Assembly (NCBI RefSeq): GCF_032813545.1
Contig: NZ_CP136520.1
Location: 4,210,001-4,274,000, forward strand
Origin: Nodosilinea sp. E11
Lineage (GTDB): Bacteria > Cyanobacteriota > Cyanobacteriia > Phormidesmidales > Phormidesmidaceae
Reading direction: 5' to 3'
DNA length: 64,000 nucleotides
The notes under the pieces are model-generated. The model made no database searches. It had not been told where the DNA came from and saw only the letters and a program-made list of their open reading frames with translations. Shown one piece after another: positions 1 through 64,000 of the stretch. The stretch's first letter is position 1. Every line of letters starts with the position of its first letter. The translations under genes and the position numbers were made by a program.

Positions 1-368
1 ATCGCCCCGCCGTCGGCACCACCCGCGTGGGTCGTGGCACCAAGCTCGACAACCTGGTGCATATTGCCCACGGCTGCCAGGTCGGTGCTGGGGTGGCGAT
101 GGCGGCCCAGGTAGGCATGGCGGGCGGGGTCACCATTGGCGATCGCGTGATTTTGGCCGGACAGGTGGGCATTGCCAACCAGGCTACTATCGGCGATGGC
201 GCGATCGCTACCGCTAAAGCAGGCATCCATGGCGATGTTGCCCCCGGCGAAATCGTCACTGGCGTGCCGGCCCTACCCCACAGAGTCTTTCTTAAGGCCT
301 CGGCAGTGTATCGTCGCCTGCCGGAGATGTATAAAACGCTCCAGCGGCTGCAAAAGCACCTGCCCTAG
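1..368 (+). CDS. lpxD: LpxD, UDP-3-O-acylglucosamine N-acyltransferase (3' part only)
   Basis: The reading frame is open from the left edge, so only the C-terminal part of the protein is present (about 121 residues). It shows left-handed beta-helix hexapeptide turns (IGDRVI, IGDGAI) and the LpxD-type stretch [13 protein letters not shown], in which the His of HIAHG is the catalytic base region of the family. LpxD adds the second 3-hydroxyacyl chain during lipid A synthesis in the cytoplasm. The tail with [18 protein letters not shown] is the usual C-terminal helix of cyanobacterial LpxD. The hypothetical gene at 384 follows 15 bp later on the same strand. The family is clear; the start lies outside the window. 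Confidence 0.93.
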
Positions 369-383
369 ACCTTACTAACCCCC

Positions 384-899
384 ATGGCTGCTGATTCCTC
401 CGACGATACCCTCAATATTCAACAGGAGATTCGCCTCGGTCGTTCCTATACGCTGGCCGATGCCATTGGCCAGGAAGCTGGCGACTTTATGAAGGGAGCC
501 TCCCCGGTGCCTCGCTTGGTGGTGGCTAAGCACGAAGCCCAGCAGGCCCTCAAAGAAGCCTTAGTGGATGGCCCAGGTGCGCTGCATCGAGTGTTAGAAC
601 AGTGGTTAGCCGACGACGACGCTCGCCTCAGCCGCCACCTCAAGCATCCTGCTGAGGCGGTCAAAGATTTGCTGGCTTCAGTGCTGCGATCGCCCGAAAC
701 CCTCTACGAACTGGTGCGCCAGACCGATGTTACCTGGGGGCAACTCTACGATAGTCGGCCCCACTTTCAACAGCCCGGTCAACCGCCCCACCCCGATGAT
801 GAATACACCCACGCATCGGTGCGCGATACCCTTAGGCACTGCCTCGCCTGCCTCAACACGCCCTCTTCTATCGAGTTGTCCGATACGGAAGAGGCCTAA
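384..899 (+). CDS. hypothetical protein, helical, downstream of lpxD
   Basis: This is a 171-residue soluble protein that I cannot assign to a named family. It has no signal peptide and no membrane segment. The sequence is rich in Ala, Leu, Glu and Asp and is probably all-helical, with a Pro/His-rich loop near residues 130-140. The N-terminal stretch LADAIGQEAGDFMKG looks conserved-protein-like rather than random, codon use matches the neighbours, and the ATG lies 15 bp after the lpxD stop, so co-transcription with lpxD is likely. The function is unknown. Confidence 0.75.
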   Translation: MAADSSDDTLNIQQEIRLGRSYTLADAIGQEAGDFMKGASPVPRLVVAKHEAQQALKEALVDGPGALHRVLEQWLADDDARLSRHLKHPAEAVKDLLASVLRSPETLYELVRQTDVTWGQLYDSRPHFQQPGQPPHPDDEYTHASVRDTLRHCLACLNTPSSIELSDTEEA

Positions 900-1067
900 T
901 CCTGAATCCTGCTTGCTTCCCCCTGGCTCAGCAGGGCGCATGCCATGCGTCCCTACGGTTTGGCCTTTTAGGCATCGGGGTTATGCAATGCGGATTTGAG
1001 ATAAGGAGATCTCTGAAGAAGCCACCCCGGTGTCGTGGCGCAGGGCCTAGGCCCTCGGGAGGACTTC

Positions 1068-1102
1068 AAAAATTCCGTCGAGGACTTAGCTCCTCGACGG
1101 AA
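1068..1102 (-). terminator. rho-independent terminator of lexA
   Basis: There is a perfect 12-bp stem (1073-1084 with 1091-1102) around a 6-nt loop. On the minus strand it is followed by TTTTT (1068-1072). It starts about 30 bp after the lexA stop codon. Confidence 0.85.
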
Positions 1103-1133
1103 CTGAATCACTATGGGCACTTGATGCCGAGAG

Positions 1134-1748
1134 CTAAATGGTAAAGTCTGGGTCAATGCCGCGCCATACTGCCACCAGGCGTCCCTGGACGTCTACTAGC
1201 TCTGCCGGGAACTCCATGATTGGGTAATTGGGGTTAGCGGGTTTGAGTTGCACCTGGTTGCCTTGGCGATGGAATGACTTGAGCGTGGTACCAGTTTCTA
1301 CCCGAGCAGCAACGATAGTGCCCTCCCGAATACCATGGGGATCTTTGACCGGGCGCATGATGACCACATCCCCATCTTGAATCATGGCCTCAACCATGCT
1401 GTCTCCGGTAACCTTTAGGGCATAATCACCCGACTGTAGAGGTAATCCGTTGAGGTCGAGACGCTCGACGCTATCGGTAAAGGCTTCATTGACAAAGCCA
1501 GCGGCAATGGTGCCTAAAATGGGTACTCCGCGCAGGTCATCCCGGACTCGAATGGTGCGGGCTTTACCCTCGCTCCATTCGATATACCCCTTATTTTTTA
1601 AGTGCTCTAAACGACTTTGAATTGGGGCAGGAGAGCGCAAATTCATGGCCCGCATCATTTGCCGAATAGAAGGAGAGTGCTGGTTGGTACGAATATACTC
1701 AATCAGCCAGTCGTATAGCTCCTGTTGAGCGGTTGTTAGGGATTCCAT
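1134..1748 (-). CDS. lexA: LexA transcriptional repressor
   Basis: This 204-residue protein has the full LexA layout. A winged-helix DNA-binding domain (about residues 1-70) is followed by a self-cleavage site with an intact Ala-Gly pair (IAAGFV, A83-G84) and a peptidase S24 domain with the catalytic pair Ser117 (GDSM) and Lys157 (TTLKSF). Cleavage competence should therefore be retained; some unicellular cyanobacteria such as Synechocystis 6803 are reported to have lost these residues. Known targets are DNA repair genes, and in cyanobacteria also carbon and redox genes. The gene is monocistronic, between its own terminator and a promoter carrying a LexA box. The ATG is supported by the domain start. 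Confidence 0.97.
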   Translation of the reverse strand: MESLTTAQQELYDWLIEYIRTNQHSPSIRQMMRAMNLRSPAPIQSRLEHLKNKGYIEWSEGKARTIRVRDDLRGVPILGTIAAGFVNEAFTDSVERLDLNGLPLQSGDYALKVTGDSMVEAMIQDGDVVIMRPVKDPHGIREGTIVAARVETGTTLKSFHRQGNQVQLKPANPNYPIMEFPAELVDVQGRLVAVWRGIDPDFTI

Positions 1749-1780
1749 AGGGATTCAACTAGGGCGTCGGGTTACTTTAC

Positions 1781-1794
1781 AGAACAAGTGTACC
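1781..1794 (-). promoter_or_regulatory. LexA box upstream of lexA
   Basis: Read on the minus strand the site is GGTACACTTGTTCT. It fits the cyanobacterial LexA operator consensus RGTAC-N3-D-GTWCB at every position (consensus recalled from published Anabaena work). It lies 33 bp upstream of the lexA ATG and overlaps the predicted -10 element, as expected for autorepression. Confidence 0.75.
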
Positions 1795-1815
1795 AACTTG
1801 ATAGCAGTCTGTCCA
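1787..1815 (-). promoter_or_regulatory. predicted sigma-70 type promoter of lexA
   Basis: On the minus strand, TGGACA (1810-1815) and TACACT (1787-1792) are separated by exactly 17 bp. The -10 sits inside the LexA box. This is a sequence-only prediction. Confidence 0.65.
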
Positions 1816-1868
1816 CTGTAGCCGCAAACATTTAGCTGAGCGGCCCTCTATGCCCATTTGAACGCGTT

Positions 1869-1903
1869 AAAAAAGAAGGCCACCCTAAGGTAGCCTTCTT
1901 TGA
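1869..1903 (-). terminator. rho-independent terminator of sigA
   Basis: On the minus strand, AAGAAGGCTACC, a short loop and GGTGGCCTTCTT form a long stem that runs straight into a T-run (1869-1874 on the complement). It lies about 50 bp after the sigA stop. It also sits upstream of the lexA promoter and so insulates the two genes. Confidence 0.88.
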
Positions 1904-1953
1904 TATGCCAGCTCTAAGGTAGACGGGGCCCAGAGCTTAAATCAGGGTGGAGC

Positions 1954-3093
1954 TTAGCGAATGTATTCCTTCAAGATGCTATTGCGGTTGGGATGGCGTA
2001 GTTTGCGCAATGCTTTAGCTTCAATTTGGCGAATACGCTCGCGGGTGACGTTGAAGATCTGACCAATTTCTTCTAGAGTCTTCATCCGGCCATCGTCTAG
2101 GCCATAGCGCAGACGTAACACATCGCGTTCCCGAGGGCTGAGGGTGCCTAGTACGCTTTCTAGATCTTCCCGCAGCAGACTCTTAGAAACCTGGTCTTCA
2201 GGAGTTTCGCCATCGGATTCAATAAAGTCCCCGAGGCGAGAATCTTCTTCTTTACCGATAGGGGTTTCGAGGGAAATGGGTAGCTGGGCCGATTTGGCAA
2301 TAAACCGCAGCTTCTCAATGGTCATTTCCATGCGGGTAGCGATTTCTTCCTCGGTAGGCTTGCGGCCTAGCTCTTGAGAAAGGAGCTTAGTGGTCTTTTT
2401 GATCCGAGAGATGGTTTCGTACAGGTGCACCGGCAGGCGAATGGTGCGAGACTGATCGGCGATCGCTCGGGTGATCGCCTGGCGAATCCACCAGGTAGCG
2501 TAGGTCGAGAATTTATAGCCCTTTTCGTGGTCAAACTTTTCAGCGGCGCGGATGAGGCCCAGGCTGCCTTCTTGAATCAAATCTTGGAAGGAAAGGCCAC
2601 GGTTCATGTACTTTTTGGCGATCGAAACCACTAGACGCAGGTTCGATTGAACCATTTTGTCCTTGGCCCGGCGACCAATGTGCAGGCGATGGCGGAAGCT
2701 AGCCAGGGTGTAGTTTGCGCCCTCGTCTTGGCTTACGGCAGCGGCCCACTCAATATCAGAGGGTTCGCGCTCGAGCGAGTCAAACAGTTCGTCTTGAATG
2801 CGCTCTAGCTTAAGTAAATCAGCAATTTTACGGGCTAGTTCAATTTCTTCTTCGGCACGCAGTAGCCGAATCCGACCAATCTCTTGCAGGTAAAGCCGAA
2901 TGGAATCTTCAGTGTAGTGGCGCTTTTTGGTTTGAGCTCGGCGGCGGGTTGCTTTCCCCTTCGGCGCTTTTTCATCCGCGCCGGCCTCGTCATCTTGAGC
3001 AACAAAATTCTCGTCACTATCGTTACCGTCGATCAGTAGATCGAGTTCAGTGTCAGGGTCGATGGTGCCGAGCAGATGATTTGCTTGGGTCAT
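1954..3093 (-). CDS. sigA: principal RNA polymerase sigma factor SigA (RpoD)
   Basis: This 379-residue group 1 sigma-70 factor contains region 1.2 ([19 protein letters not shown]), region 2 with the -10 recognition helix ([20 protein letters not shown]), region 3 ([13 protein letters not shown]) and region 4 with the helix-turn-helix and terminal RLRHPNR. I chose the ATG at 3093 (MTQANHLL), the usual N-terminus of cyanobacterial SigA, with GAGG 8 nt upstream. The longer open frame would need a TTG at 3129. The N-terminus has an acidic segment and then a basic one ([14 protein letters not shown]). It is the housekeeping sigma factor and is monocistronic. Confidence 0.96.
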
Positions 3094-3737
3094 GCCGCGA
3101 TCCTCGTGCTCCTTAAAGTTGAAAGACAAAGGCTGTGATCAGATTAACAGTTCCGTTAGATAGATGCCCACAGTTCCGAGAAAGTGCGGATCTATTACCT
3201 GGGCCTAAATGATAGTGCTTAGGAACTAAGCTATCGCAGGCCCTGGCCCGGAGCGGTTGACTTGGTGCTAACCGCCGCCTCTATCTAGAGGAATACATCA
3301 GCGGAGCCAAGGCTTTTCAATTTTAACTGCAATATCAGGTGATGTACCACCCCAACTTTCTAGAGCGGAGCGGCAATCGGCTGAAAGGCTTAATAAAAGG
3401 GCAAGAAAGCCAATCTAGAATTGAGCAAAAAAGGACTAAATGAGGAGTGAATAGAACAAATAAACTACTTTTGGCCAGGGTTTTTAGTCAATAGAAGTCC
3501 AAATCTATCGATTTGCCAGCAAAGCCTTAGGTCGGTCAGGCGCGCTTATAGTGAGTTGCTGTTCTGTCGATCGCCACCCAGAGAACGATGACTTTGTAAC
3601 AGAAGCCTTACATTCTTGTGAGATGTTAGTTGATTTTTAAGTGATTACTCGGATCCTGTGGCTGCTGTGGCGATTTTGCCTTAACTTTGGATCCTTATGT
3701 GAAGTCCGATTAATTAACCAACAGAAAATGGCTTGCG

Positions 3738-3813
3738 TGTCATTCCCGCAGAGGCGGGAATCCATCCCGGAGTAACTTATCCAAAATGGATTCCCACTTC
3801 CGTGGGAATGACA
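3738..3813. repeat. 76-bp nested palindromic repeat, REP/MITE-like
   Basis: The outer ends TGTCATTCCC and GGGAATGACA are exact inverted repeats. Each arm is also a small hairpin (TTCCCGC/GCGGGAA and TTCCCAC/GTGGGAA), and the inner GGATTCC/GGAATCC parts pair too. The layout resembles short non-coding palindromic elements that are dispersed in many bacterial genomes. Only one copy is visible here, so its repeated nature is inferred from the design. Confidence 0.6.
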
Positions 3814-3870
3814 GATTAGGAGTATTTAAGCGGACCTGATATTACTAAATGCTAAGGCTGCCTTAACATT

Positions 3871-3898
3871 ATGGGCTACCCGTTGGCGGGCAGCCCAT
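3871..3898 (-). terminator. hairpin downstream of cysE, probable terminator
   Basis: ATGGGCT and AGCCCAT form the outer stem, with an inner CCG/CGG. It lies about 50 bp past the cysE stop. There is no clear T-run, so intrinsic termination is uncertain. Confidence 0.4.
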
Positions 3899-3946
3899 AG
3901 ACAGCTTCCTAGTGTGGTTGATGGCGCTGATGCCGGAGGATTTCAA

Positions 3947-4684
3947 TCAAATGCCGCTGCCATCGAGGAATTCTTCAATGGTCCGGTTTTCTAAACGGCA
4001 GTGAATTCCGTTCTTGGAGGCCACAGCGCTGACTAGGACGCGCTCGGGACGAGTTTGGTTAATGGCCTGCACCTCTTTCTCTAACGCTTCAATGCGGTCG
4101 AGCAAGGCACGAATAACCTGTGCCTCGGAGTCGGGCAGACGACCATGCTCTAGAGGCTCGGCACGCTCTCCGGCGCGGTAGACGATGCGGCCTGGCACGC
4201 CCACTACGGTGCAGTCGGAGGGTACTTCTCGCAGTACCACTGAACCAGCGCCAATGCGGACATTGTGGCCCAGATAAATGTTGCCCAACACTTTTGCTCC
4301 AGCCCCGACGATGACGTTGTCACCTAGGGTGGGGTGGCGCTTACCGATCTCTTTACCGGTGCCTCCCAAAGTTACGCCCTGATAGATCAGGGCGTAATCG
4401 CCAATAATGGCAGTCTCGCCGATGACTACCCCCATGCCGTGGTCGATAAAGACGCCTTTACCAATAGTGGCCCCGGGGTGTATTTCAATGCCGGTGAGAA
4501 ACCGAGCTAGGTGGGAGATTAGCCTGGGCACCACAGGTAAGCCCAGGTTCCATAGCCAGTGGCTAAACCGGTGCAGCGCTAGGGCGTGCAAACCAGGGTA
4601 GCAGGTCAGCACCTCTAGCCAGTTGCGGGCCGCTGGGTCACGCTCGAACACGATGCGAAAATCGGCAATCAGGGTTTTGAGCAC
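3947..4684 (-). CDS. cysE: CysE, serine O-acetyltransferase
   Basis: The protein transfers acetyl from acetyl-CoA to L-serine, giving O-acetylserine for cysteine synthesis. It has the N-terminal helical domain ([20 protein letters not shown]), then the hexapeptide left-handed beta-helix with [11 protein letters not shown] (catalytic His-Gly-Met segment) and [16 protein letters not shown], and a C-terminal extension with a short coiled coil ([13 protein letters not shown]). I start it at the GTG at 4684 (residue order [10 protein letters not shown]), which matches the usual N-terminus of cyanobacterial homologues. A TTG at 4711 would add nine residues; neither has a strong ribosome binding site. 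The C-terminus is longer than in enterobacterial CysE, as is common in cyanobacteria. Confidence 0.95.
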
Positions 4685-4752
4685 AGCAATTGAGGATAGA
4701 TGAACAGGCAACTTCCCTATCCTAGCGTGGGCCTGCCCCCGGCTTGCAACAT

Positions 4753-5241
4753 CTACGGGCTGACGCTGAGGGAGTAGTTGTAGCGCTGTCCCTGGTGGTG
4801 GGAGCCTACCCAGATTCGGTAGGTGCCGGTCTGCCAGCCCTGGTCTTCGACGCGGGCATCGGGGTTGCGGCGGTTAGTGTCTTGACCGCAGCGGACAGTA
4901 CTGTCGTTAGGTCCCTGAATCAGCAGGCTGGTGTCGTTGCCGCCACTGTCGACTTGAAGGATAAGAGAGTCAAAGTCTTGCTCTAAGACCATGATGTGAT
5001 CGGGAGTGGTGTCGGCAAACCCGGCGCAGATAGTCCCACGCCCGTCACGCCCAGCGATATTAGAGAGGGCAACAATGCCGGTGGTGAAACCACTGACCCT
5101 GCTGGTAGGGCTGGCCTCAGATAGATTGAATGTCTCAAAATTAGCCTGGGCTAAAACGGGCAATGTCCCCACGATTCCTAGTAGTAGTCCGGTGGCGAGG
5201 GCCATTGATCCGTGCCGACGGTATTTATCTGTAGTGGCCAT
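4753..5241 (-). CDS. secreted hypothetical protein
   Basis: This 162-residue protein has a clear signal peptide: a basic start (TDKYRRHGS), a hydrophobic core ([16 protein letters not shown]) and a probable cleavage site near VLA-QA. The mature part is small and probably beta-rich, with [17 protein letters not shown] and a final [24 protein letters not shown]. That pattern recalls cyanobacterial periplasmic beta-sandwich proteins of the pre-peptidase C-terminal domain kind. Two Cys residues (in TICAG and VRCGQ) could form a disulfide. It is separated from cysE by 68 bp and could be co-transcribed with it. The function is unknown. Confidence 0.75.
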
Positions 5242-5432
5242 GGGTGTAGCCTCGCGTGGTTTAGTTTCATGGTGATAGGCTGTGGCTGCGATCGCGCTTC
5301 ATAATAGACAGAAGTTCAAACTGTCTATCAAGATCCCACAGGCAAGATCCCACAGGTCACTCAGGGGCTGATGTCACCCCTTACCTATAGCAAGTGGTTA
5401 AGTAAGCTATTACTGCCCAGGAGGGCTCAGCG

Positions 5433-5588
5433 ATGGAGGTGATACTGCTGATTATTTGCGTTGTGGCCTCATGGGTGATTGGTACCACCGTCGATCGTCT
5501 GCCCGATCTGGGTACTTTATTGGTGCCGGGTCCCTGGCTGTTGGGGGCTATAGTTCTAGTCCTAGTGACCTGGCTGATGCGCGATTAA
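5433..5588 (+). CDS. small two-helix membrane protein (51 residues)
   Basis: The ATG at 5433 has an excellent ribosome binding site (AGGAGG at 5419-5424, 8 nt spacing). The frame encodes 51 residues and ends with TAA at 5586-5588. There are two hydrophobic helices (about residues 2-17 and 34-48) joined by a short polar/Pro loop (TTVDRLPDLG...VPGP), and the C-terminus is MRD. It faces the convergent bactofilin gene with only 9 bp between stop codons. I do not recognise the family. The strong Shine-Dalgarno sequence and the regular membrane pattern make it a likely real gene. Confidence 0.65.
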   Translation: MEVILLIICVVASWVIGTTVDRLPDLGTLLVPGPWLLGAIVLVLVTWLMRD

Positions 5589-5597
5589 GGAAGCACC

Positions 5598-5993
5598 TCA
5601 CAACTCGGTCGTGCCGTAGAGTTCGGGTACTTCCCGCACCGGTGGTAGCGACTTAGCATCGCGGGTTTCGATGTAGCCAGTGTAGTAGGCACCGGGTTCA
5701 ATTTCGAGGGCACCCGCGACCACGTCGCCCTCTAAGCGAGCGGTGCGGCTGAGGGTGAGTTTGCCCTCAGCTAATACTCGAGCCTTTAGCACACCCTGCA
5801 CCACAATATTGTGGGCCTTTACTTCGGGGCCTTCAATCAACCCAGTCGTCGAAATCTCTAAATCTCCTTTGATATCTACGGTGCCGTGAATGATGCCGTC
5901 TACTCGTAACATGCCCTCGGCATGGAGTACTCCTTCGAACTCAGTTTTTTGACTCAGGTAGGTCAACGGCGGAGTCGGCTTGCGCTTGAACAT
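5598..5993 (-). CDS. bactofilin family polymer-forming protein
   Basis: This 131-residue bactofilin (DUF583) starts MFKRK at the ATG at 5993. A short basic N-terminus is followed by a right-handed beta-helix built of Gly/Val/Ile-rich turns (FEGVLHAEGMLRVDGIIHGTVDIKGDLEIS, then further turns such as ARLEGDVVAGALEIEPGAYYTGYIE; first stretch spans residues about 19-48) and a short charged tail. Bactofilins form membrane-associated, nucleotide-free filaments involved in cell shape, stalks or polar localisation; the target here is unknown. The gene stands alone, with a long non-coding region upstream. Confidence 0.9.
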   Translation of the reverse strand: MFKRKPTPPLTYLSQKTEFEGVLHAEGMLRVDGIIHGTVDIKGDLEISTTGLIEGPEVKAHNIVVQGVLKARVLAEGKLTLSRTARLEGDVVAGALEIEPGAYYTGYIETRDAKSLPPVREVPELYGTTEL

Positions 5994-6364
5994 CAACTTG
6001 CCCTCGGAGCGTGAGAGAACAGGACTTCGATCACCGGCTGGGCAAAGAGGGGTCGCCTACTGACAACCACCCCTGACTGAGCCGCCCAGCGAAGTCATTA
6101 AAATGTAACTAAATTTTAAAAGACAATGGCCCTAGCTCGGATAATAATCACCTTTTTGGTTGGATTTTCCCCATCTTGGGGAAGATAGTCATCACTGTGA
6201 GTCCTAGCTACGCTTTAAATCAAAAGAAACTTGGAAGAAACGCACTTTATTCAAAAAGCACAGGGATCAATATAAATAGACGATAAAAACTATTGGATTG
6301 ATCCCCGCTTTTCTTCCCGTTTTCGCCTTGCTCCCCAAAAGCATCGTTGTTTTAGCTCCAAAAA

Positions 6365-6429
6365 ACGAGCGTAAAGGCCGTTGTCTTTGCGCTCGTCGCC
6401 CGCCAGTCAGACTGCGTGAAGTCTGGCTG
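6365..6429 (+). promoter_or_regulatory. tandem hairpins in the leader of the carotenoid protein gene
   Basis: The first stem is 12 bp (6365-6376 with 6385-6396, one G-U) around an 8-nt loop. The second is 10 bp (6404-6413 with 6420-6429, one G-U) around GCGTGA. They lie 45 bp before the ATG at 6475 in a 481-bp non-coding stretch (5994-6474) where I saw nothing else coding. No T-run follows, so a leader structure, RNA stabiliser or small RNA is more likely than a terminator. Confidence 0.5.
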
Positions 6430-6474
6430 TCTCACCTCTGTCTCCCCATAACAAGCCCTTTGAGGAAACCTCCT

Positions 6475-6918
6475 ATGACTGCTATTGACATTCCCCTCCA
6501 GTTTGAGCAGACCGTTCAAGCCTTTGAAGCTGCTGATGTAGACTGCCAAATCGCGGTGCTCTGGCAAATCTACGACACTCTCGGGCAGGCCTTTGCGGCG
6601 ATCGCCCCGGTAGCCCTGTTTTCCCAAGCGGTGCAGCAGTTGATTAGCCAAATCCAGCAGGTCGATCCCCAAGATCAACTCTCGGTTTTGCGCGATATTC
6701 TATCGGGGGCCGATACTCGCTTTACCCAGGTTTATCAAGCGCTCAATGCCAATATGAAGCTGGCCTTTTGGCACCGGTTGTTTCATCTGATGCCCGCTAG
6801 CAGGTTGCCCATGGCGACCTGCCAAACCGGCTCTGCTATGACCCAACCCTTGCTAACCCGTCTCAACACCATGGGCCTCAACGAGCGCCTGCACTTTTTA
6901 CGCCGGGTAGTGAGCTAG
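6475..6918 (+). CDS. helical carotenoid protein (stand-alone OCP N-terminal domain)
   Basis: This 147-residue protein aligns with the N-terminal, carotenoid-binding half of the orange carotenoid protein (OCP) and has no C-terminal NTF2-like half. Aligned by eye to OCP: QIAVLWQIYDTLG matches the OCP helix carrying Trp41 and Tyr44 (both kept), NMKLAFWHRL matches NIKLGFWYRL (Trp110 kept, Tyr111 is His), and LHFLRR keeps the Arg155 position. Such proteins bind ketocarotenoids and act as singlet-oxygen quenchers or, in some clades, phycobilisome quenchers. I start it at ATG 6475, with GAGG about 10 nt upstream; the longer open frame to 6298 is low-complexity leader. I cannot assign the HCP clade. 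Confidence 0.85.
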   Translation: MTAIDIPLQFEQTVQAFEAADVDCQIAVLWQIYDTLGQAFAAIAPVALFSQAVQQLISQIQQVDPQDQLSVLRDILSGADTRFTQVYQALNANMKLAFWHRLFHLMPASRLPMATCQTGSAMTQPLLTRLNTMGLNERLHFLRRVVS

Positions 6919-6985
6919 GGCCAATTGAGGGCGTTGGCGGTAAAGTGAAAGCCATTGGCCAACTATCCCCAGGTTGTTCTCTGCC

Positions 6986-7990
6986 ATGCCCACTATTGAT
7001 GTCGAACAGCTCAGCAAACACTACCCCGTTGCTCTAAAAGAAGCAGGCTTAGGGGGCACTCTGAAGCATTTTTTGCGCCGCCAGTACCGCATGGTGCAGG
7101 CGGTGCAGGACATATCGTTTCACATCGAGCCTGGGGAAGTGGTGGGCTTTTTGGGGCCTAACGGGGCTGGCAAAACCACGACTCTAAAGATGCTGACGGG
7201 GTTGATTCATCCGTCTAATGGGTCGGTGCGCGTAGGCGATCACATCCCTTTTCAGCGGCGGGCCAGCTTTTTGCAGGACATTACCCTGGTTATGGGTCAG
7301 AAGCAGCAGCTGCTGTGGGACCTGCCTGCGCTCGACTCTCTACGCATCAACGGCGCGATCTATGGTCTGTCCGATAAAGAGTTTCGCTACCGAGTTGATG
7401 AACTGGCCGACATGCTGTCGCTTCAGGCCCAGCTGACTCAGCCCGTGCGCAAGCTTTCTTTAGGAGAGCGGATGAAGGCTGAAATGATGGCGGCTCTGCT
7501 GCATCGCCCCCAGGTGCTGTTTTTAGATGAGCCTACCCTGGGCTTAGATGTCAATGCCCAGGTAGCGGTGCGTGAGTTCTTGCGGGACTACAACCGCCGC
7601 TATCAGGCCACAATTTTGCTCACTAGCCACTACATGGCCGACATCACGGCCCTATGCCGACGGGTGCTCTTGATTTACCAGGGGCAGCTGATCTACGACG
7701 GTAGCCTGGAGGGGTTGCTTGATCGCTTTGCCCCCTACCGCGAAGTGACCCTAGACCTGGCCACCGATGGCGATGCCGCTATTCTCAGCCGCTACGGTGA
7801 ATTAGAGAGCTTAGAGGGCTGTACGGCTCGACTGATTGTGCGCCGTGAAGCGCTGACCCACACCGTGAGCCAGCTTCTAGGCGATCTAGACGTGCAAGAC
7901 TTGACCGTGAGCGATCCGCCCGTGGAGGAAGTGATTGGCCGGGTGTTCTCAGCTGGTTCGGCAGAACTGGGCGGCAGGAAATCGGCGTGA
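6986..7990 (+). CDS. ABC-2 type transporter ATP-binding protein
   Basis: This 334-residue ATPase subunit has Walker A (GPNGAGKTTT), a Q-loop region (VMGQKQQLLWDLP), an ABC signature in the variant form LSLGERMKAE, Walker B (VLFLDEPTLGLD) and the H-loop (LLTSHYM). An extra N-terminal segment (HYPVALKEAGLGGTLKHFLRRQYR) and a C-terminal regulatory domain of about 100 residues are typical of the ABC-2 exporter subfamily whose permease partners are DUF990-like. The ATG at 6986 is preferred over the TTG at 6974. No permease gene adjoins it (aroC is convergent 5 bp away), so its partner must be elsewhere. The substrate is unknown. Confidence 0.9.
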   Translation: MPTIDVEQLSKHYPVALKEAGLGGTLKHFLRRQYRMVQAVQDISFHIEPGEVVGFLGPNGAGKTTTLKMLTGLIHPSNGSVRVGDHIPFQRRASFLQDITLVMGQKQQLLWDLPALDSLRINGAIYGLSDKEFRYRVDELADMLSLQAQLTQPVRKLSLGERMKAEMMAALLHRPQVLFLDEPTLGLDVNAQVAVREFLRDYNRRYQATILLTSHYMADITALCRRVLLIYQGQLIYDGSLEGLLDRFAPYREVTLDLATDGDAAILSRYGELESLEGCTARLIVRREALTHTVSQLLGDLDVQDLTVSDPPVEEVIGRVFSAGSAELGGRKSA

Positions 7991-7995
7991 GGTGG

Positions 7996-9084
7996 TTAAA
8001 ACAACTCACACTGGCCGTGGTGGCGCAGCAGATGATCGCACAGCACCAGCGCCATCATGGCCTCGACCATGGGCACGGCTCGGGGCAGAACGCAGGGGTC
8101 ATGGCGGCCTCGTGCCTCTAGCACCGTCGCTTCGCCAGTATTGGTGACGGTATTTTGGGCTTTGCGAATGGTTGCGGTAGGCTTAAAGGCCACGCGAATA
8201 ATAATGTTTTCGCCGTTGGTAATGCCGCCCTGGGTACCGCCAGAGCGATTGGTGCGGGTGCGTAGGGTGCCGGCTGCGTCAGTGTAAAATTCGTCGTTGT
8301 GCTGGCTGCCGGTTAGCAAGGTGCCAGCAAATCCGGAGCCGATTTCAAAGCCTTTGCTGGCGGGGAGCGACATGACGCCCTTGGCCAACTCAGCTTCTAG
8401 TTTGTCGAATACAGGGGAGCCTAGCCCCACGCGTACCCCACGGGCAATGCATTCGACCACGCCGCCGATAGAGTCGCCCTGGTCACGAATGGCCTCGACC
8501 CGGTCGATCATTTGCTCGGCGGCAACGGGATCGGGGCAGCGCACGATATTGCTTTCGACCTGCTCTAGGGTAACGGTGTCGGGGTCAATGGTGCCCTCAA
8601 GGTCTTGAATGCGTTTGACGTAGCCAATCACTTCGGTACCGGCGACCTGCTGAAGGATCTTTTTGGCGATCGCCCCGGCAGCCACCCGGCCAATGGTCTC
8701 TCTGGCCGACGATCGCCCACCGCCCTGGTAGTTGCGCAGGCCATACTTGGCGTCGTAGGTGGCGTCAGCGTGGGAGGGCCGATAGGCGGTGACCATTTCG
8801 CTATAGTCTTGGGGACGCGTGTTCTCGTTGCGCACCAAGATAGCAATGGGCGTCCCCAGGGTTTGCCCCTGAAATACCCCAGAGAGAATTTCGCAGCGAT
8901 CGCTCTCCTTGCGGGGGGTAGTAATTTTGCTCTGGCCAGGGCGGCGACGGTCTAACTCAGCCTGAATCTCCTCGGCGCTGATAGCCAGGCGTGGGGGGCA
9001 GCCGTCTATGACTACCCCAACCCCGCCGCCGTGGGATTCGCCAAAGGTGGTGATACGAAATAAATGCCCAAAGGTGTTGCCCAT
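7996..9084 (-). CDS. aroC: chorismate synthase
   Basis: This 362-residue protein starts [19 protein letters not shown], the signature N-terminus of AroC, and carries the other family signatures ([53 protein letters not shown]). It converts EPSP to chorismate using reduced FMN, the last step of the shikimate pathway. The length is normal. It converges with the ABC ATPase gene. Confidence 0.98.
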
Positions 9085-9135
9085 AGATCGGTAATGCCAG
9101 CCGTGGCCCCAAAAAAGTCAGTCTTCCCGATCCTA

Positions 9136-10014
9136 CTATTTAGTTTCCTCAAGCTTCAAATAATGGCGAGGATTCACCGCCTGGCCGTTGCGGTAGATGC
9201 TGTAGTGCAAATGGGGGCCAGAAGACCGACCGGTGCTGCCCAGATAGCCCAGTACATCGCCCCGCTGAACGCGATCGCCGAGCTTAACCGCTAGCCCAGA
9301 CATATGGGCGTAGAGAGTTTCGTAACTGTAACCGTGATCGATTTTGACGTGGTTGCCATAGCCACCCCGATAGTCTGCGATCACCACTACACCCTCGGCG
9401 GTCGCTACAATCGGCTTGCCCACCGGCCCCGCAAAGTCAATGCCCTCATGCATTTCATAGCCGCGTCCGTTGAAGGGATTGGGCCGCAAGCCAAACTCTG
9501 ACGAAACCGGCCACGTTCCGTTGATGGGTTTACCACTGGGAAAGGCCGCCGCCTGCTCGGCCTCCGCCTCAAGGGTTTGTTCCAAAGCTGGTTTCACCGC
9601 CCTAGACAGCAGCGCTTCTAGGCCAGGCAGCTGGCGGCGAGCCTGGTCAAGCATGGCCTCGGCGGGGGCGGCTTGGGCTACTCCACCTTTAGGCGGCATT
9701 TCAATCTCACGGTCTGGGATCAAACGGCGGTTTAGGACTTTGTCGGGTAGCCCGGCCCGATTTTTGAGCACCTCGATTTCTGCCCCAATGACGTTGAGTT
9801 CGGTCAGCACCTCACTCGCTGTTTCGGCTAGATGGTGATTGCGCTGGGCCAGCTGCACGTTCTGGTAGAGCAGCAGACTGATCCAAACGATGGGTGACCC
9901 GACTAGAAGCATCAGCCCGACCACCAGTGACATTGGCTTTAGGGTCAGTGTAATGGGTGCCTTCCCGGTTGCCGTGATCAGTACGGTATAGGGTTTTAGC
10001 TGGAGACGGGCCAT
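9136..10014 (-). CDS. M23 family (LytM) metallopeptidase, membrane anchored
   Basis: This 292-residue protein has a basic N-terminus, one transmembrane helix (about residues 28-50), a helical/coiled-coil periplasmic segment (NHHLAETASEVLTELNVIGAEIE), a linker and a C-terminal LytM domain (about 165-285). The zinc ligands are present: H and D in MHEGIDFAG, and HLH in GPHLHYSIY. It should cleave peptidoglycan cross-links or activate an amidase, as EnvC and NlpD do. It lies 51 bp upstream of aroC on the same strand, but the two have no obvious functional link. A divergent promoter region separates it from the MBL gene. Confidence 0.92.
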   Translation of the reverse strand: MARLQLKPYTVLITATGKAPITLTLKPMSLVVGLMLLVGSPIVWISLLLYQNVQLAQRNHHLAETASEVLTELNVIGAEIEVLKNRAGLPDKVLNRRLIPDREIEMPPKGGVAQAAPAEAMLDQARRQLPGLEALLSRAVKPALEQTLEAEAEQAAAFPSGKPINGTWPVSSEFGLRPNPFNGRGYEMHEGIDFAGPVGKPIVATAEGVVVIADYRGGYGNHVKIDHGYSYETLYAHMSGLAVKLGDRVQRGDVLGYLGSTGRSSGPHLHYSIYRNGQAVNPRHYLKLEETK

Positions 10015-10222
10015 GGCAAAATCAGCGGTCAGAAAAAGCGACAGAATGTAACCCCCAAACCAAGATGGATTATACGGGGATCAGTGCATTTGCACAATTT
10101 CAGGGGCTGTTTGCAGAACTGAGACATCTGTCTCTAGTCGGTAATACTGAGAACCGTCCGTCTAAATCATTCTTTGTAAATAGTTCGTTACACTGGTAGA
10201 CAGTTTCTCTACCTAACTTCTA

Positions 10223-11011
10223 ATGGACGTGACCTGGTTAGACAGCAATTCTTGGTTGCTTACGGTGGGTGGCCAGCGCATTTTGGTAGACCCCTGGCTG
10301 GTCGGCGATTTGGTGTTTGGTCAACAGCCCTGGCTGTTTAGAGGAACCCATCCTCAGGCGCGATCGATTCCCCCCAACATTGACCTGATTTTGCTGAGCC
10401 AGGGCTTAGAAGACCACGCTCACCCCCCGACCCTAGAGGCCCTAGACCGCTCGATTCCGGTGGTGGGGTCGCCTAGTGCGGCCAAGGTGGTAGAGCGCTT
10501 AGGCTACAGCCAGATAACGGCCCTAAGTCACGGGCAGACCTTTACCCTCAACCAGCGAGTGACGATTAAGGCGTTGCCGGGATCGCCCGTGGGGCCTACC
10601 CTGGTCGAGAACGGTTACCTGCTGCGAGATGTCGAGACGGGGCTGTCCCTGTTTTACGAACCCCATGGGTTCCACCGGGAAGCACTCAAGCAAGAGGGGC
10701 CGGTGGATGTGGTGATTACGCCGGTCCTAGATCTGGCGCTGCCCGTAGTCGGGCCGATTATTCGAGGCCAAGCAGGGGCGCTAGAACTGGTCGATTGGCT
10801 CCGGCCCCAGGTGCTGCTGCCCACCGCTGATGCGGGAGAAGTGGCCTACAGCGGCCTGCTGATCAACTGGCTGAAGTCGATCGGTAGCCCTGAGGTGTTG
10901 CAGGCGGCGATCGCCGCCAAAGGCCTATCTACGCGAGTGCTGACCCCTACCGTAGGGCAGGTCTTGCCGCTGGACTTAATTTCGCGACAGCCTGCCCCAG
11001 AGCCGGTTTAA
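10223..11011 (+). CDS. metallo-beta-lactamase fold protein
   Basis: This 262-residue soluble protein belongs to the MBL superfamily as it occurs in cyanobacteria and plastids. It starts with the typical strand pattern DVTWLDSNSWLLTVGGQRILVDPWLVGD. The usual HxHxDH motif is degenerate (SQGLEDHAHPP keeps D-H and a following H), so catalysis by a full dinuclear centre is doubtful. Later landmarks are LFYEPHG and the C-terminal LLPTADAGE. Its substrate is unknown. The ATG at 10223 has no strong ribosome binding site. Confidence 0.85.
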   Translation: MDVTWLDSNSWLLTVGGQRILVDPWLVGDLVFGQQPWLFRGTHPQARSIPPNIDLILLSQGLEDHAHPPTLEALDRSIPVVGSPSAAKVVERLGYSQITALSHGQTFTLNQRVTIKALPGSPVGPTLVENGYLLRDVETGLSLFYEPHGFHREALKQEGPVDVVITPVLDLALPVVGPIIRGQAGALELVDWLRPQVLLPTADAGEVAYSGLLINWLKSIGSPEVLQAAIAAKGLSTRVLTPTVGQVLPLDLISRQPAPEPV

Positions 11012-11115
11012 GCACCGTGACGCGATCCCCAGTCGCTGGGGCAGGGTACCCATCGCGTCGGTCTTCAGGTAACCTTCTTTTAAGGTTAGTCAATTTTTAA
11101 GAAGGATAAATAACG

Positions 11116-11286
11116 ATGCCATATACCACCGAAGAGGGCGGTCGCCTCAATAATTTTGCCAACGAGCCCAAGATGTATGAAGCTGAGCCGCCCAGTGCCT
11201 CCCAAAAGCGCAACTACTTGATTTTTGGGGGGCTGGCGCTAGCGCTGGTGGCTGGGCTGATGGTGGTGGCGGTATCGGTGTCCTAG
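11116..11286 (+). CDS. psb34: Psb34, ssl1498-type light-harvesting-like photosystem II protein
   Basis: This 56-residue protein starts MPYTTEEGGRLNNFANEPKM and ends with a single transmembrane helix (YLIFGGLALALVAGLMVVAV, about residues 34-53). It matches the cyanobacterial ssl1498 family, named Psb34, a small protein found on photosystem II assembly intermediates (CP47 side) and thought to help replace high-light-inducible proteins. The ATG has AAGGA about 10 nt upstream. It is a single-gene unit closed by the terminator at 11333. It is easily missed because of its size. Confidence 0.88.
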   Translation: MPYTTEEGGRLNNFANEPKMYEAEPPSASQKRNYLIFGGLALALVAGLMVVAVSVS

Positions 11287-11332
11287 GTCGGCTAGTCTGA
11301 CTACTTCTGAGTTAGATGATGGTTGATGTTGC

Positions 11333-11366
11333 GGCCTGAGGCGGATTTTCTGCCTCAGGCCTGTTT
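11333..11366 (+). terminator. rho-independent terminator of psb34
   Basis: GGCCTGAGGC and GCCTCAGGCC form a perfect 10-bp stem with a 10-nt loop, followed by TGTTTT. It lies 46 bp after the psb34 stop. Confidence 0.88.
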
Positions 11367-11429
11367 TGACTGTGGGATTGGGTGGCCCAGGGTTAGAGTA
11401 GGCAGAGTAATGTCTTGACTGCGAATGGC

Positions 11430-13511
11430 ATGGTAAATCGGCCCCAGTGGCTTGAGGGCGTAACGGGTAGCGGTAAGACCGCCTGGCTGCTAGAGCGGCT
11501 TGCCACTGCCCCGGTTCTAGGGCCGGGGAAAAGTTATTTGATCTTTGCGGCCAACGGCGACAATCGCCTGCGGCTGGCGGCGCGCCTGGGCGATGCCGCC
11601 CCTAGGGTGCCAGCGGTTACCACTACTCCCAACGGATTCATTCAGGACGAGGTGACGCTGTTTTGGCCGCTAATTGTAGCCAAATTGGGCCTTGCTCCCC
11701 AGTTTCCCCTGCGGCTGCGGCCTGAGAATGAGCAGGATTTGGCCACAGGACAGTGGCGGCAGCAACTGCTGGATGGCACTCTGACGGTGGAGGGCTGGCT
11801 AGAGGCGCAAACTGTACGGCGATCGCTGGATTTTTTTCAGATGGCGGCGGCGGCGGGCATCCCCGTGGAACAACTGCCGGTGCTGTTACCGGAGGGCATA
11901 CCGCCGGGGTTTGCCCCGGAGACCGTGTGGCGATCGATCGGCAAAGCGCTGGTGGACTGGCGAGATTGGTGTCTTGCACGGGGTCTACTGACCTACGGGG
12001 TGATGACCGAGCTCTATTGGCGGCACCTGCTGCCCCACCCCCTTTACCAGGAAAAGTTGCTGAGGCGTTACGGGGGCGTCTTTGCCGATGATTTAGACGA
12101 GTATCCGGCGATCGCGGCCCGCTGGCTGCAAGTGTTTATCGACCGGGATCAGCCTACGGCGATCACCTGGAACCGCCACGGCAAGGTGCGCATGGGCCTA
12201 GGGGCCGATCCTGACGCCCTAGAACAGCTCCGGCCTCAGTGCGACGTAGTCGACCAGACCACCCCAGCGGTCGATTCCCTCGGCTATGCCTGGGGCGACA
12301 CCATTGTGCAGTGGATCATGGATCCTTTGGCGCTGCCAGAGCCGCTGCCCTGTCTTGAAACTCTGCAAACCGCGTCACGGGGCGAACTGCTGCGCCAGAC
12401 GGCAGAACGGGTCGCTGCTGCGGTGGAGGCCGGAGAAGTGGCCCCCCACGACGTCGCAATTATTGGGCCGGGGCTAGATGCGATCGCCCGCTATACCCTG
12501 GCCGAAATTCTCAGCGATCGGGGGTTGCCCGTCGCCTCCCTCAGCGACCAGCGACCGGTGATTCACTCGCCCCTGGTGCGGGCGCTACTCACCTTGCTGA
12601 CGTTTATTTACCCTGGTTTGGGACGGTTGGCCAGCGCAGAGGATGTGGCTGAAATGCTGGTGGTGCTGAGCCAGGTGCCCCAAGCCCCCGAAATTGGCCC
12701 CTGGTTTGAGTCTGTGCAAATTGACCCGGTGCGGGCCGAGCTACTGGTCGATCACTGCTTTGAACCCCGCCTCGACCAGCCCGAACTGCTGCCCGTAGAG
12801 CGCTTCGATCGCTGGGATCGCCTCGGCTACAAAGCCACCGAGGCTTACACCCGCCTGCGCCAGTGGATCGATCAGCAGCGGCAGCAGCGGCAGCAGCGGC
12901 TGACGCCGGGGGTGATCAGTGTCCTAGACCGGGCGATTCAGGCCTTTTACTGGGGGGGGAGCCACCTGCCCCCCGACCAACTGGCGGCACTGCGAGAACT
13001 GATGGAAACTACCCAGCACTACTGGGCGGTAGAAGACCGCCTGCGCCAGGTGGAACCCGTGCTGGGAAACTCTACCACCGGGTCGCTCCAACGTTCTTTA
13101 GAGCGGTTTATTTTGCTGCTGCGCCAGGGCACCGTCACCGCCAACCCTTACCCGGTGGAGTCGGTCAACCCCAACAACCGAGTGATTACCATTGCCACGG
13201 TGTACCAATATCGCCTGCAGCGACTACACCACCGCTGGCACTTTTGGATCGATGCCGGATCACCCCGCTGGCTAGCCGGTACAGAGAACCTACTGTTTGG
13301 CTATCCGTTATTTTTAGGGTCTTACCCCGGTCGTCCCTGGCGCACCGAGGATATTGAAGCGCTCCACCGCGATCGCCCCGAGCGAATTGTGTGCGATCTG
13401 CTGGGTCGGGTCAGCGATCGCGTCGTGCTGTGTCATAGCGATCTGGCCGTCAGTGGCCAAGAGCAGATGGGCCCGCTGCTCACCCTGGTGACCGCCAATG
13501 CCCCCGAATAG
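11430..13511 (+). CDS. helicase/recombinase-like P-loop protein (UvrD/RecB superfamily, divergent)
   Basis: This 693-residue soluble protein opens with a P-loop (WLEGVTGSGKTAWLLERL, residues about 7-24) of the SF1 helicase kind, and has a plausible acidic Walker B-like segment (GVFADDLDEYPAIAARWL, about 215-232). The middle (DVAIIGPGLDAIARYTLAEILSDRG) resembles the helicase domain 2 region of UvrD/PcrA-like proteins. Cyanobacterial relatives are usually labelled recombinase family protein. The canonical UvrD DExQD motif II and motifs V-VI are not obvious, so helicase activity is uncertain. A Gln/Arg-rich stretch from a CAGCGG microsatellite lies near 12880-12900. I chose the ATG at 11430; a TTG lies 15 bp upstream. 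Confidence 0.7.
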   Translation: MVNRPQWLEGVTGSGKTAWLLERLATAPVLGPGKSYLIFAANGDNRLRLAARLGDAAPRVPAVTTTPNGFIQDEVTLFWPLIVAKLGLAPQFPLRLRPENEQDLATGQWRQQLLDGTLTVEGWLEAQTVRRSLDFFQMAAAAGIPVEQLPVLLPEGIPPGFAPETVWRSIGKALVDWRDWCLARGLLTYGVMTELYWRHLLPHPLYQEKLLRRYGGVFADDLDEYPAIAARWLQVFIDRDQPTAITWNRHGKVRMGLGADPDALEQLRPQCDVVDQTTPAVDSLGYAWGDTIVQWIMDPLALPEPLPCLETLQTASRGELLRQTAERVAAAVEAGEVAPHDVAIIGPGLDAIARYTLAEILSDRGLPVASLSDQRPVIHSPLVRALLTLLTFIYPGLGRLASAEDVAEMLVVLSQVPQAPEIGPWFESVQIDPVRAELLVDHCFEPRLDQPELLPVERFDRWDRLGYKATEAYTRLRQWIDQQRQQRQQRLTPGVISVLDRAIQAFYWGGSHLPPDQLAALRELMETTQHYWAVEDRLRQVEPVLGNSTTGSLQRSLERFILLLRQGTVTANPYPVESVNPNNRVITIATVYQYRLQRLHHRWHFWIDAGSPRWLAGTENLLFGYPLFLGSYPGRPWRTEDIEALHRDRPERIVCDLLGRVSDRVVLCHSDLAVSGQEQMGPLLTLVTANAPE

Positions 13512-13566
13512 CCCTGCTTGTCAACAAGGCCAGATGTTCCCCCAGAGCCATCCCTAGGCCATCAAC

Positions 13567-13604
13567 TCTAGGCAACAAAAAGGGGTCTAGGCAACAAAAA
13601 GGGG
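13567..13604. repeat. perfect tandem duplication of 19 bp
   Basis: The unit TCTAGGCAACAAAAAGGGG occurs twice head-to-tail (13567-13585, 13586-13604). The second copy supplies the A-run and the base of the rpsU terminator stem. Confidence 0.85.
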
Positions 13605-13627
13605 ATGCTGGTAGACAGCATCCCCTG
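13595..13627 (-). terminator. terminator downstream of rpsU
   Basis: On the minus strand, AGGGGATGCTG, TCTAC and CAGCATCCCCT form an 11-bp perfect stem, followed by TTTTG. It ends the leftward rpsU transcript about 30 bp past the stop. The helicase-like gene converges from the left and may share it. Confidence 0.88.
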
Positions 13628-13657
13628 AGATAGCATTTGCCTGCGCTAGTCAGCGGC

Positions 13658-13834
13658 TTAACGGTAGCGCTTCTTGCGCCGGGCTACGGCTTTGCGCTTG
13701 CGCTTTTCTTGAGGCGTCTCGAAGTGGCGACGACGCTTAACCTCAGAAAAAATCCCGGCCTTAGAGACCTGCCGCTTAAAGCGGCGCAGGGCCGATTCAA
13801 TGCCTTCGTTTTCACCTACAACGACTTGTGTCAT
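13658..13834 (-). CDS. rpsU: 30S ribosomal protein S21
   Basis: This 58-residue S21 starts [20 protein letters not shown], contains [19 protein letters not shown] and ends in a basic tail ([16 protein letters not shown]). It is a small-subunit protein near the 3' end of 16S rRNA that acts in initiation. The frame stays open upstream to 14044, but the conserved N-terminus fixes the start at the ATG at 13834. AAGGAG lies 17 nt upstream, a little far. The gene is monocistronic. Confidence 0.96.
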
Positions 13835-14187
13835 ACGAAATCGCTTCTTTACTCCTTGGGCTGAACTAGTGAATCTGTACAGCAGGTCAGCAGACCCGCA
13901 AAAATCTTTGTTGAGTTGCCCCGGAACGGTTGAGCCACCTCCCATTGCTCCAGGCAGAGTCGTTAAAGCTGCATCGCAGCGATCGTTTCCGAGCTGCCTG
14001 TACACACATACAGACAACAAAAATGGGCATAGCTGCCCATTCATCCCCCATAGATTAGCATAGAATCTTCCCTGGGCTAAGGGGCTAGACGGCTATGCTC
14101 AAACTTCGTCGCGGCCTCAACTGGGTGCACCAATTCAGCAACACCCCAAAACCTGCCCCTGGGCTATACCGCCTGGGTGGGATCTAG
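13835..14187. other. 353-bp region upstream of rpsU
   Basis: It contains the probable rpsU promoter and leader and a terminator-like hairpin at 14017-14041. A 30-codon ATG frame at 14094-14186 (+) has no ribosome binding site or recognisable content, and I do not call it. Confidence 0.5.
14017..14041 (-). terminator. terminator downstream of the lipoprotein phosphoesterase gene
   Basis: AATGGGCA, TAGC and TGCCCATT form a perfect 8-bp stem with a tetraloop. On the minus strand it is followed by a T-rich run (complement of the A-run at 14019-14023). It is about 150 bp past the stop at 14188 and before rpsU. Confidence 0.65.
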
Positions 14188-15453
14188 TTATGCGGTATAG
14201 GTCTTGGGCCTGGGGAAGGGCAAGTTGCCGGTGCAGAGGGCGTTGCCTAGGCGTTGGGTGCAAAAGGACTGTTCGTCAGGAGCCAGGTCGGCATAGTCGA
14301 CATCGCGCCGCAGCACAACGCCGTTGTGCCCTGCTAAAAACCGAGGCAGTTCTGTGGTGTCAACGGTGCGCAGGCTCTGAATATTGTAGGTGGTGTAAGT
14401 GGTCAGCTCGGGATCGCTAAAGTCGATATCGACTACGGTGAGGGCTTTCCAGGGAGCGAGAGCGCTGTCGATGAGCGGGCGCGGGCCAGACCCCAAAATG
14501 CCCGAGTGCAGCAGTTGCAGCTTGCCTCGGTGGCCGGGATAGTAAGCATGCTGATGACCACTGATGTAGGTGTGGACGTTGTAGCGCTCTAGCAGCGTGC
14601 GCAGCTGATCGGCATTGGCTAGCACTTCGCCGGGGCGATCGCGCCCTACGGCGATGCCATAGAGGGGCAAATGACCCAGAAGAATGCGGGCCTTAGCCTG
14701 CTGTGCCGCATCGCTGGCCAGGGCGTTCTCTACCCAAGCCAGCCTGTCGGCGGGAATGCGGCTGGAAGACCCATCCCAAGCCATAAAAAAGATGCCCGAC
14801 TGCTCAAAGGTGTAGAAAAACGGAAAGGCTGAGCGATCGATAAAGTTAACCCCAGGATTGTGGTCGGGGGCAGTCCAATAGGCCGAGGCCAAGTCACGCT
14901 CCTGCTGGAACAAAAAGCTGTTGTTAGACCCGGTGGCGCTAGAGGCATCGTGGTTGCCCAGGGTAAACCCAAAGGGCAGATGGTACTGACGCAGGGGACC
15001 GGCTACGTGATCGTCAAAAGCCTGCCACATGGCGTTAATTTGCTCTGGAGTCAGCGATCGGTCTTGACCAGCCACCATGTCGCCGCCGCAGACCACCAGG
15101 TCTGGCTGCCAAAACGGCAACAGGGCAATGCCCCGATCGACTTCTGGGTCATACGTGGTCGACCCGTAGGCGCTATTGAGGTCGCTAATCACCACCAGCC
15201 GTACATCTTTACGGGGTGGGTTGACCAGCCCGCCCGGCACGCTCTCCACCAGCGCCTGGGCCTGGGCCGAAAGGGCTGGTGCGGCGATCGGGGCAGCCCC
15301 TTCCCGCGCCTCCGTTGGGGCTATGGCCTCAACTACTCCGTCGGCAGCCGATGGCGAATTCGCATCCGACAGCAGCACGCGCTGGGAGCAAGCGATACAT
15401 ACGGTGAGAACCAGGCCTAAACAGAACCCAGTGAAAAAGCGCTGATAACCCAT
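14188..15453 (-). CDS. metallophosphoesterase, predicted lipoprotein
   Basis: This 421-residue calcineurin-like phosphoesterase has an N-terminal hydrophobic segment ending in Cys residues (GLVLTVCIAC), which looks like a lipobox, so it is probably anchored outside the cytoplasm. Metal-ligand motifs are visible in order: VISDLNS (the usual DxH is D-L-N), CGGDMV (GD), TLGNHDAS (GNHD), LLGHLPLYG (GH) and ISGHQHAYY (GHxH). The loss of His in the first motif may alter the metal centre, although I recall the same form in related cyanobacterial sequences. The substrate is unknown. It is a single-gene unit. Confidence 0.85.
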   Translation of the reverse strand: MGYQRFFTGFCLGLVLTVCIACSQRVLLSDANSPSAADGVVEAIAPTEAREGAAPIAAPALSAQAQALVESVPGGLVNPPRKDVRLVVISDLNSAYGSTTYDPEVDRGIALLPFWQPDLVVCGGDMVAGQDRSLTPEQINAMWQAFDDHVAGPLRQYHLPFGFTLGNHDASSATGSNNSFLFQQERDLASAYWTAPDHNPGVNFIDRSAFPFFYTFEQSGIFFMAWDGSSSRIPADRLAWVENALASDAAQQAKARILLGHLPLYGIAVGRDRPGEVLANADQLRTLLERYNVHTYISGHQHAYYPGHRGKLQLLHSGILGSGPRPLIDSALAPWKALTVVDIDFSDPELTTYTTYNIQSLRTVDTTELPRFLAGHNGVVLRRDVDYADLAPDEQSFCTQRLGNALCTGNLPFPRPKTYTA

Positions 15454-15528
15454 GACCTACTCGGGGTTGACCACAGGCCTAAACTTACCCCATCCTTCCC
15501 AGGTTTGAGCATGGGGACGTGCACTTTT

Positions 15529-16572
15529 CTAGCCCTGTGACCAATTGTTTATGCGTTGCTGGGCCTCGGGATTCCTCGGAGCCGCCTGCGGCCTCTGGGT
15601 GCGGCAGTATTGAACCAGTCCTAGAAATAAAGCTATCCCCACGGCGTACTTTAGCCCGTGGGGAATCCAGGTTTGGGGCGAGAAAAAGCCCTCGATCAAC
15701 CCGGCGATCACCAGCATGGGGATGATGCCATACAAAAGCTGGACGGCTTGCATGCCGTAGTGCTTGAGGGCATCGGTGCGGCGGTACTGCCCCGGCAGCA
15801 CAATCGCTCGCGCCAGCAGTAGCCCTGCGCCGCCCGCCATAAAAATAGCCGGTAGCTCTAGCGCTCCGTGGGGAAACACAAAGGCCCACAGGTCGTAGGC
15901 GAGGTTGGCCTGGGCTACCAGCACCCCCACGCAGCCCAGCATCACCCCATTGAACACCAGCACAAATACCGTAAACGCTCCCGGTGGGGTAATCATTGGC
16001 ACCTGGGGTACCACCATGGTGACTCCCCCCACTATGGCCCACAGCGCCACGCCGATATTGTTGATCATGATGCCGCTAGAGGCCACTGGCTCGATGCCCA
16101 TAATGGAGACAGTCCAAAGTTCTTGGCTGGTTTTGACCGTTTCGACAAAGTCTTGCCCCAGTACCAAGGTCAGAAAGGCTGGATCTCGCCAGGCAAACCA
16201 CCAGCCCACCAGCCCACCGATCGCAAATAAGCCCGTCGCGATCGCAATATATCCCCAGCTCTGCTGCACTACCGCCGGAAAGCCATAGCGGCAAAACTCT
16301 CCCAGGGCCTGCCATTCTTGCCGTCGAGACCCCTGGTAAATCTGGCTATAGCTGCGACTGGTCAACCGCTGTAGGTCTTTGACCACGGCCTGGCCGACGC
16401 CATGCCCCTTAGCCCGAGCCAAATCAGCTGATACCGAACGGTATAGGCTAGCCATCTGCCTCACCTGGGCTCCTGACAGAGACTTAAGGCCGCTGGTTTC
16501 GGCCTGGGTCAGCAGGGCTTCGAGCTGTCGCCAGCTCACTTCTCGCCGGGCCATCCAACGCTGAACATTCAT
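15529..16572 (-). CDS. stage II sporulation protein M (SpoIIM) family membrane protein
   Basis: This 347-residue integral membrane protein has a soluble helical N-terminus of about 100 residues (starting MNVQRWMARREVSWRQLEALL, with LYRSVSADLARAK) followed by about six hydrophobic helices. It contains the family-typical segment ELWTVSIMGIEPVASSGIMINNIGVAL and the later PHGALELPAIFMAGGAGL. Non-sporulating bacteria carry these proteins next to RDD-domain membrane proteins, as here, where the RDD gene is divergently placed one gene away. The function outside sporulation is not established. The ATG at 16572 faces the next gene across a short divergent promoter region. Confidence 0.9.
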   Translation of the reverse strand: MNVQRWMARREVSWRQLEALLTQAETSGLKSLSGAQVRQMASLYRSVSADLARAKGHGVGQAVVKDLQRLTSRSYSQIYQGSRRQEWQALGEFCRYGFPAVVQQSWGYIAIATGLFAIGGLVGWWFAWRDPAFLTLVLGQDFVETVKTSQELWTVSIMGIEPVASSGIMINNIGVALWAIVGGVTMVVPQVPMITPPGAFTVFVLVFNGVMLGCVGVLVAQANLAYDLWAFVFPHGALELPAIFMAGGAGLLLARAIVLPGQYRRTDALKHYGMQAVQLLYGIIPMLVIAGLIEGFFSPQTWIPHGLKYAVGIALFLGLVQYCRTQRPQAAPRNPEAQQRINNWSQG

Positions 16573-16679
16573 GAAGTAAAGTCAGAGAAACGGGCAATCT
16601 ACAGTGAAGTGTAGGCTACCCTCGAAATGAACGCACCTCGGGGCTGTTCCCGTTGTATTGGCACCAGGAGGCCGCGCCG

Positions 16680-17660
16680 ATGAACCCATCTACAGAACGG
16701 GGCAATCAGCTAGGCCCGCTGAACCCTGGCGATGTGGTGAGCGCGGCCCTGCGACTCTACACCGATCGCTTTAAGACATTTTTGCAACTGGCGGGGCTGG
16801 CCACCCTGTGGTTTGTGGCCGGGACCGTGGGAATGGTGCTGGCGATCGCAGTGCTGGCTGGAGCCGGTGCGGCTCTGGGAGGCGATCTGGCTGCGATTGT
16901 GGGTGGGCTGCTGGGGTTTGTGATGGGGGTGGTGCCCCTGCTGTATGGCTCTGCCAAATACTACGCGCTCTCTAGCGTGATTGGGCGACTATGCTTTCGA
17001 GAGCTGATTCATCAGCGCGAAACCTCCCTCGATGCCCGTCGGCAAGTCACCCCTCAGGTCGGACAATTTTTGGTGTTGGGGCTGCTGCTGCTGCTGGCCT
17101 ACCTGGCGGCTTACCTGATCGGGGTGCTGGTGGCTCTGATTGCGGGGGGCAGCGTTGGCTTCTTAACCGCAGGCATTTTATCGGCGCTGATCAATGAACC
17201 CGTGGGTGCCGTAGTGGGCATGCTTTTGGGCTCTGTGCTGGGGCTGGGCATTTTTCTCATTGCGATTATTTGGGTGGCTTCTCGGTTATTTATCGCTGAA
17301 GTGGTGCTAGCTATCGAGCCGCAGCACGGGGCTGGCGGTAGCCTAGGTCGCAGTTGGGAACTAACTCAGACCTCTATCCTGCGGATTCAGATTATCTTTC
17401 TGGCTACCTTCTTAATTCAGCTGCCAATTTTGTCGGTGACTAACTATATCCCTCGTATTTTGCTCGGGTTTCTGCCTGCCGAAGGGGTGGTCTATGGCAT
17501 TACGGCCCTGCTTGGTGTGGTGTTGAGCCTGCTGGGCAGCATCGTGGTGTTACCCCTGTGGCAGGCGGTGAAGGGCGTGCTGTACTACGATTTGCGCAGT
17601 CGTCGAGAAGGCATTGATCTTGCCCTCCGCCATTCTGACGAGACCGATCTCGGCATTTGA
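16680..17660 (+). CDS. polytopic membrane protein, hypothetical
   Basis: This 326-residue protein has a short polar N-terminus (GPLNPGDVVSAALRLYTDRF) and about six transmembrane helices rich in Gly, Ala, Leu and Val. The opening motif (GDVVSAALRLYTDRFKTFL) is typical of the glycerophosphoryl-diester-phosphodiesterase membrane-domain-like / DUF975-like families that occur beside SpoIIM and RDD genes. The ATG at 16680 has a strong AGGAGG 8 nt upstream, which decides the start; a TTG frame reaches back to 16653. The RDD gene follows 34 bp downstream and is probably in the same operon. Confidence 0.8.
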   Translation: MNPSTERGNQLGPLNPGDVVSAALRLYTDRFKTFLQLAGLATLWFVAGTVGMVLAIAVLAGAGAALGGDLAAIVGGLLGFVMGVVPLLYGSAKYYALSSVIGRLCFRELIHQRETSLDARRQVTPQVGQFLVLGLLLLLAYLAAYLIGVLVALIAGGSVGFLTAGILSALINEPVGAVVGMLLGSVLGLGIFLIAIIWVASRLFIAEVVLAIEPQHGAGGSLGRSWELTQTSILRIQIIFLATFLIQLPILSVTNYIPRILLGFLPAEGVVYGITALLGVVLSLLGSIVVLPLWQAVKGVLYYDLRSRREGIDLALRHSDETDLGI

Positions 17661-17694
17661 GTTGTTCTACCCTATACCGATCCACTGGCCACCC

Positions 17695-18474
17695 ATGTCG
17701 CTGTTCAATACCGTCACCATTCGTACCCCCGAGAGCGTGGAACTGGAGTTTGTGCTGGCTGGGGTGGGCAGCCGCGCCGTGGCCCTCACCCTCGACTACC
17801 TCTGCCTCGGGGCCGGGTTGACCAGTTTGGCTGTTGTCTACAGTTTTTTGCTGGTGCGGCTGTTGACCCTCGATGCGGTGTTGACTATCCCCAGCGAGAC
17901 AGTGCGGCTTTGGATTACGGCGATCGCAGCCGTGTTGGCCTTTGGCCTCTACATCGGCTACTTCGCGCTGTTTGAGACCTGGTGGTATGGCCAGACGCCG
18001 GGCAAGCGCTACGCCAAAATTCGCGTCATTCGCGACGACGGCCAACCCGAGCGACTGCCCCAGGCCACCCTGCGATCGCTGCTGCGTCCCATCGACGATA
18101 TTTTATTTATCGGGTTCTTCTGCATTTTGCTGAGCAAGAGCGAAAAGCGGCTTGGCGACTGGCTTGCTGGCACCTTAGTGGTGCAGAACGATGCGGTGAC
18201 CAGCGGTGAGATTCAGCTGCCAGCGCGATCGCAGGCGATCGGCAAAGACCTGCTGGCCCTAGTCGATATCACCCACCTCTCTCCCGACGACTTTGCCACT
18301 GTGCGCGAGTTTTTGCAGCGGCGGCAGGCCATGAGCCCTAAGGCCCAAACTCTTGTCAGTGACCAACTGGCTCGCCGATTCAAAGTACAGCTAGCCCTAG
18401 ATACCCTACCTACCGATATGACCACCGACACCTTTCTCGAAGCCCTCTACTCCGCCTACCAACAAAAACCTTAA
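17695..18474 (+). CDS. RDD family membrane protein
   Basis: This 259-residue protein starts MSLFNTVTIRTPESVELEF. It has the RDD domain with the Arg-Asp landmarks (GSRAVALTLDYL, then LRPIDDILFIGF) and the conserved WWYGQTPGKRYAKIRVIRDDG. Three or four transmembrane helices fill residues about 35-165, and a soluble helical C-terminus follows (LSPDDFATVREFLQRRQAMSP). RDD proteins are of mixed function; in this context (SpoIIM plus a membrane protein) they form a recurrent bacterial membrane gene group of unknown role. I start it at ATG 17695; the open frame extends upstream into the previous gene. Confidence 0.9.
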   Translation: MSLFNTVTIRTPESVELEFVLAGVGSRAVALTLDYLCLGAGLTSLAVVYSFLLVRLLTLDAVLTIPSETVRLWITAIAAVLAFGLYIGYFALFETWWYGQTPGKRYAKIRVIRDDGQPERLPQATLRSLLRPIDDILFIGFFCILLSKSEKRLGDWLAGTLVVQNDAVTSGEIQLPARSQAIGKDLLALVDITHLSPDDFATVREFLQRRQAMSPKAQTLVSDQLARRFKVQLALDTLPTDMTTDTFLEALYSAYQQKP

Positions 18475-18600
18475 TCCTCTGCCCTGTCTAGGGTATACAT
18501 AGGCATAGCTACAGCCGTTCCTAACGCTTAGACAATCCTTATCTCTAGGCTGCTATGATGCCGGCAAACACCGTATTCACCCCTATCTTCGGCTCAGGTC

Positions 18601-19284
18601 ATGTTTTTCGACCCTATCTACCTATTGTTGGTTGCTATCCCTACCGGCGTGTTGACCTTTTGGGCACAGAGCCGGGTCAAAGGTACCTATCGTAAGTACT
18701 CCCAAATTCAGTCCACCATGGGCATGACCGGTGCCCAGGTGGCTCAGACAATCTTGGCCAAAAAAGGCGTCCAGGGTGTCAAGGTAGAACCCGTAGCCGG
18801 TGAACTCACCGATCACTACGACCCCGGTGCTAAGACCGTCAGGCTATCCCAGGGCATCTACGGCTCAGGGTCGCTCTCGGCAGCGGCGGTAGCGGCCCAC
18901 GAATGTGGCCATGTCCTGCAAGACGTAGAGGGCTATAAGTTTATGAACTTGCGGGCTGCTCTGGTGCCCGCCGTCAACCTCGGTTCTCGCCTGGGGCCAA
19001 TGCTGATTATGGCCGGGTTGATCTTCAACATTCTCAACCTGGCCTGGCTAGGGGTCATTTTCTTTGCCTCGGTGCTGCTGTTCCACGTCGTCACCCTGCC
19101 CGTTGAGTTTGATGCCTCGCGCCGGGCCTTGCGTTTAGTCGACGAGCTGGGCATTCTCCAGGGCAACGAAAACAAAGGGGCGCGGGCAGTTTTGGGTGCG
19201 GCAGCCTTGACCTATGTAGCTACGGCGTTTACGGCGTTTCTCAACTTGCTGTATTACGTCATCTTGATTAACCGCCGCCGTTGA
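18601..19284 (+). CDS. YugP-type neutral zinc metallopeptidase (Zn_peptidase_2)
   Basis: This 227-residue membrane protease has an N-terminal transmembrane helix (residues about 5-21), the zinc motif HECGH (AAVAAHECGHVLQ) on an internal helix, two hydrophobic segments (MLIMAGLIFNILNLAWLGVI and beyond) and the family-typical LPVEFDASRRAL and GARAVLGAAALTYVATAF. The length matches the YugP family. Substrates are unknown. The gene follows the RDD gene by 126 bp, which places it beside the membrane cluster but perhaps under its own promoter. Confidence 0.9.
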   Translation: MFFDPIYLLLVAIPTGVLTFWAQSRVKGTYRKYSQIQSTMGMTGAQVAQTILAKKGVQGVKVEPVAGELTDHYDPGAKTVRLSQGIYGSGSLSAAAVAAHECGHVLQDVEGYKFMNLRAALVPAVNLGSRLGPMLIMAGLIFNILNLAWLGVIFFASVLLFHVVTLPVEFDASRRALRLVDELGILQGNENKGARAVLGAAALTYVATAFTAFLNLLYYVILINRRR

Positions 19285-19495
19285 GTGCCCAGAGCGGTTC
19301 TTTTGCGCCTTTCCTTTTGCGCCTTATTGATCAGCCCTTGGGGCTCAAGGGCGAGACGATCTCCGAGGCCCTCTGACAGAGGATGCTGGAGCCGTGTTAT
19401 CTGGGATCATTCTTTAAAGGGGGCTATCGGGATGGTTTATCCTAGTAGACCAAGCCCGGTGTTTTGTTGGGCGTTCTCTCCAGAATCAGGTGCCC

Positions 19496-20416
19496 ATGAA
19501 AATTGCAATTACCGGAGCAACGGGGTTTGTTGGCAGTAGCCTGGTAGAGCGGCTGCAACGGGAAGGCCACAGCATTGTGGTACTCACCCGCAGTGTCGAC
19601 CACGGTCGTCGAGTGTTTCCCTCCGTCGCATTCCCCAATGTTGAAGTGGTGGGCTATAGCCCCTTAGCGTCGGGCGATTGGCAGACCGGCCTGTTATCGG
19701 GCTGTGATGGCGTGGTCAACTTAGCCGGTGCCCCGATCTCCGAGCGCTGGAGCGACGAGCACAAGCAGGCGATTATGGACAGCCGCAAGGTCGGCACCGA
19801 AAAGCTGGTGGAAGCGCTGGGGAAAGCCGATCCCAAGCCGACGGTGTGGGTCAATGCCTCGGCGATTGGCTACTACGGCACCAGCGAAACCGCTGCCTTT
19901 GACGAAACCAGCGCCCCGATTGAAAACGACTTTCTCTCCCAGGTATGCCAGGCTTGGGAAGCAGCGGCTCAGCCCGTCACCGACTATGGCACCCGTCTGG
20001 TGATTTTACGCTTTGGCATCGTGCTGGGTATGGGCGGTGCGGTGGCTAAAATGCTTACCCCCTTTCGCATGTTTGCCGGAGGGCCAATTGGCAGCGGTCG
20101 TCAGTGGTTTTCGTGGATTCATCGCGACGATCTAGTAAATTTGATCATCAAAGCACTGCAAGATCCGCAGATGACCGGGATTTACAACGCTACCGCCCCT
20201 AACCCTGTGCGAATGGCCGAATTTTGCAAAACCCTGGGCAAGGTGCTCAACCGCCCCTCCTGGCTGCCTGTCCCCGACTTTGTGCTGGAAGCTATCTTAG
20301 GCGATGGTGCCCAGGTGGTGCTCGAAGGACAGCAGGTGCTACCTAAGCGTACTGAAGGTAGTGGGTTTACCTACCAGTACGCCCAGGTCAAAGACGCCCT
20401 TGACGAAATTGTTTAG
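19496..20416 (+). CDS. TIGR01777 family NAD(P)-dependent epimerase
   Basis: This 306-residue extended short-chain dehydrogenase starts MKIAITGATGFVGSSLVERL, the Rossmann GxxGxxG motif. Further family landmarks are VVNLAGAPISERWS, ASAIGYYG (Tyr of the YxxxK region), LRFGIVLGMGGA and FSWIHRDDLV. The family is linked to cell division (SulA homologue in Synechococcus) and to plastid division (GIANT CHLOROPLAST 1), but its enzymatic substrate is unknown. I use the ATG at 19496; a GTG two codons upstream is possible. Confidence 0.92.
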   Translation: MKIAITGATGFVGSSLVERLQREGHSIVVLTRSVDHGRRVFPSVAFPNVEVVGYSPLASGDWQTGLLSGCDGVVNLAGAPISERWSDEHKQAIMDSRKVGTEKLVEALGKADPKPTVWVNASAIGYYGTSETAAFDETSAPIENDFLSQVCQAWEAAAQPVTDYGTRLVILRFGIVLGMGGAVAKMLTPFRMFAGGPIGSGRQWFSWIHRDDLVNLIIKALQDPQMTGIYNATAPNPVRMAEFCKTLGKVLNRPSWLPVPDFVLEAILGDGAQVVLEGQQVLPKRTEGSGFTYQYAQVKDALDEIV

Positions 20417-20454
20417 AAATTGTTTAACCTTACGCATCGATCCTAAGACGCGCC

Positions 20455-21090
20455 ATGGACATTGGTGATCTGCGCCGCGACTATACTCAGCGAGGGTTAG
20501 ATTGGGATGATCTCGACCCCGACCCCTTTGCCCAGTTTTCGCTGTGGTTTCAGCAGGCTTGCGACGCCGATTTGCTAGAGCCCAATGCCCTGGTGTTATC
20601 GACGGTAGCGCCTGGAGGTATGCCCTACCAACGCACGGTGCTGCTCAAGTATTTTGACCACAATGGGTTTGTGTTTTTTACGAATTATGGCAGCCGCAAA
20701 GCTCAGCACATGGCCGAAAATGCCCAGGTGTCGCTGCTGTTTCCCTGGTATTCTCTAGAGCGTCAGCTGGCGATCGCCGGTACCGCCAGCAAAATTTCGG
20801 CGGCTGAGTCCCTGCGCTATTTTTCGTCCCGGCCTCGGGGCAGTCAGCTTGGGGCCTGGGTCTCGCAGCAGAGCAATATCATTTCGTCGCGACAGTTGCT
20901 CGAGATGCAATTCGAAAAAATGAAGAACAAATTTCTCAACCAGGAAATTCCTCTACCCGATTTTTGGGGGGGCTATCGGGTGAAACCGATCAGCTTTGAG
21001 TTTTGGCAAGGGCGGCCTAGCCGACTTCACGATCGCTTTTTGTATAGCCAAGGCGAGGACGGTTGGACTAGAGTCCGACTGTCACCCTAA
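20455..21090 (+). CDS. pdxH: pyridoxamine 5'-phosphate oxidase
   Basis: This 211-residue FMN flavoprotein oxidises pyridoxine or pyridoxamine phosphate to pyridoxal phosphate. It shows the classic segments QRTVLLKYFDHNGFVFFTN, SRKAQHMAENAQVSLLFPW, SRPRGSQLGAWVSQQS and the C-terminal EFWQGRPSRLHDRFLY ending in RLSP, with the RLHD active-site Arg/His. The length is normal. It follows the epimerase by 38 bp on the same strand and overlaps the convergent Uma2-like gene by 4 bp. Confidence 0.97.
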   Translation: MDIGDLRRDYTQRGLDWDDLDPDPFAQFSLWFQQACDADLLEPNALVLSTVAPGGMPYQRTVLLKYFDHNGFVFFTNYGSRKAQHMAENAQVSLLFPWYSLERQLAIAGTASKISAAESLRYFSSRPRGSQLGAWVSQQSNIISSRQLLEMQFEKMKNKFLNQEIPLPDFWGGYRVKPISFEFWQGRPSRLHDRFLYSQGEDGWTRVRLSP

Positions 21091-21590
21091 ACCAGCAGAC
21101 TAAAATCTACCTGCTGGTAAATATCCATCATGGGCAGGCGGGCATTGGTAATCGCCAGTTCTACGACGCTGTCGAGGTCGGTTTGGGCTGTCATACCCCA
21201 CAAATGTTCTTCGGCGCGGTAAAACTGCTCTACTCGGGCCTCAGTTTGGTGTACAAACACATAGGCTTGCAGGTAAGGAATGGCTCGACAGTGGCGAAAC
21301 ATGCCCTCTCGCTCTGGCAGCGTAGTGGCGTCTGGATTGTAGCCCAGGGTCGGGACAGACAAAATTTCAAAGATAACGCAAGGGTTGAGTACCCGATCGT
21401 CTTGACCGTCGTGGAGGAGGGGTTCACCGGCTACCACCATTAAGTCAGGGTAGACGCCCATGCCTTGTTCTGGCAGCCATACCTGCACTCCCCTGGGCAG
21501 CACTTCGTACAGACTATGGCCACAGGTGACATCCATCAGGCGCATCAGATTGCGTAAAATGCGCCCCTGGTTAATCGAACTATCACTCAT
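21087..21590 (-). CDS. Uma2 family endonuclease-like protein, short N-terminus
   Basis: This 167-residue protein has the core of the cyanobacterial Uma2/DUF820 restriction-endonuclease fold: GRILRNLMRLMD, then YPDLMVVAGEP (catalytic-type Asp), VIFEILSVPT (Glu) and the helix FRHCRAIPYLQAYVFVHQ. About 30 residues usual before the GRI..NL helix are missing. The ATG at 21590 overlaps the tldD stop by 8 bp (ATGAGTGA), which implies translational coupling. A larger frame reaching 21731 only reads through tldD out of frame. Uma2 proteins are very abundant in cyanobacteria and their biological role is unclear. It may be an N-terminally truncated copy. Confidence 0.75.
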   Translation of the reverse strand: MSDSSINQGRILRNLMRLMDVTCGHSLYEVLPRGVQVWLPEQGMGVYPDLMVVAGEPLLHDGQDDRVLNPCVIFEILSVPTLGYNPDATTLPEREGMFRHCRAIPYLQAYVFVHQTEARVEQFYRAEEHLWGMTAQTDLDSVVELAITNARLPMMDIYQQVDFSLLV

Positions 21591-22992
21591 AGCAATCTTC
21601 GGCTTCGCCCCCGACAACGACATTGCGAATGCGTAAGCTGGGGCCACCGCAGCCCACAGGCAGTCCATTTTGTCCGCCTTTGCCACATCCGCCCGACTCA
21701 TCCCAGTAGAAGTCGTCGCCAATAGCCTCAATGTCGGCTAGGGTGCGAAACACGTTGCCCGACAGGGTAACATCGCGCACCGGTTCTGCCAGCTGGCCGT
21801 TGCGAATCATCCAGGCTTCGCCAGCGGTAAAGGTAAACATTTCGCCATTGGTCATCCCCTCTAACCAGTTGCGAGCATAGACGCCTTCTTTGATGTCAGC
21901 AAACAGGTCGGCAGCAGGGGTGGTGCCGCGCTCAATCCAGGTGTTGGTCATCCGCACCAGCGGCGAATAGTGGTAATTGAGGCAGCGGGCGTTGCCGGTG
22001 GGCTGCTCGCCCAGTTTGCCCGCCGTCTCGCGAGAGTGCAGCCGCCCTACCAATACCCCATCTTGGATGAGCTGGGTGGTGGTGGCGGGGGTACCTTCAT
22101 CGTCGTAGAAGTAGCTGCCCCGGTGGCCAGGAGGGGCGGCTCCGTCAAAAATTTGTAGGTTGGTCGGGCCAAATCGCCGACCCATGCTCATCGACTCCAG
22201 CAGGTCAGGATTTTCGTAGGCCATGTCGGCTTCGGACAGGTGGCCAAAGGCTTCGTGCACAAACAACCCGGTCAAAATGGGGTCAATGACGACCTGGTAG
22301 GCTGCCCCCCGCACCGAGGGTAAGTCTAGAGCGGCTACGGCCCGTTGAGCCGCGCCCATTACCTGCGTATCCAAGTTGGCTAAATCTTCGTAGGCTTTGC
22401 GAGAGCCGGTCGTTTCGCGCCCTGTTTGCACGGTGTCGCCGTTGCGGGCCGTCGCGGCAAAGCGCATTTCCATGTCTGACCAAGCTTGGTCAATCAGGGT
22501 GCCTTCTGAAGTGGCTAGAAGAACCCGTTGAGCAACATCGGTATAGCGCACGGAGGTGGTAGCAATGCGGTTGTCTACCCCTTGCAGCAGGTCGGCGTAG
22601 TGGTGGCACAGACTCTTCTTGTGCGTCAGGGAGATCTGGCGTGGATCGGTGCCTTCGAGGGGCAGGCGGCGGGTAATTTGTACCGCTTCGATTGGAGCTA
22701 GCAGGGTTTCATCGTGGCCCACCCGGCGAGCCGCGTCGACCGCCGCCTCTACGCAGGGGACTAAGCTCTCCAGGTCATTGAAGCTGGCAAAGCCCCAGCC
22801 CCCCCGGTAGCAGGCCCGCACATGGCCACCAATGGCGATCGCCTCGCTGAGCGTTTCGGTCTGGCCACCCCGCAAAAAAATATCGGTGCCTTCAGACTGC
22901 TCTAGGCGAATCGCCAGATAGTCTACCCGTGGCCCCCAGCGATCGCATAGCTCTTGCAATCGGGTCTTTGCCTGATCAATCGCTTCAGCCAT
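21583..22992 (-). CDS. tldD: TldD/PmbA family metalloprotease, TldD-like
   Basis: This 469-residue protein has the TldD zinc motif HEAFGH (FVHEAFGHLSEAD) and the usual glycines of the C-terminal domain (NGEMFTFTAGEAWMIRNG, GCGKGGQNGLPVGCGGP). TldD works with TldE/PmbA as a heterodimeric peptidase in peptide maturation and toxin-antitoxin degradation; the presence of HExxxH assigns this subunit as TldD. The partner is not in this window. The short Uma2-like gene is coupled to its stop codon. The start MAEAIDQAKTRL at 22992 agrees with the family. Confidence 0.94.
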   Translation of the reverse strand: MAEAIDQAKTRLQELCDRWGPRVDYLAIRLEQSEGTDIFLRGGQTETLSEAIAIGGHVRACYRGGWGFASFNDLESLVPCVEAAVDAARRVGHDETLLAPIEAVQITRRLPLEGTDPRQISLTHKKSLCHHYADLLQGVDNRIATTSVRYTDVAQRVLLATSEGTLIDQAWSDMEMRFAATARNGDTVQTGRETTGSRKAYEDLANLDTQVMGAAQRAVAALDLPSVRGAAYQVVIDPILTGLFVHEAFGHLSEADMAYENPDLLESMSMGRRFGPTNLQIFDGAAPPGHRGSYFYDDEGTPATTTQLIQDGVLVGRLHSRETAGKLGEQPTGNARCLNYHYSPLVRMTNTWIERGTTPAADLFADIKEGVYARNWLEGMTNGEMFTFTAGEAWMIRNGQLAEPVRDVTLSGNVFRTLADIEAIGDDFYWDESGGCGKGGQNGLPVGCGGPSLRIRNVVVGGEAEDCYE

Positions 22993-23078
22993 ACCGTTTA
23001 ATTCCCAGCCCGTTTCCCCAAATGTATCATTCAGCCGCCCCCGCTCTCAGGCTAAGATTACAGGCTAAAATCACAGGT

Positions 23079-24755
<1,677 letters not shown>

Positions 24756-25325
24756 TTAATTAGTCGTCTCAGCAACTTTGGGATCATCACATTCGGCATT
24801 GCCAGCCGCTTTCAAGCTGCCGAGCAGACTGGCCACAACCACACACTGCTTGGCGGTGGAGTTGTCAGTGTTAACGCTAATCACAAAGGGTGGAACATCG
24901 CTAGTAACTGTGGTGTCACCTTTTCTGAAGGTCGGCGACCCGCGATAGTCAAAAGTTACGGTGTCAAAGCCGGTATCTTTGACCGCTCCTGGACCCACTA
25001 GATAGGCTGACAACTTCACGTTACCAAGATTGCTACCTTGACCCAATATTAAGTCAGTTCCATTGACCCTGGCTCTAGGTACAGGGGCATTAGGATCTAT
25101 AAAGACAGATATCGATATCCGCCGTTGAATGGCGTCTTGCTGGGCATTTTTGAGGGTCTGCATCAGGTCGCTTCTAACTGTGTTCGCCCGTTGCCGGTTG
25201 AGAAATGCTAGCCAGCCTGGGGCAGCAATGCCAGCTAGGATGCCAACAATAATCACCACCACCAGCACTTCTATCAGGGTAAACCCTGAATCTTGGTTAA
25301 TTTTGTGGACGGTAAAGGGTTTCAT
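24756..25325 (-). CDS. hpsD: GspH/FimT-like pseudopilin (HpsD-like)
   Basis: This 189-residue minor pseudopilin has a short basic leader, then the type III signal GFTLIEVLVVVIIVGILAGIAAP with Glu at position +5 after the cleavage Gly (shown stretch spans residues about 14-36). The globular part carries NTVRSDLMQTLKNAQQDAIQ, typical of GspH/FimT. Start ATG 25325 (MKPFTVHKINQDS) gives a normal leader; the longer frame adds a spurious hydrophobic N-terminus. It is last in the hpsA-B-C-D operon, and the HpsD assignment rests on that position. It is probably a tip pseudopilin for the type IV pilus or polysaccharide secretion machinery. Confidence 0.8.
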   Translation of the reverse strand: MKPFTVHKINQDSGFTLIEVLVVVIIVGILAGIAAPGWLAFLNRQRANTVRSDLMQTLKNAQQDAIQRRISISVFIDPNAPVPRARVNGTDLILGQGSNLGNVKLSAYLVGPGAVKDTGFDTVTFDYRGSPTFRKGDTTVTSDVPPFVISVNTDNSTAKQCVVVASLLGSLKAAGNAECDDPKVAETTN

Positions 25326-25388
25326 GACGGGCAACACCGGTAATAGATGGCACAACCAAAACAAGTATAGGTAGTGATCCTGGCTCAA

Positions 25389-26312
25389 TTATCTATTTTT
25401 CTCAACAACTCCCCGCACCTGGACTTCGGTACTGAGGGTGGGCAAACTGCTGCCCTGACTGGTAGGCCCAAACACGGCTGTAACCCCACCCGTGGCGGTG
25501 CTACCCCGCAGAAACATGTACAAACTCTGGTTGAGGGCGTTGCCGGCAACATCCGGCTCTCGAACACAGATGAAAAAGTTGTTGGAGGTGGTTGCAGCGT
25601 TGGCTGGGGATGGGACTAACCCAGTGGGGCAGGCAACCGCCACAGTGGCGGAGTGGTTATCGATAAAGTCGGTGAGCACGACCGCGTTACCCCTGGTATT
25701 GCCGGGGCCCCTTTCCCACCCAGCAAAGTCGTTGCCGGGTTTAGAGGGGTCGCTATAGCCGGAGGTGGGTGTGAGATTACCGAGATTAGAATAATTGCTC
25801 AGCTCGTAGCGAATGATGCGCCTGGGGCCAGACCAGAGGTTGCTGTCGTCGTTGGCGCGGTGAAAATAAATCACCAGATCGTAAACATTTTGACGCACCT
25901 TTAGGGTTTCGCACTCTTCTTTTTGAGCGACAGGGCAAGTTGCTGGTAAGGCGGCTACGTTGATGGGCTTCAGTCGCCAAAAGGCCAACACGGGGCTAGC
26001 CCCCGCTGGGGCATCGTTAAGCTGACCCATAACAGCATCAGGCGTGGAATAGACATAGACAGCCTCTCGGACGTCTCGGGTGATGTAGTCTAGGGCACGG
26101 CGAGTATCTTGCTGGGCCTGGGTCAGTCGTTCTTCTCTCGCATTGACGCCTAATAGCTCGACCACCAGGTAGAGCAAACTACCGATAATAATTGAGCCTA
26201 CAACGATCGCAATTAACAGCTCAATTAAGGTAAAACCCTGCTGTTTTTTTCGGCTGCCACTGTGCTTTAAAATCCAGCGGGTCAGAGGGAGGGAAGGAGG
26301 GTTAGATGACAT
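25389..26312 (-). CDS. hpsC: hormogonium polysaccharide secretion pseudopilin HpsC (PilW-like)
   Basis: This 307-residue protein has a 26-residue leader and the prepilin signal QGFTLIELLIAIVVGSIII. A helix with EERLTQAQQDTRRALDYITRDVREAV, the PilW hallmark, follows (roughly residues 57-82). The globular region is large and beta-rich and contains Cys pairs (TCPVAQKEECET). It follows hpsB by 81 bp. In Nostoc punctiforme the hps pseudopilins are needed for hormogonium motility and polysaccharide secretion; the equivalent role here is inferred from homology and order. Confidence 0.85.
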   Translation of the reverse strand: MSSNPPSLPLTRWILKHSGSRKKQQGFTLIELLIAIVVGSIIIGSLLYLVVELLGVNAREERLTQAQQDTRRALDYITRDVREAVYVYSTPDAVMGQLNDAPAGASPVLAFWRLKPINVAALPATCPVAQKEECETLKVRQNVYDLVIYFHRANDDSNLWSGPRRIIRYELSNYSNLGNLTPTSGYSDPSKPGNDFAGWERGPGNTRGNAVVLTDFIDNHSATVAVACPTGLVPSPANAATTSNNFFICVREPDVAGNALNQSLYMFLRGSTATGGVTAVFGPTSQGSSLPTLSTEVQVRGVVEKNR

Positions 26313-26393
26313 TGGGACTACCTACCCACAGAGGGTAAAGAACAAGAACGCCGGGAAGGGTGGTTTAACGAGGTAATAGACGGGATGCGGTAC

Positions 26394-27137
26394 TTAAGGG
26401 GTAGGAGGCGCTGGTGCTGGTGCTGCTGCTGGTGCGGCACACACTGGAGGCAGGTTTGCGGGGGCAGCACCGCCATTGAGGTAAGTACTGAGGTTGCAGA
26501 GAGAGTCGCCCTGGTCGCTGGTGGCGATGGTGGTGTGGAGCACTGCCAAGGGGCGCGTGCGACGCCCATTCTCATTGCTGGTCATCACCAAGGAGGCCGG
26601 AGCGGTGGTTAACGTGCCAGCGGCATTGATGTCGTAAACTCGCACCCCCATGGCAAAGGCCACCGGCACACCGTTGGCATCCTGACCCGCCGTCCGATAC
26701 CGCTGCACTAAAAAGTCGTTGGTGCCATCGCCAGTGACATCTACTCCAACGGCATTAGCCACGTTATTGCCGTTGGCTGCATTGAGGTTGGTGGGCGCAG
26801 GGACGGCGGCAACGTTGCGATCGCCCACCCCGACAGCCACAGGGGGAAGCTGGGCGACTGTGTAGCCGCCTCGTTCTACTGCTACGCGCACTCTGTCGAT
26901 TTCGCTTTGGGCCAGGGCTAAAGCTTGTTCCGACTTTTGGCTGTGCACCCGCGTTGCCACCGACAGCACCATGGTGGGAGCAATAGCACCCGATACCAAG
27001 GCCACCATGACGATCGCAACCAGACATTCAATCAGAGTGAGGCCCTGATCGGGGGCCTTGGGGTTGAGCCCCAGGGCAGCGGGGGTAAGGCGATCGCCAA
27101 AGCCCCCTAAACGATGTCTGAACGATGGAGTAATCAT
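26394..27137 (-). CDS. hpsB: hormogonium polysaccharide secretion pseudopilin HpsB (PilV-like)
   Basis: This 247-residue protein has a 31-residue leader, the prepilin motif QGLTLIECLVAIVMVALVSG with the conserved Glu, the helix SEQALALAQSEIDRVRVAVE (PilV-like) and a C-terminal Pro/Ala tail (APAAAPAPAPPTP). The coding strand of the tail is a short GCTGGTGCTG-type simple repeat, so its length may vary between strains. It lies 74 bp after hpsA and 81 bp before hpsC, and the four genes look like one operon. Confidence 0.85.
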   Translation of the reverse strand: MITPSFRHRLGGFGDRLTPAALGLNPKAPDQGLTLIECLVAIVMVALVSGAIAPTMVLSVATRVHSQKSEQALALAQSEIDRVRVAVERGGYTVAQLPPVAVGVGDRNVAAVPAPTNLNAANGNNVANAVGVDVTGDGTNDFLVQRYRTAGQDANGVPVAFAMGVRVYDINAAGTLTTAPASLVMTSNENGRRTRPLAVLHTTIATSDQGDSLCNLSTYLNGGAAPANLPPVCAAPAAAPAPAPPTP

Positions 27138-27211
27138 AGTGCTTGTCCTTGGTGGTAGTGGCGAAACGGCTCTGTTTAGGAGGCGACCCTAGGAGGCGAC
27201 TCAGCACTCAG

Positions 27212-30200
27212 CTAGGCAGGGCAGTTGCCGCGGATGTTGGCGTCATAGACGGGAGCAGCACCGGCTCTATTAGCACAGCGGAGGTTGACGATATAGGGAT
27301 CGTCGGCGGGCAGCTCGCGGAAGTACTCGCTGCGGGGGGTGTCTACCGAGACAAAGCGGCGGGCGGCAGCAGCGGGAGGGTAGTAGAGCAGAGCTGGGTC
27401 GTAGCCCCAACGGCGGGTGGGGGGGTTGTAATAGCCCAACTGCTCTCCTGCTCCTCTACCGGCAACGGGGTTAGCGCCGGGTTCCCAGGCATCGTGCTCG
27501 AAGGGGCCGGTAGAGCCAGTCGTAAAGTTGAGCTGCAAGAACGAACCAGCAATGTTGAGGCTTCTGCCGCCCCAGTGTTCAATGAGTCGAGGGAAGTTGT
27601 GCAAACCCCCATAGCCCTGGTTGGGGCGAGTGGGCACGATGCCTGCAATGAAGACACCGTTGACGGAGATATCATCGTTAGCCACCTGTCGAATATTCAA
27701 CCGGCGATTAACTTCGCTGGTGCTCAGGCTGGTCCAATCTCCCGACGCAACGTGGGTATTAAGGGGTTCGGTATCCACAAAGGCATTCCCGTTGCGGTCG
27801 ACAAAGACTGGGCCGGTGGCACTGCCTTCTCTGACGACGGCTTGGGCTGTGTTAGGACGGCTCTGGTTCATGTAAGACGTCGCGGTGCCGCTCAACGCCG
27901 TGGGTCTGGCTAAGAAAGTATCATCCACGTCGCCATCGAGGAACCCCGGCGACAGAATAGTGAACGCATCGGCCAAAACCTCTACCGGACGCCAGCGGTC
28001 TGTAGCAGGCTGGGCAAAGTTTTGGTTCAAATTTGCCTGAGTTCTGTCGCCGTAAAAGTTGGCCTCGGTCCAGTTTTTGTCGCCCACGAGAGCGGTAAAT
28101 TCTTCCATGGGGCCTGGGTTAGCACCTGTGGCAACTTGGCCATTAGCGGGGTTGATAGTTCTGGTTCTACCGAAGTGGCGGTTGAAGTTGCCCTGGATGT
28201 AGACGCTGTTGTCGGTGACAAAGGTCATGCCCACCGCGCGGTTGTAGTTGCGGCTCATGTCGTCGCCATTGCGGAGCCGGAAGCCGTGGGGGCGACGGTC
28301 GGGGTCGGCCACAAAGTCTACTGGCTTTAGGCTAACGCCTGAGGTGGTCAACGGTGGGTCTTGCTCGGAGCCGGGGGTGGTGACCATGCGGCAATTGGCG
28401 GAGGTAACGGTGTCAACTGTTAGACAGGCGGCGGCGTTCTGATTAGTTCTTTTGGGCCGCACAATTTCGTCTTCTCGCACGGCATCTTCTCGGAAGGCGT
28501 AGACAATCCCCTCAGTAAAGGCGTCGCAATCTTGGGTATCGGCATCGCAGGCTATATCAGAGATCCAGTAGTCGGCATTAACCGCGGTAGAAACTGGGCT
28601 ATTAGTTAACCTGCCCATGTCCATATCCAGCACCCGGACGGCCAGTTGCTCACGGCCATTGAGAATGCCTTTGTCCAAGAAGGAAACCGTAGCCCCGGTT
28701 AAGTTGGTAGTCACCACGTTTCCAGAAGTATCGAAGCAAGCTTGTTGTTGGCCACAGATGTTGATGCTGAAGGCTCGATTGTCGTTGTTGACGTTGGTAG
28801 GCAAGAGGGTGTCTGCCGTCACGGCGCTAGCGGGAGTCACCCAGGTGGTTAGGGCTGTTCGAGAAGCGGGCACTGCCGCAATGCGGTTCACGGCCCGAAT
28901 AATATTGTTATCCTGAACAGCCTGGTTAGTGTCGTAGTCCGCAGCTAGCGCTACGGGCTTATACCGAGTAGCCCCGCTGTTTTGGTTTTTAATATAAGTC
29001 TGGGTGATATATTCCTCAGGGGGTTGTTGAGAATCCCCCACATCGGGTTGGGCATGGTAGCCCGTCCCCAGGTGGGAGTGACTTTGCAGGGGGAAGAGGT
29101 AGTACAGAGAGGGGTTACGAATGGGCAGTTCTTGTTGCATACTGCAACCCACTAGCCCAGATATGCCGACGTTGTCATCACCGCCACCACCACCGGGCAA
29201 TATAGGCCGGAAGACGTTAGGGTCGCAGTTGGTTTTTAGGTTAAAGGTATATCTCGTGTTCCCTACACCGTACTCCACGGGGACAACATATCCGGTCTGG
29301 TCGTCCCAGGCTAGAGTTCTGGGAGTAGTAGAGGTAAAGTTTTTCTGAGGTCTACCCGCCCTAAAGCCCCGATCTCGATCGCGCACAAGGGAGTAGATCC
29401 GGTTAACACGAGTAGCAAATTCTTCAAACTTATCCACGTCGGCCTGTGCAATATTCCCTGTGCCGTGGGGGAACAGTGCTTTCCACTGAGTAAAGGTAAT
29501 TCTGTTGAAATATTCCGATGCTCCACCGAGGTTTATACCGTTATTTTCGACAAATCCGCCGAGGGGTCTGTCTCTGTTCGCGGGTAAGAGGGTAGCGCGT
29601 AGAGCAGTGCTAGTTTTTAGGGTTTGACCACTCAAAAAGTTATTGCGCAGATAGGGAAGGGTCTGATCAATCAGGTACTGATCGGTGGCTGCATCCCCAT
29701 TATAAGGAGCCGTTACACCACGGATTACCCCATCTGCATCAAAGAGGATGTTGCCGTTAGCATCTTTAAGGGGGGTGCCATCGATCCTCTCAATAGTGCT
29801 ATCGACGGGGTCAACAATAATAAGCTTCCCATCAGGCGTGGTCACAATTTCTCCGGTCGTTGCATCCCGCTTTGCTAATTGGGTTCTGAGGATGTTGTTG
29901 ATGCGATTGCGCCTCCATTGTGCTCGGTTGAGGTTGTAATTCGTTAACCGTTGCACCAAGGTAACCCCATCATCATTAAAGTTGCTGCCGGGGTCGGTAT
30001 TGTTTCTAATGTATGCAGCAATTGCACCCAGTAAATTATTAACCCGTCCGCTGATGCTAGTGAGGTTGTCAAAGCTAGCCAGGCTAGATAGCGCGTCATA
30101 CTCGTTCAGTTCTTCCTGAAGGTTGTAGGCGAGCAGGCCTAGGGTGCAAGCGGCGGAATGGACGGTGGCTTGATCGGCTGGGCTAAGGGCATCAAAATTG

Positions 30201-32392
30201 GCAGCCGAGTCTAGTCCATTCTCTTCAATGATCCGCCGCAGCGGAGAGAAATCTCCCCACATGGCTTGGTGGGGGAAGGGATGAACAACATTGGGCTCCT
30301 GAACGGCTGGAAAGGACGGGGCACCCCCATTAGGGTCTCCAGCAAAGTAGGCCAGGTTGCGAAGGGCAATTCCTAGGGGTTGATCCGCTACCACCTGAGT
30401 ACGAAACTTTGTTGAGCTATTAAAGGCTGCGTTGTACTGAAATTCCCAGCCATTGGTTCCCTGACCATTCAAGAAATCGGCCTTAACGCGGCCATTGATC
30501 CACTGGGCAAAGGTTCTGCTGTTGGCAATAGTTTGGGCTGTACCAGGGTGTGCTGTTAACGCTACACATGCTGCCGGGAACGTGCCATTGCTGGCCATTG
30601 GACCTGGCCCTTCGTGATGGTAAACCACCATGCCCTGAACTGCGGCTAGGTTATCCCGCAGGGCACGCTTCTGGCGATATTCGTTAGCCCCAATTATGGT
30701 GCCGACGGTTGGCGCACCGTTGGGAGGATAGAGGCGATCTGTTGGGGCGGGCGTGTTTGCCGGAGGACGCTGCTCAGGGTTTAGAGTTGGCCGGGATGGT
30801 TCAAAGTTCCACCGACTAGGATTGCCCAGTTCTAAGCGTTCACCCACAATTAAACGCAGACCATAATTCATGCCCTGGCGTTCCCAGTAGCCATCCAAAC
30901 CGGTTTCGGGATCGGTTAATAGATCAGCACCCGTAATTTTGCTACCAGCGGGCCGAGTAGCCGAAACGGCCAGGTTTGTATCAGTATCGCTGTAGCGAGG
31001 TTTTGGCCCCCAGCGGTTGTCGGCCCTGGAGAAGTCATCTACAAAGGGCTTGGTCACCCGTTTGTTAAAAATGCGTTCTCCGGTAAACAGCCGGTTGGCC
31101 TCCCAGGCGGCATTGTCCCGAGTCCAGGCACCCTTATTGGTGTGAACCAGGCGATCTTCGGTAAACAGCACCAACGGATTTACCGCCACATCGGCTGGGG
31201 CACCACCGCTGACAGAATCATTGGCCGCAGTTAGCCGCTGATCGGTAATCGGTACTTCTCGGTCACCATTGAAAACGTGGAAGGTGGTATTGTCGGTACC
31301 CGTGTTGTAGTTTGCATCCATAGGCACGCCATGGACGATCTGCCCTTGGAACGTACCATCTTGGGATGGTACGCCAACGGTGATTTCTGAAGCTTCTTTG
31401 CCATACACGCAGGACCTGTGGGAGCTGATCATATAGGAGGTCAGCGTAGTCCCACCACCGGTCGCCATCAGGCTGCTATCGGTGTGCATGGCCCCGTTGA
31501 TAGTGAACTGGGCACCAGGGTAGATTTCCATATCGTAGCGGAACCAGGCGGCCCACTTGTTGCCCCGGTTGGCAATCCGCGATTGCTGAAACTCAAAGGC
31601 TTCTACCGTTCTGTTGGCGTTGTTTGCGTTGGGCACAAACACATTAATCTGAAAATTCTTTTGTAGGGTGCTGGTGGAGCCATTGTTTACCACCTGCCAA
31701 CCTTTCTCAGCTCTGGCGTTGCTACAAATTGAAGTGGCTTCGGTGGTGGCTAGAGGCCCGGTTCGGGTTACTAGGGCATTGGCTTTAGCCTGGGTTACCG
31801 GGCTCGTTAGACCCTGGAGATTAGCGGCACCAGCGGTCGCCCGTGGATCGGCCGGGGTGGCCTCGTCATCCACCACAATTGAGTAAACAATAGTTTCTCT
31901 ATTGGCATCGCTGACAAATGACCAGGCGTTGTCGAGGGTGCCGTCGCGGTTGATGTCTAGTCGTTGTTCGTCGGGCAGGGTAAAGGGGTCGTTGGGCAGG
32001 GGCACTATCCCAGGCTCGTAGGGGGCCGCCAGCATCATGCTGGCTAAGAAGTCGCCCGTGGGCAGGCCGCTGGGGAAGCGATTGTCTTTGTTGAAGATAA
32101 ACTCGATTTTGGCTCTGGCTCGGTCTAGGGCCGGAGTGGCCGCGTTGGAAATTACCTGCTGTTCGCGCTGGGAGATCGCCATATCGCTGCGGGTAAACGA
32201 GCGATAGGTGAGGGCGGTGGCGGTGAGCACCACCATCAGCACCAACAAGACTGTAGTGGGTAGCACAAAGCCCGACCGGGCCAGGCGGGCCGGTCGGTTG
32301 GCTAACAGTACAAGTTGTAGCAGCCCGGTAACTAAGCGCTTGAGTGCCGCTTGGGGAAGCCGCAAAGCTTTTCGCAGTAGATGACGACTCAT
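27212..32392 (-). CDS. hpsA: hormogonium polysaccharide biosynthesis protein HpsA
   Basis: This very large protein has 1726 residues. Near the N-terminus a basic stretch precedes a PilX-like hydrophobic segment (SGFVLPTTVLLVLMVVLTAT, about residues 40-59) and a helix (RSDMAISQREQQVISNAATP). The rest is a long extracytoplasmic region rich in Asn, Asp, Gly and Thr, with few Cys. The size and order (hpsA first, then three pseudopilins) fit the hps locus of filamentous cyanobacteria, where it is required for hormogonium polysaccharide secretion and gliding. The exact biochemical role of HpsA is not known. ATG 32392 is the start; the frame is intact. Confidence 0.88.
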   Translation of the reverse strand: MSRHLLRKALRLPQAALKRLVTGLLQLVLLANRPARLARSGFVLPTTVLLVLMVVLTATALTYRSFTRSDMAISQREQQVISNAATPALDRARAKIEFIFNKDNRFPSGLPTGDFLASMMLAAPYEPGIVPLPNDPFTLPDEQRLDINRDGTLDNAWSFVSDANRETIVYSIVVDDEATPADPRATAGAANLQGLTSPVTQAKANALVTRTGPLATTEATSICSNARAEKGWQVVNNGSTSTLQKNFQINVFVPNANNANRTVEAFEFQQSRIANRGNKWAAWFRYDMEIYPGAQFTINGAMHTDSSLMATGGGTTLTSYMISSHRSCVYGKEASEITVGVPSQDGTFQGQIVHGVPMDANYNTGTDNTTFHVFNGDREVPITDQRLTAANDSVSGGAPADVAVNPLVLFTEDRLVHTNKGAWTRDNAAWEANRLFTGERIFNKRVTKPFVDDFSRADNRWGPKPRYSDTDTNLAVSATRPAGSKITGADLLTDPETGLDGYWERQGMNYGLRLIVGERLELGNPSRWNFEPSRPTLNPEQRPPANTPAPTDRLYPPNGAPTVGTIIGANEYRQKRALRDNLAAVQGMVVYHHEGPGPMASNGTFPAACVALTAHPGTAQTIANSRTFAQWINGRVKADFLNGQGTNGWEFQYNAAFNSSTKFRTQVVADQPLGIALRNLAYFAGDPNGGAPSFPAVQEPNVVHPFPHQAMWGDFSPLRRIIEENGLDSAANFDALSPADQATVHSAACTLGLLAYNLQEELNEYDALSSLASFDNLTSISGRVNNLLGAIAAYIRNNTDPGSNFNDDGVTLVQRLTNYNLNRAQWRRNRINNILRTQLAKRDATTGEIVTTPDGKLIIVDPVDSTIERIDGTPLKDANGNILFDADGVIRGVTAPYNGDAATDQYLIDQTLPYLRNNFLSGQTLKTSTALRATLLPANRDRPLGGFVENNGINLGGASEYFNRITFTQWKALFPHGTGNIAQADVDKFEEFATRVNRIYSLVRDRDRGFRAGRPQKNFTSTTPRTLAWDDQTGYVVPVEYGVGNTRYTFNLKTNCDPNVFRPILPGGGGGDDNVGISGLVGCSMQQELPIRNPSLYYLFPLQSHSHLGTGYHAQPDVGDSQQPPEEYITQTYIKNQNSGATRYKPVALAADYDTNQAVQDNNIIRAVNRIAAVPASRTALTTWVTPASAVTADTLLPTNVNNDNRAFSINICGQQQACFDTSGNVVTTNLTGATVSFLDKGILNGREQLAVRVLDMDMGRLTNSPVSTAVNADYWISDIACDADTQDCDAFTEGIVYAFREDAVREDEIVRPKRTNQNAAACLTVDTVTSANCRMVTTPGSEQDPPLTTSGVSLKPVDFVADPDRRPHGFRLRNGDDMSRNYNRAVGMTFVTDNSVYIQGNFNRHFGRTRTINPANGQVATGANPGPMEEFTALVGDKNWTEANFYGDRTQANLNQNFAQPATDRWRPVEVLADAFTILSPGFLDGDVDDTFLARPTALSGTATSYMNQSRPNTAQAVVREGSATGPVFVDRNGNAFVDTEPLNTHVASGDWTSLSTSEVNRRLNIRQVANDDISVNGVFIAGIVPTRPNQGYGGLHNFPRLIEHWGGRSLNIAGSFLQLNFTTGSTGPFEHDAWEPGANPVAGRGAGEQLGYYNPPTRRWGYDPALLYYPPAAAARRFVSVDTPRSEYFRELPADDPYIVNLRCANRAGAAPVYDANIRGNCPA

Positions 32393-32899
32393 GTTTTTAA
32401 GACCGATGTGCCAAACAACAAAACCTGAAACTCGCGTGGGGTAAGACCGATTTAGGAGGCAGTAGCCTCACAACAGGGGGGACGGCAGATAGCGTAGAAA
32501 TTTAAAGGGGTAGACGCCGGGTGGGGGTGCCTTTGACTGGCGTTAGGGCAAGGGGGTCTTCCATAGCCCTCAAGCCAAGGCGCGTAAACGCTAACGGTGC
32601 TTCTACGGAAGCTGACCAACGTTTACCTACAAAATACCCAGATATTGTATCTGAGCGATCACTGGCTGACAGTTGCCTGATTTACAGGGCGATCGCGGGT
32701 TACAAACTCGATTTTCTCCCCATTATTCCTGGAAATGCTCAAAATGACCTCTGAACCTGTACCTTTGGCCTCTATCTTAGTGAGAACTTCATATTGTGTA
32801 CTGAGTATTTTTTCGAGACTTAATCGAGTTTGCATAATCTTTTTCCGTAGATAGTGGTCTAACTACGTAGACTTTATAAACCAGATTGTGACGGGGCAA
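32393..32899. other. 507-bp region upstream of hpsA
   Basis: It should contain the hps operon promoter (transcribed leftward). I see no coding sequence. A small perfect hairpin GTCTA/TAGAC lies near 32858-32873. The stretch 32755-32880 is clearly AT-rich. I could not identify a hormogonium (SigJ-type) promoter motif with confidence. Confidence 0.45.
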
Positions 32900-33399
32900 T
32901 CAATCAGTATCTATGCCCGCAATGCTAGCCAGGGCATGGGCGTAGGCCTCTAGGCCGGTTCTCAGATCGCTGAGGTCTTGACGGAGAGTAGGTTCGAGTT
33001 CCCAGCCCTTTTCGTGGGCGACAGCGCTGACGCCCTGGGGCTTTTGGGCCTCCCACTCTTGCAAAATGGGATGCCATTTAGAGAGAAAGGGGCGCAGGCC
33101 GTGGTTGAGGACAGCGATCGCAATGCCGCCCACTGACTCTTTAGAGGCCCCGACCCGAGGGCCAGCAGTACGTAAAATCTCGCGGGTAGAGCCAAACAGG
33201 CTGTAGAGCGAGTTGAGGGCTTCTCGCACCAGTCCGGCGTTGGCATCGAGGGGTTGCACGGCTACGCGGGTGACGAGTTCGATGTAGAGTTCCCAGGCGG
33301 CAGCGCGCTCGGTGGTGTCGGGCTGCCATTTGGCGGAGCCATCCCCCAAGGTAGGCTGACGGAAACCTCTGTAAGCTGAACCGCGTCAAATTTGGCCAT
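32900..33399 (-). CDS. hypothetical helical protein with probable 1-nt frameshift near the N-terminus
   Basis: The body is a 149-codon open frame (32900-33349) that has only a TTG as possible start. It reads DGSAKWQPDTTERAAAWELY and LREALNSLYSLFGSTREIL, which looks like a conserved, all-helical soluble protein. In another frame, an ATG at 33399 gives MAKFDAVQLTEVSVSLPWG and runs into the body if one extra G is added to the GGGGG run at 33343-33347. I infer that the true gene is 32900-33399 with a one-base deletion or sequencing error in this homopolymer. I do not recognise the function. Confidence 0.55.
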
Positions 33400-33604
33400 A
33401 GGAGCTGGGGAAAATGTTTGGCCCTCATTATAGAGCGTTGGCCGGGTGGCCCGTTCCCCGATGGCACAAACCCTGGTTCATGGCGCAGACCGCCCAGGAA
33501 TAGAATGCTAGGGCGAATGGCTCAAACCATCTACAGAGGGTTGGCCTCAGACGGGCACGCCCATTCAAGGTAGTTCCCCATTTAGACAAGCTGTGCGGTA
33601 CCAA

Positions 33605-33669
33605 AGACCCCAGGGTTCTTCTGAGCAGGATAAAAAGCCCTGGCTACCCATAGAAGAACCCTGGGGTCT
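33605..33669 (-). terminator. long perfect stem-loop after the vinyl reductase gene
   Basis: An 18-19 bp perfect inverted repeat (AGACCCCAGGGTTCTTCT with its complement) spans 33605-33669. It has a roughly 28-nt loop that contains a smaller AGCC/GGCT hairpin next to TTTTT on the minus strand. It begins 10 bp after the stop of the reductase gene, so it is its likely terminator or 3' stabiliser. Confidence 0.7.
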
Positions 33670-33678
33670 CAACTGGCG

Positions 33679-34911
33679 CTATTCCGGCAGCTTGTATTGG
33701 CTGACAATGCGCTTGGCAAACTCAGGCACATGGGCGGCGAGCTTTTGCGGATAGTTGCGCTTGACGTAGAGGTAGTTGCGGGTGAAGTGGGAGTCGATGG
33801 AAAAGCGGGCGTACTCTAGACCCTTGGGGCCGATGCGCTCGATCACCACGCCCATCAGTTTGGCGGCCCACATGGGCAGCGTCACCGCCTTGTCGTAGGC
33901 GGGAATGCTCTGCTGCACGGCGGCTTTGCGATCGCCCTCAGACATCACCGGCTGGGTATCGAGTTGATCCATGACTGTATCTAGCATGGCTTGGCCGCGA
34001 TCGTTGCGCACCACAATCCACTGCCAGCCAAAGGGGGCACCCATGTAGCCCACTACCAGGTCGGCTAGCCCATTCACATAGTCAAAGCAGCTCATGCAGG
34101 AGGGGGCAAACACATCTTTGAGCTGGTTGGTTTTAAGGCCAAAGAAGGGCACGGTTTCGGTGGAGCCGTCGGAATGCTTGAAGTGCACCCGAAAGTCTTG
34201 CATAAACTCGTAGTGCACCACCGTATCGGGCGATCGGCTGGTGGTTTCGAGAAACTTTTGCAGGCCAGCCCGGCTGACGTTATCGACGCAGGGGGTACCC
34301 AGCACGTAGAGCTGCTCTAGGCCGAGCTGTTTTTCGATCGCTCGCAGCGCCTGGATCTGGCAGCCGACGCCAATCACCAGCAGCCGCTTCATGCCCGACT
34401 GCTCGACTTGCTCTAGCACCGACAGGTTGGGCGATAGGGTGGGCTTGTTAACCCGCGCCGCCAAAATCTCCTCGGGGGTGGTGGCCAGCACGGGCTGGGG
34501 CTGAAAGCGATCGCTCTCGGTATTTTGAACGCACACCACCCCTTCGACCAACCCTTGGGTCAGCATTTCGATCGCGATCGTGCTGACAATGCCGGTCCAC
34601 TGAGCGCCCTCAATCGGCTGCTGCTTGCGGGCGGCCATCATGTCCTGGTGGACGCCGAAATAAACGTCATCCTCTGCCTCTAGGTCGCGGCTGCGCCCGT
34701 GGGTCTGCTGCTCTAGGGTGGGAAACTGCTGATTGAGAAAGGCACAGGCCTCTTTGACGTAGTGGATGTAGTAGGTATCGCAAAAGCCGCACTCGCTACA
34801 GAGCTCTTTGGCGGGGCGGGTGGCCCCAGGGCGCAGGGCTTTGGCTTTGTTGTGGGGAGGCTGGGCCAGGGTCATAGGAGCAGGGGTGGGGTTGGCAATA
34901 ACGACTGTCAT
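33679..34911 (-). CDS. bciB: ferredoxin-type 3,8-divinyl (proto)chlorophyllide 8-vinyl reductase, BciB/Slr1923 type
   Basis: This 410-residue protein of the F420 hydrogenase beta-subunit family starts with a Pro-rich segment, then KELCSECGFCDTYYIHYVKEACAFL (Cys ligands of an Fe-S cluster, residues about 36-60). It continues with GVGCQIQALRAIEKQLG, LGTPCVDNVSRAGLQ and APSCMSCFDYVNGLADLVVGYMGAP. It fits the cyanobacterial Slr1923 group, which reduces the 8-vinyl group in chlorophyll synthesis. The homologous 7-hydroxymethyl chlorophyll a reductase of plants is the main alternative. Start ATG 34911 follows GGTGA. It is divergent from the kinase gene. Confidence 0.85.
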   Translation of the reverse strand: MTVVIANPTPAPMTLAQPPHNKAKALRPGATRPAKELCSECGFCDTYYIHYVKEACAFLNQQFPTLEQQTHGRSRDLEAEDDVYFGVHQDMMAARKQQPIEGAQWTGIVSTIAIEMLTQGLVEGVVCVQNTESDRFQPQPVLATTPEEILAARVNKPTLSPNLSVLEQVEQSGMKRLLVIGVGCQIQALRAIEKQLGLEQLYVLGTPCVDNVSRAGLQKFLETTSRSPDTVVHYEFMQDFRVHFKHSDGSTETVPFFGLKTNQLKDVFAPSCMSCFDYVNGLADLVVGYMGAPFGWQWIVVRNDRGQAMLDTVMDQLDTQPVMSEGDRKAAVQQSIPAYDKAVTLPMWAAKLMGVVIERIGPKGLEYARFSIDSHFTRNYLYVKRNYPQKLAAHVPEFAKRIVSQYKLPE

Positions 34912-35250
34912 TCACCATACCGCACGGGTTTGGGCCGATTGGCGCGATCGCCCCAATTGTTACGAAATATAGCGATCGCCCTAGGGCTGAGTTGGGCTGA
35001 GAAGACCTATCGGCCCAAGCTGAATAGGCGATCTAGGCTGCGATCGGCCCTAATTCTCGCCGCGCCTCTGGCTTTTCCTTCTTAGAAGGCCTTGAAATTG
35101 CGTCCCTTCCTCCTGGCCATCCCTACGTGAATCCACGAATCCCCGCCCTTGGCTCAGGGGGTAAAATCCCCCTCTCCGCCCGATTGCAGGTTAAATGGAA
35201 GTAAGCATAAGCAAAAACTATGCCTCTGCGTTCCTGGGTTTATCGCTGTG
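34912..35250. other. 339-bp divergent intergenic region
   Basis: This is shared promoter space for the leftward reductase gene and the rightward kinase gene. It holds several GCGATCGC-type HIP1 sites. The kinase frame stays open upstream to 35149, but that part is not protein-like. I resolve no promoter elements. Confidence 0.45.
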
Positions 35251-37335
35251 ATGATCTGCTGCCTCAACCCTCACTGTACTCAGCCTAATCACACTACCCT
35301 GGCCGCCGTTTGTCCTACCTGCGGCAACGCCTTAGAGCGTCGTCTAAGAGGCCGCTATCGCCCGCTAAAACTCATTGGCCGGGGTGGCTTTGGGCGCACC
35401 TACTTTGCCCTCGACGCCGATCGCCTCAACAGTCGCTGCGTGATCAAACAGTTTGCCCCCCAAACCCAGGGCACTAAGTCGTTCTTGAAAGCGGTGCAGC
35501 TGTTTGAGCAGGAGGCTGTGCGGCTCCACGAACTCGGTGAACATCCGCAGATTCCGACCCTGCTGGCCTATTTTGAGCAGAACAAGTACCTCTATCTGGT
35601 GCAGCAAATGGTGCAGGGGCGCACCCTACACCAAGAAATCTCGGCCCAAGCCGCCTACAGCGAAGGTAGCCTGCGCCAGCTGCTAGAAGATTTGCTGCCG
35701 GTGCTGCACTTTATCCATGAGCATGGCGTCATTCATCGAGATATTACCCCGTCGAACATCATTCGCCGCCAGGTTGACCAAAAGCCGGTGCTAATTGACT
35801 TTGGCGTGGCCAAACAGTTTAGCGAAGCGATTCGCTACGAGCAGGGCACCCGCATTGGTACCGAAGGCTACGCCCCGATTGAGCAGCTGCGCAGCGGCCA
35901 GGCCTATCCTTCCAGCGATATCTACAGCCTGGGGGCTACCTGCCTACACCTGCTGACTGGCTGCAAGCCCGAAGACCTCTACAGCCCCCTAGAAGGTCGC
36001 TGGCTGTGGCAAGAGCACCTACAAAAGCAGGGCCGCACCATTCACCCGGGTCTGGCGGCGGTGCTGAATAGCATGACCAAAGACCTGGTTAGCGAACGTT
36101 ATCAGACCGCCCAAGACGTACTAGACGACCTGCGACGATTGCCTAAGCTAGAGGGCGCAGTGCCGGGCTGGATCTCGACCCAGTCTGACCCGTCTGATCC
36201 ATCTAATCAAAGCCTATTTGCGGGCATCGATCGCCCCCCTCTCAGCGGCCCAGGCAATAGCGCTGGCCTCGTGATGCCTGTTACAGCTTTGCCAGACTCC
36301 CAAGAGGTTTCAGGGCCTGTTTCGAGGTCTAGTTCAGGGCCTGTTTCGGGTTCATCCAATACCGCCCGGCCACTTTCATCCATCCCAATTCCCCCCACTG
36401 GCAAGCCTGCCAACTCAAGGCCTCCTAGCTCTGGACCTGCGGGCAGCCGCTGGCAACTGGTGAAAACCCTGGCTGGTCATCAGTCGTGGGTTACCACTGC
36501 GGCCTTTAACCCCAAGCAGCCCGTGCTGGTGAGCGGTAGTCTTGACGATACCTTGCGGATTTGGAATTGGCAGACGGGCGATCTGTTGCACTCGCTCAAA
36601 GGCCACGCTCGCGGCGTCAATGATGTCGCGATCGATCCGCGCGGTCACTGGGTCGTGAGCTGTGGGGATGATGCCACCATCAAAGTGTGGCACCTGGGTG
36701 ACGCTACTCTGCGGCATACGCTCAAGGGGCATATGCGGGATGTGACTGCGATCGCCCTCAGCCGCAGTGGCACCCTATTGGCTAGTGCCAGCGAAGACGG
36801 CACTCTCAAACTGTGGAATATTGCCCAGGGTACGCTGCTTAAAACCTTGCCGGGTTCTGCAGGCATGCTCAAAACCGTAGCCCTGGCCTCAGCAGACCAG
36901 CAGCTGATTAGCGGCGGTCTCGACAACACCGTGCGCCTATGGGATATACAAACTGCCACCACCCTAGCGGTGCTCACGGGCCACACCAACACCGTTAACC
37001 AAGTAGCCGTTAGCCCTGACGGACGCCTAATTGCCAGCGCCAGCAAAGATCGCACCGTGCGCCTGTGGGATTTAGTCACGGGTACCCTGATACACACGCT
37101 TCAGGGGCACACCCAGGAGGTCAATAGTGTGGCTTTTTTCCCCGATGGTAGACGGGTGGTCAGTGGTAGCAGTGACGGCACCTTGCGCCTCTGGAGTAGC
37201 CAGACTGGGATTCTGCAAGCAACGCTGTCTGCCCACGTCAACCCCGTCCACCAGGTGGCGGTGCAGATGGGCGGCAAGATCTTGGCTAGCGCCAGTGCCG
37301 ACAAAACCATCAAGCTATGGCAGCGACAGAGTTAG
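35251..37335 (+). CDS. Ser/Thr protein kinase with N-terminal zinc ribbon and C-terminal WD40 propeller
   Basis: This 694-residue protein has a small Cys cluster (CCLNPHC and CPTCG, residues 3-24) and then a Hanks-type kinase (about 35-300). The kinase has GRGGFGRTY, Lys66 in CVIKQF, HRDITPSN (162-169), DFGVAK (183-188) and GTEGYAPIEQ. A Ser/Pro-rich linker (about 310-400) follows, then seven WD40 repeats (about 405-694) such as LKGHARGVNDVAI...DDATIKVW. All catalytic residues are present, so it should be active. The propeller probably binds partners. Start ATG 35251 places the zinc ribbon at the N-terminus, as is usual in cyanobacteria. It converges with gvpK. Confidence 0.93.
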   Translation: MICCLNPHCTQPNHTTLAAVCPTCGNALERRLRGRYRPLKLIGRGGFGRTYFALDADRLNSRCVIKQFAPQTQGTKSFLKAVQLFEQEAVRLHELGEHPQIPTLLAYFEQNKYLYLVQQMVQGRTLHQEISAQAAYSEGSLRQLLEDLLPVLHFIHEHGVIHRDITPSNIIRRQVDQKPVLIDFGVAKQFSEAIRYEQGTRIGTEGYAPIEQLRSGQAYPSSDIYSLGATCLHLLTGCKPEDLYSPLEGRWLWQEHLQKQGRTIHPGLAAVLNSMTKDLVSERYQTAQDVLDDLRRLPKLEGAVPGWISTQSDPSDPSNQSLFAGIDRPPLSGPGNSAGLVMPVTALPDSQEVSGPVSRSSSGPVSGSSNTARPLSSIPIPPTGKPANSRPPSSGPAGSRWQLVKTLAGHQSWVTTAAFNPKQPVLVSGSLDDTLRIWNWQTGDLLHSLKGHARGVNDVAIDPRGHWVVSCGDDATIKVWHLGDATLRHTLKGHMRDVTAIALSRSGTLLASASEDGTLKLWNIAQGTLLKTLPGSAGMLKTVALASADQQLISGGLDNTVRLWDIQTATTLAVLTGHTNTVNQVAVSPDGRLIASASKDRTVRLWDLVTGTLIHTLQGHTQEVNSVAFFPDGRRVVSGSSDGTLRLWSSQTGILQATLSAHVNPVHQVAVQMGGKILASASADKTIKLWQRQS

Positions 37336-37375
37336 GCTGCGTTTGGGTGGGTTAGGCTAACCTACAAAATTTAGC

Positions 37376-37846
37376 TTAGATGGGTTTAGAGGTGAGCACT
37401 AGGCGCAGCTTGGCATGGATCAAGTTGAGCTGGGCCATACCCAAATCGACATCACCTTCGACTACAACCCCTGTATCTAGCAGGCGATCGAGCAATTCTA
37501 GAATGGTGGGGTTGGGGTTGTGTGCGCCGGGGTAGTAGCTGCCTTCCTTGGGTAGCAGCGTGCCAATTTCTCCCAAATCAATGTTGAGGTCAGCCGGGTC
37601 TACATCGAAAATCTCACACATCGCCACCACCTGCTCTTCCAGCTTGCGCAGGCTATCGGCGGCCCGTTCCAGGTCGTCGTCGTTGAGGTCGCCAGACTCC
37701 ATGCGGCGAATCACCTGGGCTTCCATTAGCTGGCGTACCAACTCAATGACGGTGAGCAACAGAGGTGCTAAGCCCGCATCAGTTTTGGCGGCAGGCTGTA
37801 GCGCTAGGCTGGGCAATAGATCTGGCTCGACATGTTCAGAAGTCAT
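37376..37846 (-). CDS. gvpK: gas vesicle protein GvpK
   Basis: This 156-residue protein contains the GvpK core: GLAPLLLTVIELVRQLMEAQ, MESGDLNDDDLERAADSLRKLEEQVVAMCEIF (shown span about residues 50-81) and the conserved DLNIDLGEIGTLLP. The C-terminus (PTILELLDRLLDTGVVVEGDVDLGMAQLNLIHAKLRLVL, about 115-153) resembles the GvpA fold, so the protein may combine a GvpK domain with a GvpA-like tail. GvpK is an accessory protein needed for gas vesicle assembly. ATG 37846 is used; a GTG lies two codons upstream. It is last in the leftward gvp operon. Confidence 0.93.
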   Translation of the reverse strand: MTSEHVEPDLLPSLALQPAAKTDAGLAPLLLTVIELVRQLMEAQVIRRMESGDLNDDDLERAADSLRKLEEQVVAMCEIFDVDPADLNIDLGEIGTLLPKEGSYYPGAHNPNPTILELLDRLLDTGVVVEGDVDLGMAQLNLIHAKLRLVLTSKPI

Positions 37847-37900
37847 AGCCACAGTCTAGTGCATCTCTCTGCATCTCTATAAAATGCCGATTTGGCCTAA

Positions 37901-38095
37901 TTAAGGCCGATTTTGCCACTGCTGCTGAAGCCACTGGCGACGCACCTCTTCAGCTTGGGCGCGGCTTTGGTGGTGGCCCATGCGGCCTGAGTCAGCCAGC
38001 CGTTGGCCATAGCCCTGCCCACGGCTAGGTGCCGATCGAAAGCTGGGGATCGTACGGCTGGTAGCGATTTGGCGCAGCGTGCGGATTGTCAGCAT
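37901..38095 (-). CDS. small basic protein between gvpJ and gvpK (GvpX-like position)
   Basis: This 64-residue, strongly basic, Gln/Arg-rich protein starts MLTIRTLRQIATSRTIPS and ends VRRQWLQQQWQNRP. It lies 9 bp after the gvpJ stop and 54 bp before gvpK on the same strand, so it is inside the operon. I recall a small ORF named gvpX at this place in the Anabaena flos-aquae cluster; whether the two are homologous I cannot tell. There is no membrane segment. It could bind RNA or the acidic accessory proteins, but that is speculation. Confidence 0.6.
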   Translation of the reverse strand: MLTIRTLRQIATSRTIPSFRSAPSRGQGYGQRLADSGRMGHHQSRAQAEEVRRQWLQQQWQNRP

Positions 38096-38104
38096 CGGGA
38101 TTTT

Positions 38105-38482
38105 TTACGTCATCAAAGTGGAATGGACAGACTCGCTTGTGGGTGCGGCCGAACGCAGCGCTTTGAGTTCAGCCTCCATGGTTTCGAGGCGGGCCTGGAG
38201 CTGTTGATTGGCCTCTAGCAGCTCGTTGGTGCGGCTGCTCAGGTAGGGGTCGCTCTCCCACCAGTTGATGCCGATCTCGCGGGCTTTGTCTACCGAGGAG
38301 ATGATCAGGCGAATGCGAATGCTCAGCAGCTCGGTGGAGCCTACGGAAACTGAGATATCGCCGGCAATTACGATGCCTTTATCGAGTACTCGCTCAATCA
38401 CATCTACCAGAGAAGATCCCTGGGTAGCGGTGGCCATGCTACGTCCCATTTGGGGGCGGGAGGGGGCGGTGGAAGTAGACAC
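38105..38482 (-). CDS. gvpJ: gas vesicle protein GvpJ
   Basis: This 125-residue protein has a 23-residue N-terminal extension, then the GvpA-like core SSLVDVIERVLDKGIVIAGD and the strand VGSTELLSIRIRLIISSVDKA. The J-specific GINWWESDPYLS and a coiled-coil tail (ELLEANQQLQARLETMEAEL) follow. GvpJ is a minor structural or nucleation protein related to GvpA. The start is a GTG (38482) with GAAGG upstream; internal ATGs at residues 12 and 16 are alternatives. It is 12 bp downstream of gvpN. Confidence 0.94.
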   Translation of the reverse strand: MSTSTAPSRPQMGRSMATATQGSSLVDVIERVLDKGIVIAGDISVSVGSTELLSIRIRLIISSVDKAREIGINWWESDPYLSSRTNELLEANQQLQARLETMEAELKALRSAAPTSESVHSTLMT

Positions 38483-38494
38483 AGTAGATTACCT

Positions 38495-39988
38495 TCAGTG
38501 AGAACTCAGTTGGTAGCCCTGTAGCTGGCCATCAGTTTCCTGCTTTTCTACCAGACCCTGATCGAGCATTGATTTGAGGGCGTTGACCACCTGAAAGCGA
38601 TTTAACCCCAGGGCGGTCTCGATCTTAACCAGAGAAACGGTACCTGTGGCATCTAAATAATCAAAAATGCGGGTTTCGACGTCGTCGCTGAGACTGGTTT
38701 CAGCCGCAGGGCTGGCTATGGTCGCAACTTCAGCCGCAATCTCTGGGCTAGGTTCTTCAACAGCCGCAACTTCAGCCGCAATCTCTGGGCTAGGTTCTTC
38801 AACAGCCGCAACCTCAGATGTAATCTCTGGGCTGGGTTCGTCAACAGCTGCAACTTCAGCCGCAATCTCTGGGCTGCGCTCTTCAACAGCTGATGGCTGA
38901 TCGGCTACTGCTGGGGCAACGGCCATTATCTGAGGCTCTGCTACAGAGGGCGTCAGGCTCTCCTCATCGATTGACGTTAGCGCTGGGGGTGCAATGTCGT
39001 CTAAAGGGGCAGCGGGTACGGTGTCTTCCTCTTCTTCGCCGTGGAGGCGGGCCGCAGGCTGAGGCTCAGACTTGAGGGTGAGGTCGTTGACCAGCTCTGC
39101 CTGCGACACCACAAAGCGGTTAAACAGGTTCCACAGGTGGCGGGTGGCGTCGGGAGAGGGCTCTTTAGAGCGGGCCAGTAGAATGTCGCTGCACAGGTCG
39201 CGGAAGTCGGCGTTTTCGGCCAGGGGCAAAATGCCGTGGTCGTGGCAGATGGTGGCGATCATCAGGCTGGGGCGCAGGCTAGAGACCATGTCTGGCGCGG
39301 CGGCGGCCTGAAATGCTTTGACCAACTGCACAATTTGCAGGGCGGCAGAGCCGTCGATGCCCACCTTCTGCACCAAGATCTGCTGCTGGGCCAGTTCATC
39401 TGGCTCGGGCATGTTGATGGTGATCAGGCGGTCTTGCAGGGCGTCTTGGGTGCCGTGAACGCCGCAGTATTCTTCGGGGTTAGAGGTGAGAATGGCGCGG
39501 AAGTGGGGGCTGACGCGGATGTATTCGGCCCGGTTGTTGCTGGGCGGCAGCACCAGCAGCTTTTCTTCGAGGGCCGACAGCAGCACGTTGTTGACCTCGG
39601 GGCGCGAGCGGTTGAACTCGTCGTACACCATGGTGAAGCCTTCGCGGCAGGCCAGGGTGAGGCGCGAGTCGATCCAGTTGTGGCGCAGCTCGTCTTCTAC
39701 TTTCACAACACTGTGAATGTAGTTGTCTACAACTTTCTTGCGGGTATAGCCCGACTGGTTACCGATTAGGTCTGAGGTTTTAAACTCGTCATCACCAAAC
39801 AGCAGCATGATCGGGCGGGCCAGCAGGTCAGCCAGGTGCAGGGCCAAAGTGGTTTTGCCGGTGCCAGCGGGGCCTTTGAGGTGGATAGAGTATCCCGATT
39901 GCAGGTACCGTAGGGCTCTGAGGGTGGTTCGCTCCAGGGTGGGGGTAGAGACGAAGTTGCGGGGGCGGGCTTGTAGAACAGTGTTCAC
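38495..39988 (-). CDS. gvpN: GvpN AAA+ ATPase with repeat linker and C-terminal winged-helix-like domain
   Basis: This 497-residue protein is much longer than usual GvpN. Residues 1 to about 300 are the MoxR/GvpN AAA+ domain: Walker A GPAGTGKT (39-46), Walker [10 protein letters not shown] (120-128) and sensor 1 ILTSNPEEY. An acidic linker follows that contains four 14-residue repeats of the type [14 protein letters not shown]. The last 66 residues form a predicted winged helix ([39 protein letters not shown]) that is closely similar to the C-terminus of the upstream GvpC-like protein. It starts with GTG and overlaps the gvpC-like stop by 4 bp. GvpN drives vesicle enlargement; the role of the tail is unknown. 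Confidence 0.93.
38723..38890. repeat. four 42-bp tandem repeats inside gvpN
   Basis: There are four imperfect tandem units of 42 bp, each encoding 14 residues (consensus [14 protein letters not shown]). The two leftmost copies are nearly identical in DNA, which implies recent duplication and possible length variation. The repeat keeps frame. Confidence 0.9.
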
Positions 39989-41205
39989 AGAACGGCTTCC
40001 TCTTGCACGAGATAGGTACGGTCTTGTTTGACGACGAGGTCTTTTTGAATCAGCGATCGCAGCGCATCCACGGCCTGAAACCGGTTGATGCTTAGTTCTG
40101 TCTCAAGTTCGCTGAGGCGGGCACCTTGGGCGAGGTGCAGGTAGTTGTACACTACCTCTTCTACGGAAGAAACTTCGGTAGAAGGGTCTGGAGCAACGGC
40201 TACTGTTGCCGGAGCCTCTGGAGCGGCTGGAGCCACCGGAGCCATGACAGTGGCCACCGGCGTAGAGCGGGCTACCGCTGCTGCGACTGGGGCATCCTTC
40301 ACTGGGGTAGGACGGGAAGCTAGTGCCTTGGAGGGCGCAGGTTTGGCCGTTGCGGCTGGGGCTGGTTTTGCGGCTGCTATCGGCCTGGGCTGAACGGTGG
40401 CCCGGGCGGGCGGCGAGGTGACAGCAGGCCGGGTGGCTACGGGCCGGGTGGCGGCGGGTTGCGTTACGGTGGCCCCACCCCAGACGAGGTGAGAGAGGTG
40501 CGATCGCTGAGCCTGGAGCTGGTGGCGAAAGTCGGCCAGCTCATCGAACATGGCATCTACGGAGGCGGTCAAGGCTTGGCGATCGCTCTGGCGCTGTGCT
40601 TGATTGACCACGGCTGCCTGTTGACGCACGGTGGTCAAATCCTTGAGCGTCGCCTGCACCTGGACCTGAAGATCTTCGACGTAGGCGGTCAGCGAGGGCA
40701 GAAGGTTGGCTCTGACCATAGCTTGATCTTGGCGGTAGCCCGCTAGCTTAACCGCCGTCTGGGCTTGGATGTTGGCTACTTGTTGCTGCACTTGGCGCAG
40801 CTCTTGGGCAATCTCTAGGCGCAGCTCGCTGACTTTCGCCTGAAGCACCTGGCAATCGTATTCGAGCTTTTGGCGAACTTCGGCGGCGCTAATTGCGCGA
40901 TCGGCTTGGTAGCTGGCCAGCAGCACATCGGCATCGGCCTGGAGCTGCTGAACATAGTCTTGGCGGGCCAGCTGTCGAGGCAAAATTTGGGCTTCGCGGT
41001 CTGCGGTGGTTTCGGCCAGCCACAGGGCGGTGTTGCTGCGCAGATCGGCCATCAGTTGATTGAGATCTTGGCGCAGTTGTACAGCATGGGTGAGTCGGTC
41101 GGCCTGCCAGCGCTCGAGGTCGGCAGAGACCTGATCGCGCCGGTTAACTACCTCACCCTGGCGCAGTTGTCGTGCGGCTTGCCACTGGTCATAAAGTGCT
41201 GTCAC
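39985..41205 (-). CDS. gvpC: GvpC-like gas vesicle protein with C-terminal winged-helix-like domain
   Basis: This 406-residue protein has an N-terminal 240 residues of amphipathic helix rich in Gln, Ala, Leu and Arg ([20 protein letters not shown] onward), similar in style to GvpC. I do not see exact 33-residue repeats. A Pro/Ala/Thr/Val-rich linker (about 243-345) is followed by a compact domain (346-406) with [20 protein letters not shown] and [14 protein letters not shown], the same domain as at the end of GvpN. The GTG start (41205) has GGGAG 11 nt upstream; the longer frame to 41385 is not protein-like. The gvpC name rests on position between gvpA and gvpN plus composition. Confidence 0.75.
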
Positions 41206-41506
41206 AGGACTGCTCTCCCTTGTGCAAATGAAATTTTGGTGCAGATGGATGTGGTGAATTGGCGGAGGCTTTGGGGGTGGCAAGGGGAGGAATAGCGCCA
41301 GCAGAGAAAAGTTTGCCAGACTCTTGAAATCAGATTGTATGAGTGACTTGGCGTAATTTTGGGGCGCTGTTTTGGAACTTGCCAACGACAGATTTGCCGC
41401 AAATGAAGATGATAAATAATGATTTTATGGGTTTATGGGGCAGGCAACTACTGGATTTAGCTCAGCAGCTTGCTTGCCCCATGAAGTGAGAAGAGCGGTA
41501 GCTCGA
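41206..41506. other. 301-bp gvpA-gvpC intergenic region
   Basis: It holds the hairpin at 41434-41483, and otherwise AT-rich sequence without a coding signal. The leftward message must read through it to express the downstream genes, or there is a second promoter here. Confidence 0.5.
41434..41483 (-). terminator. stem-loop after gvpA, possible attenuator
   Basis: ATGGGGCA(G/A)GCAA pairs with its complement over 13 bp (one mismatch) around a loop of about 24 nt, starting 24 bp past the gvpA stop. A partial terminator here would explain high gvpA and lower downstream expression, as described for other cyanobacterial gvp operons. No long T-run follows. Confidence 0.5.
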
Positions 41507-41725
41507 TTAGGCAGCGGGTACAGCGGCTTGAGCGGTCAGGCCAACGGCTTCGGCGTACTTGAGGTAGGTATCGACGGAGGCAATCACGATACGAGCTTCA
41601 ATGGCCAGCAGCTCAATACCGACTAGAGAAACACGGACCCAAGCATCAACAACGATGCCTTTGTCCAAAATGCGATCGACAACTTCAGCCAAGCTAGAGG
41701 AAGAGTTTACTTTTTCAACAGCCAT
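41507..41725 (-). CDS. gvpA: major gas vesicle structural protein GvpA
   Basis: This 72-residue protein has the highly conserved GvpA sequence: [20 protein letters not shown], then [20 protein letters not shown] and [21 protein letters not shown]. It forms the ribbed hydrophobic wall of gas vesicles. Only one copy is present here, while many cyanobacteria have tandem copies. AGGGG lies upstream of the ATG at 41725. It is first in the leftward gvpA-gvpC-gvpN-gvpJ-orf-gvpK operon. Confidence 0.98.
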
Positions 41726-42232
41726 GGTTTTGAACCCCTAAAACATTTGATGTGTTCAATGAAACTACAAGGAAGATTTGCTTTAGTGCATCTAGCTGCT
41801 ACTGCAAAGGGGCGGTAGAAACAGACTCAGCGCGTAGGGCTTATTCCTTGCACATTTGTAGTCTGCCCATTTGGTTCAGACCGCTCACAATTTAGAAAAA
41901 ATTAGTTTATGTATTGTTACTTGCGGTATGTGCGATTGGCGACTTGGGGCTGAAGGGCACTGCACGGGCTGGGGCTGTGCTACGCCGCGTTAAGTCAGTA
42001 TCAGGAGGCGATTCAGGCATTTCGTCGGGCGTTAGTAGTGCAGCCCTATGCGTTGACGAACCAGCGGCTGCTTTTAGAGTGCACGGCCCGGCTGAGCTGA
42101 GGTTAAGCCTTGACTACATGGCCTAGGGTGCTGTGCTGATCGATGATGGGTGAGCGAAAAGTGGGCTGACCCAGGGCTGTCAATGAGTTAGCTAGCCACT
42201 ATTATGGGGTTTCAAAGCCGCCAATCCCCCTA
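41726..42232. other. 507-bp region between gvpA and the glutamine synthetase-like gene
   Basis: It contains the gvpA promoter and leader (about 41726-41920, AT-rich, elements not resolved) and a TPR gene remnant at 41954-42100. The rest appears non-coding. Confidence 0.5.
41954..42100 (+). pseudogene. remnant of a TPR-repeat gene (3' end only)
   Basis: A 48-codon open stretch without a start codon reads GLGLCYAALSQYQEAIQAFR then RALVVQP, an excellent single tetratricopeptide repeat, and ends in a helix and TGA at 42098-42100. A stop codon (TGA 41951-41953) closes it upstream. It looks like the C-terminal end of a decayed TPR protein gene left beside the gvp cluster. Confidence 0.7.
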
Positions 42233-43606
42233 ATGATCGCAGTGATGATGGCCATTTCCCCCACCCCAGACTCTAGGGCGATACTGACTCAGCTGCGGGA
42301 AGACAACATTCGCTTTGTGCGGGTGGTGTGGTGTGACAACGGCAACATAATTCGCGGTAAGGCTATCCATCTCGACGCGCTCGCCCGCCAACTGGACGAG
42401 GGTACCTGCGGGGTTGGGCTATCGGCGGCGCAGCAGGCTATTCCCGTGGTGGCCGATGCGGTGGCTCCCGGCAGTGGTCTAGGGCCGGTGGGAGAAGTGT
42501 GGCTGGTGCCTGACTGGGATACTTTACAGCGTTTGCCCTATGCCCCTGGCCAGGCGCGAATGCTGGGGGAGATGGTGAAAGATGCTCAGCCCTGGCCTTG
42601 GTGTTCGCGTCAGTTTCTCAAGCGGATGGTACAACGGGCGGCAGCGCAAGGGCTCACCGTTCAGGCGGCTTTTGAGCCGGAATTTTATTTGTTGCGGCGC
42701 GGGGAGGAGGGTTTTCTGCCCACTGACCAGACTCCCTTTGCGGCGACCTTGGCGATGGATCAGCACCAGAAGGTGGTGATGGCGATCGCTGATGCCCTGG
42801 CCGCCCAGGGTATTGCTGTAGAACAGTACTATCCCGAGTCGGGGCCGGGGCAGCATGAGATTTCGGTGCGCTATACCCAGGCGTTGGCGGCGGCGGATCA
42901 GCAGATTGTCTACCGCGAAACGGTGAAGGCGGTGGCGCACCAGCATGGGTTAGTGGCCTCCTTTGTGCCCAAACTGTTTGATCACCAGGCAGGTAGCGGT
43001 TGCCATTTGCACTTAAGTCTTTGGGATGGCGATCGCAACTTGATTCCCGATGGCTCGGGCGGTCTATCTGCGATCGCCCAAGCTTTCGCTGCTGGGCTGC
43101 TGCACCACCTGCCTGCCCTGATGGCCATCACCACCCCTAGCCCTAACTCCTACCGGCGGCTGCGGCCCCACTGCTGGAGTGGGGCGTTTTGTGCCTGGGG
43201 GATGGATAACCGGGAGGTGGCTCTGCGGGTTCCGAGCAATCGGGGTTTGCCTAGCCCTACCCATCTCGAACTCAAGACGGTAGATGGGGCGGCTAATCCT
43301 TACCTGGCGCTGGGAAGTGCGATCGCAGCGGGCTTAGACGGCATTGCTCAGGGCTACGCTCTGCCTGCACCCGTGCAGGTAGACCCAGGGGCGCTGTCAG
43401 AGGCAGACAGGCGCGATCGCGGCATTGCCCCTCTGCCCCAGTCTTTGACCGTAGCGCTGGCGGCTCTAGAGCAAGATGACCTTTTGTTAGAGGCCCTGGG
43501 TGCGCCGCTGGCCCAGACTCACTTGGCGGTGCGTCGAGCAGAACTGGCCGCTATGGCTGGTATGACCCTGGAGGCTGAGGTCGATCTGCTGTGCGATCGC
43601 TACTAG
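42233..43606 (+). CDS. glutamine synthetase family protein (gamma-glutamyl-amine ligase-like)
   Basis: This 457-residue member of the glutamine synthetase fold keeps metal and substrate motifs: EPEFYLL, ESGPGQHEISV, GSGCHLHLSLWDGD, PNSYRRL, REVALRVPS and LELKTVDGAANPYLALGSA. It lacks the adenylylation region of GlnA, and its N-terminus (FVRVVWCDNGNIIRGKAI) resembles the PuuA/GlnT-type group that ligates glutamate to amines or polyamines, so the substrate may not be ammonia. The preferred amine is unknown. It sits between the two halves of the gvp locus on the opposite strand from gvpA and converges with the solute-binding gene. Confidence 0.88.
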   Translation: MIAVMMAISPTPDSRAILTQLREDNIRFVRVVWCDNGNIIRGKAIHLDALARQLDEGTCGVGLSAAQQAIPVVADAVAPGSGLGPVGEVWLVPDWDTLQRLPYAPGQARMLGEMVKDAQPWPWCSRQFLKRMVQRAAAQGLTVQAAFEPEFYLLRRGEEGFLPTDQTPFAATLAMDQHQKVVMAIADALAAQGIAVEQYYPESGPGQHEISVRYTQALAAADQQIVYRETVKAVAHQHGLVASFVPKLFDHQAGSGCHLHLSLWDGDRNLIPDGSGGLSAIAQAFAAGLLHHLPALMAITTPSPNSYRRLRPHCWSGAFCAWGMDNREVALRVPSNRGLPSPTHLELKTVDGAANPYLALGSAIAAGLDGIAQGYALPAPVQVDPGALSEADRRDRGIAPLPQSLTVALAALEQDDLLLEALGAPLAQTHLAVRRAELAAMAGMTLEAEVDLLCDRY

Positions 43607-43640
43607 CCCTCAAATGAGCTGGGCAGAACTCTTGCCACGG

Positions 43641-45449
43641 CTAGTCTTCGACCGATAGCTCATGGACATTCCACAGAGCGCCACCGAGGGCGGTGTATTG
43701 CACCCCTTGGACCCGGTTGCGCACGGCGGTGAGCGATAGGTTGTTGATCAGGTAAATAAACGGCAGGTATTCCTGGGTGAGAGCCTGGGTTTCTTTATAC
43801 AACTCAAAGCGCTGCTCGTCGTCGATGATTTGGGCGGCTTCAACATAGAGTTCAGCGATGCGGCGTTCCCAATCGGCGGCCTGCCACCCCTCCAGGGGGT
43901 CTTGACCGGGGCCAGCATTTTGGTTAAAGGCGTGGAGTGCTCCGTCGAGGAGCCACACGTTGGCCCCACCATTGGGCTCTACGCCGCCGGTCAGCCCCAG
44001 CACCAGGGCTTCCCACTCCAGGCTGTCGGTGAGACGGTCGACTAGGGCGTTAAAGGCCAGGGGCTGAAAATCGACCCGGATACCTAGTTTCTCCAAATCG
44101 TTTCTGATCTGGGAGCCAATGGATTCGCGAATTTTGTTGCCGGCGTTGGTGATCAGCGTAAACCTGACCCGGTTACCGTCGGCATCGAGCAGTTCGCCCG
44201 CTGGGTTGTACTGAAAACCAGCCCCCAACAGTAGCTCCCGGGCCTGGTCAGGATTGTAGTCGTAGGTGCGAATGCCCATCTCTGGCGGTGCAAAGAAGGG
44301 GCTGGGCACCGAAATCGGTGAGGTCTGCGGTTGCCCTAGCCCCTGAAAGATATTGTTCACCATGGTTTCGCGATCGATACCGTAGGAGATCGCCTGGCGA
44401 AAAGCCACATTGTTAAACCAGGCCGATCGCACGGGATCTACTAAAGGCTGACCGTTGCGGCTGGCCCGATTAAGGTTAAAGGCAAAGAAATTGGTGCCCA
44501 TGCCAGGGCCACCGTTGTAAATGGTAAAGTTGCCCCGTTCTTCTTCGCGTTTGAGCAGAGAGAACAGGTCGGGCTGCACACTCTCAAGATCGAGCCCACC
44601 CGAGCGAAACTGAAAAAAGGCTGTATCTGTAGACCCTACAATTTGCCAGACAATTTGTTCTAGGTAGGGTTGGGGGTTGCCCTGATCGTCTTGCTGCCAG
44701 TAGTAGGGGTTGCGCTCAAAAATGACCCGCTCCCCCGGCACGTACTGCGCTAGCCGAAAGGGACCATTGCCCACGATCTGGCGGGGTGGGGTGTCGGTAC
44801 CCCAGGTGGAGAGAAACCGGGGGTTGCCCTGGGCATCGTTGCCCTCGACCGTCGGTTGGAGAATGTGGGCTGGAATAATATTGAGCGATGTGTTGCCCAG
44901 CATGGGGGCAAAGGGCTCGGGTAGGGTGAACTGCACCCGGCGATCGTCGAGCCGGCTGATCTCAGGAAAGCGCCCCTCGGTACCAATCCGAAACCCATCT
45001 CGGCTATTGGTAGGAATGGCCGGGTTAAACAGCACATCGTAGGTAAAAATGACGTCGTCTACGGTGAGGGGTTCGCCGTCAGACCATTGCAGCCCTTCCC
45101 GGAGGGTAAACACCAAAATGGTGCCATCTTCAGAAATATCCCAGCTTTCGGCCAGAGCGGGGACAGTTTCGCCGGTAATGCCGTCGGTGGTGGTAAGCCC
45201 CTCAAAGGTGAACCCAAAAATATTGGGAGACTCTTGACTGAGAATGGGGTTAAAGGTTTTGGGGTCGCTCAGCACGCTCAGCACCAGCCGAGGGACATCG
45301 GCATTGGCTTGGGCAAAGCGGCTGGGGTTACAGCCTGCGATCGCCACTGTCACAATCAGCGCCAGCATTAGGGCCACGGCTCGCCTGCCCTGCCGGAGCC
45401 AATCCCCTAGGGTGAGCCAATGGTTGCTTGCGATCGGTGCCGTTGCCAT
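43641..45449 (-). CDS. ABC transporter substrate-binding lipoprotein (peptide/nickel family, SBP_bac_5)
   Basis: This 602-residue protein has a lipoprotein signal (LMLALIVTVAIAGC, lipobox IAGC near residue 39) and the family 5 fold landmarks: LSDPKTFNPILSQE, FTLREGLQWSDGEPLTVDDV, IVGNGPFRLAQYVPGERV, FNNVAFRQAISYGIDRE and PDQARELLLGAGF. It should deliver an oligopeptide or similar solute to a Dpp/Opp-type permease. No permease or ATPase gene is adjacent, as is common for cyanobacterial binding proteins. It separates gvpA-K from gvpF-G. Confidence 0.93.
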   Translation of the reverse strand: MATAPIASNHWLTLGDWLRQGRRAVALMLALIVTVAIAGCNPSRFAQANADVPRLVLSVLSDPKTFNPILSQESPNIFGFTFEGLTTTDGITGETVPALAESWDISEDGTILVFTLREGLQWSDGEPLTVDDVIFTYDVLFNPAIPTNSRDGFRIGTEGRFPEISRLDDRRVQFTLPEPFAPMLGNTSLNIIPAHILQPTVEGNDAQGNPRFLSTWGTDTPPRQIVGNGPFRLAQYVPGERVIFERNPYYWQQDDQGNPQPYLEQIVWQIVGSTDTAFFQFRSGGLDLESVQPDLFSLLKREEERGNFTIYNGGPGMGTNFFAFNLNRASRNGQPLVDPVRSAWFNNVAFRQAISYGIDRETMVNNIFQGLGQPQTSPISVPSPFFAPPEMGIRTYDYNPDQARELLLGAGFQYNPAGELLDADGNRVRFTLITNAGNKIRESIGSQIRNDLEKLGIRVDFQPLAFNALVDRLTDSLEWEALVLGLTGGVEPNGGANVWLLDGALHAFNQNAGPGQDPLEGWQAADWERRIAELYVEAAQIIDDEQRFELYKETQALTQEYLPFIYLINNLSLTAVRNRVQGVQYTALGGALWNVHELSVED

Positions 45450-45658
45450 GGTTGTTACCCTCCTACCCGCCCAGACAATGCCTCAAACACTATAGCGATT
45501 TACCGATCGCGATCGATATTCTCAGGTTTTAGTCCGTTACGGCGGTCAGGATCGATGGGGCGGGACTGACTCTAGGGCGATCGCAGACCCTGTCGCAGGT
45601 TCTAGGGCTTTGGGGCACCCTAGACCTATCCCCCAAGAGATTCTCTAGAGACTGACCT

Positions 45659-46393
45659 ATGGCTGATCGCTATTATTTATATGGTATTTTTCCGGCCCCT
45701 GGCCCAGCTAATCTGCCCCTTGAGGGCTTAGATGCCCAGGTGGTTCAGACCCACAACCTGGGCGACTTCACCTTTTTGTACTCGGTTGCTTGCCAAAAGC
45801 GCTATTTGTCTAGCCGCAAAAACCTGCTGGGCCACGAAAAGGTGCTAGAAGCCGCCATGGAGCAAGGCCATCGCACCCTGCTACCGCTCCAGTTTGGGCT
45901 GATTGTCGATAGCTGGGAACAGGTACAAGAAGACCTCGTCGCCCCCCACGCGGACGACCTAGCCCAGCTCTTTGAGCGCCTCGACGGCTGCCGAGAGGTG
46001 AGTATTAAAGTGCAGTGGGAGCCTTCTACGGAGTTAGAACTGATGATGGCTGAAAACGCTGACCTGCGGGCCCAGCGCGACCAGCTCGAAGGCACCCAGC
46101 TCGGCATGGAGCAGGTGATTTTCATTGGTCAACAGATTGAGGCGGCCCTAGAGGAGCGCCAGCAGGGCATTGTCGACCAATTTCGCCAGGCCCTAACGCC
46201 GCTTGCCAAAGACGTGCTAGAAAACGCTCCGCAAACAGATGTGATGATTTACAACGCCGCTTACCTGATTCCCTGGGAGAGTGAGGCGGCATTTAGTGAG
46301 GCTGTGACCGCTGTCGACAGCGGGTTTGGCGATCGCCTGCGCATTCGCTACAACAACTTTACCGCCCCCTACAACTTCGCCCAGCTCAATTAA
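45659..46393 (+). CDS. gvpF: gas vesicle protein GvpF/GvpL
   Basis: This 244-residue protein starts MADRYYLYGIFPAPGP, followed by the typical N-terminal ferredoxin-like half (SVACQKRYLSSRKNLLGHEKVLEAAMEQGHRTLLPLQFG, about residues 42-80) and a helical second half with LMMAENADLRAQRDQLEG, ending in NYNFTAP-like RIRYNNFTAPYNFAQL. GvpF is an accessory protein that contacts GvpA and is incorporated in the vesicle. Many cyanobacteria have two or three GvpF/L paralogues; only one is in this window. It is on the opposite strand from gvpA-K and about 3.9 kb away. Confidence 0.94.
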   Translation: MADRYYLYGIFPAPGPANLPLEGLDAQVVQTHNLGDFTFLYSVACQKRYLSSRKNLLGHEKVLEAAMEQGHRTLLPLQFGLIVDSWEQVQEDLVAPHADDLAQLFERLDGCREVSIKVQWEPSTELELMMAENADLRAQRDQLEGTQLGMEQVIFIGQQIEAALEERQQGIVDQFRQALTPLAKDVLENAPQTDVMIYNAAYLIPWESEAAFSEAVTAVDSGFGDRLRIRYNNFTAPYNFAQLN

Positions 46394-46402
46394 TTGACGG
46401 TG

Positions 46403-46454
46403 CAAAATGTAAGGTTTAGCGGTCAGTCCCTGGCCCTAGTCTTTACATTTTGCT
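46403..46454 (+). promoter_or_regulatory. stem-loop between gvpF and gvpG
   Basis: GCAAAATGTAA(G) pairs with (C)TTTACATTTTGC, 12 of 13 positions, around a loop of about 26 nt. The structure ends 28 bp before the gvpG start. It may be an attenuator or an mRNA processing/stability element. Confidence 0.5.
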
Positions 46455-46482
46455 GCTTGCCCCCTTATATCTCTTTGCTTCT

Positions 46483-46722
46483 ATGCTGCTAAAACTTCTC
46501 TTTGCTCCAGTGCTTGGCCCCATTGAAGGTGTCAGCTGGGTTGCCAACAAACTCCTAGAGCAGGCCGACGTCTCTACCAACGACCTAGAGAGCCTGCAAA
46601 AACAGCTGCTGGCGCTGCAACTTGCCTTTGATATGGGTGAGCTGTCGGAAGAAGACTTTGAAGCTCAAGAGGAAGAAATTCTCATGGCCATACAGGCCGC
46701 TGAGGATGAAGAAGATGATTGA
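46483..46722 (+). CDS. gvpG: gas vesicle protein GvpG
   Basis: This 79-residue protein starts MLLKLLFAPVLGPIEGVSWV, the usual GvpG N-terminus, and then has an acidic helical body (LQKQLLALQLAFDMGELSEE) and a highly acidic tail (AAEDEEDD). It is an accessory protein of gas vesicle assembly. The ATG at 46483 is chosen by family; the frame is open back to a TTG at 46450 inside the upstream stem-loop. It is 89 bp after gvpF. The tRNA gene on the other strand starts 8 bp beyond its stop. Confidence 0.92.
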   Translation: MLLKLLFAPVLGPIEGVSWVANKLLEQADVSTNDLESLQKQLLALQLAFDMGELSEEDFEAQEEEILMAIQAAEDEEDD

Positions 46723-46729
46723 GTTAAAA

Positions 46730-46801
46730 CTGGGGTGCTAGGATTCGAACCTAGGAATGCCGGGACCAAAACCCGGTGCCTTACCACTTGGCGACACCCC
46801 A
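46730..46801 (-). tRNA. tRNA-Gln (anticodon TTG)
   Basis: On the minus strand the acceptor stem TGGGGTG/CACCCCA, D arm, anticodon stem CCGGG/CCCGG with loop TTTTGGT (anticodon TTG), and T arm with GGTTCGAATCC are all present. The length is 72 nt with discriminator G; CCA is not encoded. It reads CAA (and CAG by wobble). Confidence 0.95.
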
Positions 46802-47103
46802 ACGTTTTCGCTTAGCTAATATAGCAGGTTATGCCCCAGCACTGTCAAGGGTTTATCACCAGCTACCGGTAAAAACCTGCTGTCAGCAACTAGTGCTAGG
46901 GTTTAGCACTAGTAGGGTCGTTGTTGAAGCGTAGGAAAAGCTGAAAATAAAGTATAGAAGACTACTTGATTGGGGTGGTGGATTACCCAGATCGTGTTTT
47001 GTGGTCCACAATATTAGGTACAGGCTTTTGGGCCAGGGTGATCTACCTCGCTATCTGACGCAACATTTCGATGCCGTACTGATATCAGGTCTTCTGCTTT
47101 GTC
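46802..47103. other. 302-bp region upstream of the DUF3095 gene
   Basis: It contains the tRNA-Gln promoter side and the DUF3095 promoter side. A perfect 10-bp hairpin (ACTAGTGCTA, GGGTT, TAGCACTAGT) lies at 46889-46913; it may be an operator or transcript end. No coding sequence was seen. Confidence 0.5.
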
Positions 47104-48351
47104 ATGACTTCTGACACGTTTTATACTGACCTGCCGCCCTTAGATCAATTTTTAGAGCTCGCTAACCCCGCCAACTATGTAGATGCCCCCGGCGATTGGT
47201 CTGCCCTGGTTACCGATGTGGTGGACTCGACTCGGGCGATCGCCCAGGGAAAGTACAAGGAAGTTAACGTCGTGGGGGCCAGCTCAATTATGGGGGTGCT
47301 CAATGCCGTGGCTCCCCTGGATGTGCCCTTTGTGTTTGGGGGGGATGGCGCGCTGCTGCTGGTGCCCCCGACGGCTGTACAACGCTCTCGGGAGGCACTG
47401 CTGGGCCTGCGGGCCCTAGCCCGCGACTCCTTTGGGCTAGAACTGCGGGTGGGCATAGTGCCCCTGTCGGCAATTGACCCCCAGCACCCGGTGCGAGTGG
47501 CGAAATTTCGCCTCAGCCCTACCTATTTTCAGGCTAGCTTTATGGGTGGCGGTTTGACCTATGCCACTGAGTTGGTCAAAACTGACGCGGCCTATCGTCT
47601 GGAGGAGGGTGGCGATCGCCCAACGGCGAACCTGGCGGGGCTAGAATGCCGCTGGCAGGATATTCCTAGCTCTCGGGGTCATACCCTGAGCCTGATTGTG
47701 GCCACGCCCCCCAGTGGTGGCTACGTCAATGAGCACCTCTATGGCGAGGTGTTAGGTACCATTGGCAATCTCTATGGTAAGGAAGAAAACTATCATCCGG
47801 TGGCCGCTGACGCCCTGAAGCTATCGGTGAATCCTCAACGGCTGAAGGCAGAGGCTAAGGCGAGGGCTAACGGGTCTACCTGGGGCGATCGCGCTACATA
47901 CACCGCTCGGGCCTACCTAGAAAGTCTCTTAGGCCTGGGTCTGATGCGATTTGCTGTGCAGGCTGGTGGCGTTGATTGGGGTCGCTATCGGGCCTCGGTG
48001 CGGGCCGCCTCCGATTATCAAAAAATGGACGATATGTTGCGCATGGTAATGGCCAGCAGCCCTGGCCAGACCGATCAATTGGTCGCCTACCTAGAGGGGC
48101 GCTTTCGCCAGGGGCATCTAGTCTACGGAGTCCATGTCTCAGACCGGGCATTAATGACCTGCCTGATTATGGATCGACGCGATCGCCACTTTCACCTAAT
48201 TGACGGGGCCGATGGCGGCTATGCTCTAGCGGCGCAACAACTCAAGGCCCGACTTCAGGGCAAAGCTCAAAACTGGTCTACCTATTCGAGTTTGGCTCGT
48301 CGTCACCCCCGCAACCAGCGGCACGGCCAAACGAATTCCGTCCATAGGTGA
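47104..48351 (+). CDS. DUF3095 family protein (nucleotide cyclase-like N-terminus)
   Basis: This 415-residue soluble protein of the DUF3095 family has unknown function. The N-terminal half has WSALVTDVVDSTRAIAQGKY and, further on, PFVFGGDGALLLVPP. These look like the two metal-binding aspartate segments of class III adenylate/guanylate cyclases. The second half has GRYRASVRAASDYQKMDDML and LIDGADGGYALAAQQLKARL. Activity as a cyclase is an inference. The stop lies 2 bp from the convergent argJ stop. Confidence 0.82.
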   Translation: MTSDTFYTDLPPLDQFLELANPANYVDAPGDWSALVTDVVDSTRAIAQGKYKEVNVVGASSIMGVLNAVAPLDVPFVFGGDGALLLVPPTAVQRSREALLGLRALARDSFGLELRVGIVPLSAIDPQHPVRVAKFRLSPTYFQASFMGGGLTYATELVKTDAAYRLEEGGDRPTANLAGLECRWQDIPSSRGHTLSLIVATPPSGGYVNEHLYGEVLGTIGNLYGKEENYHPVAADALKLSVNPQRLKAEAKARANGSTWGDRATYTARAYLESLLGLGLMRFAVQAGGVDWGRYRASVRAASDYQKMDDMLRMVMASSPGQTDQLVAYLEGRFRQGHLVYGVHVSDRALMTCLIMDRRDRHFHLIDGADGGYALAAQQLKARLQGKAQNWSTYSSLARRHPRNQRHGQTNSVHR

Positions 48352-48353
48352 GG

Positions 48354-49595
48354 TTATGTCGTGTATTCGGCGTTGATTTTGACGTAGTCATAGCTGAGAT
48401 CGCAGCCCCAGGCCTGGCCACGGCCCGAGCCATCGCCCAGGGTGACCTGAATGGCAACGGTGTCGGTTTTAAGATAGTCCCCCTGGGTGGCCTGGGTCAG
48501 ATAAGCACTGGCGGCGGGGCGATCGAAGGCGAGGGGTTGACCGTGCTCCATGAGCAAAAAGTCGCCCAACTGTATCCGTAGGTCGCTCTGGTCGAAGGTG
48601 ACTCCGGCCCGTCCGGCGGCGGCGGCAATACGGCCCCAGTTGGGGTCGTGGCCAAAGATGGCTGACTTCACTAGGGAGGAACCGGCAATGGTGCGGGCGA
48701 CCTGGTTCGCAGCGGTGGCGGTGGCGGCACCGGTGACGGTGACTTCGATCAGGCAGGTGGCCCCCTCGCCATCGCGGGCGACCGCTTTAGCGAGGTATTG
48801 GCAGACGGCAGTGAGCATGGCTTCGAGCTGCTCGGCTTCGGCCCCCTCATCAGTGATCGCCGGGGTGCGCGATTCACCGTTGGCCAGGGCAATCAGGGTG
48901 TCGTTGGTGCTGGTATCGCCGTCGACGGTGATCTGGTTGAAGCTGCGATCGGCGGCGCGGTGCAACATATCTTGCCAGAGGGTGGGCGATATGGTGGCGT
49001 CGCAGGTGACAAAGGCCAGCATGGTAGCCATGTTGGGGTGGATCATGCCCGATCCCTTGGCGATGCCACCGATGCGCACGGGGCGATCGTGGATGGTGGT
49101 TTCCATGGCTACCGATTTGGTCACCAGGTCAGTGGTGATGATGGCTTTGGCCGCAGCCTCGGAGCCAGTGGGCGACAGGCTGCCTACCAGGGTAGGAATG
49201 CCCGCTTTGAGCTGGTCCATTTTGATGCGCTGGCCGATCACGCCAGTGGAGGCGATGAGCACGGTATCGGGGGAAAGGTTGAGGGCAGCCCCCAGGGCGG
49301 CAGCGCTGTCGAGGGTATCGACCCAGCCCTGGTTGCCGGTGCAGGCGTTGGCCTGACCTGCGTTGACCAGAATGGCGCGGGCGCTGGGGCGGGCTTCGAG
49401 GCGCTGGCGGCAGTAGTCAACGCAGGCGGCGCGCACGTGGCTGGTGGTAAAGACTCCTGCTGCGATCGCCTCACAGTCTGAATAGATTAGCGCCAGGTCA
49501 GGCGCACCGGAGGGTTTGAGTCCTGCGGTAATCCCCGCCGCCTGAAATCCCTTGGGTGCCGTGATGCCCCCTTCAATCACCCGCCAGTCTGCCAT
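48354..49595 (-). CDS. argJ: bifunctional glutamate N-acetyltransferase / amino-acid acetyltransferase ArgJ
   Basis: This 413-residue protein of the cyclic arginine pathway moves the acetyl group from N-acetylornithine to glutamate. The self-processing site is visible as KGSGMIHPNMATML, with the nucleophilic Thr after Ala. Other landmarks are LVNAGQANACTGNQG, STGVIGQRI, NQITVDGDTSTNDT and the C-terminus SYDYVKINAEYTT. I start it at ATG 49595 (MADWRVIEGGITAPKGF), which fits the family; the frame extends 113 codons further without protein-like sequence. Confidence 0.96.
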   Translation of the reverse strand: MADWRVIEGGITAPKGFQAAGITAGLKPSGAPDLALIYSDCEAIAAGVFTTSHVRAACVDYCRQRLEARPSARAILVNAGQANACTGNQGWVDTLDSAAALGAALNLSPDTVLIASTGVIGQRIKMDQLKAGIPTLVGSLSPTGSEAAAKAIITTDLVTKSVAMETTIHDRPVRIGGIAKGSGMIHPNMATMLAFVTCDATISPTLWQDMLHRAADRSFNQITVDGDTSTNDTLIALANGESRTPAITDEGAEAEQLEAMLTAVCQYLAKAVARDGEGATCLIEVTVTGAATATAANQVARTIAGSSLVKSAIFGHDPNWGRIAAAAGRAGVTFDQSDLRIQLGDFLLMEHGQPLAFDRPAASAYLTQATQGDYLKTDTVAIQVTLGDGSGRGQAWGCDLSYDYVKINAEYTT

Positions 49596-49651
49596 GCTGT
49601 TGTTACCCCATAGGTGCTGCCGGGGATTATACCAAGCTTCTGCGGAGATGC

Positions 49652-50044
49652 TTACGGTAAGGGATGTTCTAAGAAGGCAAATTCTTTGACTACTTGGCCG
49701 CCGATCAGGTGTTCTTGGATAATGCGCTCGATGACGGCAGGAGTGGCGCTGTGGTACCAGACACCGTCGGGGTAGACCAGTAAGATGGGGCCTTTGTGAC
49801 AAACTTGCAGACAGTTGGCCTTGGTGCGAAAGATCGATGTCGGGCGCTCTACTGTGGGCCGATCCAGCCCCAATTCCTTCAACCGATTCTTTAAGTAATC
49901 CCAGGCGACGATGCTCTCGGCTTTGTCGCAGCACTTAGGCTTGGTCTGGTCGGCGCAGATTAGCACGTGGCGCTCAATATTAGTCAGCGACAGGGCGTTC
50001 ACACAGGCGGCCAGAGACGCACAGGCGTCGGAGTCGTTACTCAT
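49652..50044 (-). CDS. (2Fe-2S) thioredoxin-like ferredoxin domain protein
   Basis: This 130-residue protein has the Cys pattern of thioredoxin-fold ferredoxins: [15 protein letters not shown] (C-x8-C) and [24 protein letters not shown] (C-x3-C; shown span about residues 74-97). Related proteins include the NuoE/HoxE-like and cobalt-reduction-type ferredoxins of cyanobacteria. Its ATG (50044) overlaps the minE stop by 8 bp, so it is translationally coupled to minE and belongs to the min operon. Its electron-transfer partner is unknown. Confidence 0.85.
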
Positions 50045-50534
50045 CGGGGAGGGCAGCAGGTTTTGTGGGATCGGAGGACGCTGGGAACTCGGTGGATGTA
50101 GTGGTTTCAGGAAGTGCTGCGGGTTCCTCACGGTTAGCAGGTTCAGGTGCAGCAGGTTCAGGTGCAGCAGGCTCAGGTGCAACAGGCTCGACCCTGGTGG
50201 CCGTAGCCTCGGGAGCAGGTGCAGCAGAGGCCGCGGCAGGGGAAACTAATTCTTTGAGGGGGGGACGCTCAGGGCGCACCCGGCGAATGGGCAGGTTGGC
50301 AATTAGCGCCGTCATCCGCTGGTCGCTTTCGAGGGTAAATTCTAAATGCTCTTGGTCGAGTTCGACGTAGCGAGAGACAACTTCGAGAATCTCCTTACGC
50401 ATTTTTTCGACCATTTCGGGAGTCAGGTCGGCGCGATCGTGGGCCAGCACAAATTGCAGCCGCTGTTTGACCTCGGCCCGACTGGTGAGGGTACGACTGC
50501 GGTTAAACAGCTTATCGAGAAGTTCGCTTAGCAT
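50037..50534 (-). CDS. minE: MinE, cell division topological specificity factor, with extended C-terminus
   Basis: This 165-residue protein has a normal MinE part in residues 1 to about 95: the amphipathic N-terminus [13 protein letters not shown], then [20 protein letters not shown] and the beta/dimer region [20 protein letters not shown]. It is followed by about 70 residues of Pro/Ala/Glu-rich low-complexity tail with [13 protein letters not shown] repeats. MinE stimulates MinD ATPase and sets Min oscillation. Typical MinE has 85-110 residues, so the tail is unusual. ATG 50534 is preferred to a GTG two codons upstream. Confidence 0.94.
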
Positions 50535-50597
50535 CGGCACTGGCGGCTAGGTAGAGAAAACAAGGGGCATAGCTGGTCGGGGTAGCAAAACCTGAAT

Positions 50598-51395
50598 CTA
50601 GCCTCGAAAGAAGCGGCGCAGACGGCTGAACAGATCGTCGTGGGTGGCGTTGAGGTCGATGAGGGGTACCTCTTCGCCCAGCAGACGGCGGGCGACGTTG
50701 TTGAAGGCCACCCCGGCTAGGGAGAGCTGTTGGTCGAGCACGAGGGGTTCGCCCCGGTTAGACGACACAATCACTCGTTCGTCGTCGGGGATCACCCCTA
50801 GCAGGGGCACCGCCAAAATATCAAGCACGTCACGTACCGACATCATTTGCTCTTCTTGCACCATCTTGGGCTTGATGCGGTTAATCAGCAGCTTGGTGAA
50901 CTTCACATCATTGGCTTCGAGCAGACCGATGACGCGATCGGCGTCGCGTACGGCAGAGATTTCGGGCGTCGTGACAATGATGGCTTCTTTAGCCGGGGCG
51001 ATCGCATTTTGAAACCCCATCTCGATGCCTGCCGGGCAGTCGATTAAAATAAAGTCGTTGCTGCTGGCGAGGCCGCCGACCAGCGTTTTCATTTGGTCGG
51101 GGGTAATGGCCTCTTTGTTGCGATTTTGGGCAGCGGCCAATAGCCCCAGGGTGGGCTGGCGCTTGTCTTTAACCAGGGCTTTTTCGACCGAGCAGTCGCC
51201 CGCTAGCACATCAAGGGCGGTGTAGACGATCCGGTTTTCTAGCCCCAGCAGCAAGTCGAGATTGCGCAGACCAAAGTCGGCATCGACAACGGCTACCCGC
51301 TGATTCCGCTGGGCCAGGGCCATACCCAGGTTGGCGGTGCAGGTGCTCTTGCCTACGCCCCCTTTTCCCGAGGTCATTACGATAATGCGAGTCAT
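50598..51395 (-). CDS. minD: MinD, septum site-determining ATPase
   Basis: This 265-residue protein has the deviant Walker A motif TSGKGGVGKST at the N-terminus, the MinD signature VVDADFGLRNLDLLLGLEN, DCPAGIE and the C-terminal membrane-targeting helix (DDLFSRLRRFFRG). It binds the membrane with ATP, recruits MinC and is released by MinE. ATG 51395 is the start (MTRIIVMTSGKGG). The gene is 63 bp before minE and 276 bp after minC. Confidence 0.98.
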   Translation of the reverse strand: MTRIIVMTSGKGGVGKSTCTANLGMALAQRNQRVAVVDADFGLRNLDLLLGLENRIVYTALDVLAGDCSVEKALVKDKRQPTLGLLAAAQNRNKEAITPDQMKTLVGGLASSNDFILIDCPAGIEMGFQNAIAPAKEAIIVTTPEISAVRDADRVIGLLEANDVKFTKLLINRIKPKMVQEEQMMSVRDVLDILAVPLLGVIPDDERVIVSSNRGEPLVLDQQLSLAGVAFNNVARRLLGEEVPLIDLNATHDDLFSRLRRFFRG

Positions 51396-51671
51396 GGACG
51401 AAACCAACTTTCCCTAAACAACCAGTTCAACCTGACGAAAACAACTGCTAATCATACGTCATGTGCGGCAGAGACGAAGCTTGAATTTAGGCGATGGGGC
51501 CGGGGTTAGCTTTATTCTAGAACTCTCTCTGACGTCAGGGTGGATCCTTTCTGCTGCCTTGAGGGATTCTGCTTATACCTCTCTAAGGCTTCCTTGGCCC
51601 CTGGGATGCGCTCCCTTGTCAGCCTAAAACGGGAGTGAAAGCGAGAAAGGGCTTACTGGTCAAGCAACGCT

Positions 51672-52652
51672 CTAAAACCCATCTTTGGGCTGCACCCCCC
51701 GCTCCAGGGTGGCATTGAAGTGCTGATTCGCAAACGCTTGGGCCTGGGCAATGCGAATCGTGTTGTCGCCTACGTAGGCCACCTCGGGCAGGTAGTGGGT
51801 CGCGGGGCCATCGGGGGCGCGGGCGACTAGATCGGCCAGGCGTAGCTGGGTAGGTCGCATTTGCAGGGCCATAATTTGGCGGCTGCGATCGCCCCCCGAC
51901 CCAGCATGGGCTATACCCCGCAGCCGTCCCCAAATCAAAATGTCGCCCTCGGCCACCAGCGAACTGCCGGGGTTGGCATCTCCCAACACCACAATGGTGC
52001 CAGGATGACGAATTTCGACCCCTGAGCGCACTGTAGTTCGCAGGTAGAGCGGTTCAGCTAGAGGGTTGCCGGGGGTTGCCGGGGACTGCACTAGGGTGTC
52101 TTCGGCCGCGATTTGATCGACCGAGTAGCCCGAGGCTACGGCCGCCATAGCGGTTTGGCGGCGACTGGTGGCTACGCGCTTGAGGGTAAGTTGGGCGGTG
52201 GTCAGTACCTCGTCGAGAGACTGAAGCTGGCGGGCATCGAGCAGGCGATCGCGGGCGGCCATGTGCACTACGGTATGGGGTTGCCAAAACTGCTCTCCAC
52301 CGTGGAGCCGTTGCCTAAAATGCTGTAACAGTTCGCCCCAGGAGAGCGCCCCACCCTCGGTGTTGGCTGGGGGATCGTTGGGCAGCAGCAGCACCAAGTG
52401 GTCCGCTTCGCTGCGCAGCCTCAGCTGGGTTCGAGGGTCAATGGGTGGAGCCGGTACGACTGGGGAGGGGGGTGGTAGGTCAGAAGGCTCTGGGGGCTGG
52501 TCTGGGGGTTGTTCTGGGGGCTGTATGGCAGGCAGATTTGGAGCGATGGAATTGGACGTGATGGGTGCTGGAGTCACGGAATCTGGGGCAATGGGATCTG
52601 GGGCGGTGCCAGAGTCTGTTATGGCGGTAGGGGCAGAATTGTCAGGAGCCAT
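51672..52652 (-). CDS. minC: MinC, septum site-determining protein
   Basis: This 326-residue protein starts with about 75 residues of Pro/Asp/Ala-rich disordered sequence, continues with an N-terminal FtsZ-inhibiting domain (LVLLLPNDPPANTEGGALSW onward), and ends in the MinC beta-helix (VRSGVEIRHPGTIVVLGDAN, GSSLVAEGDILIWGRLRGIA, HAGSGGDRSRQIMALQM). It binds MinD and blocks Z-ring formation. The start is uncertain between ATG 52652 and GTG 52676; neither has a strong ribosome binding site. It is first in minC-minD-minE-ferredoxin. Confidence 0.93.
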   Translation of the reverse strand: MAPDNSAPTAITDSGTAPDPIAPDSVTPAPITSNSIAPNLPAIQPPEQPPDQPPEPSDLPPPSPVVPAPPIDPRTQLRLRSEADHLVLLLPNDPPANTEGGALSWGELLQHFRQRLHGGEQFWQPHTVVHMAARDRLLDARQLQSLDEVLTTAQLTLKRVATSRRQTAMAAVASGYSVDQIAAEDTLVQSPATPGNPLAEPLYLRTTVRSGVEIRHPGTIVVLGDANPGSSLVAEGDILIWGRLRGIAHAGSGGDRSRQIMALQMRPTQLRLADLVARAPDGPATHYLPEVAYVGDNTIRIAQAQAFANQHFNATLERGVQPKDGF

Positions 52653-52782
52653 AGGGAAAAGCGGGAATGAAAACACAGGGCCAAACCTAGTGCTGCCATA
52701 TTAGATCACCGAGGTTGGGGCGGCAGGATAGATCAAGGTCGGTTTTCCCCTTGCGGTTTGCCCCAGGCTGTTGGTTATGATG

Positions 52783-52980
52783 TTGAGAGTTCCACTACGG
52801 CGTTGGTGACTGCCAACAATGTTTGTCGATCTATGTTTGTTCCGAACGGGAGCTAAGCTGCATCGGCGGCAGTAGACCGAGCTTGTACTCGGAAACTTTA
52901 AGCCAAATGCCAAGGCACCCACCTGGTTTTCCCAGGTCGGAAACTGAGGTAAGACGGCGCTGCGGTGGAACCCTCAATAT
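52783..52980 (+). ncRNA. ssrS: 6S RNA candidate
   Basis: A 195-nt element is closed by a 20-position terminal stem (52783-52802 with 52958-52977: 16 Watson-Crick and two G-U pairs by my count). Inside are small hairpins (GTTGG/CCAAC at 52802-52817; ACCTGG-TTTT-CCCAGGT at 52921-52937) and a purine-rich GGCGGCAGTAGACCGAG segment, the general layout of 6S RNA, which binds housekeeping RNA polymerase. A -10 like TATGAT (52776-52781) lies just upstream. No coding sequence overlaps it. Covariance-model confirmation is not available here. Confidence 0.72.
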
Positions 52981-53214
52981 TTTCAATTCCCCTGTCTCTC
53001 TCCGTGAGATGGGGGAATTTTGCGGTTGGGCTTGTTTTTCCCTGTTTGCTCTACCAACTTTCTCAAGATTTGGAAAAATGTGATTTAGCTTACTTGAACG
53101 CTAGTATTGACAGCAGGGTTAACTTGAGGCGAAAGCCTGGCTCTGGAGGGGGTGGCCAAGTTATCTCAACCTGTCGGTAAAGCGTCGGTGATGTGTGTTT
53201 AAGGGCTTGAGCCG
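52978..53214. other. 237-bp region between the 6S candidate and the first M16 gene
   Basis: It should carry the promoter of the M16 peptidase pair. TTGACA occurs at 53105-53110, but I cannot pair it convincingly with a -10. No coding sequence was seen. Confidence 0.4.
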
Positions 53215-54468
53215 TTGAGTTCGGTTGATTTTCCCGCCAGTGTAATTCGTTTGGAGAATGGGCTTACCCTTATCCACCAAGAGATTGCGGCAACGCCCGT
53301 GGTAGTGGCCGATGTTTGGGTGAAGGCCGGGGCGGTTACTGAGCCGGCAGAGTGGTCAGGCATGGCTCATTTCCTGGAGCATATGATTTTTAAGGGCACG
53401 GATCAGCTGCCTCCCGGGACCTTTGACTATGCCATTGAAACCCAGGGGGGCATGACGAACGCGGCCACGAGCCACGACTATGCCCACTTTTTTATCACCA
53501 TTGCCGCCGAGATGTTGCCTCAGACCCTGCCCTACCTGGCGGATCTGTTGCTGCACGCGGCGATTCCTGCCGATGAGTTTGGCCGCGAGCGCCAGGTGGT
53601 GCTCGAAGAAATTCGCCAGGCCCAGGATGACCCTGACTGGCTGGGTTATCAGGCGATGTCGGAGCTGGTATACCAAGATCATCCCTACGGTCGCCCAGTG
53701 CTGGGCACGGCGGAGATTTTGCAGCAGCGATCGCCCGAAGAGATGCGCTGCTTTCACCAGGCCTACTACCAGCCCGACAACATGACGGTGGTGATTACGG
53801 GCGGCATTCCCCTAGAGCCGACGGTGGCCATGGTCAAGCATGCCTTTCGAGGGTTTGCGTCGCCGCCGCCCTGCCCGCCCAGAGCAGTGGCCCCGGTGCC
53901 CACCCTGAGTGGGGTGCGCCGCGAAACCCTGTACTTGCCTCGGCTAGAGCAGTCGCGGCTGTGCATGGCCTGGCTCGGCCCCGGCATTGACCAGCTCGAA
54001 ACGGCCTACGGCCTAGATATACTGGCGGCAATTTTGGCTGAGGGGCGATCGTCGCGGCTGGTGCGTGAGCTGCGGGAAGACCGCCAGCTGGTGCAAGATG
54101 TGGGGGCCAGCTTCTCTATGCAGCGGGAGTGCAGTCTGTTTACGATTCAGGCCTGGCTCGATGGCGACGATGTTGACCGGGTAGAGGCGATTGTGTGCGA
54201 TCGCATTAGTGAGCTGGTGGCCAAACCGATCTCCGACGCTGAGTTGGCTCGGGCCAAGCGCTTGCTGTGCAACGACTACGCCTTTTCGACCGAAGCCCCA
54301 GGGCAGCTGGCCGGGCTCTACGGCTACTACGGCACCATTGCTGCTGCCGAGCGCTGTCTTGCCTACGTGCCCACCCTTCAGAGCTATACCGAAGCCCACC
54401 TGCGTCAGCTAGCGGCTCAGTACCTCACTCCCCTGCGCTACGTGTCTACCATTCTGCGCCCGGCCTAA
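53215..54468 (+). CDS. M16 family zinc peptidase (active subunit)
   Basis: This 417-residue pitrilysin/processing-peptidase-like protein has the inverted zinc motif HFLEH (residues 52-56 in GMAHFLEHMIFKGT) and the third ligand region VVLEEIRQAQDDPD. It also has the family-typical ENGLTLIHQE at the start and GRSSRLVRELREDRQLVQDV in the second half. It should be a periplasmic or cytoplasmic peptidase that works with the paralogue encoded 117 bp downstream. Translation appears to begin with TTG at 53215, because an in-frame stop lies 5 codons upstream and no ATG precedes the conserved N-terminus. Confidence 0.93.
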   Translation: MSSVDFPASVIRLENGLTLIHQEIAATPVVVADVWVKAGAVTEPAEWSGMAHFLEHMIFKGTDQLPPGTFDYAIETQGGMTNAATSHDYAHFFITIAAEMLPQTLPYLADLLLHAAIPADEFGRERQVVLEEIRQAQDDPDWLGYQAMSELVYQDHPYGRPVLGTAEILQQRSPEEMRCFHQAYYQPDNMTVVITGGIPLEPTVAMVKHAFRGFASPPPCPPRAVAPVPTLSGVRRETLYLPRLEQSRLCMAWLGPGIDQLETAYGLDILAAILAEGRSSRLVRELREDRQLVQDVGASFSMQRECSLFTIQAWLDGDDVDRVEAIVCDRISELVAKPISDAELARAKRLLCNDYAFSTEAPGQLAGLYGYYGTIAAAERCLAYVPTLQSYTEAHLRQLAAQYLTPLRYVSTILRPA

Positions 54469-54585
54469 GCCCCCTGGGCAGACTATAGTTAAACTGGCCA
54501 GAGCCGCGCTGGTTTCCGCCCTCGTAGTCATCCCTACGCTTGGTTTCCTGCTTCAACTGTTCCCTTCGCTAGTTATTTTTTGCCT

Positions 54586-55869
54586 GTGACAGCTTCTCTT
54601 CTCCAAGCGCCGCGCCTACACCGCACTGTTTTAGCCAACGGGTTAACGGTTCTCGTTTTAGAAAACTCCGTCGCCGACATTGTCTCAGCCCGCATTTTTA
54701 TTCGAGCTGGCAGTGCCTTTGAGACCCCCCAGCAAGCAGGGCTGGTGAGCTTCTTGATGGGATTGCTGACTAAGGGAACGGCCAAATTGTCATCAATGGC
54801 GATCGCTGAAACCGTTGAGTCGGTCGGTGCCAGCCTCGGCACCGATGCCGCCGCCGACTACAGCGTGATCAGCCTCAAAACCGTTTCTACAGACTTCGCC
54901 GAAATTTTTGCCCTGGCCGCCACTGTGCTGCGTCAGCCCAGCTTTCCCCTCGACGAGATTGACCTAGAGCGCCGTCTCACCCTGCAGCAGATTCGCTCCA
55001 TGCAGGAGCAGCCCTTTACCCTAGCCTTCAACCAGCTGCGCCGTGATATGTATGGCGATCACCCCTACGCTCTTCCCGGCGTAGGCACAGAAACTACGGT
55101 AGAAGCCATCACCCAGCAAGACCTGCTGGACTTTCACCGCCAGCACATGCGCCCCGACAATGTGGTGGTCACTATCGTCGGCCGCATTACCCCTGAGGCC
55201 GCTCTGACTCAAGTTGAGCGGGCCCTGGGCGACTGGTCAGTCCCCGCTGTGCCACTCCCAGCCCTCACCCTACCGGCCGTAACGACCGCGCCCACTTGCT
55301 CCGTGGTCACCCAAGAAACCAATCAGTCGATTGTGATGGTGGGTTACTCGGCTGCCTCTGTCAAGCACCCTGCCTACCCTGCCCTGAAGCTGCTGAACAC
55401 CTACCTAGGCAACGGCCTCTCTAGCCGCCTGTTTGTCGAGCTGCGCGAAAAACGCGGCTTGGCCTACGATGTGTCAGCCTTTTACCCTACCCGCCTGGGA
55501 TTGTCGCAGTTTGTGGCCTACATTGGTACCGCTCCCGAGAACACGGCTACCGCCCTAGAAGGGCTGCGGTTTGAGGTTGAGCGTCTGTGCACCAGCTTAC
55601 TCTCTGACGAAGAACTGCAATCGACCAAAAACAAACTGCTGGGTCAGTACGCTTTGGGCAAGCAAACCAACGCTCAGATTGCTCAACTGCTGGGCTGGTA
55701 CGAAATTTTAGGGTTGGGGGTCGAGTACGACCAGCAGTTTCAAGACATGGTGGCCGCCGTGACGGTGCTCGATGCCGAAGCCGTTGCCCAAGAATTTTTC
55801 CGCACCCCCTACATTTCGCTACTGGGGCCAGAGACTGCTGTGCGCCCTGTAGCCCAGGCCCAAGCTTGA
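54586..55869 (+). CDS. M16 family peptidase homologue, catalytically inactive subunit
   Basis: This 427-residue paralogue of the preceding gene keeps the M16 fold (LHRTVLANGLTVLVLENS, GTETTVEAITQQDLLDFHRQ, NGLSSRLFVELREKRGLAYDV). The zinc motif is lost: the HxxEH position reads QAGLVSFLMG. Pairs of one active and one inactive M16 protein form heterodimers, as in mitochondrial processing peptidase. I chose the GTG start at 54586 (VTASLLQAP), which fits homologues; a TTG lies two codons upstream. Confidence 0.92.
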   Translation: MTASLLQAPRLHRTVLANGLTVLVLENSVADIVSARIFIRAGSAFETPQQAGLVSFLMGLLTKGTAKLSSMAIAETVESVGASLGTDAAADYSVISLKTVSTDFAEIFALAATVLRQPSFPLDEIDLERRLTLQQIRSMQEQPFTLAFNQLRRDMYGDHPYALPGVGTETTVEAITQQDLLDFHRQHMRPDNVVVTIVGRITPEAALTQVERALGDWSVPAVPLPALTLPAVTTAPTCSVVTQETNQSIVMVGYSAASVKHPAYPALKLLNTYLGNGLSSRLFVELREKRGLAYDVSAFYPTRLGLSQFVAYIGTAPENTATALEGLRFEVERLCTSLLSDEELQSTKNKLLGQYALGKQTNAQIAQLLGWYEILGLGVEYDQQFQDMVAAVTVLDAEAVAQEFFRTPYISLLGPETAVRPVAQAQA

Positions 55870-56009
55870 CTGTACCCACCGCCATCTAGCTCCCTGGTGA
55901 TTGGATTGGGATGCTGAGGTTGCTGGTCAGTCTATTGTGCTGTTCTGTATGCAGGTGGGCGCTTTGCCCGCATAATGGGGCATCGGCCCGATAGGGAAAG
56001 GAAGGACGC

Positions 56010-56822
56010 GTGGGTACCGGATTAATTTTGGCGCTGGCTGGTTTGTTGGCGGGGGTGCTGGCCGGTTTCTTGGGCATTGGGGGGGGCACGGTGATGGTGC
56101 CCGTAATGGTGGCCCTAGGCCTGTCGGGGGTGCAGGCGGTAGGCACGAGTACCCTAGCGGTCGCGTTGATTGCCTTGGTCGGTAGCCTGCAAAACTGGCG
56201 TATGGGCTTTCTGAAAATCAATCATGTTGCGATGCTAGGCCTGCCTGCCCTAGTCACCGCCTATCTGGGGCAAGCCGTGGCCACTGCCCTGCCAGAACAT
56301 GCCTTGCTAGCCATTTTTGGTCTATTTCTACTGTTCAATATCTACCTGATTGGGCTAAAAAAGCAGGTGATTCGCCAGGCCACGCGGGCCGAAGTCGACG
56401 GCGAAACTGGGCTGCCGGAGGTTGTGCCGCAGCGGCTATCGCCGACGGTGCTGCGCCTGGGCATTGGCGGTCTGGCTGGGTTTTTGGCCGGGCTGTTTGG
56501 GGTAGGCGGCGGTGTGGTCATGGTGCCATTACAAATTTTGCTGCTGCACGAGCCAATTAAGGCGGCGGTGCAGACCAGTTTGGGCGCGATCGTGATTACG
56601 GGCCTGTGGGCCTGTCTATGGCATGCCCAGGCGGGCAATGTGCAGTTGGCTACCGGCCTGATTTTGGGGCTGGTGGGGGCAATTGGTGTGCAGGTCAGCA
56701 CCCGCTATTTGCCCCGCCTGCCTGACCGGGCGGTGACTATTATGTTTCGGCTGCTACTGGCCCTGCTGGCTGGGTATTTTTTCGTCAAAGCTTGGTCCAG
56801 CTATACCCTCGTCGCGTCGTGA
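56010..56822 (+). CDS. TSUP (TauE/SafE) family membrane transporter
   Basis: This 270-residue protein has seven to eight transmembrane helices in two repeats, each with the Gly-rich signature: LAGVLAGFLGIGGGTVMVPV near the start and LAGFLAGLFGVGGGVVMVPL in the middle. The family exports sulfite, sulfonates or other organic anions. The substrate here is unknown. The start is a GTG with AAGGA upstream. It stands alone. Confidence 0.93.
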   Translation: MGTGLILALAGLLAGVLAGFLGIGGGTVMVPVMVALGLSGVQAVGTSTLAVALIALVGSLQNWRMGFLKINHVAMLGLPALVTAYLGQAVATALPEHALLAIFGLFLLFNIYLIGLKKQVIRQATRAEVDGETGLPEVVPQRLSPTVLRLGIGGLAGFLAGLFGVGGGVVMVPLQILLLHEPIKAAVQTSLGAIVITGLWACLWHAQAGNVQLATGLILGLVGAIGVQVSTRYLPRLPDRAVTIMFRLLLALLAGYFFVKAWSSYTLVAS

Positions 56823-56978
56823 GCCTTGGTGGGTCTAGCCTATCGATGGGGTCGTTTGAAAACAAAGCTGAGGGCAGCTAGATCGCCAGTTTTGATAAAG
56901 CCTGCTGAAGTTAGTCTCGCTCTGGTGGCAAGGGGGAGGTAAACGAGCTAGCGTGCGGATGATGTCTCGTGATCTTCT

Positions 56979-57815
56979 ATGCGCCCCTTGTTCACTAGCC
57001 CCCTGACTGTGGAAATGGTGACAGTCTCGCTTCACAATTTGCCTGAGCGGTTGGAGGGGTGCCGCATTGTGCAGCTGTCTGATTTTCACTACGATGGGCA
57101 GCGGCTCTCGCCTCGGCTGTTGCAGCAGGCGATCGCTCAAGTCAACGAGTTGGCCCCCGACTTGATTGCCTTGACCGGTGACTATGTGACCAACGATCCG
57201 GCTCCTATTTTTGAGCTAGCGGATTGCCTGGGCCAGCTCAAAAGTCGCTATGGCACTATCGCAGTGCTCGGCAACCACGACAACATTACCCTGGGCGGGC
57301 GGTATACGATTCTGCGATCGCTCCAACAGGTCGGCATTCGCACCCTCTGGAACGATATGGCCTTTCCCCTAGGTGATGAGCTGCCGGTGGTGGGGCTAGC
57401 CGACTTTTGGTCGCGCGATTTTTGTGCCGCCCGTCAAGTGCTCGATGCATTGCCCTCGTCTCACCCCCGACTGGTGCTTTCGCACAACCCCGACAGTGCC
57501 GAATTTTTAACCCCCTGGCGGGTCGATTTGCAGCTCTCGGGCCACACCCACGGCGGCCAAATCGTGCTGCCCGGTTTGGGGCCTGCCCCCGCCCTCAGTC
57601 AGGCTTTGCGGCTGTCGGTGCTGGCTCGGTTGCCCGTTGGTCTGCCCCACCGCAAACGCCACTGCCTGAAAATAATCCGCCATTGGGAATGGACCTCGGG
57701 TTTGCATCGGGTAGGGCGCAACCAACTGTACGTGAACCGAGGCCTAGGCAGCTATGCCCCAGGCCGTGTGCGTTGTCCGCCAGAGGTGACGGTGCTGAAG
57801 TTAGTGCGAGCGTAA
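56979..57815 (+). CDS. metallophosphoesterase (YkuE-like)
   Basis: This 278-residue calcineurin-like phosphoesterase has all metal motifs: LSDFHYDG (DxH), LTGDYV (GD), VLGNHDN (GNHD), LSHNPD (H) and LSGHTHGGQI (GHTH). The overall pattern, with NRGLGSYAPGRVRCPPEVTVL at the end, matches the YkuE/YaeI group, whose members are membrane-associated phosphodiesterases. No N-terminal membrane helix is seen here. The substrate is unknown. It is a single gene. Confidence 0.9.
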   Translation: MRPLFTSPLTVEMVTVSLHNLPERLEGCRIVQLSDFHYDGQRLSPRLLQQAIAQVNELAPDLIALTGDYVTNDPAPIFELADCLGQLKSRYGTIAVLGNHDNITLGGRYTILRSLQQVGIRTLWNDMAFPLGDELPVVGLADFWSRDFCAARQVLDALPSSHPRLVLSHNPDSAEFLTPWRVDLQLSGHTHGGQIVLPGLGPAPALSQALRLSVLARLPVGLPHRKRHCLKIIRHWEWTSGLHRVGRNQLYVNRGLGSYAPGRVRCPPEVTVLKLVRA

Positions 57816-57920
57816 GAGTTTGAGTTGAAGGAGCTGTGTCTAATGCCGGCTGATCTCAAATTTTGCTGCTCATTTTAGGGATTGAGCTACCGATTCACCG
57901 ATATCTCAACCTTCTGTTGT

Positions 57921-58751
57921 CTAGGCAATCAGGGTTGGACATGGGTCTTCGGAGGCCAGCTCTTGGCTATTGTGCTGGTCGGGGGGCAGAAAACCGACGG
58001 CGGACAGAATGGCTTTGAGGTTAACACCGTCTTCGAGCAGGCTGATATGGCCGCTGTGGGGTAGGGGGTAAATGCGGGGGTTGGGCAGTAGGGTGGCCAG
58101 GCGCTGGGCTTCTTCGAGGGAGGGCAGCAGGCGATCGCTCAAAGAGGCCACTAACAGGGTATGAGCTTTGACCCGGTGCAGTCGCAGGGGCTCTAACCGA
58201 AACTGAGACAGTAGGTTCAGCCGCCAGGCGGTGCTGGCCTGCGAGACGGTGCCGATGGCTCGAATCAATGCCTCGCGATTGGCGACGCCCATGCGGCTGA
58301 GGTCGGCCATCATGGGCAGGCTACCCAGGGTAGACCCCTGATAGAGCGGCGGTGCCACCCAGGTCGTTAGGCTAGCTACCCAGTGAAACCAAGGAAATCG
58401 GTGAAATGACGAGGCCGAATTGACCAAAATTAAATGGCTGGCCAGGGCTGGGGCTAGGGCCACTACCCGCAGGGCCAGGCAGGCTCCAAAGGATTCACCA
58501 CAGAGGTAAACCGGCCTGGCAATCGATTCTTGCCCAATCAGCTGCACCACCTGAGCGGCCATACTGTCCCAGGAGGATAGGTCATCGCTAGGCAGGACGA
58601 GGCAGCGAATGTCAAAATGGTGCTTGAGGCGATCGCACTGGGCTGAGAAGAGTTCGCCACTGCCGTCCATGCCAGGCAAATAGATGAATAGCGGCCGGTG
58701 GGGGTGTTTCCCCGCCGGGGCATAGAGCTTTAGACCATCAGGTTCTGGCAT
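57921..58751 (-). CDS. alpha/beta hydrolase (phytyl ester synthase-like hydrolase part)
   Basis: This 276-residue alpha/beta hydrolase has the oxyanion region FIYLPGMDGSGELF, nucleophile Ser in CGESFGA, catalytic Asp in SLSDRLLPS and His in HSGHISLLED. The sequence is close in style to the N-terminal half of plant phytyl ester synthases and related cyanobacterial proteins. It lies 57 bp downstream of an acyltransferase gene on the same strand, so the two are likely co-expressed. ATG 58751 is preferred to a TTG at 58757. It may release or transfer acyl chains on galactolipids, but this is inferred. Confidence 0.85.
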   Translation of the reverse strand: MPEPDGLKLYAPAGKHPHRPLFIYLPGMDGSGELFSAQCDRLKHHFDIRCLVLPSDDLSSWDSMAAQVVQLIGQESIARPVYLCGESFGACLALRVVALAPALASHLILVNSASSFHRFPWFHWVASLTTWVAPPLYQGSTLGSLPMMADLSRMGVANREALIRAIGTVSQASTAWRLNLLSQFRLEPLRLHRVKAHTLLVASLSDRLLPSLEEAQRLATLLPNPRIYPLPHSGHISLLEDGVNLKAILSAVGFLPPDQHNSQELASEDPCPTLIA

Positions 58752-58808
58752 GGGCAATCAACAAATAGCAGGGCAGCAGGCAATGAACCGTTCAGCAACA
58801 GCCAGCCC

Positions 58809-59561
58809 TTAATAGAAGCCCTGTTTGAGTAAAGTCGCAATTTCATCTTGACAGCACTGGGCTAGCTCAGTGGCTAGGGCACTGGCTCCTTTGCTACGGT
58901 AGCGCGATCGCAGGCGATGGTCGACTCGCACCGGATGTCCAATCAGCACATCTACCTGTTGATACAATACCGCTGGATGTAACCCTGGCTGCTGAAAGAG
59001 GGGCTCAGAGGCGTCAAAAAAGCTCAGCCACCGCAGGGGCACCATCGGGTTATTGCTTTCCCGATGGGCCGCAATTGCAACCGGTACGATAAACAGCTCC
59101 TCTACCGGTGCCCGCAACGCTAAGTGGGCAAATCCCCGTTGAAATGCATTCAAATTGTCCGGGGTCGTCTGATTCACCATGGGAGCCGCCCCTTCTGGGA
59201 AAATACCCACCGACTCACCATCCCCTAACACTTTCATGGCCCGGCGAAAGAAGGCAGTTTGGCCTTTCTCGGGAGTATCTAACGGTAGGCAGCCGAGGGC
59301 ATTGATGACGTTGCTCAACCCCGGCACCTGGCTCATGTAGTGGTGACAGGCAAACCGCACTGGGCGATTTACGACGCTCATCAGCAGCGGCGCATCCATG
59401 ATGCTGCGGTGGTTGCTAACCACAACCATGGGCTGGTGAGGCGGCAGCCGGTCTTGGCCGTGCACCGACACCCGCACCCGCGACAGGGTGAGCAGCCAAT
59501 GAGAGACATCCAGCGGGGTGGCCTTGAGGGGCGTTAGTAGCGGCAGAGGAGCTAGAGCCAT
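58809..59561 (-). CDS. PlsC-type lysophospholipid acyltransferase
   Basis: This 250-residue LPLAT family protein has the catalytic motif NHRSIMDAP (NHx4D) near residue 50, the PLDTPEKG region, and FPEGAAP (block III) near residue 120. It transfers acyl groups to glycerolipids or other alcohols. Unlike classic PlsC it has a C-terminal helical extension and only weak hydrophobic segments. With the downstream alpha/beta hydrolase it mirrors the two domains of plant phytyl ester synthase, although in plants the hydrolase part comes first. The terminator of rlmN lies just upstream. Confidence 0.9.
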   Translation of the reverse strand: MALAPLPLLTPLKATPLDVSHWLLTLSRVRVSVHGQDRLPPHQPMVVVSNHRSIMDAPLLMSVVNRPVRFACHHYMSQVPGLSNVINALGCLPLDTPEKGQTAFFRRAMKVLGDGESVGIFPEGAAPMVNQTTPDNLNAFQRGFAHLALRAPVEELFIVPVAIAAHRESNNPMVPLRWLSFFDASEPLFQQPGLHPAVLYQQVDVLIGHPVRVDHRLRSRYRSKGASALATELAQCCQDEIATLLKQGFY

Positions 59562-59590
59562 TCCAGGAAAATAATCATAAGGTCAGGAAA

Positions 59591-59623
59591 GCTCTGCCCA
59601 TCCCTTTATGAGAATGGCAGAGC
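59591..59623 (-). terminator. hairpin downstream of rlmN
   Basis: On the minus strand, GCTCTGCCAT and ATGGGCAGAGC pair with a one-base bulge and are followed by TTTCC. The hairpin lies about 90 bp past the rlmN stop and 30 bp before the acyltransferase start. Confidence 0.6.
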
Positions 59624-59711
59624 CCTATGTGTCATTAACTTAACAAAAACCGTTGCGCTCAGAGGGGGGCAACCCCACCAATTTGGACGAGATCTCCCTC
59701 TTGGCCTAGAC

Positions 59712-60791
59712 CTACTGGCGAGACGCCCGCAGCTGGCCACAGGCGGCATTTTCCTCTAGCCCTCGCGAGTAGCGCACGGTAACGGCAATGCGGCGGTGCT
59801 CGAGTTCGGCGACAAAACTGCGAATGCTGGCCTCGCTGGGGCGCTGGTAGTCGGCCTCGTCAATGGGGTTGTAAGGAATTAGGTTGACGTGGCTCTGAAA
59901 GCCGCGCAGGTGCTGGGTCAACTCAGTGGCGTTGGTGGGCTGGTCGTTGAGCCCGGCCAGCAAAATATACTCAAAGGTCACCCGCCGACCGGTGAGCTGC
60001 ACGTACTCGCGGCACTCATCGAGCAGCACCTCTAGGGGGTAGGCCCCGGCACTGGGAATGAGCTGAAGCCGCTGGGGTTGGTTGGAGGCGTGCAGGCTCA
60101 CCGCTAGGGTTACCTGAAGCTGTTCTGCAGCCAGGGCACGAATGCGGCCCGGCACGCCCACCGTAGATAGGGTGATGGCGCGTTGGCCAATGCCCACATC
60201 GCGGTTGAGGCAGCGGATAGCGGCTACGACGTTGGTGCTGTTGAGCAGCGGTTCGCCCATGCCCATAAACACGATGTTGCTTACCCGCTGACCAAAGTCT
60301 TCCTGCACCGTCAGGACCTGATCGACGATCTCGTGAACGTCTAAGTTGCGAATAAAGCCCCCTTTACCCGTAGCGCAAAAGTCACAGGCCATGGGGCAAC
60401 CCACCTGGGATGACACGCACACCGTCAGCCGCTTAGCCGATGGAATACCCACGGTTTCAATCACTTGGTCATCGCGCAGCTTGAGCAGATATTTCACGGT
60501 GCCGTCGCTGGCGACAACCCGATGGTGCAGGGTCGAGCGGCCCACATCAACCGACTCCATCGCCTGTCGCCAGGCCTTGGGAAATACGGTGATATCTTGG
60601 AGCGATCGCGCCCCCTGATGATATAGCCATTGGTACAGCTGCTTGCCCCGATAGCTGGGCTGCCCCTGGGCCTGCACCCACGCGGTCAGCTCTTCCAGAG
60701 ATTGACCCAGTAGGGGCGAGTTGGCTGCTGCTAACGTCGCAGGAATCGACCGAGATGAATCATCGGTGGTAGATAGAGGGGTAACAGCCAT
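59712..60791 (-). CDS. rlmN: 23S rRNA (adenine-2503-C2) methyltransferase RlmN
   Basis: This 359-residue radical SAM enzyme has the CxxxCxxC cluster motif in [15 protein letters not shown], the N-terminal [14 protein letters not shown] region, [11 protein letters not shown] and VNLIPYNPI, and the C-terminal Cys in ENAACGQLR that forms the methyl-Cys/covalent intermediate. It methylates A2503 of 23S rRNA (and some tRNAs). ATG 60791 ([11 protein letters not shown]) is the start; the open frame upstream is not conserved-looking. Confidence 0.97.
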
Positions 60792-60969
60792 GGCAGCAAA
60801 GAAGGCACAGTCTTTTATTCTACTGGCTTCTCTTCGCGCTGACTGTAAGGCTGGGTACTCGGCGATCCTGCTTATGCTTGAGGAGATACGTTGCTCACGT
60901 TTGTAAAGCCTGACCAATCACCCTCTACAAGAGAGTTGTAGGCTATTGAACAGTTTCTAATCGCAATCC

Positions 60970-61827
60970 CTAGCGACGGTGACGGCTGGGGAAGTTATCG
61001 GGGTCGGTGCTGGGCTTGGGGGTGGTCGTGTTGGTGCGCATTAGATCTACGAGTCCTTCCGTCAACATTTTTGGATCCATAAAGACCACTTTGGAGTTGT
61101 CGCTCTCCCCAAGCTTTTGGTTGGCTTCCACGTAGCTCTGAGCTAGCAGATAGTTGAGAATCTCGCCAGTGTCGCTGCGATCGGCCAAGGCCTTAGACAG
61201 CATTTGAATCGACTGCACCGTGGCCTCGGCCCGTTTAATGGCAGCTTCCTGCTCGCCCTGGGCTTCGAGCACCATGGCCCGGCTTTTCAGCTCTGCCGCC
61301 TGCTGCAACTGCATCGATCGCCTCACCTCTTCGGGAGGAATAATTTCTTGCACTTCAACCCGTGTGACTTTGACCCCCCAGGGCTCAGTGGCTTCATCGA
61401 GTTGGGAGAGCAGGGCTCGGTTCAATTCATCGCGGGAGGAAAAGGTCTTCTCAAACTCCATCTTGCCGATTTCCGATCGCAGGGTAGTCGTTACCAGTTC
61501 TTCAATGCCCTGCTCGACATTTTCAATGGCGTAGTAGGTCAGCTCTAGCTCTAAAATGCGCCAGTACACCACCGCATCTACCTCTAGCGACACGTTGTCG
61601 CGGGTAATGGCCCCTTGCTTGGCCACATCAAGAATTTGTTCGCGCACACTGTCTCGCAGCACGATGTAGTCGAGCACGGGCACAATGAAATTTAAGCCTG
61701 GCTTAAGTTTGCGGTTGTAGCGCCCCAGTCGCTCGACTAGGGCCTCAGTACCCTGGTTGATAATGCGTACTGAGCCAACGGTATAGCCAATGATGATTAA
61801 CGCCAGAATTCCAATGATCGACGGCAC
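60970..61827 (-). CDS. SPFH/Band 7 family membrane protein (QmcA-like)
   Basis: This 285-residue protein has an N-terminal transmembrane helix (IIGILALIIIGYTVGSV), then the SPFH domain (TEALVERLGRYNRKLKPGLN, QGAITRDNVSLEVDAVVYWR, EQGIEELVTTTLRSEIGKME) and a coiled-coil Ala/Glu region (QQAAELKSRAMVLEAQGEQE) with a short basic tail. Such proteins form membrane rings or microdomains and modulate FtsH-type proteases. The start is GTG 61827. It is a stand-alone gene without the usual NfeD partner. Confidence 0.93.
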   Translation of the reverse strand: MPSIIGILALIIIGYTVGSVRIINQGTEALVERLGRYNRKLKPGLNFIVPVLDYIVLRDSVREQILDVAKQGAITRDNVSLEVDAVVYWRILELELTYYAIENVEQGIEELVTTTLRSEIGKMEFEKTFSSRDELNRALLSQLDEATEPWGVKVTRVEVQEIIPPEEVRRSMQLQQAAELKSRAMVLEAQGEQEAAIKRAEATVQSIQMLSKALADRSDTGEILNYLLAQSYVEANQKLGESDNSKVVFMDPKMLTEGLVDLMRTNTTTPKPSTDPDNFPSRHRR

Positions 61828-61903
61828 GGACAGCCCCCAGAGAGACTAAAGGTCGAGTAAGCCTGTTCTACCGACCAGTGTACCGATTTCTGCTGAAAAT
61901 GGG

Positions 61904-62806
61904 CTAAAACTCGCTGCAGGCTACATGTTTGAGCACAGTCATCGGCCCCATCGATTTAAGCAGCGCCAATTGCGCTGGGTCTTTGACCAGCAGCGATCCA
62001 GCAAACCCCAGCGAGTTTACCGGAATCGATTGGTAACTCTCCTGCTGACGGGCCACGGCCATCATCCAGGTGCGGGTGACCAGCAGGTTGTAGGGCAAGG
62101 TTTGGGGCGATTGCTCCCACTTGGCCCCTAGGTGCTCAAGCAGGCTGCGGTAGGTGCTCAGCATAGTGTCTCCCTGGGGGCCAGACTCAGCGTCTAGGGG
62201 CAAAATTGCGTGGCGAAAGGGCAACAGGGGAGACGACACCGGCCTGCCGAGGCTCGGGGCCAGGGTGGTGACGATGGTGTCTAGGGGCAGGGGGCTGCGA
62301 TCGGGGCACAGCGGCGGTGGTACCAGTTGTAGATGTTTGTGCCGCTGACTGGCACCAGCCCGCCGCCCGCCATTGTAAAAGGCCAAACCATCGATCTCGG
62401 CCATGGCTGTGGCTAGGGCCTCAAAATCAGCCAAAGTGAGCCAAGTGTCTTGGTCTTCAAAGGCGCGAGTAATGATCAAAATGTGATGATCGACCACATT
62501 ATATTTATTCAGCAGGCAGAGGTGAGTGGTCGATAGGTCGGCTACGAACAGGTCAGGGTCGTAGGGCAAAAACGGATTAAAGGGTTTGCCCGCAGCACCA
62601 CTAGCCCGCTGGGCCAGATCGGCTTTCTCTTTGCGCACCAGGTTGGCCAAAATCCTCACCAGAAACCGCATTCCCCCCTGCTCCACAAACTCATAGCGGG
62701 TATCGATGGGTTGTAGGGCACCGTAGTCTAGGGCATGGCGAGTTTGCCGCTGAATTTTGCTCCACAGGTCGCCGGGGGCAAACCCGACCTCGGGGGAATA
62801 CACCAT
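61904..62806 (-). CDS. apa: ATP adenylyltransferase (Ap4A phosphorylase)
   Basis: This 300-residue protein of the HIT-like/GalT branch has NPFLPYDPDLFV, LNKYNVVDHHILIITRAFED and GASQRHKHLQLVP, with the catalytic H-x-H pair. It phosphorolyses Ap4A to ATP and ADP and limits this alarmone. The C-terminus YNLLVTRTWMMAVARQQES fits the Ap4A phosphorylase II family. The start is ATG 62806. It is monocistronic, with a long non-coding region upstream. Confidence 0.93.
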   Translation of the reverse strand: MVYSPEVGFAPGDLWSKIQRQTRHALDYGALQPIDTRYEFVEQGGMRFLVRILANLVRKEKADLAQRASGAAGKPFNPFLPYDPDLFVADLSTTHLCLLNKYNVVDHHILIITRAFEDQDTWLTLADFEALATAMAEIDGLAFYNGGRRAGASQRHKHLQLVPPPLCPDRSPLPLDTIVTTLAPSLGRPVSSPLLPFRHAILPLDAESGPQGDTMLSTYRSLLEHLGAKWEQSPQTLPYNLLVTRTWMMAVARQQESYQSIPVNSLGFAGSLLVKDPAQLALLKSMGPMTVLKHVACSEF

Positions 62807-63432
62807 AGGAAATGGCTAGGAGGAACGATTACCTCCCCGACTTTAGCAAACCGATGCTTCCTTCCGCAGCTGTGGAATTGATAATTGCTTTAGGTGTATA
62901 AAAAAGTTGATATCTTAGTCGTCCTAATTACTGATTAGAAAGCGGCAACTTAGAATATTATGATGACTTGTAATTATAGGCGTTGGTTAAACACAACAAC
63001 ACCCAAGCTAATATCCAAAGAACTTCCTGCATCTTGTTTAGCCTGTTTGGAGATGAAGAACAAAACTGTGGCCTCAGTGAGGAACTATTTTTGTCCTTAA
63101 AGCTCCCATTTGCCTACTTAAGGAAGGGTTGAATTAAGTCTTGGGTGTTGCTGGTTAAACGAGACAGATGTAAAACTAACAGCAGCTTCACTCCTTTTTC
63201 TGTGTGGACTTGGCTGTTTTACCTGCCAGGGGAGCCTTGCTGGCTCCACATTCAATATAAATCCTCTAGGGGCTGTTCTTTGGCTTTGAAATGATAGTTA
63301 ACAGTGCAGAGATGGGCGCTCTTGTTAAGGCTTGAAAAAGAAATTTCTGCAAGAAATTTCTCTAGCAAAACAAAATTTTGAGCGGTTTCTGTAGGGTCGC
63401 TGTGGGCTAGGCACTCACGGTTGCCTCAAGGG
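62807..63432. other. 626-bp intergenic region
   Basis: No coding sequence was seen. The region is AT-rich and contains a perfect hairpin GGAGCC-TTGCT-GGCTCC at 63232-63248 and two identical 10-bp palindromes AGAAATTTCT at 63339-63348 and 63352-63361, spaced 13 bp apart. The second group may be an operator or part of the end of the CBS-domain gene transcript. The apa promoter should be near 62830-62940. Confidence 0.5.
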
Positions 63433-64000
63433 TTAGCGCTCTGCGGGCCAGTTAAAGCCACGGGTGCGTAAAATTTGCCGTCCGCGCTGGCGGGCCATTT
63501 TTTGAAGGTCAATGCTCAAGTCGGTCTCATCGACAATTTCTCCGGTGAGCACTTCGAGGGCGTCTTCGAGGGTAACCACGCCAGACACACCGCCGTACTC
63601 GTCTACCACCACCGCTAGGTGTTCGCGGGCGGTTTGAAAGTCTTGCAGCAGTTTGTCGGCTCGTTCGCTTTCGGCTACAAAGCGCACCGGGCGGGCGACC
63701 TGGCTGAGCAACTGATGGCCCTGGCCGCGAATGAGGGCGGTAAGCAGCTCGTTTTTGAGCACCAGCCCTACAATGCGATCAATATCGTTGTCAATTACTA
63801 AAATGCGGCTGTGCTGGGAGCTGAGGATTTGCTCTTGGGCTGCGGCAATGGTCAGATCGCCGGGCAGGTGGGTAATGGCGACCCGAGGCGTCATGATGTT
63901 GACCGATTTCATATCGTTGAGGCGAAACACCCGGCGAATCATCTCGGCTTCGTCGGCTTCGATAATGCCCTCCTGGTGGCCAATGGCAGCCATGAGCTTG
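63433..64000 (-). CDS. CBS-domain membrane protein of the CNNM/CorC (hemolysin-like) family, partial
   Basis: The frame runs off the right edge, so only the C-terminal 189 residues are seen and the membrane DUF21 part is outside. Visible are the linker helix EGIIEADEAEMIRRVFRLND, the hallmark MTPRV, and two CBS motifs (HSRILVIDNDIDRIVGLVLK; HLAVVVDEYGGVSGVVTLED), ending in ALEVLTGEIVDETD. These proteins are proposed Mg2+/metal exporters regulated by nucleotide binding to the CBS pair. The C-terminal CorC_HlyC domain is short or absent; the protein ends soon after with RGFNWPAER. Confidence 0.88.
   Translation of the reverse strand, partial: KLMAAIGHQEGIIEADEAEMIRRVFRLNDMKSVNIMTPRVAITHLPGDLTIAAAQEQILSSQHSRILVIDNDIDRIVGLVLKNELLTALIRGQGHQLLSQVARPVRFVAESERADKLLQDFQTAREHLAVVVDEYGGVSGVVTLEDALEVLTGEIVDETDLSIDLQKMARQRGRQILRTRGFNWPAER

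Follow-up and report, generated by a model that had tools for sequence, protein, structure and literature searches.

The closest described system is that of Planktothrix. According to the excerpted text of PMC5259702, the C-terminus of the larger GvpC form, GvpC-40, resembles a C-terminal segment of about 60 aa in the GvpC of Geitlerinema PCC 7407, and a 28-aa stretch of it is 64% identical to Planktothrix GvpN; GvpC-40 was found in all non-planktic Planktothrix strains and shorter forms in planktic strains, and aerotope abundance and size were alike in one benthic GvpC-40 strain and one planktic short-GvpC strain. Within the excerpts of PMC9372576, the C-terminal part of haloarchaeal GvpC is bound by GvpN, GvpO, GvpF, GvpH, GvpI and GvpL, and GvpN binds GvpL; Anabaena GvpN is an active ATPase (PMC7204071, excerpts). 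The likeness of the GvpC and GvpN ends was partly noticed before; relative to those portions of PMC5259702, the fold, the wider distribution, the selection and the independent loss of the segment are added here. Our literature search, with preprints and most subscription journals outside its scope, found no winged helix named in GvpC or GvpN.

We examined a stretch of 64,000 nucleotides from Nodosilinea sp. E11 (the window, contig NZ_CP136520.1, positions 4,210,001 to 4,274,000), in which a GvpC-like protein and GvpN each end in a domain of about 60 residues, here called the tail. The features, in window coordinates, are as follows.

39985..41205, minus strand: gvpC-like gene, 406 aa, GTG start
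40477..41205, minus strand: GvpC-like body, residues 1-243, VWG at its end, probably alpha-helical
40174..40476, minus strand: Pro/Ala-rich basic linker of GvpC, residues 244-344, net charge +6 (over 244-345)
39988..40173, minus strand: C-terminal tail of GvpC (P0003), residues 345-406, predicted winged helix
39985..39988, minus strand: GTGA overlap of gvpC stop and gvpN start, 4 nt
38495..39988, minus strand: gvpN gene, 497 aa, GTG start
39170..39955, minus strand: AAA+ domain of GvpN, TIGR02640 match
38693..39121, minus strand: acidic linker of GvpN, residues 290-432, net charge -28 (over 290-433)
38723..38890, minus strand: repeat of 42 bp (14 aa) within the GvpN linker, four copies in tandem
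38498..38692, minus strand: C-terminal tail of GvpN (P0004), residues 433-497, predicted winged helix
41507..41725, minus strand: gvpA (context)
38105..38482, minus strand: gvpJ-like gene (context)
37376..37852, minus strand: gvpK with a C-terminal Gas_vesicle (PF00741) segment (context)
45659..46393, plus strand: gvpF/L (context; candidate partner)
46450..46722, plus strand: gvpG (context)

The gvpC-like gene directly follows gvpA and precedes gvpN; gvpF/L and gvpG are on the opposite (plus) strand, at a distance of about 4 kb from gvpA. Window GvpN scored 360.8 bits against the TIGR02640 equivalog cut-off of 266.8. An earlier reading of the sequence alone (the sequence-only reading) had described two adjacent, coupled reading frames with shared tails and a repeat in the GvpN linker; the frames are confirmed, the GTGA overlap would be consistent with translational coupling, and the repeat is real.

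The two tails are identical at 20 of 48 positions (42%, E 2e-12, BLASTP, single comparison). A profile made from both sequences matched P0003 and P0004 only among window ORFs of at least 50 aa, and each tail used alone as query against its own 6.1 Mb genome returned only this pair, plus one extra match at E 1.25. AlphaFold2 predicted a helix-helix-helix-strand-strand order for both, with mean pLDDT of 89.6 for the GvpC tail (56 alignment rows) and 93.6 for the GvpN tail (34 rows). Foldseek matches were mostly winged-helix proteins, with best E values of 9.4e-3 for the GvpC tail and 4.6e-4 for the GvpN tail (PKZ Z-alpha, TM 0.88). VIA-align 2, applied as a re-examination of Foldseek's own matches, placed 7bzh first for the GvpC tail (Z 11.1, 59 residues, 1.4 A, many rows tied) and 5j6x first for the GvpN tail (Z 12.8, 64 residues, 1.5 A, rows tied within Z 1). 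Both models have three helices and a beta-hairpin wing, and most of each domain can be superposed on winged helices of solved structure; the winged-helix fold of both tails is secure as a prediction. The sequence-only proposal of one winged-helix-like domain on both proteins is thus borne out by the sequence identity, the like fold and the matches to solved structures, structure prediction having given confident winged helices where that reading had allowed for no fold or a chance likeness.

Membership of a named regulator family is not secure. Winged helices of the MarR/TrmB/IclR/CodY type have the same fold as the tails (Z about 9.5-12 among the matches listed) and match them weakly in sequence; the tails differ in that those of the window fall short of the Pfam gathering cut-offs (P0003 TrmB, 21.0 vs 25.6 bits; P0004 MarR_2, 26.4 vs 27 bits), in that the predicted domain has no extra dimerisation helices, and in that they sit at the C-terminus of a coat protein and of an AAA+ ATPase. 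A single relative, L024, passed the TrmB cut-off (26.0 bits), and 46 of the 56 rows of our tail alignment matched TrmB at E <= 0.01. This alignment consisted of 70 non-redundant rows hand-thinned to 54, plus P0003 and P0004; L047 and L028 (GvpN) and L066 and L074 (GvpC) were dropped before thinning, and the GvpC tail of L066 was also left out of the tail tree. The Z-alpha domains of PKZ and ADAR1 have the same minimal size, and 5j6x heads the fold matches of the GvpN tail; the Asn, Arg and Tyr of the Z-alpha third helix, which we take to be the contacts to Z-form nucleic acid, are absent from the tails, where V, D/N and R/K stand at the aligned positions. C-terminal winged helices serve as docking or targeting modules on assembly and motor proteins, as in the broken-winged helix of CdvB and in FtsK gamma. 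Homology to these is not claimed, since CdvB matched the tails only at E 0.046 and FtsK gamma was one fold match among many.

The coat-side protein of the window and its own genome gave no match to the 33-residue repeat PF01304. This repeat passed its cut-off in the same open frame as a tail in G129, G060 and G286 (the last barely, 21.2 vs 21 bits). Of 52 other tail-bearing bodies, 42 matched the window body at E < 1e-3, including that of L016 (E 5e-8), in which the repeat reached 20.3 bits against the cut-off of 21; six more matched the window body weakly (E 0.002-0.3), and the bodies of four Nostoc ORFs (L060, L066, L068, L074) gave no significant match to it (E 2.6-6.3), these being called GvpC by their place behind gvpA, the VWG body end and the tail. 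The window protein thus has the place, the tail and a homologous body, as in proteins that pass PF01304, and is probably GvpC, because it sits between gvpA and gvpN, because its body is homologous to the others and because tail ORFs bearing PF01304 occur in three genomes elsewhere.

The distribution of the tails was assessed in two samples. The first, a contig scan biased toward the query, covered the best 80 of 119 relatives, each of them cyanobacterial; among these best 80, the GvpN tail was found in 65 loci, a GvpC-type tail in 53 and both in 46. Nineteen of the best 80 loci had a GvpN tail without a GvpC tail: in four of them the contig starts at gvpN (L001, L003, L006, L011), nine were Nostoc-type with a second tail match in the genome, outside the locus or at its edge, L057 also has a two-tail cluster in its genome, and five had a single match per genome (L055, L056, L059, L062, L073). 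Conversely, at seven loci the ORF set included a tail on GvpC but none on GvpN. We count six of them as GvpC-only (L029, L033, L040, L046, L052, L053), the GvpC tail being the sole tail match found in each of these genomes; the seventh, L014, has a GvpN tail split by a frameshift over two frames, on a MAG contig with a stated coverage of 2.9. A frameshift or read-through artefact was considered for the tails in general and rejected because they are in frame and conserved over dozens of loci, L014 alone being split; the check that the sequence-only reading proposed in Leptolyngbya-type relatives likewise found the tails conserved and in frame. Eight of the 29 genomes searched genome-wide had no tail match. 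GvpN is tail-less in L078 (Anabaena sp. 54) and L080 (Dolichospermum circinale), and the tail is also missing in several Nostoc and Calothrix genomes (L058, L061, L064, L065, L067).

The second sample was an even one across the phylum, 292 genomes, with GvpN at 47 places in 46 genomes. At the thresholds used, and among the matches listed, 17 of the 47 loci had both tails, eight the GvpN tail only, none the GvpC tail only and 22 none (Fisher's test, p = 4e-7, kinship ignored). The GvpN tail, in one case degenerate (G149), is thus on 25 of 47 loci, and the earlier statement that known GvpC and GvpN carry no such domain does not hold, given also the likeness in the PMC5259702 excerpts. Fifteen of the 17 two-tail loci have an adjacent upstream tail ORF. 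In the other two the tail ORF is 6.6-6.9 kb away; in these separated cases (G125 and G278) the second tail is on a GvpC-like ORF right behind gvpA, the G125 case being read via L106 and by analogy with the similar L068, and the G278 tail coordinates being those of the L072 genome, in which gvpA is near the locus end. The tail pair therefore survives operon rearrangement.

Among the matches listed for the 292 genomes, all 41 at E <= 6e-14 were in gvp loci and none fell between 6e-14 and 3e-8; weaker matches fell mainly in one family of ORFs about 130-200 aa long, of which the one that was read, in L109, resembles by eye a DtxR/MntR-type regulator. For the cross-match to GvpN these 41 matches were used together with the remnant in G149 (E 1.6e-6), so that "none" above means none at that level. 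The possibility that the tail is a general cyanobacterial domain was rejected, since the strong matches listed are all in gvp loci.

Within the close clade of the window (13 GvpN and 10 GvpC sequences, medians), dN/dS was 0.028 for the GvpN AAA+ domain, 0.357 for the linker and 0.100 for the tail, and 0.108, 0.222 and 0.059 for the GvpC body, linker and tail. Median amino acid identity was 97%, 82% and 0.35 for the AAA+ domain, tail and linker of GvpN, and in GvpC it was higher in the tail (0.95) than in the body (0.85) or the linker (0.57). By these comparisons both tails are under purifying selection while the linkers drift. The shared tail occurs in many filamentous cyanobacteria and is missing in some bloom-forming relatives; being under selection yet missing there, it suggests a shared attachment handle.

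A shared docking role of the tails is plausible. We tentatively favour, without going so far as to call it probable, the reading that the tails are a protein-docking handle that brings GvpC and the GvpN ATPase to a common partner, because one domain is found on just these two proteins, with conserved surface-type residues and flexible linkers, and because of the haloarchaeal interaction map. Each protein would carry one minimal winged helix on a long flexible linker, used for docking on protein rather than as a transcription factor's DNA reader; shell-coating GvpC molecules and GvpN would use their tails to dock on one shared partner, for which an assembly component (the GvpF/L platform, for instance, or the site of the growing rib) is the likeliest choice, so that shell growth and coating would take place together. 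The handle would be accessory, tuning where and when growth and coating happen and not whether vesicles form, because lineages without the tail still have gas vesicles. This dispensability is read from other lineages, for example G255, and agrees with the like aerotopes of the two Planktothrix strains in the PMC5259702 excerpts. The haloarchaeal GvpC C-terminus is an analogy only and may be unrelated to the winged-helix tail.

Binding of the tails to nucleic acid, by which vesicles or the assembly machine would be tethered to the nucleoid or the vesicle state would be fed back on gvp transcription, is unlikely. The nearest sequence and fold matches, the closest solved structures included, comprise many DNA- and RNA-binding winged helices. 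Basic residues are conserved in the GvpC tails much as in DNA binders, R31 and R39 on the third helix and R50-D51-R52 in the wing (among 28 hand-thinned GvpC tails, R31 in 28, R39 in 27, D51 in 27 and R52 in 27), with R31 kept in 26 of 28 GvpN tails. The CodY helix aligns well with the tails, the tail Arg being aligned with a CodY Arg that we presume to be critical for DNA binding, and many GvpC tails beyond the clade of the window are net positive (+1 to +4). These likenesses to nucleic-acid binders also count against docking, as does the fact that the rule of an acidic residue at position 36 (28/28) holds for GvpC tails only, position 36 of the 28 GvpN tails being acidic in 39% and most commonly Asn (13). 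However, on the putative reading face of the GvpC tails this always-acidic position 36 is joined by position 32, where Z-alpha has a DNA-facing Lys but 27 of 28 tails have a hydrophobic residue, as would rather be expected at a protein interface. Both tails of the window carry a negative net charge (-4 and -5), as do the GvpN linkers of 63 of 65 loci (median -15, among the best 80 of 119 relatives). In 70 regions upstream of gvpA no operator shared across clades was found with fixed patterns, which would miss diverged sites; two blocks were each present in only 9 of the 70 regions, in the clade of the window or next to it. A TAACAA...TTGTGA block upstream of gvpA, present in the window and eight of 69 other loci, was rejected as evidence of DNA binding, as all are close relatives. 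DNA binding is made less likely by the acidic residue at 36 and the mostly hydrophobic one at 32 in GvpC tails, by the acidity of GvpN linkers and by the failure to find a cross-clade operator in these regions. A wider form of this idea, which we hold to be still more doubtful, is that the coat and the GvpN ring carry tethered nucleic-acid-binding winged helices that hold vesicles on the nucleoid, or that sense or feed back on gvp expression, in cyanobacteria of mat, soil and hormogonium type, planktonic lineages having shed the link to float freely.

Direct pairing of the GvpN tail with the GvpC tail, as a heterotypic winged-helix pair that recruits the ATPase to the coat with help from linker charges, we regard as quite unlikely. 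It would suit the presence of both tails in one operon, the binding of GvpN to the haloarchaeal GvpC C-terminus (PMC9372576, excerpts) and the linker charges. GvpC linkers were positive in 36 of 50 loci, zero in three and negative in 11 (median +4, among the best 80 of 119 relatives; L026, L028 and L032 lack the VWG landmark and have no value), and they were positive opposite a negative GvpN linker in 29 of 43 pairs, the window included (+6 and -28), and more positive than the GvpN linker in 42 of 43. The charge pattern is suggestive only, because GvpN linkers are also acidic at loci without a GvpC tail. Moreover, several genomes keep a GvpN tail alone and six a lone GvpC tail, five of which score within the range of paired GvpC tails. 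These genomes with only one tail weaken the idea that the tails serve solely to tether GvpN to GvpC; that a tail can stand by itself in either of the two proteins speaks against an obligate GvpN:GvpC lock and in favour of a third partner common to both.

These single tails were compared with scoring profiles that were built from paired rows and so favour paired rows (the GvpC profile without L066, L068 and L074). GvpC tails in GvpC-only genomes scored 97.5-114.9 bits in five of six cases against a paired minimum of 92.7, with L053 at 80.9, and GvpN tails at six tested GvpN-tail-only loci scored 42.7-55.8 bits. Since all six lie below every paired GvpN tail (minimum 64.2), the GvpN tail at such loci may dock on something else. 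The low-scoring loci belong to distant lineages, so that phylogeny confounds the scores, and the L057 genome also has a two-tail cluster.

It is very unlikely that the GvpC tails pack vesicles into aerotopes by cross-linking neighbours, or fix them to some structure of the cell in mat-forming or motile-filament life, the GvpN tail being a related copy with the same target. Such a role would agree with the occurrence of GvpC-40 in all non-planktic Planktothrix and of shorter forms in planktic strains (PMC5259702, excerpts) and with the tail-less GvpN of L078 and L080; but aerotope abundance and size were equal in the one benthic and one planktic strain compared in those excerpts, and life style maps uncleanly onto the tail because the Nostoc and Calothrix genomes named above also lack it. 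That the tail is a passive end-cap without a specific partner, there to keep the protein soluble or to shield it from proteolysis, as repeated absence and very variable linkers might suggest, is highly improbable given the near-invariant polar residues, the low dN/dS and a GvpC tail held more tightly than the GvpC body.

If the docking reading is right, a compact, independently folding handle on GvpC and GvpN would offer an entry point to the action of GvpN and to the delivery of GvpC to the growing shell, and the tail could act as a natural docking tag on engineered vesicles. Its absence from lineages that have gas vesicle genes would set the core of assembly apart from a layer of positioning or regulation that can be dispensed with.

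In the tail tree (66 columns, with little resolution, many open forks and unsettled bootstrap) tails grouped by protein and not by species, with four label changes over 116 rows compared to 38.6 when labels were shuffled (0 of 500 shuffles as low). A recent duplication inside the operon was rejected, since tails cluster by protein rather than species. Twelve GvpN rows fell on the GvpC side, a ten-row group of Stenomitos/Scytolyngbya type together with L049 and L051, so one or more tail replacements are possible; the tree argues for an old shared origin, probably followed by one or more such replacements.

Loss can be followed in one genus, g50, probably Planktothrix. In eight of its ten genomes there are two or three tail matches, of which one, judged by position, is upstream of gvpN. 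The remaining two, G255 and G321, match on the GvpN tail only. G255 still encodes the GvpC body, the frame ending in the linker (247-aa open frame vs 347 in G157), and its GvpN tail is kept. Tail loss in this genus fits the short GvpC of planktic strains as against the GvpC-40 of non-planktic strains in the PMC5259702 excerpts. In G149 a tail remnant with two stops lies past the GvpN stop.

Upstream of gvpA, within positions 41726-42025 of the window, two sequence blocks were seen, TAACAAT...TTGTGA and GGGCAGACTACAAATGTGC. Each was found in 9 of the 70 gvpA upstream regions, and the conservation of both was limited to the close relatives of the window. The ORF at 37376-37852 (minus strand) encodes a GvpK that carries, C-terminal to the GvpK part, a GvpA/J-like Gas_vesicle (PF00741) segment. 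A second GvpL/GvpF homologue is encoded in the same genome about 1.5 Mb from the gvp cluster (G000:C7:2700785-2701447, plus strand).

By eye, a sequence similar to this GvpK extension ends the GvpK of the Nostoc locus L068, where the genes of a rearranged gvp operon (6001-12723) were read, also by eye, in the order N-J-K-F, a CDC48-like protein with a double AAA+, a short GvpF/L-like protein (the second of that operon), A and C. The extra CDC48-like AAA+ protein within this gvp operon merits attention.

The GvpN linker, between the AAA+ domain and the C-terminal tail, has grown to 395 residues with a net charge of -101 at a relative's locus (L013, 6001-8202). In genome G255 the gvpA-gvpC unit is repeated (locus L116, 1989-4768); the second gvpC copy is shorter, likewise without the tail, and seems to have undergone an internal deletion.
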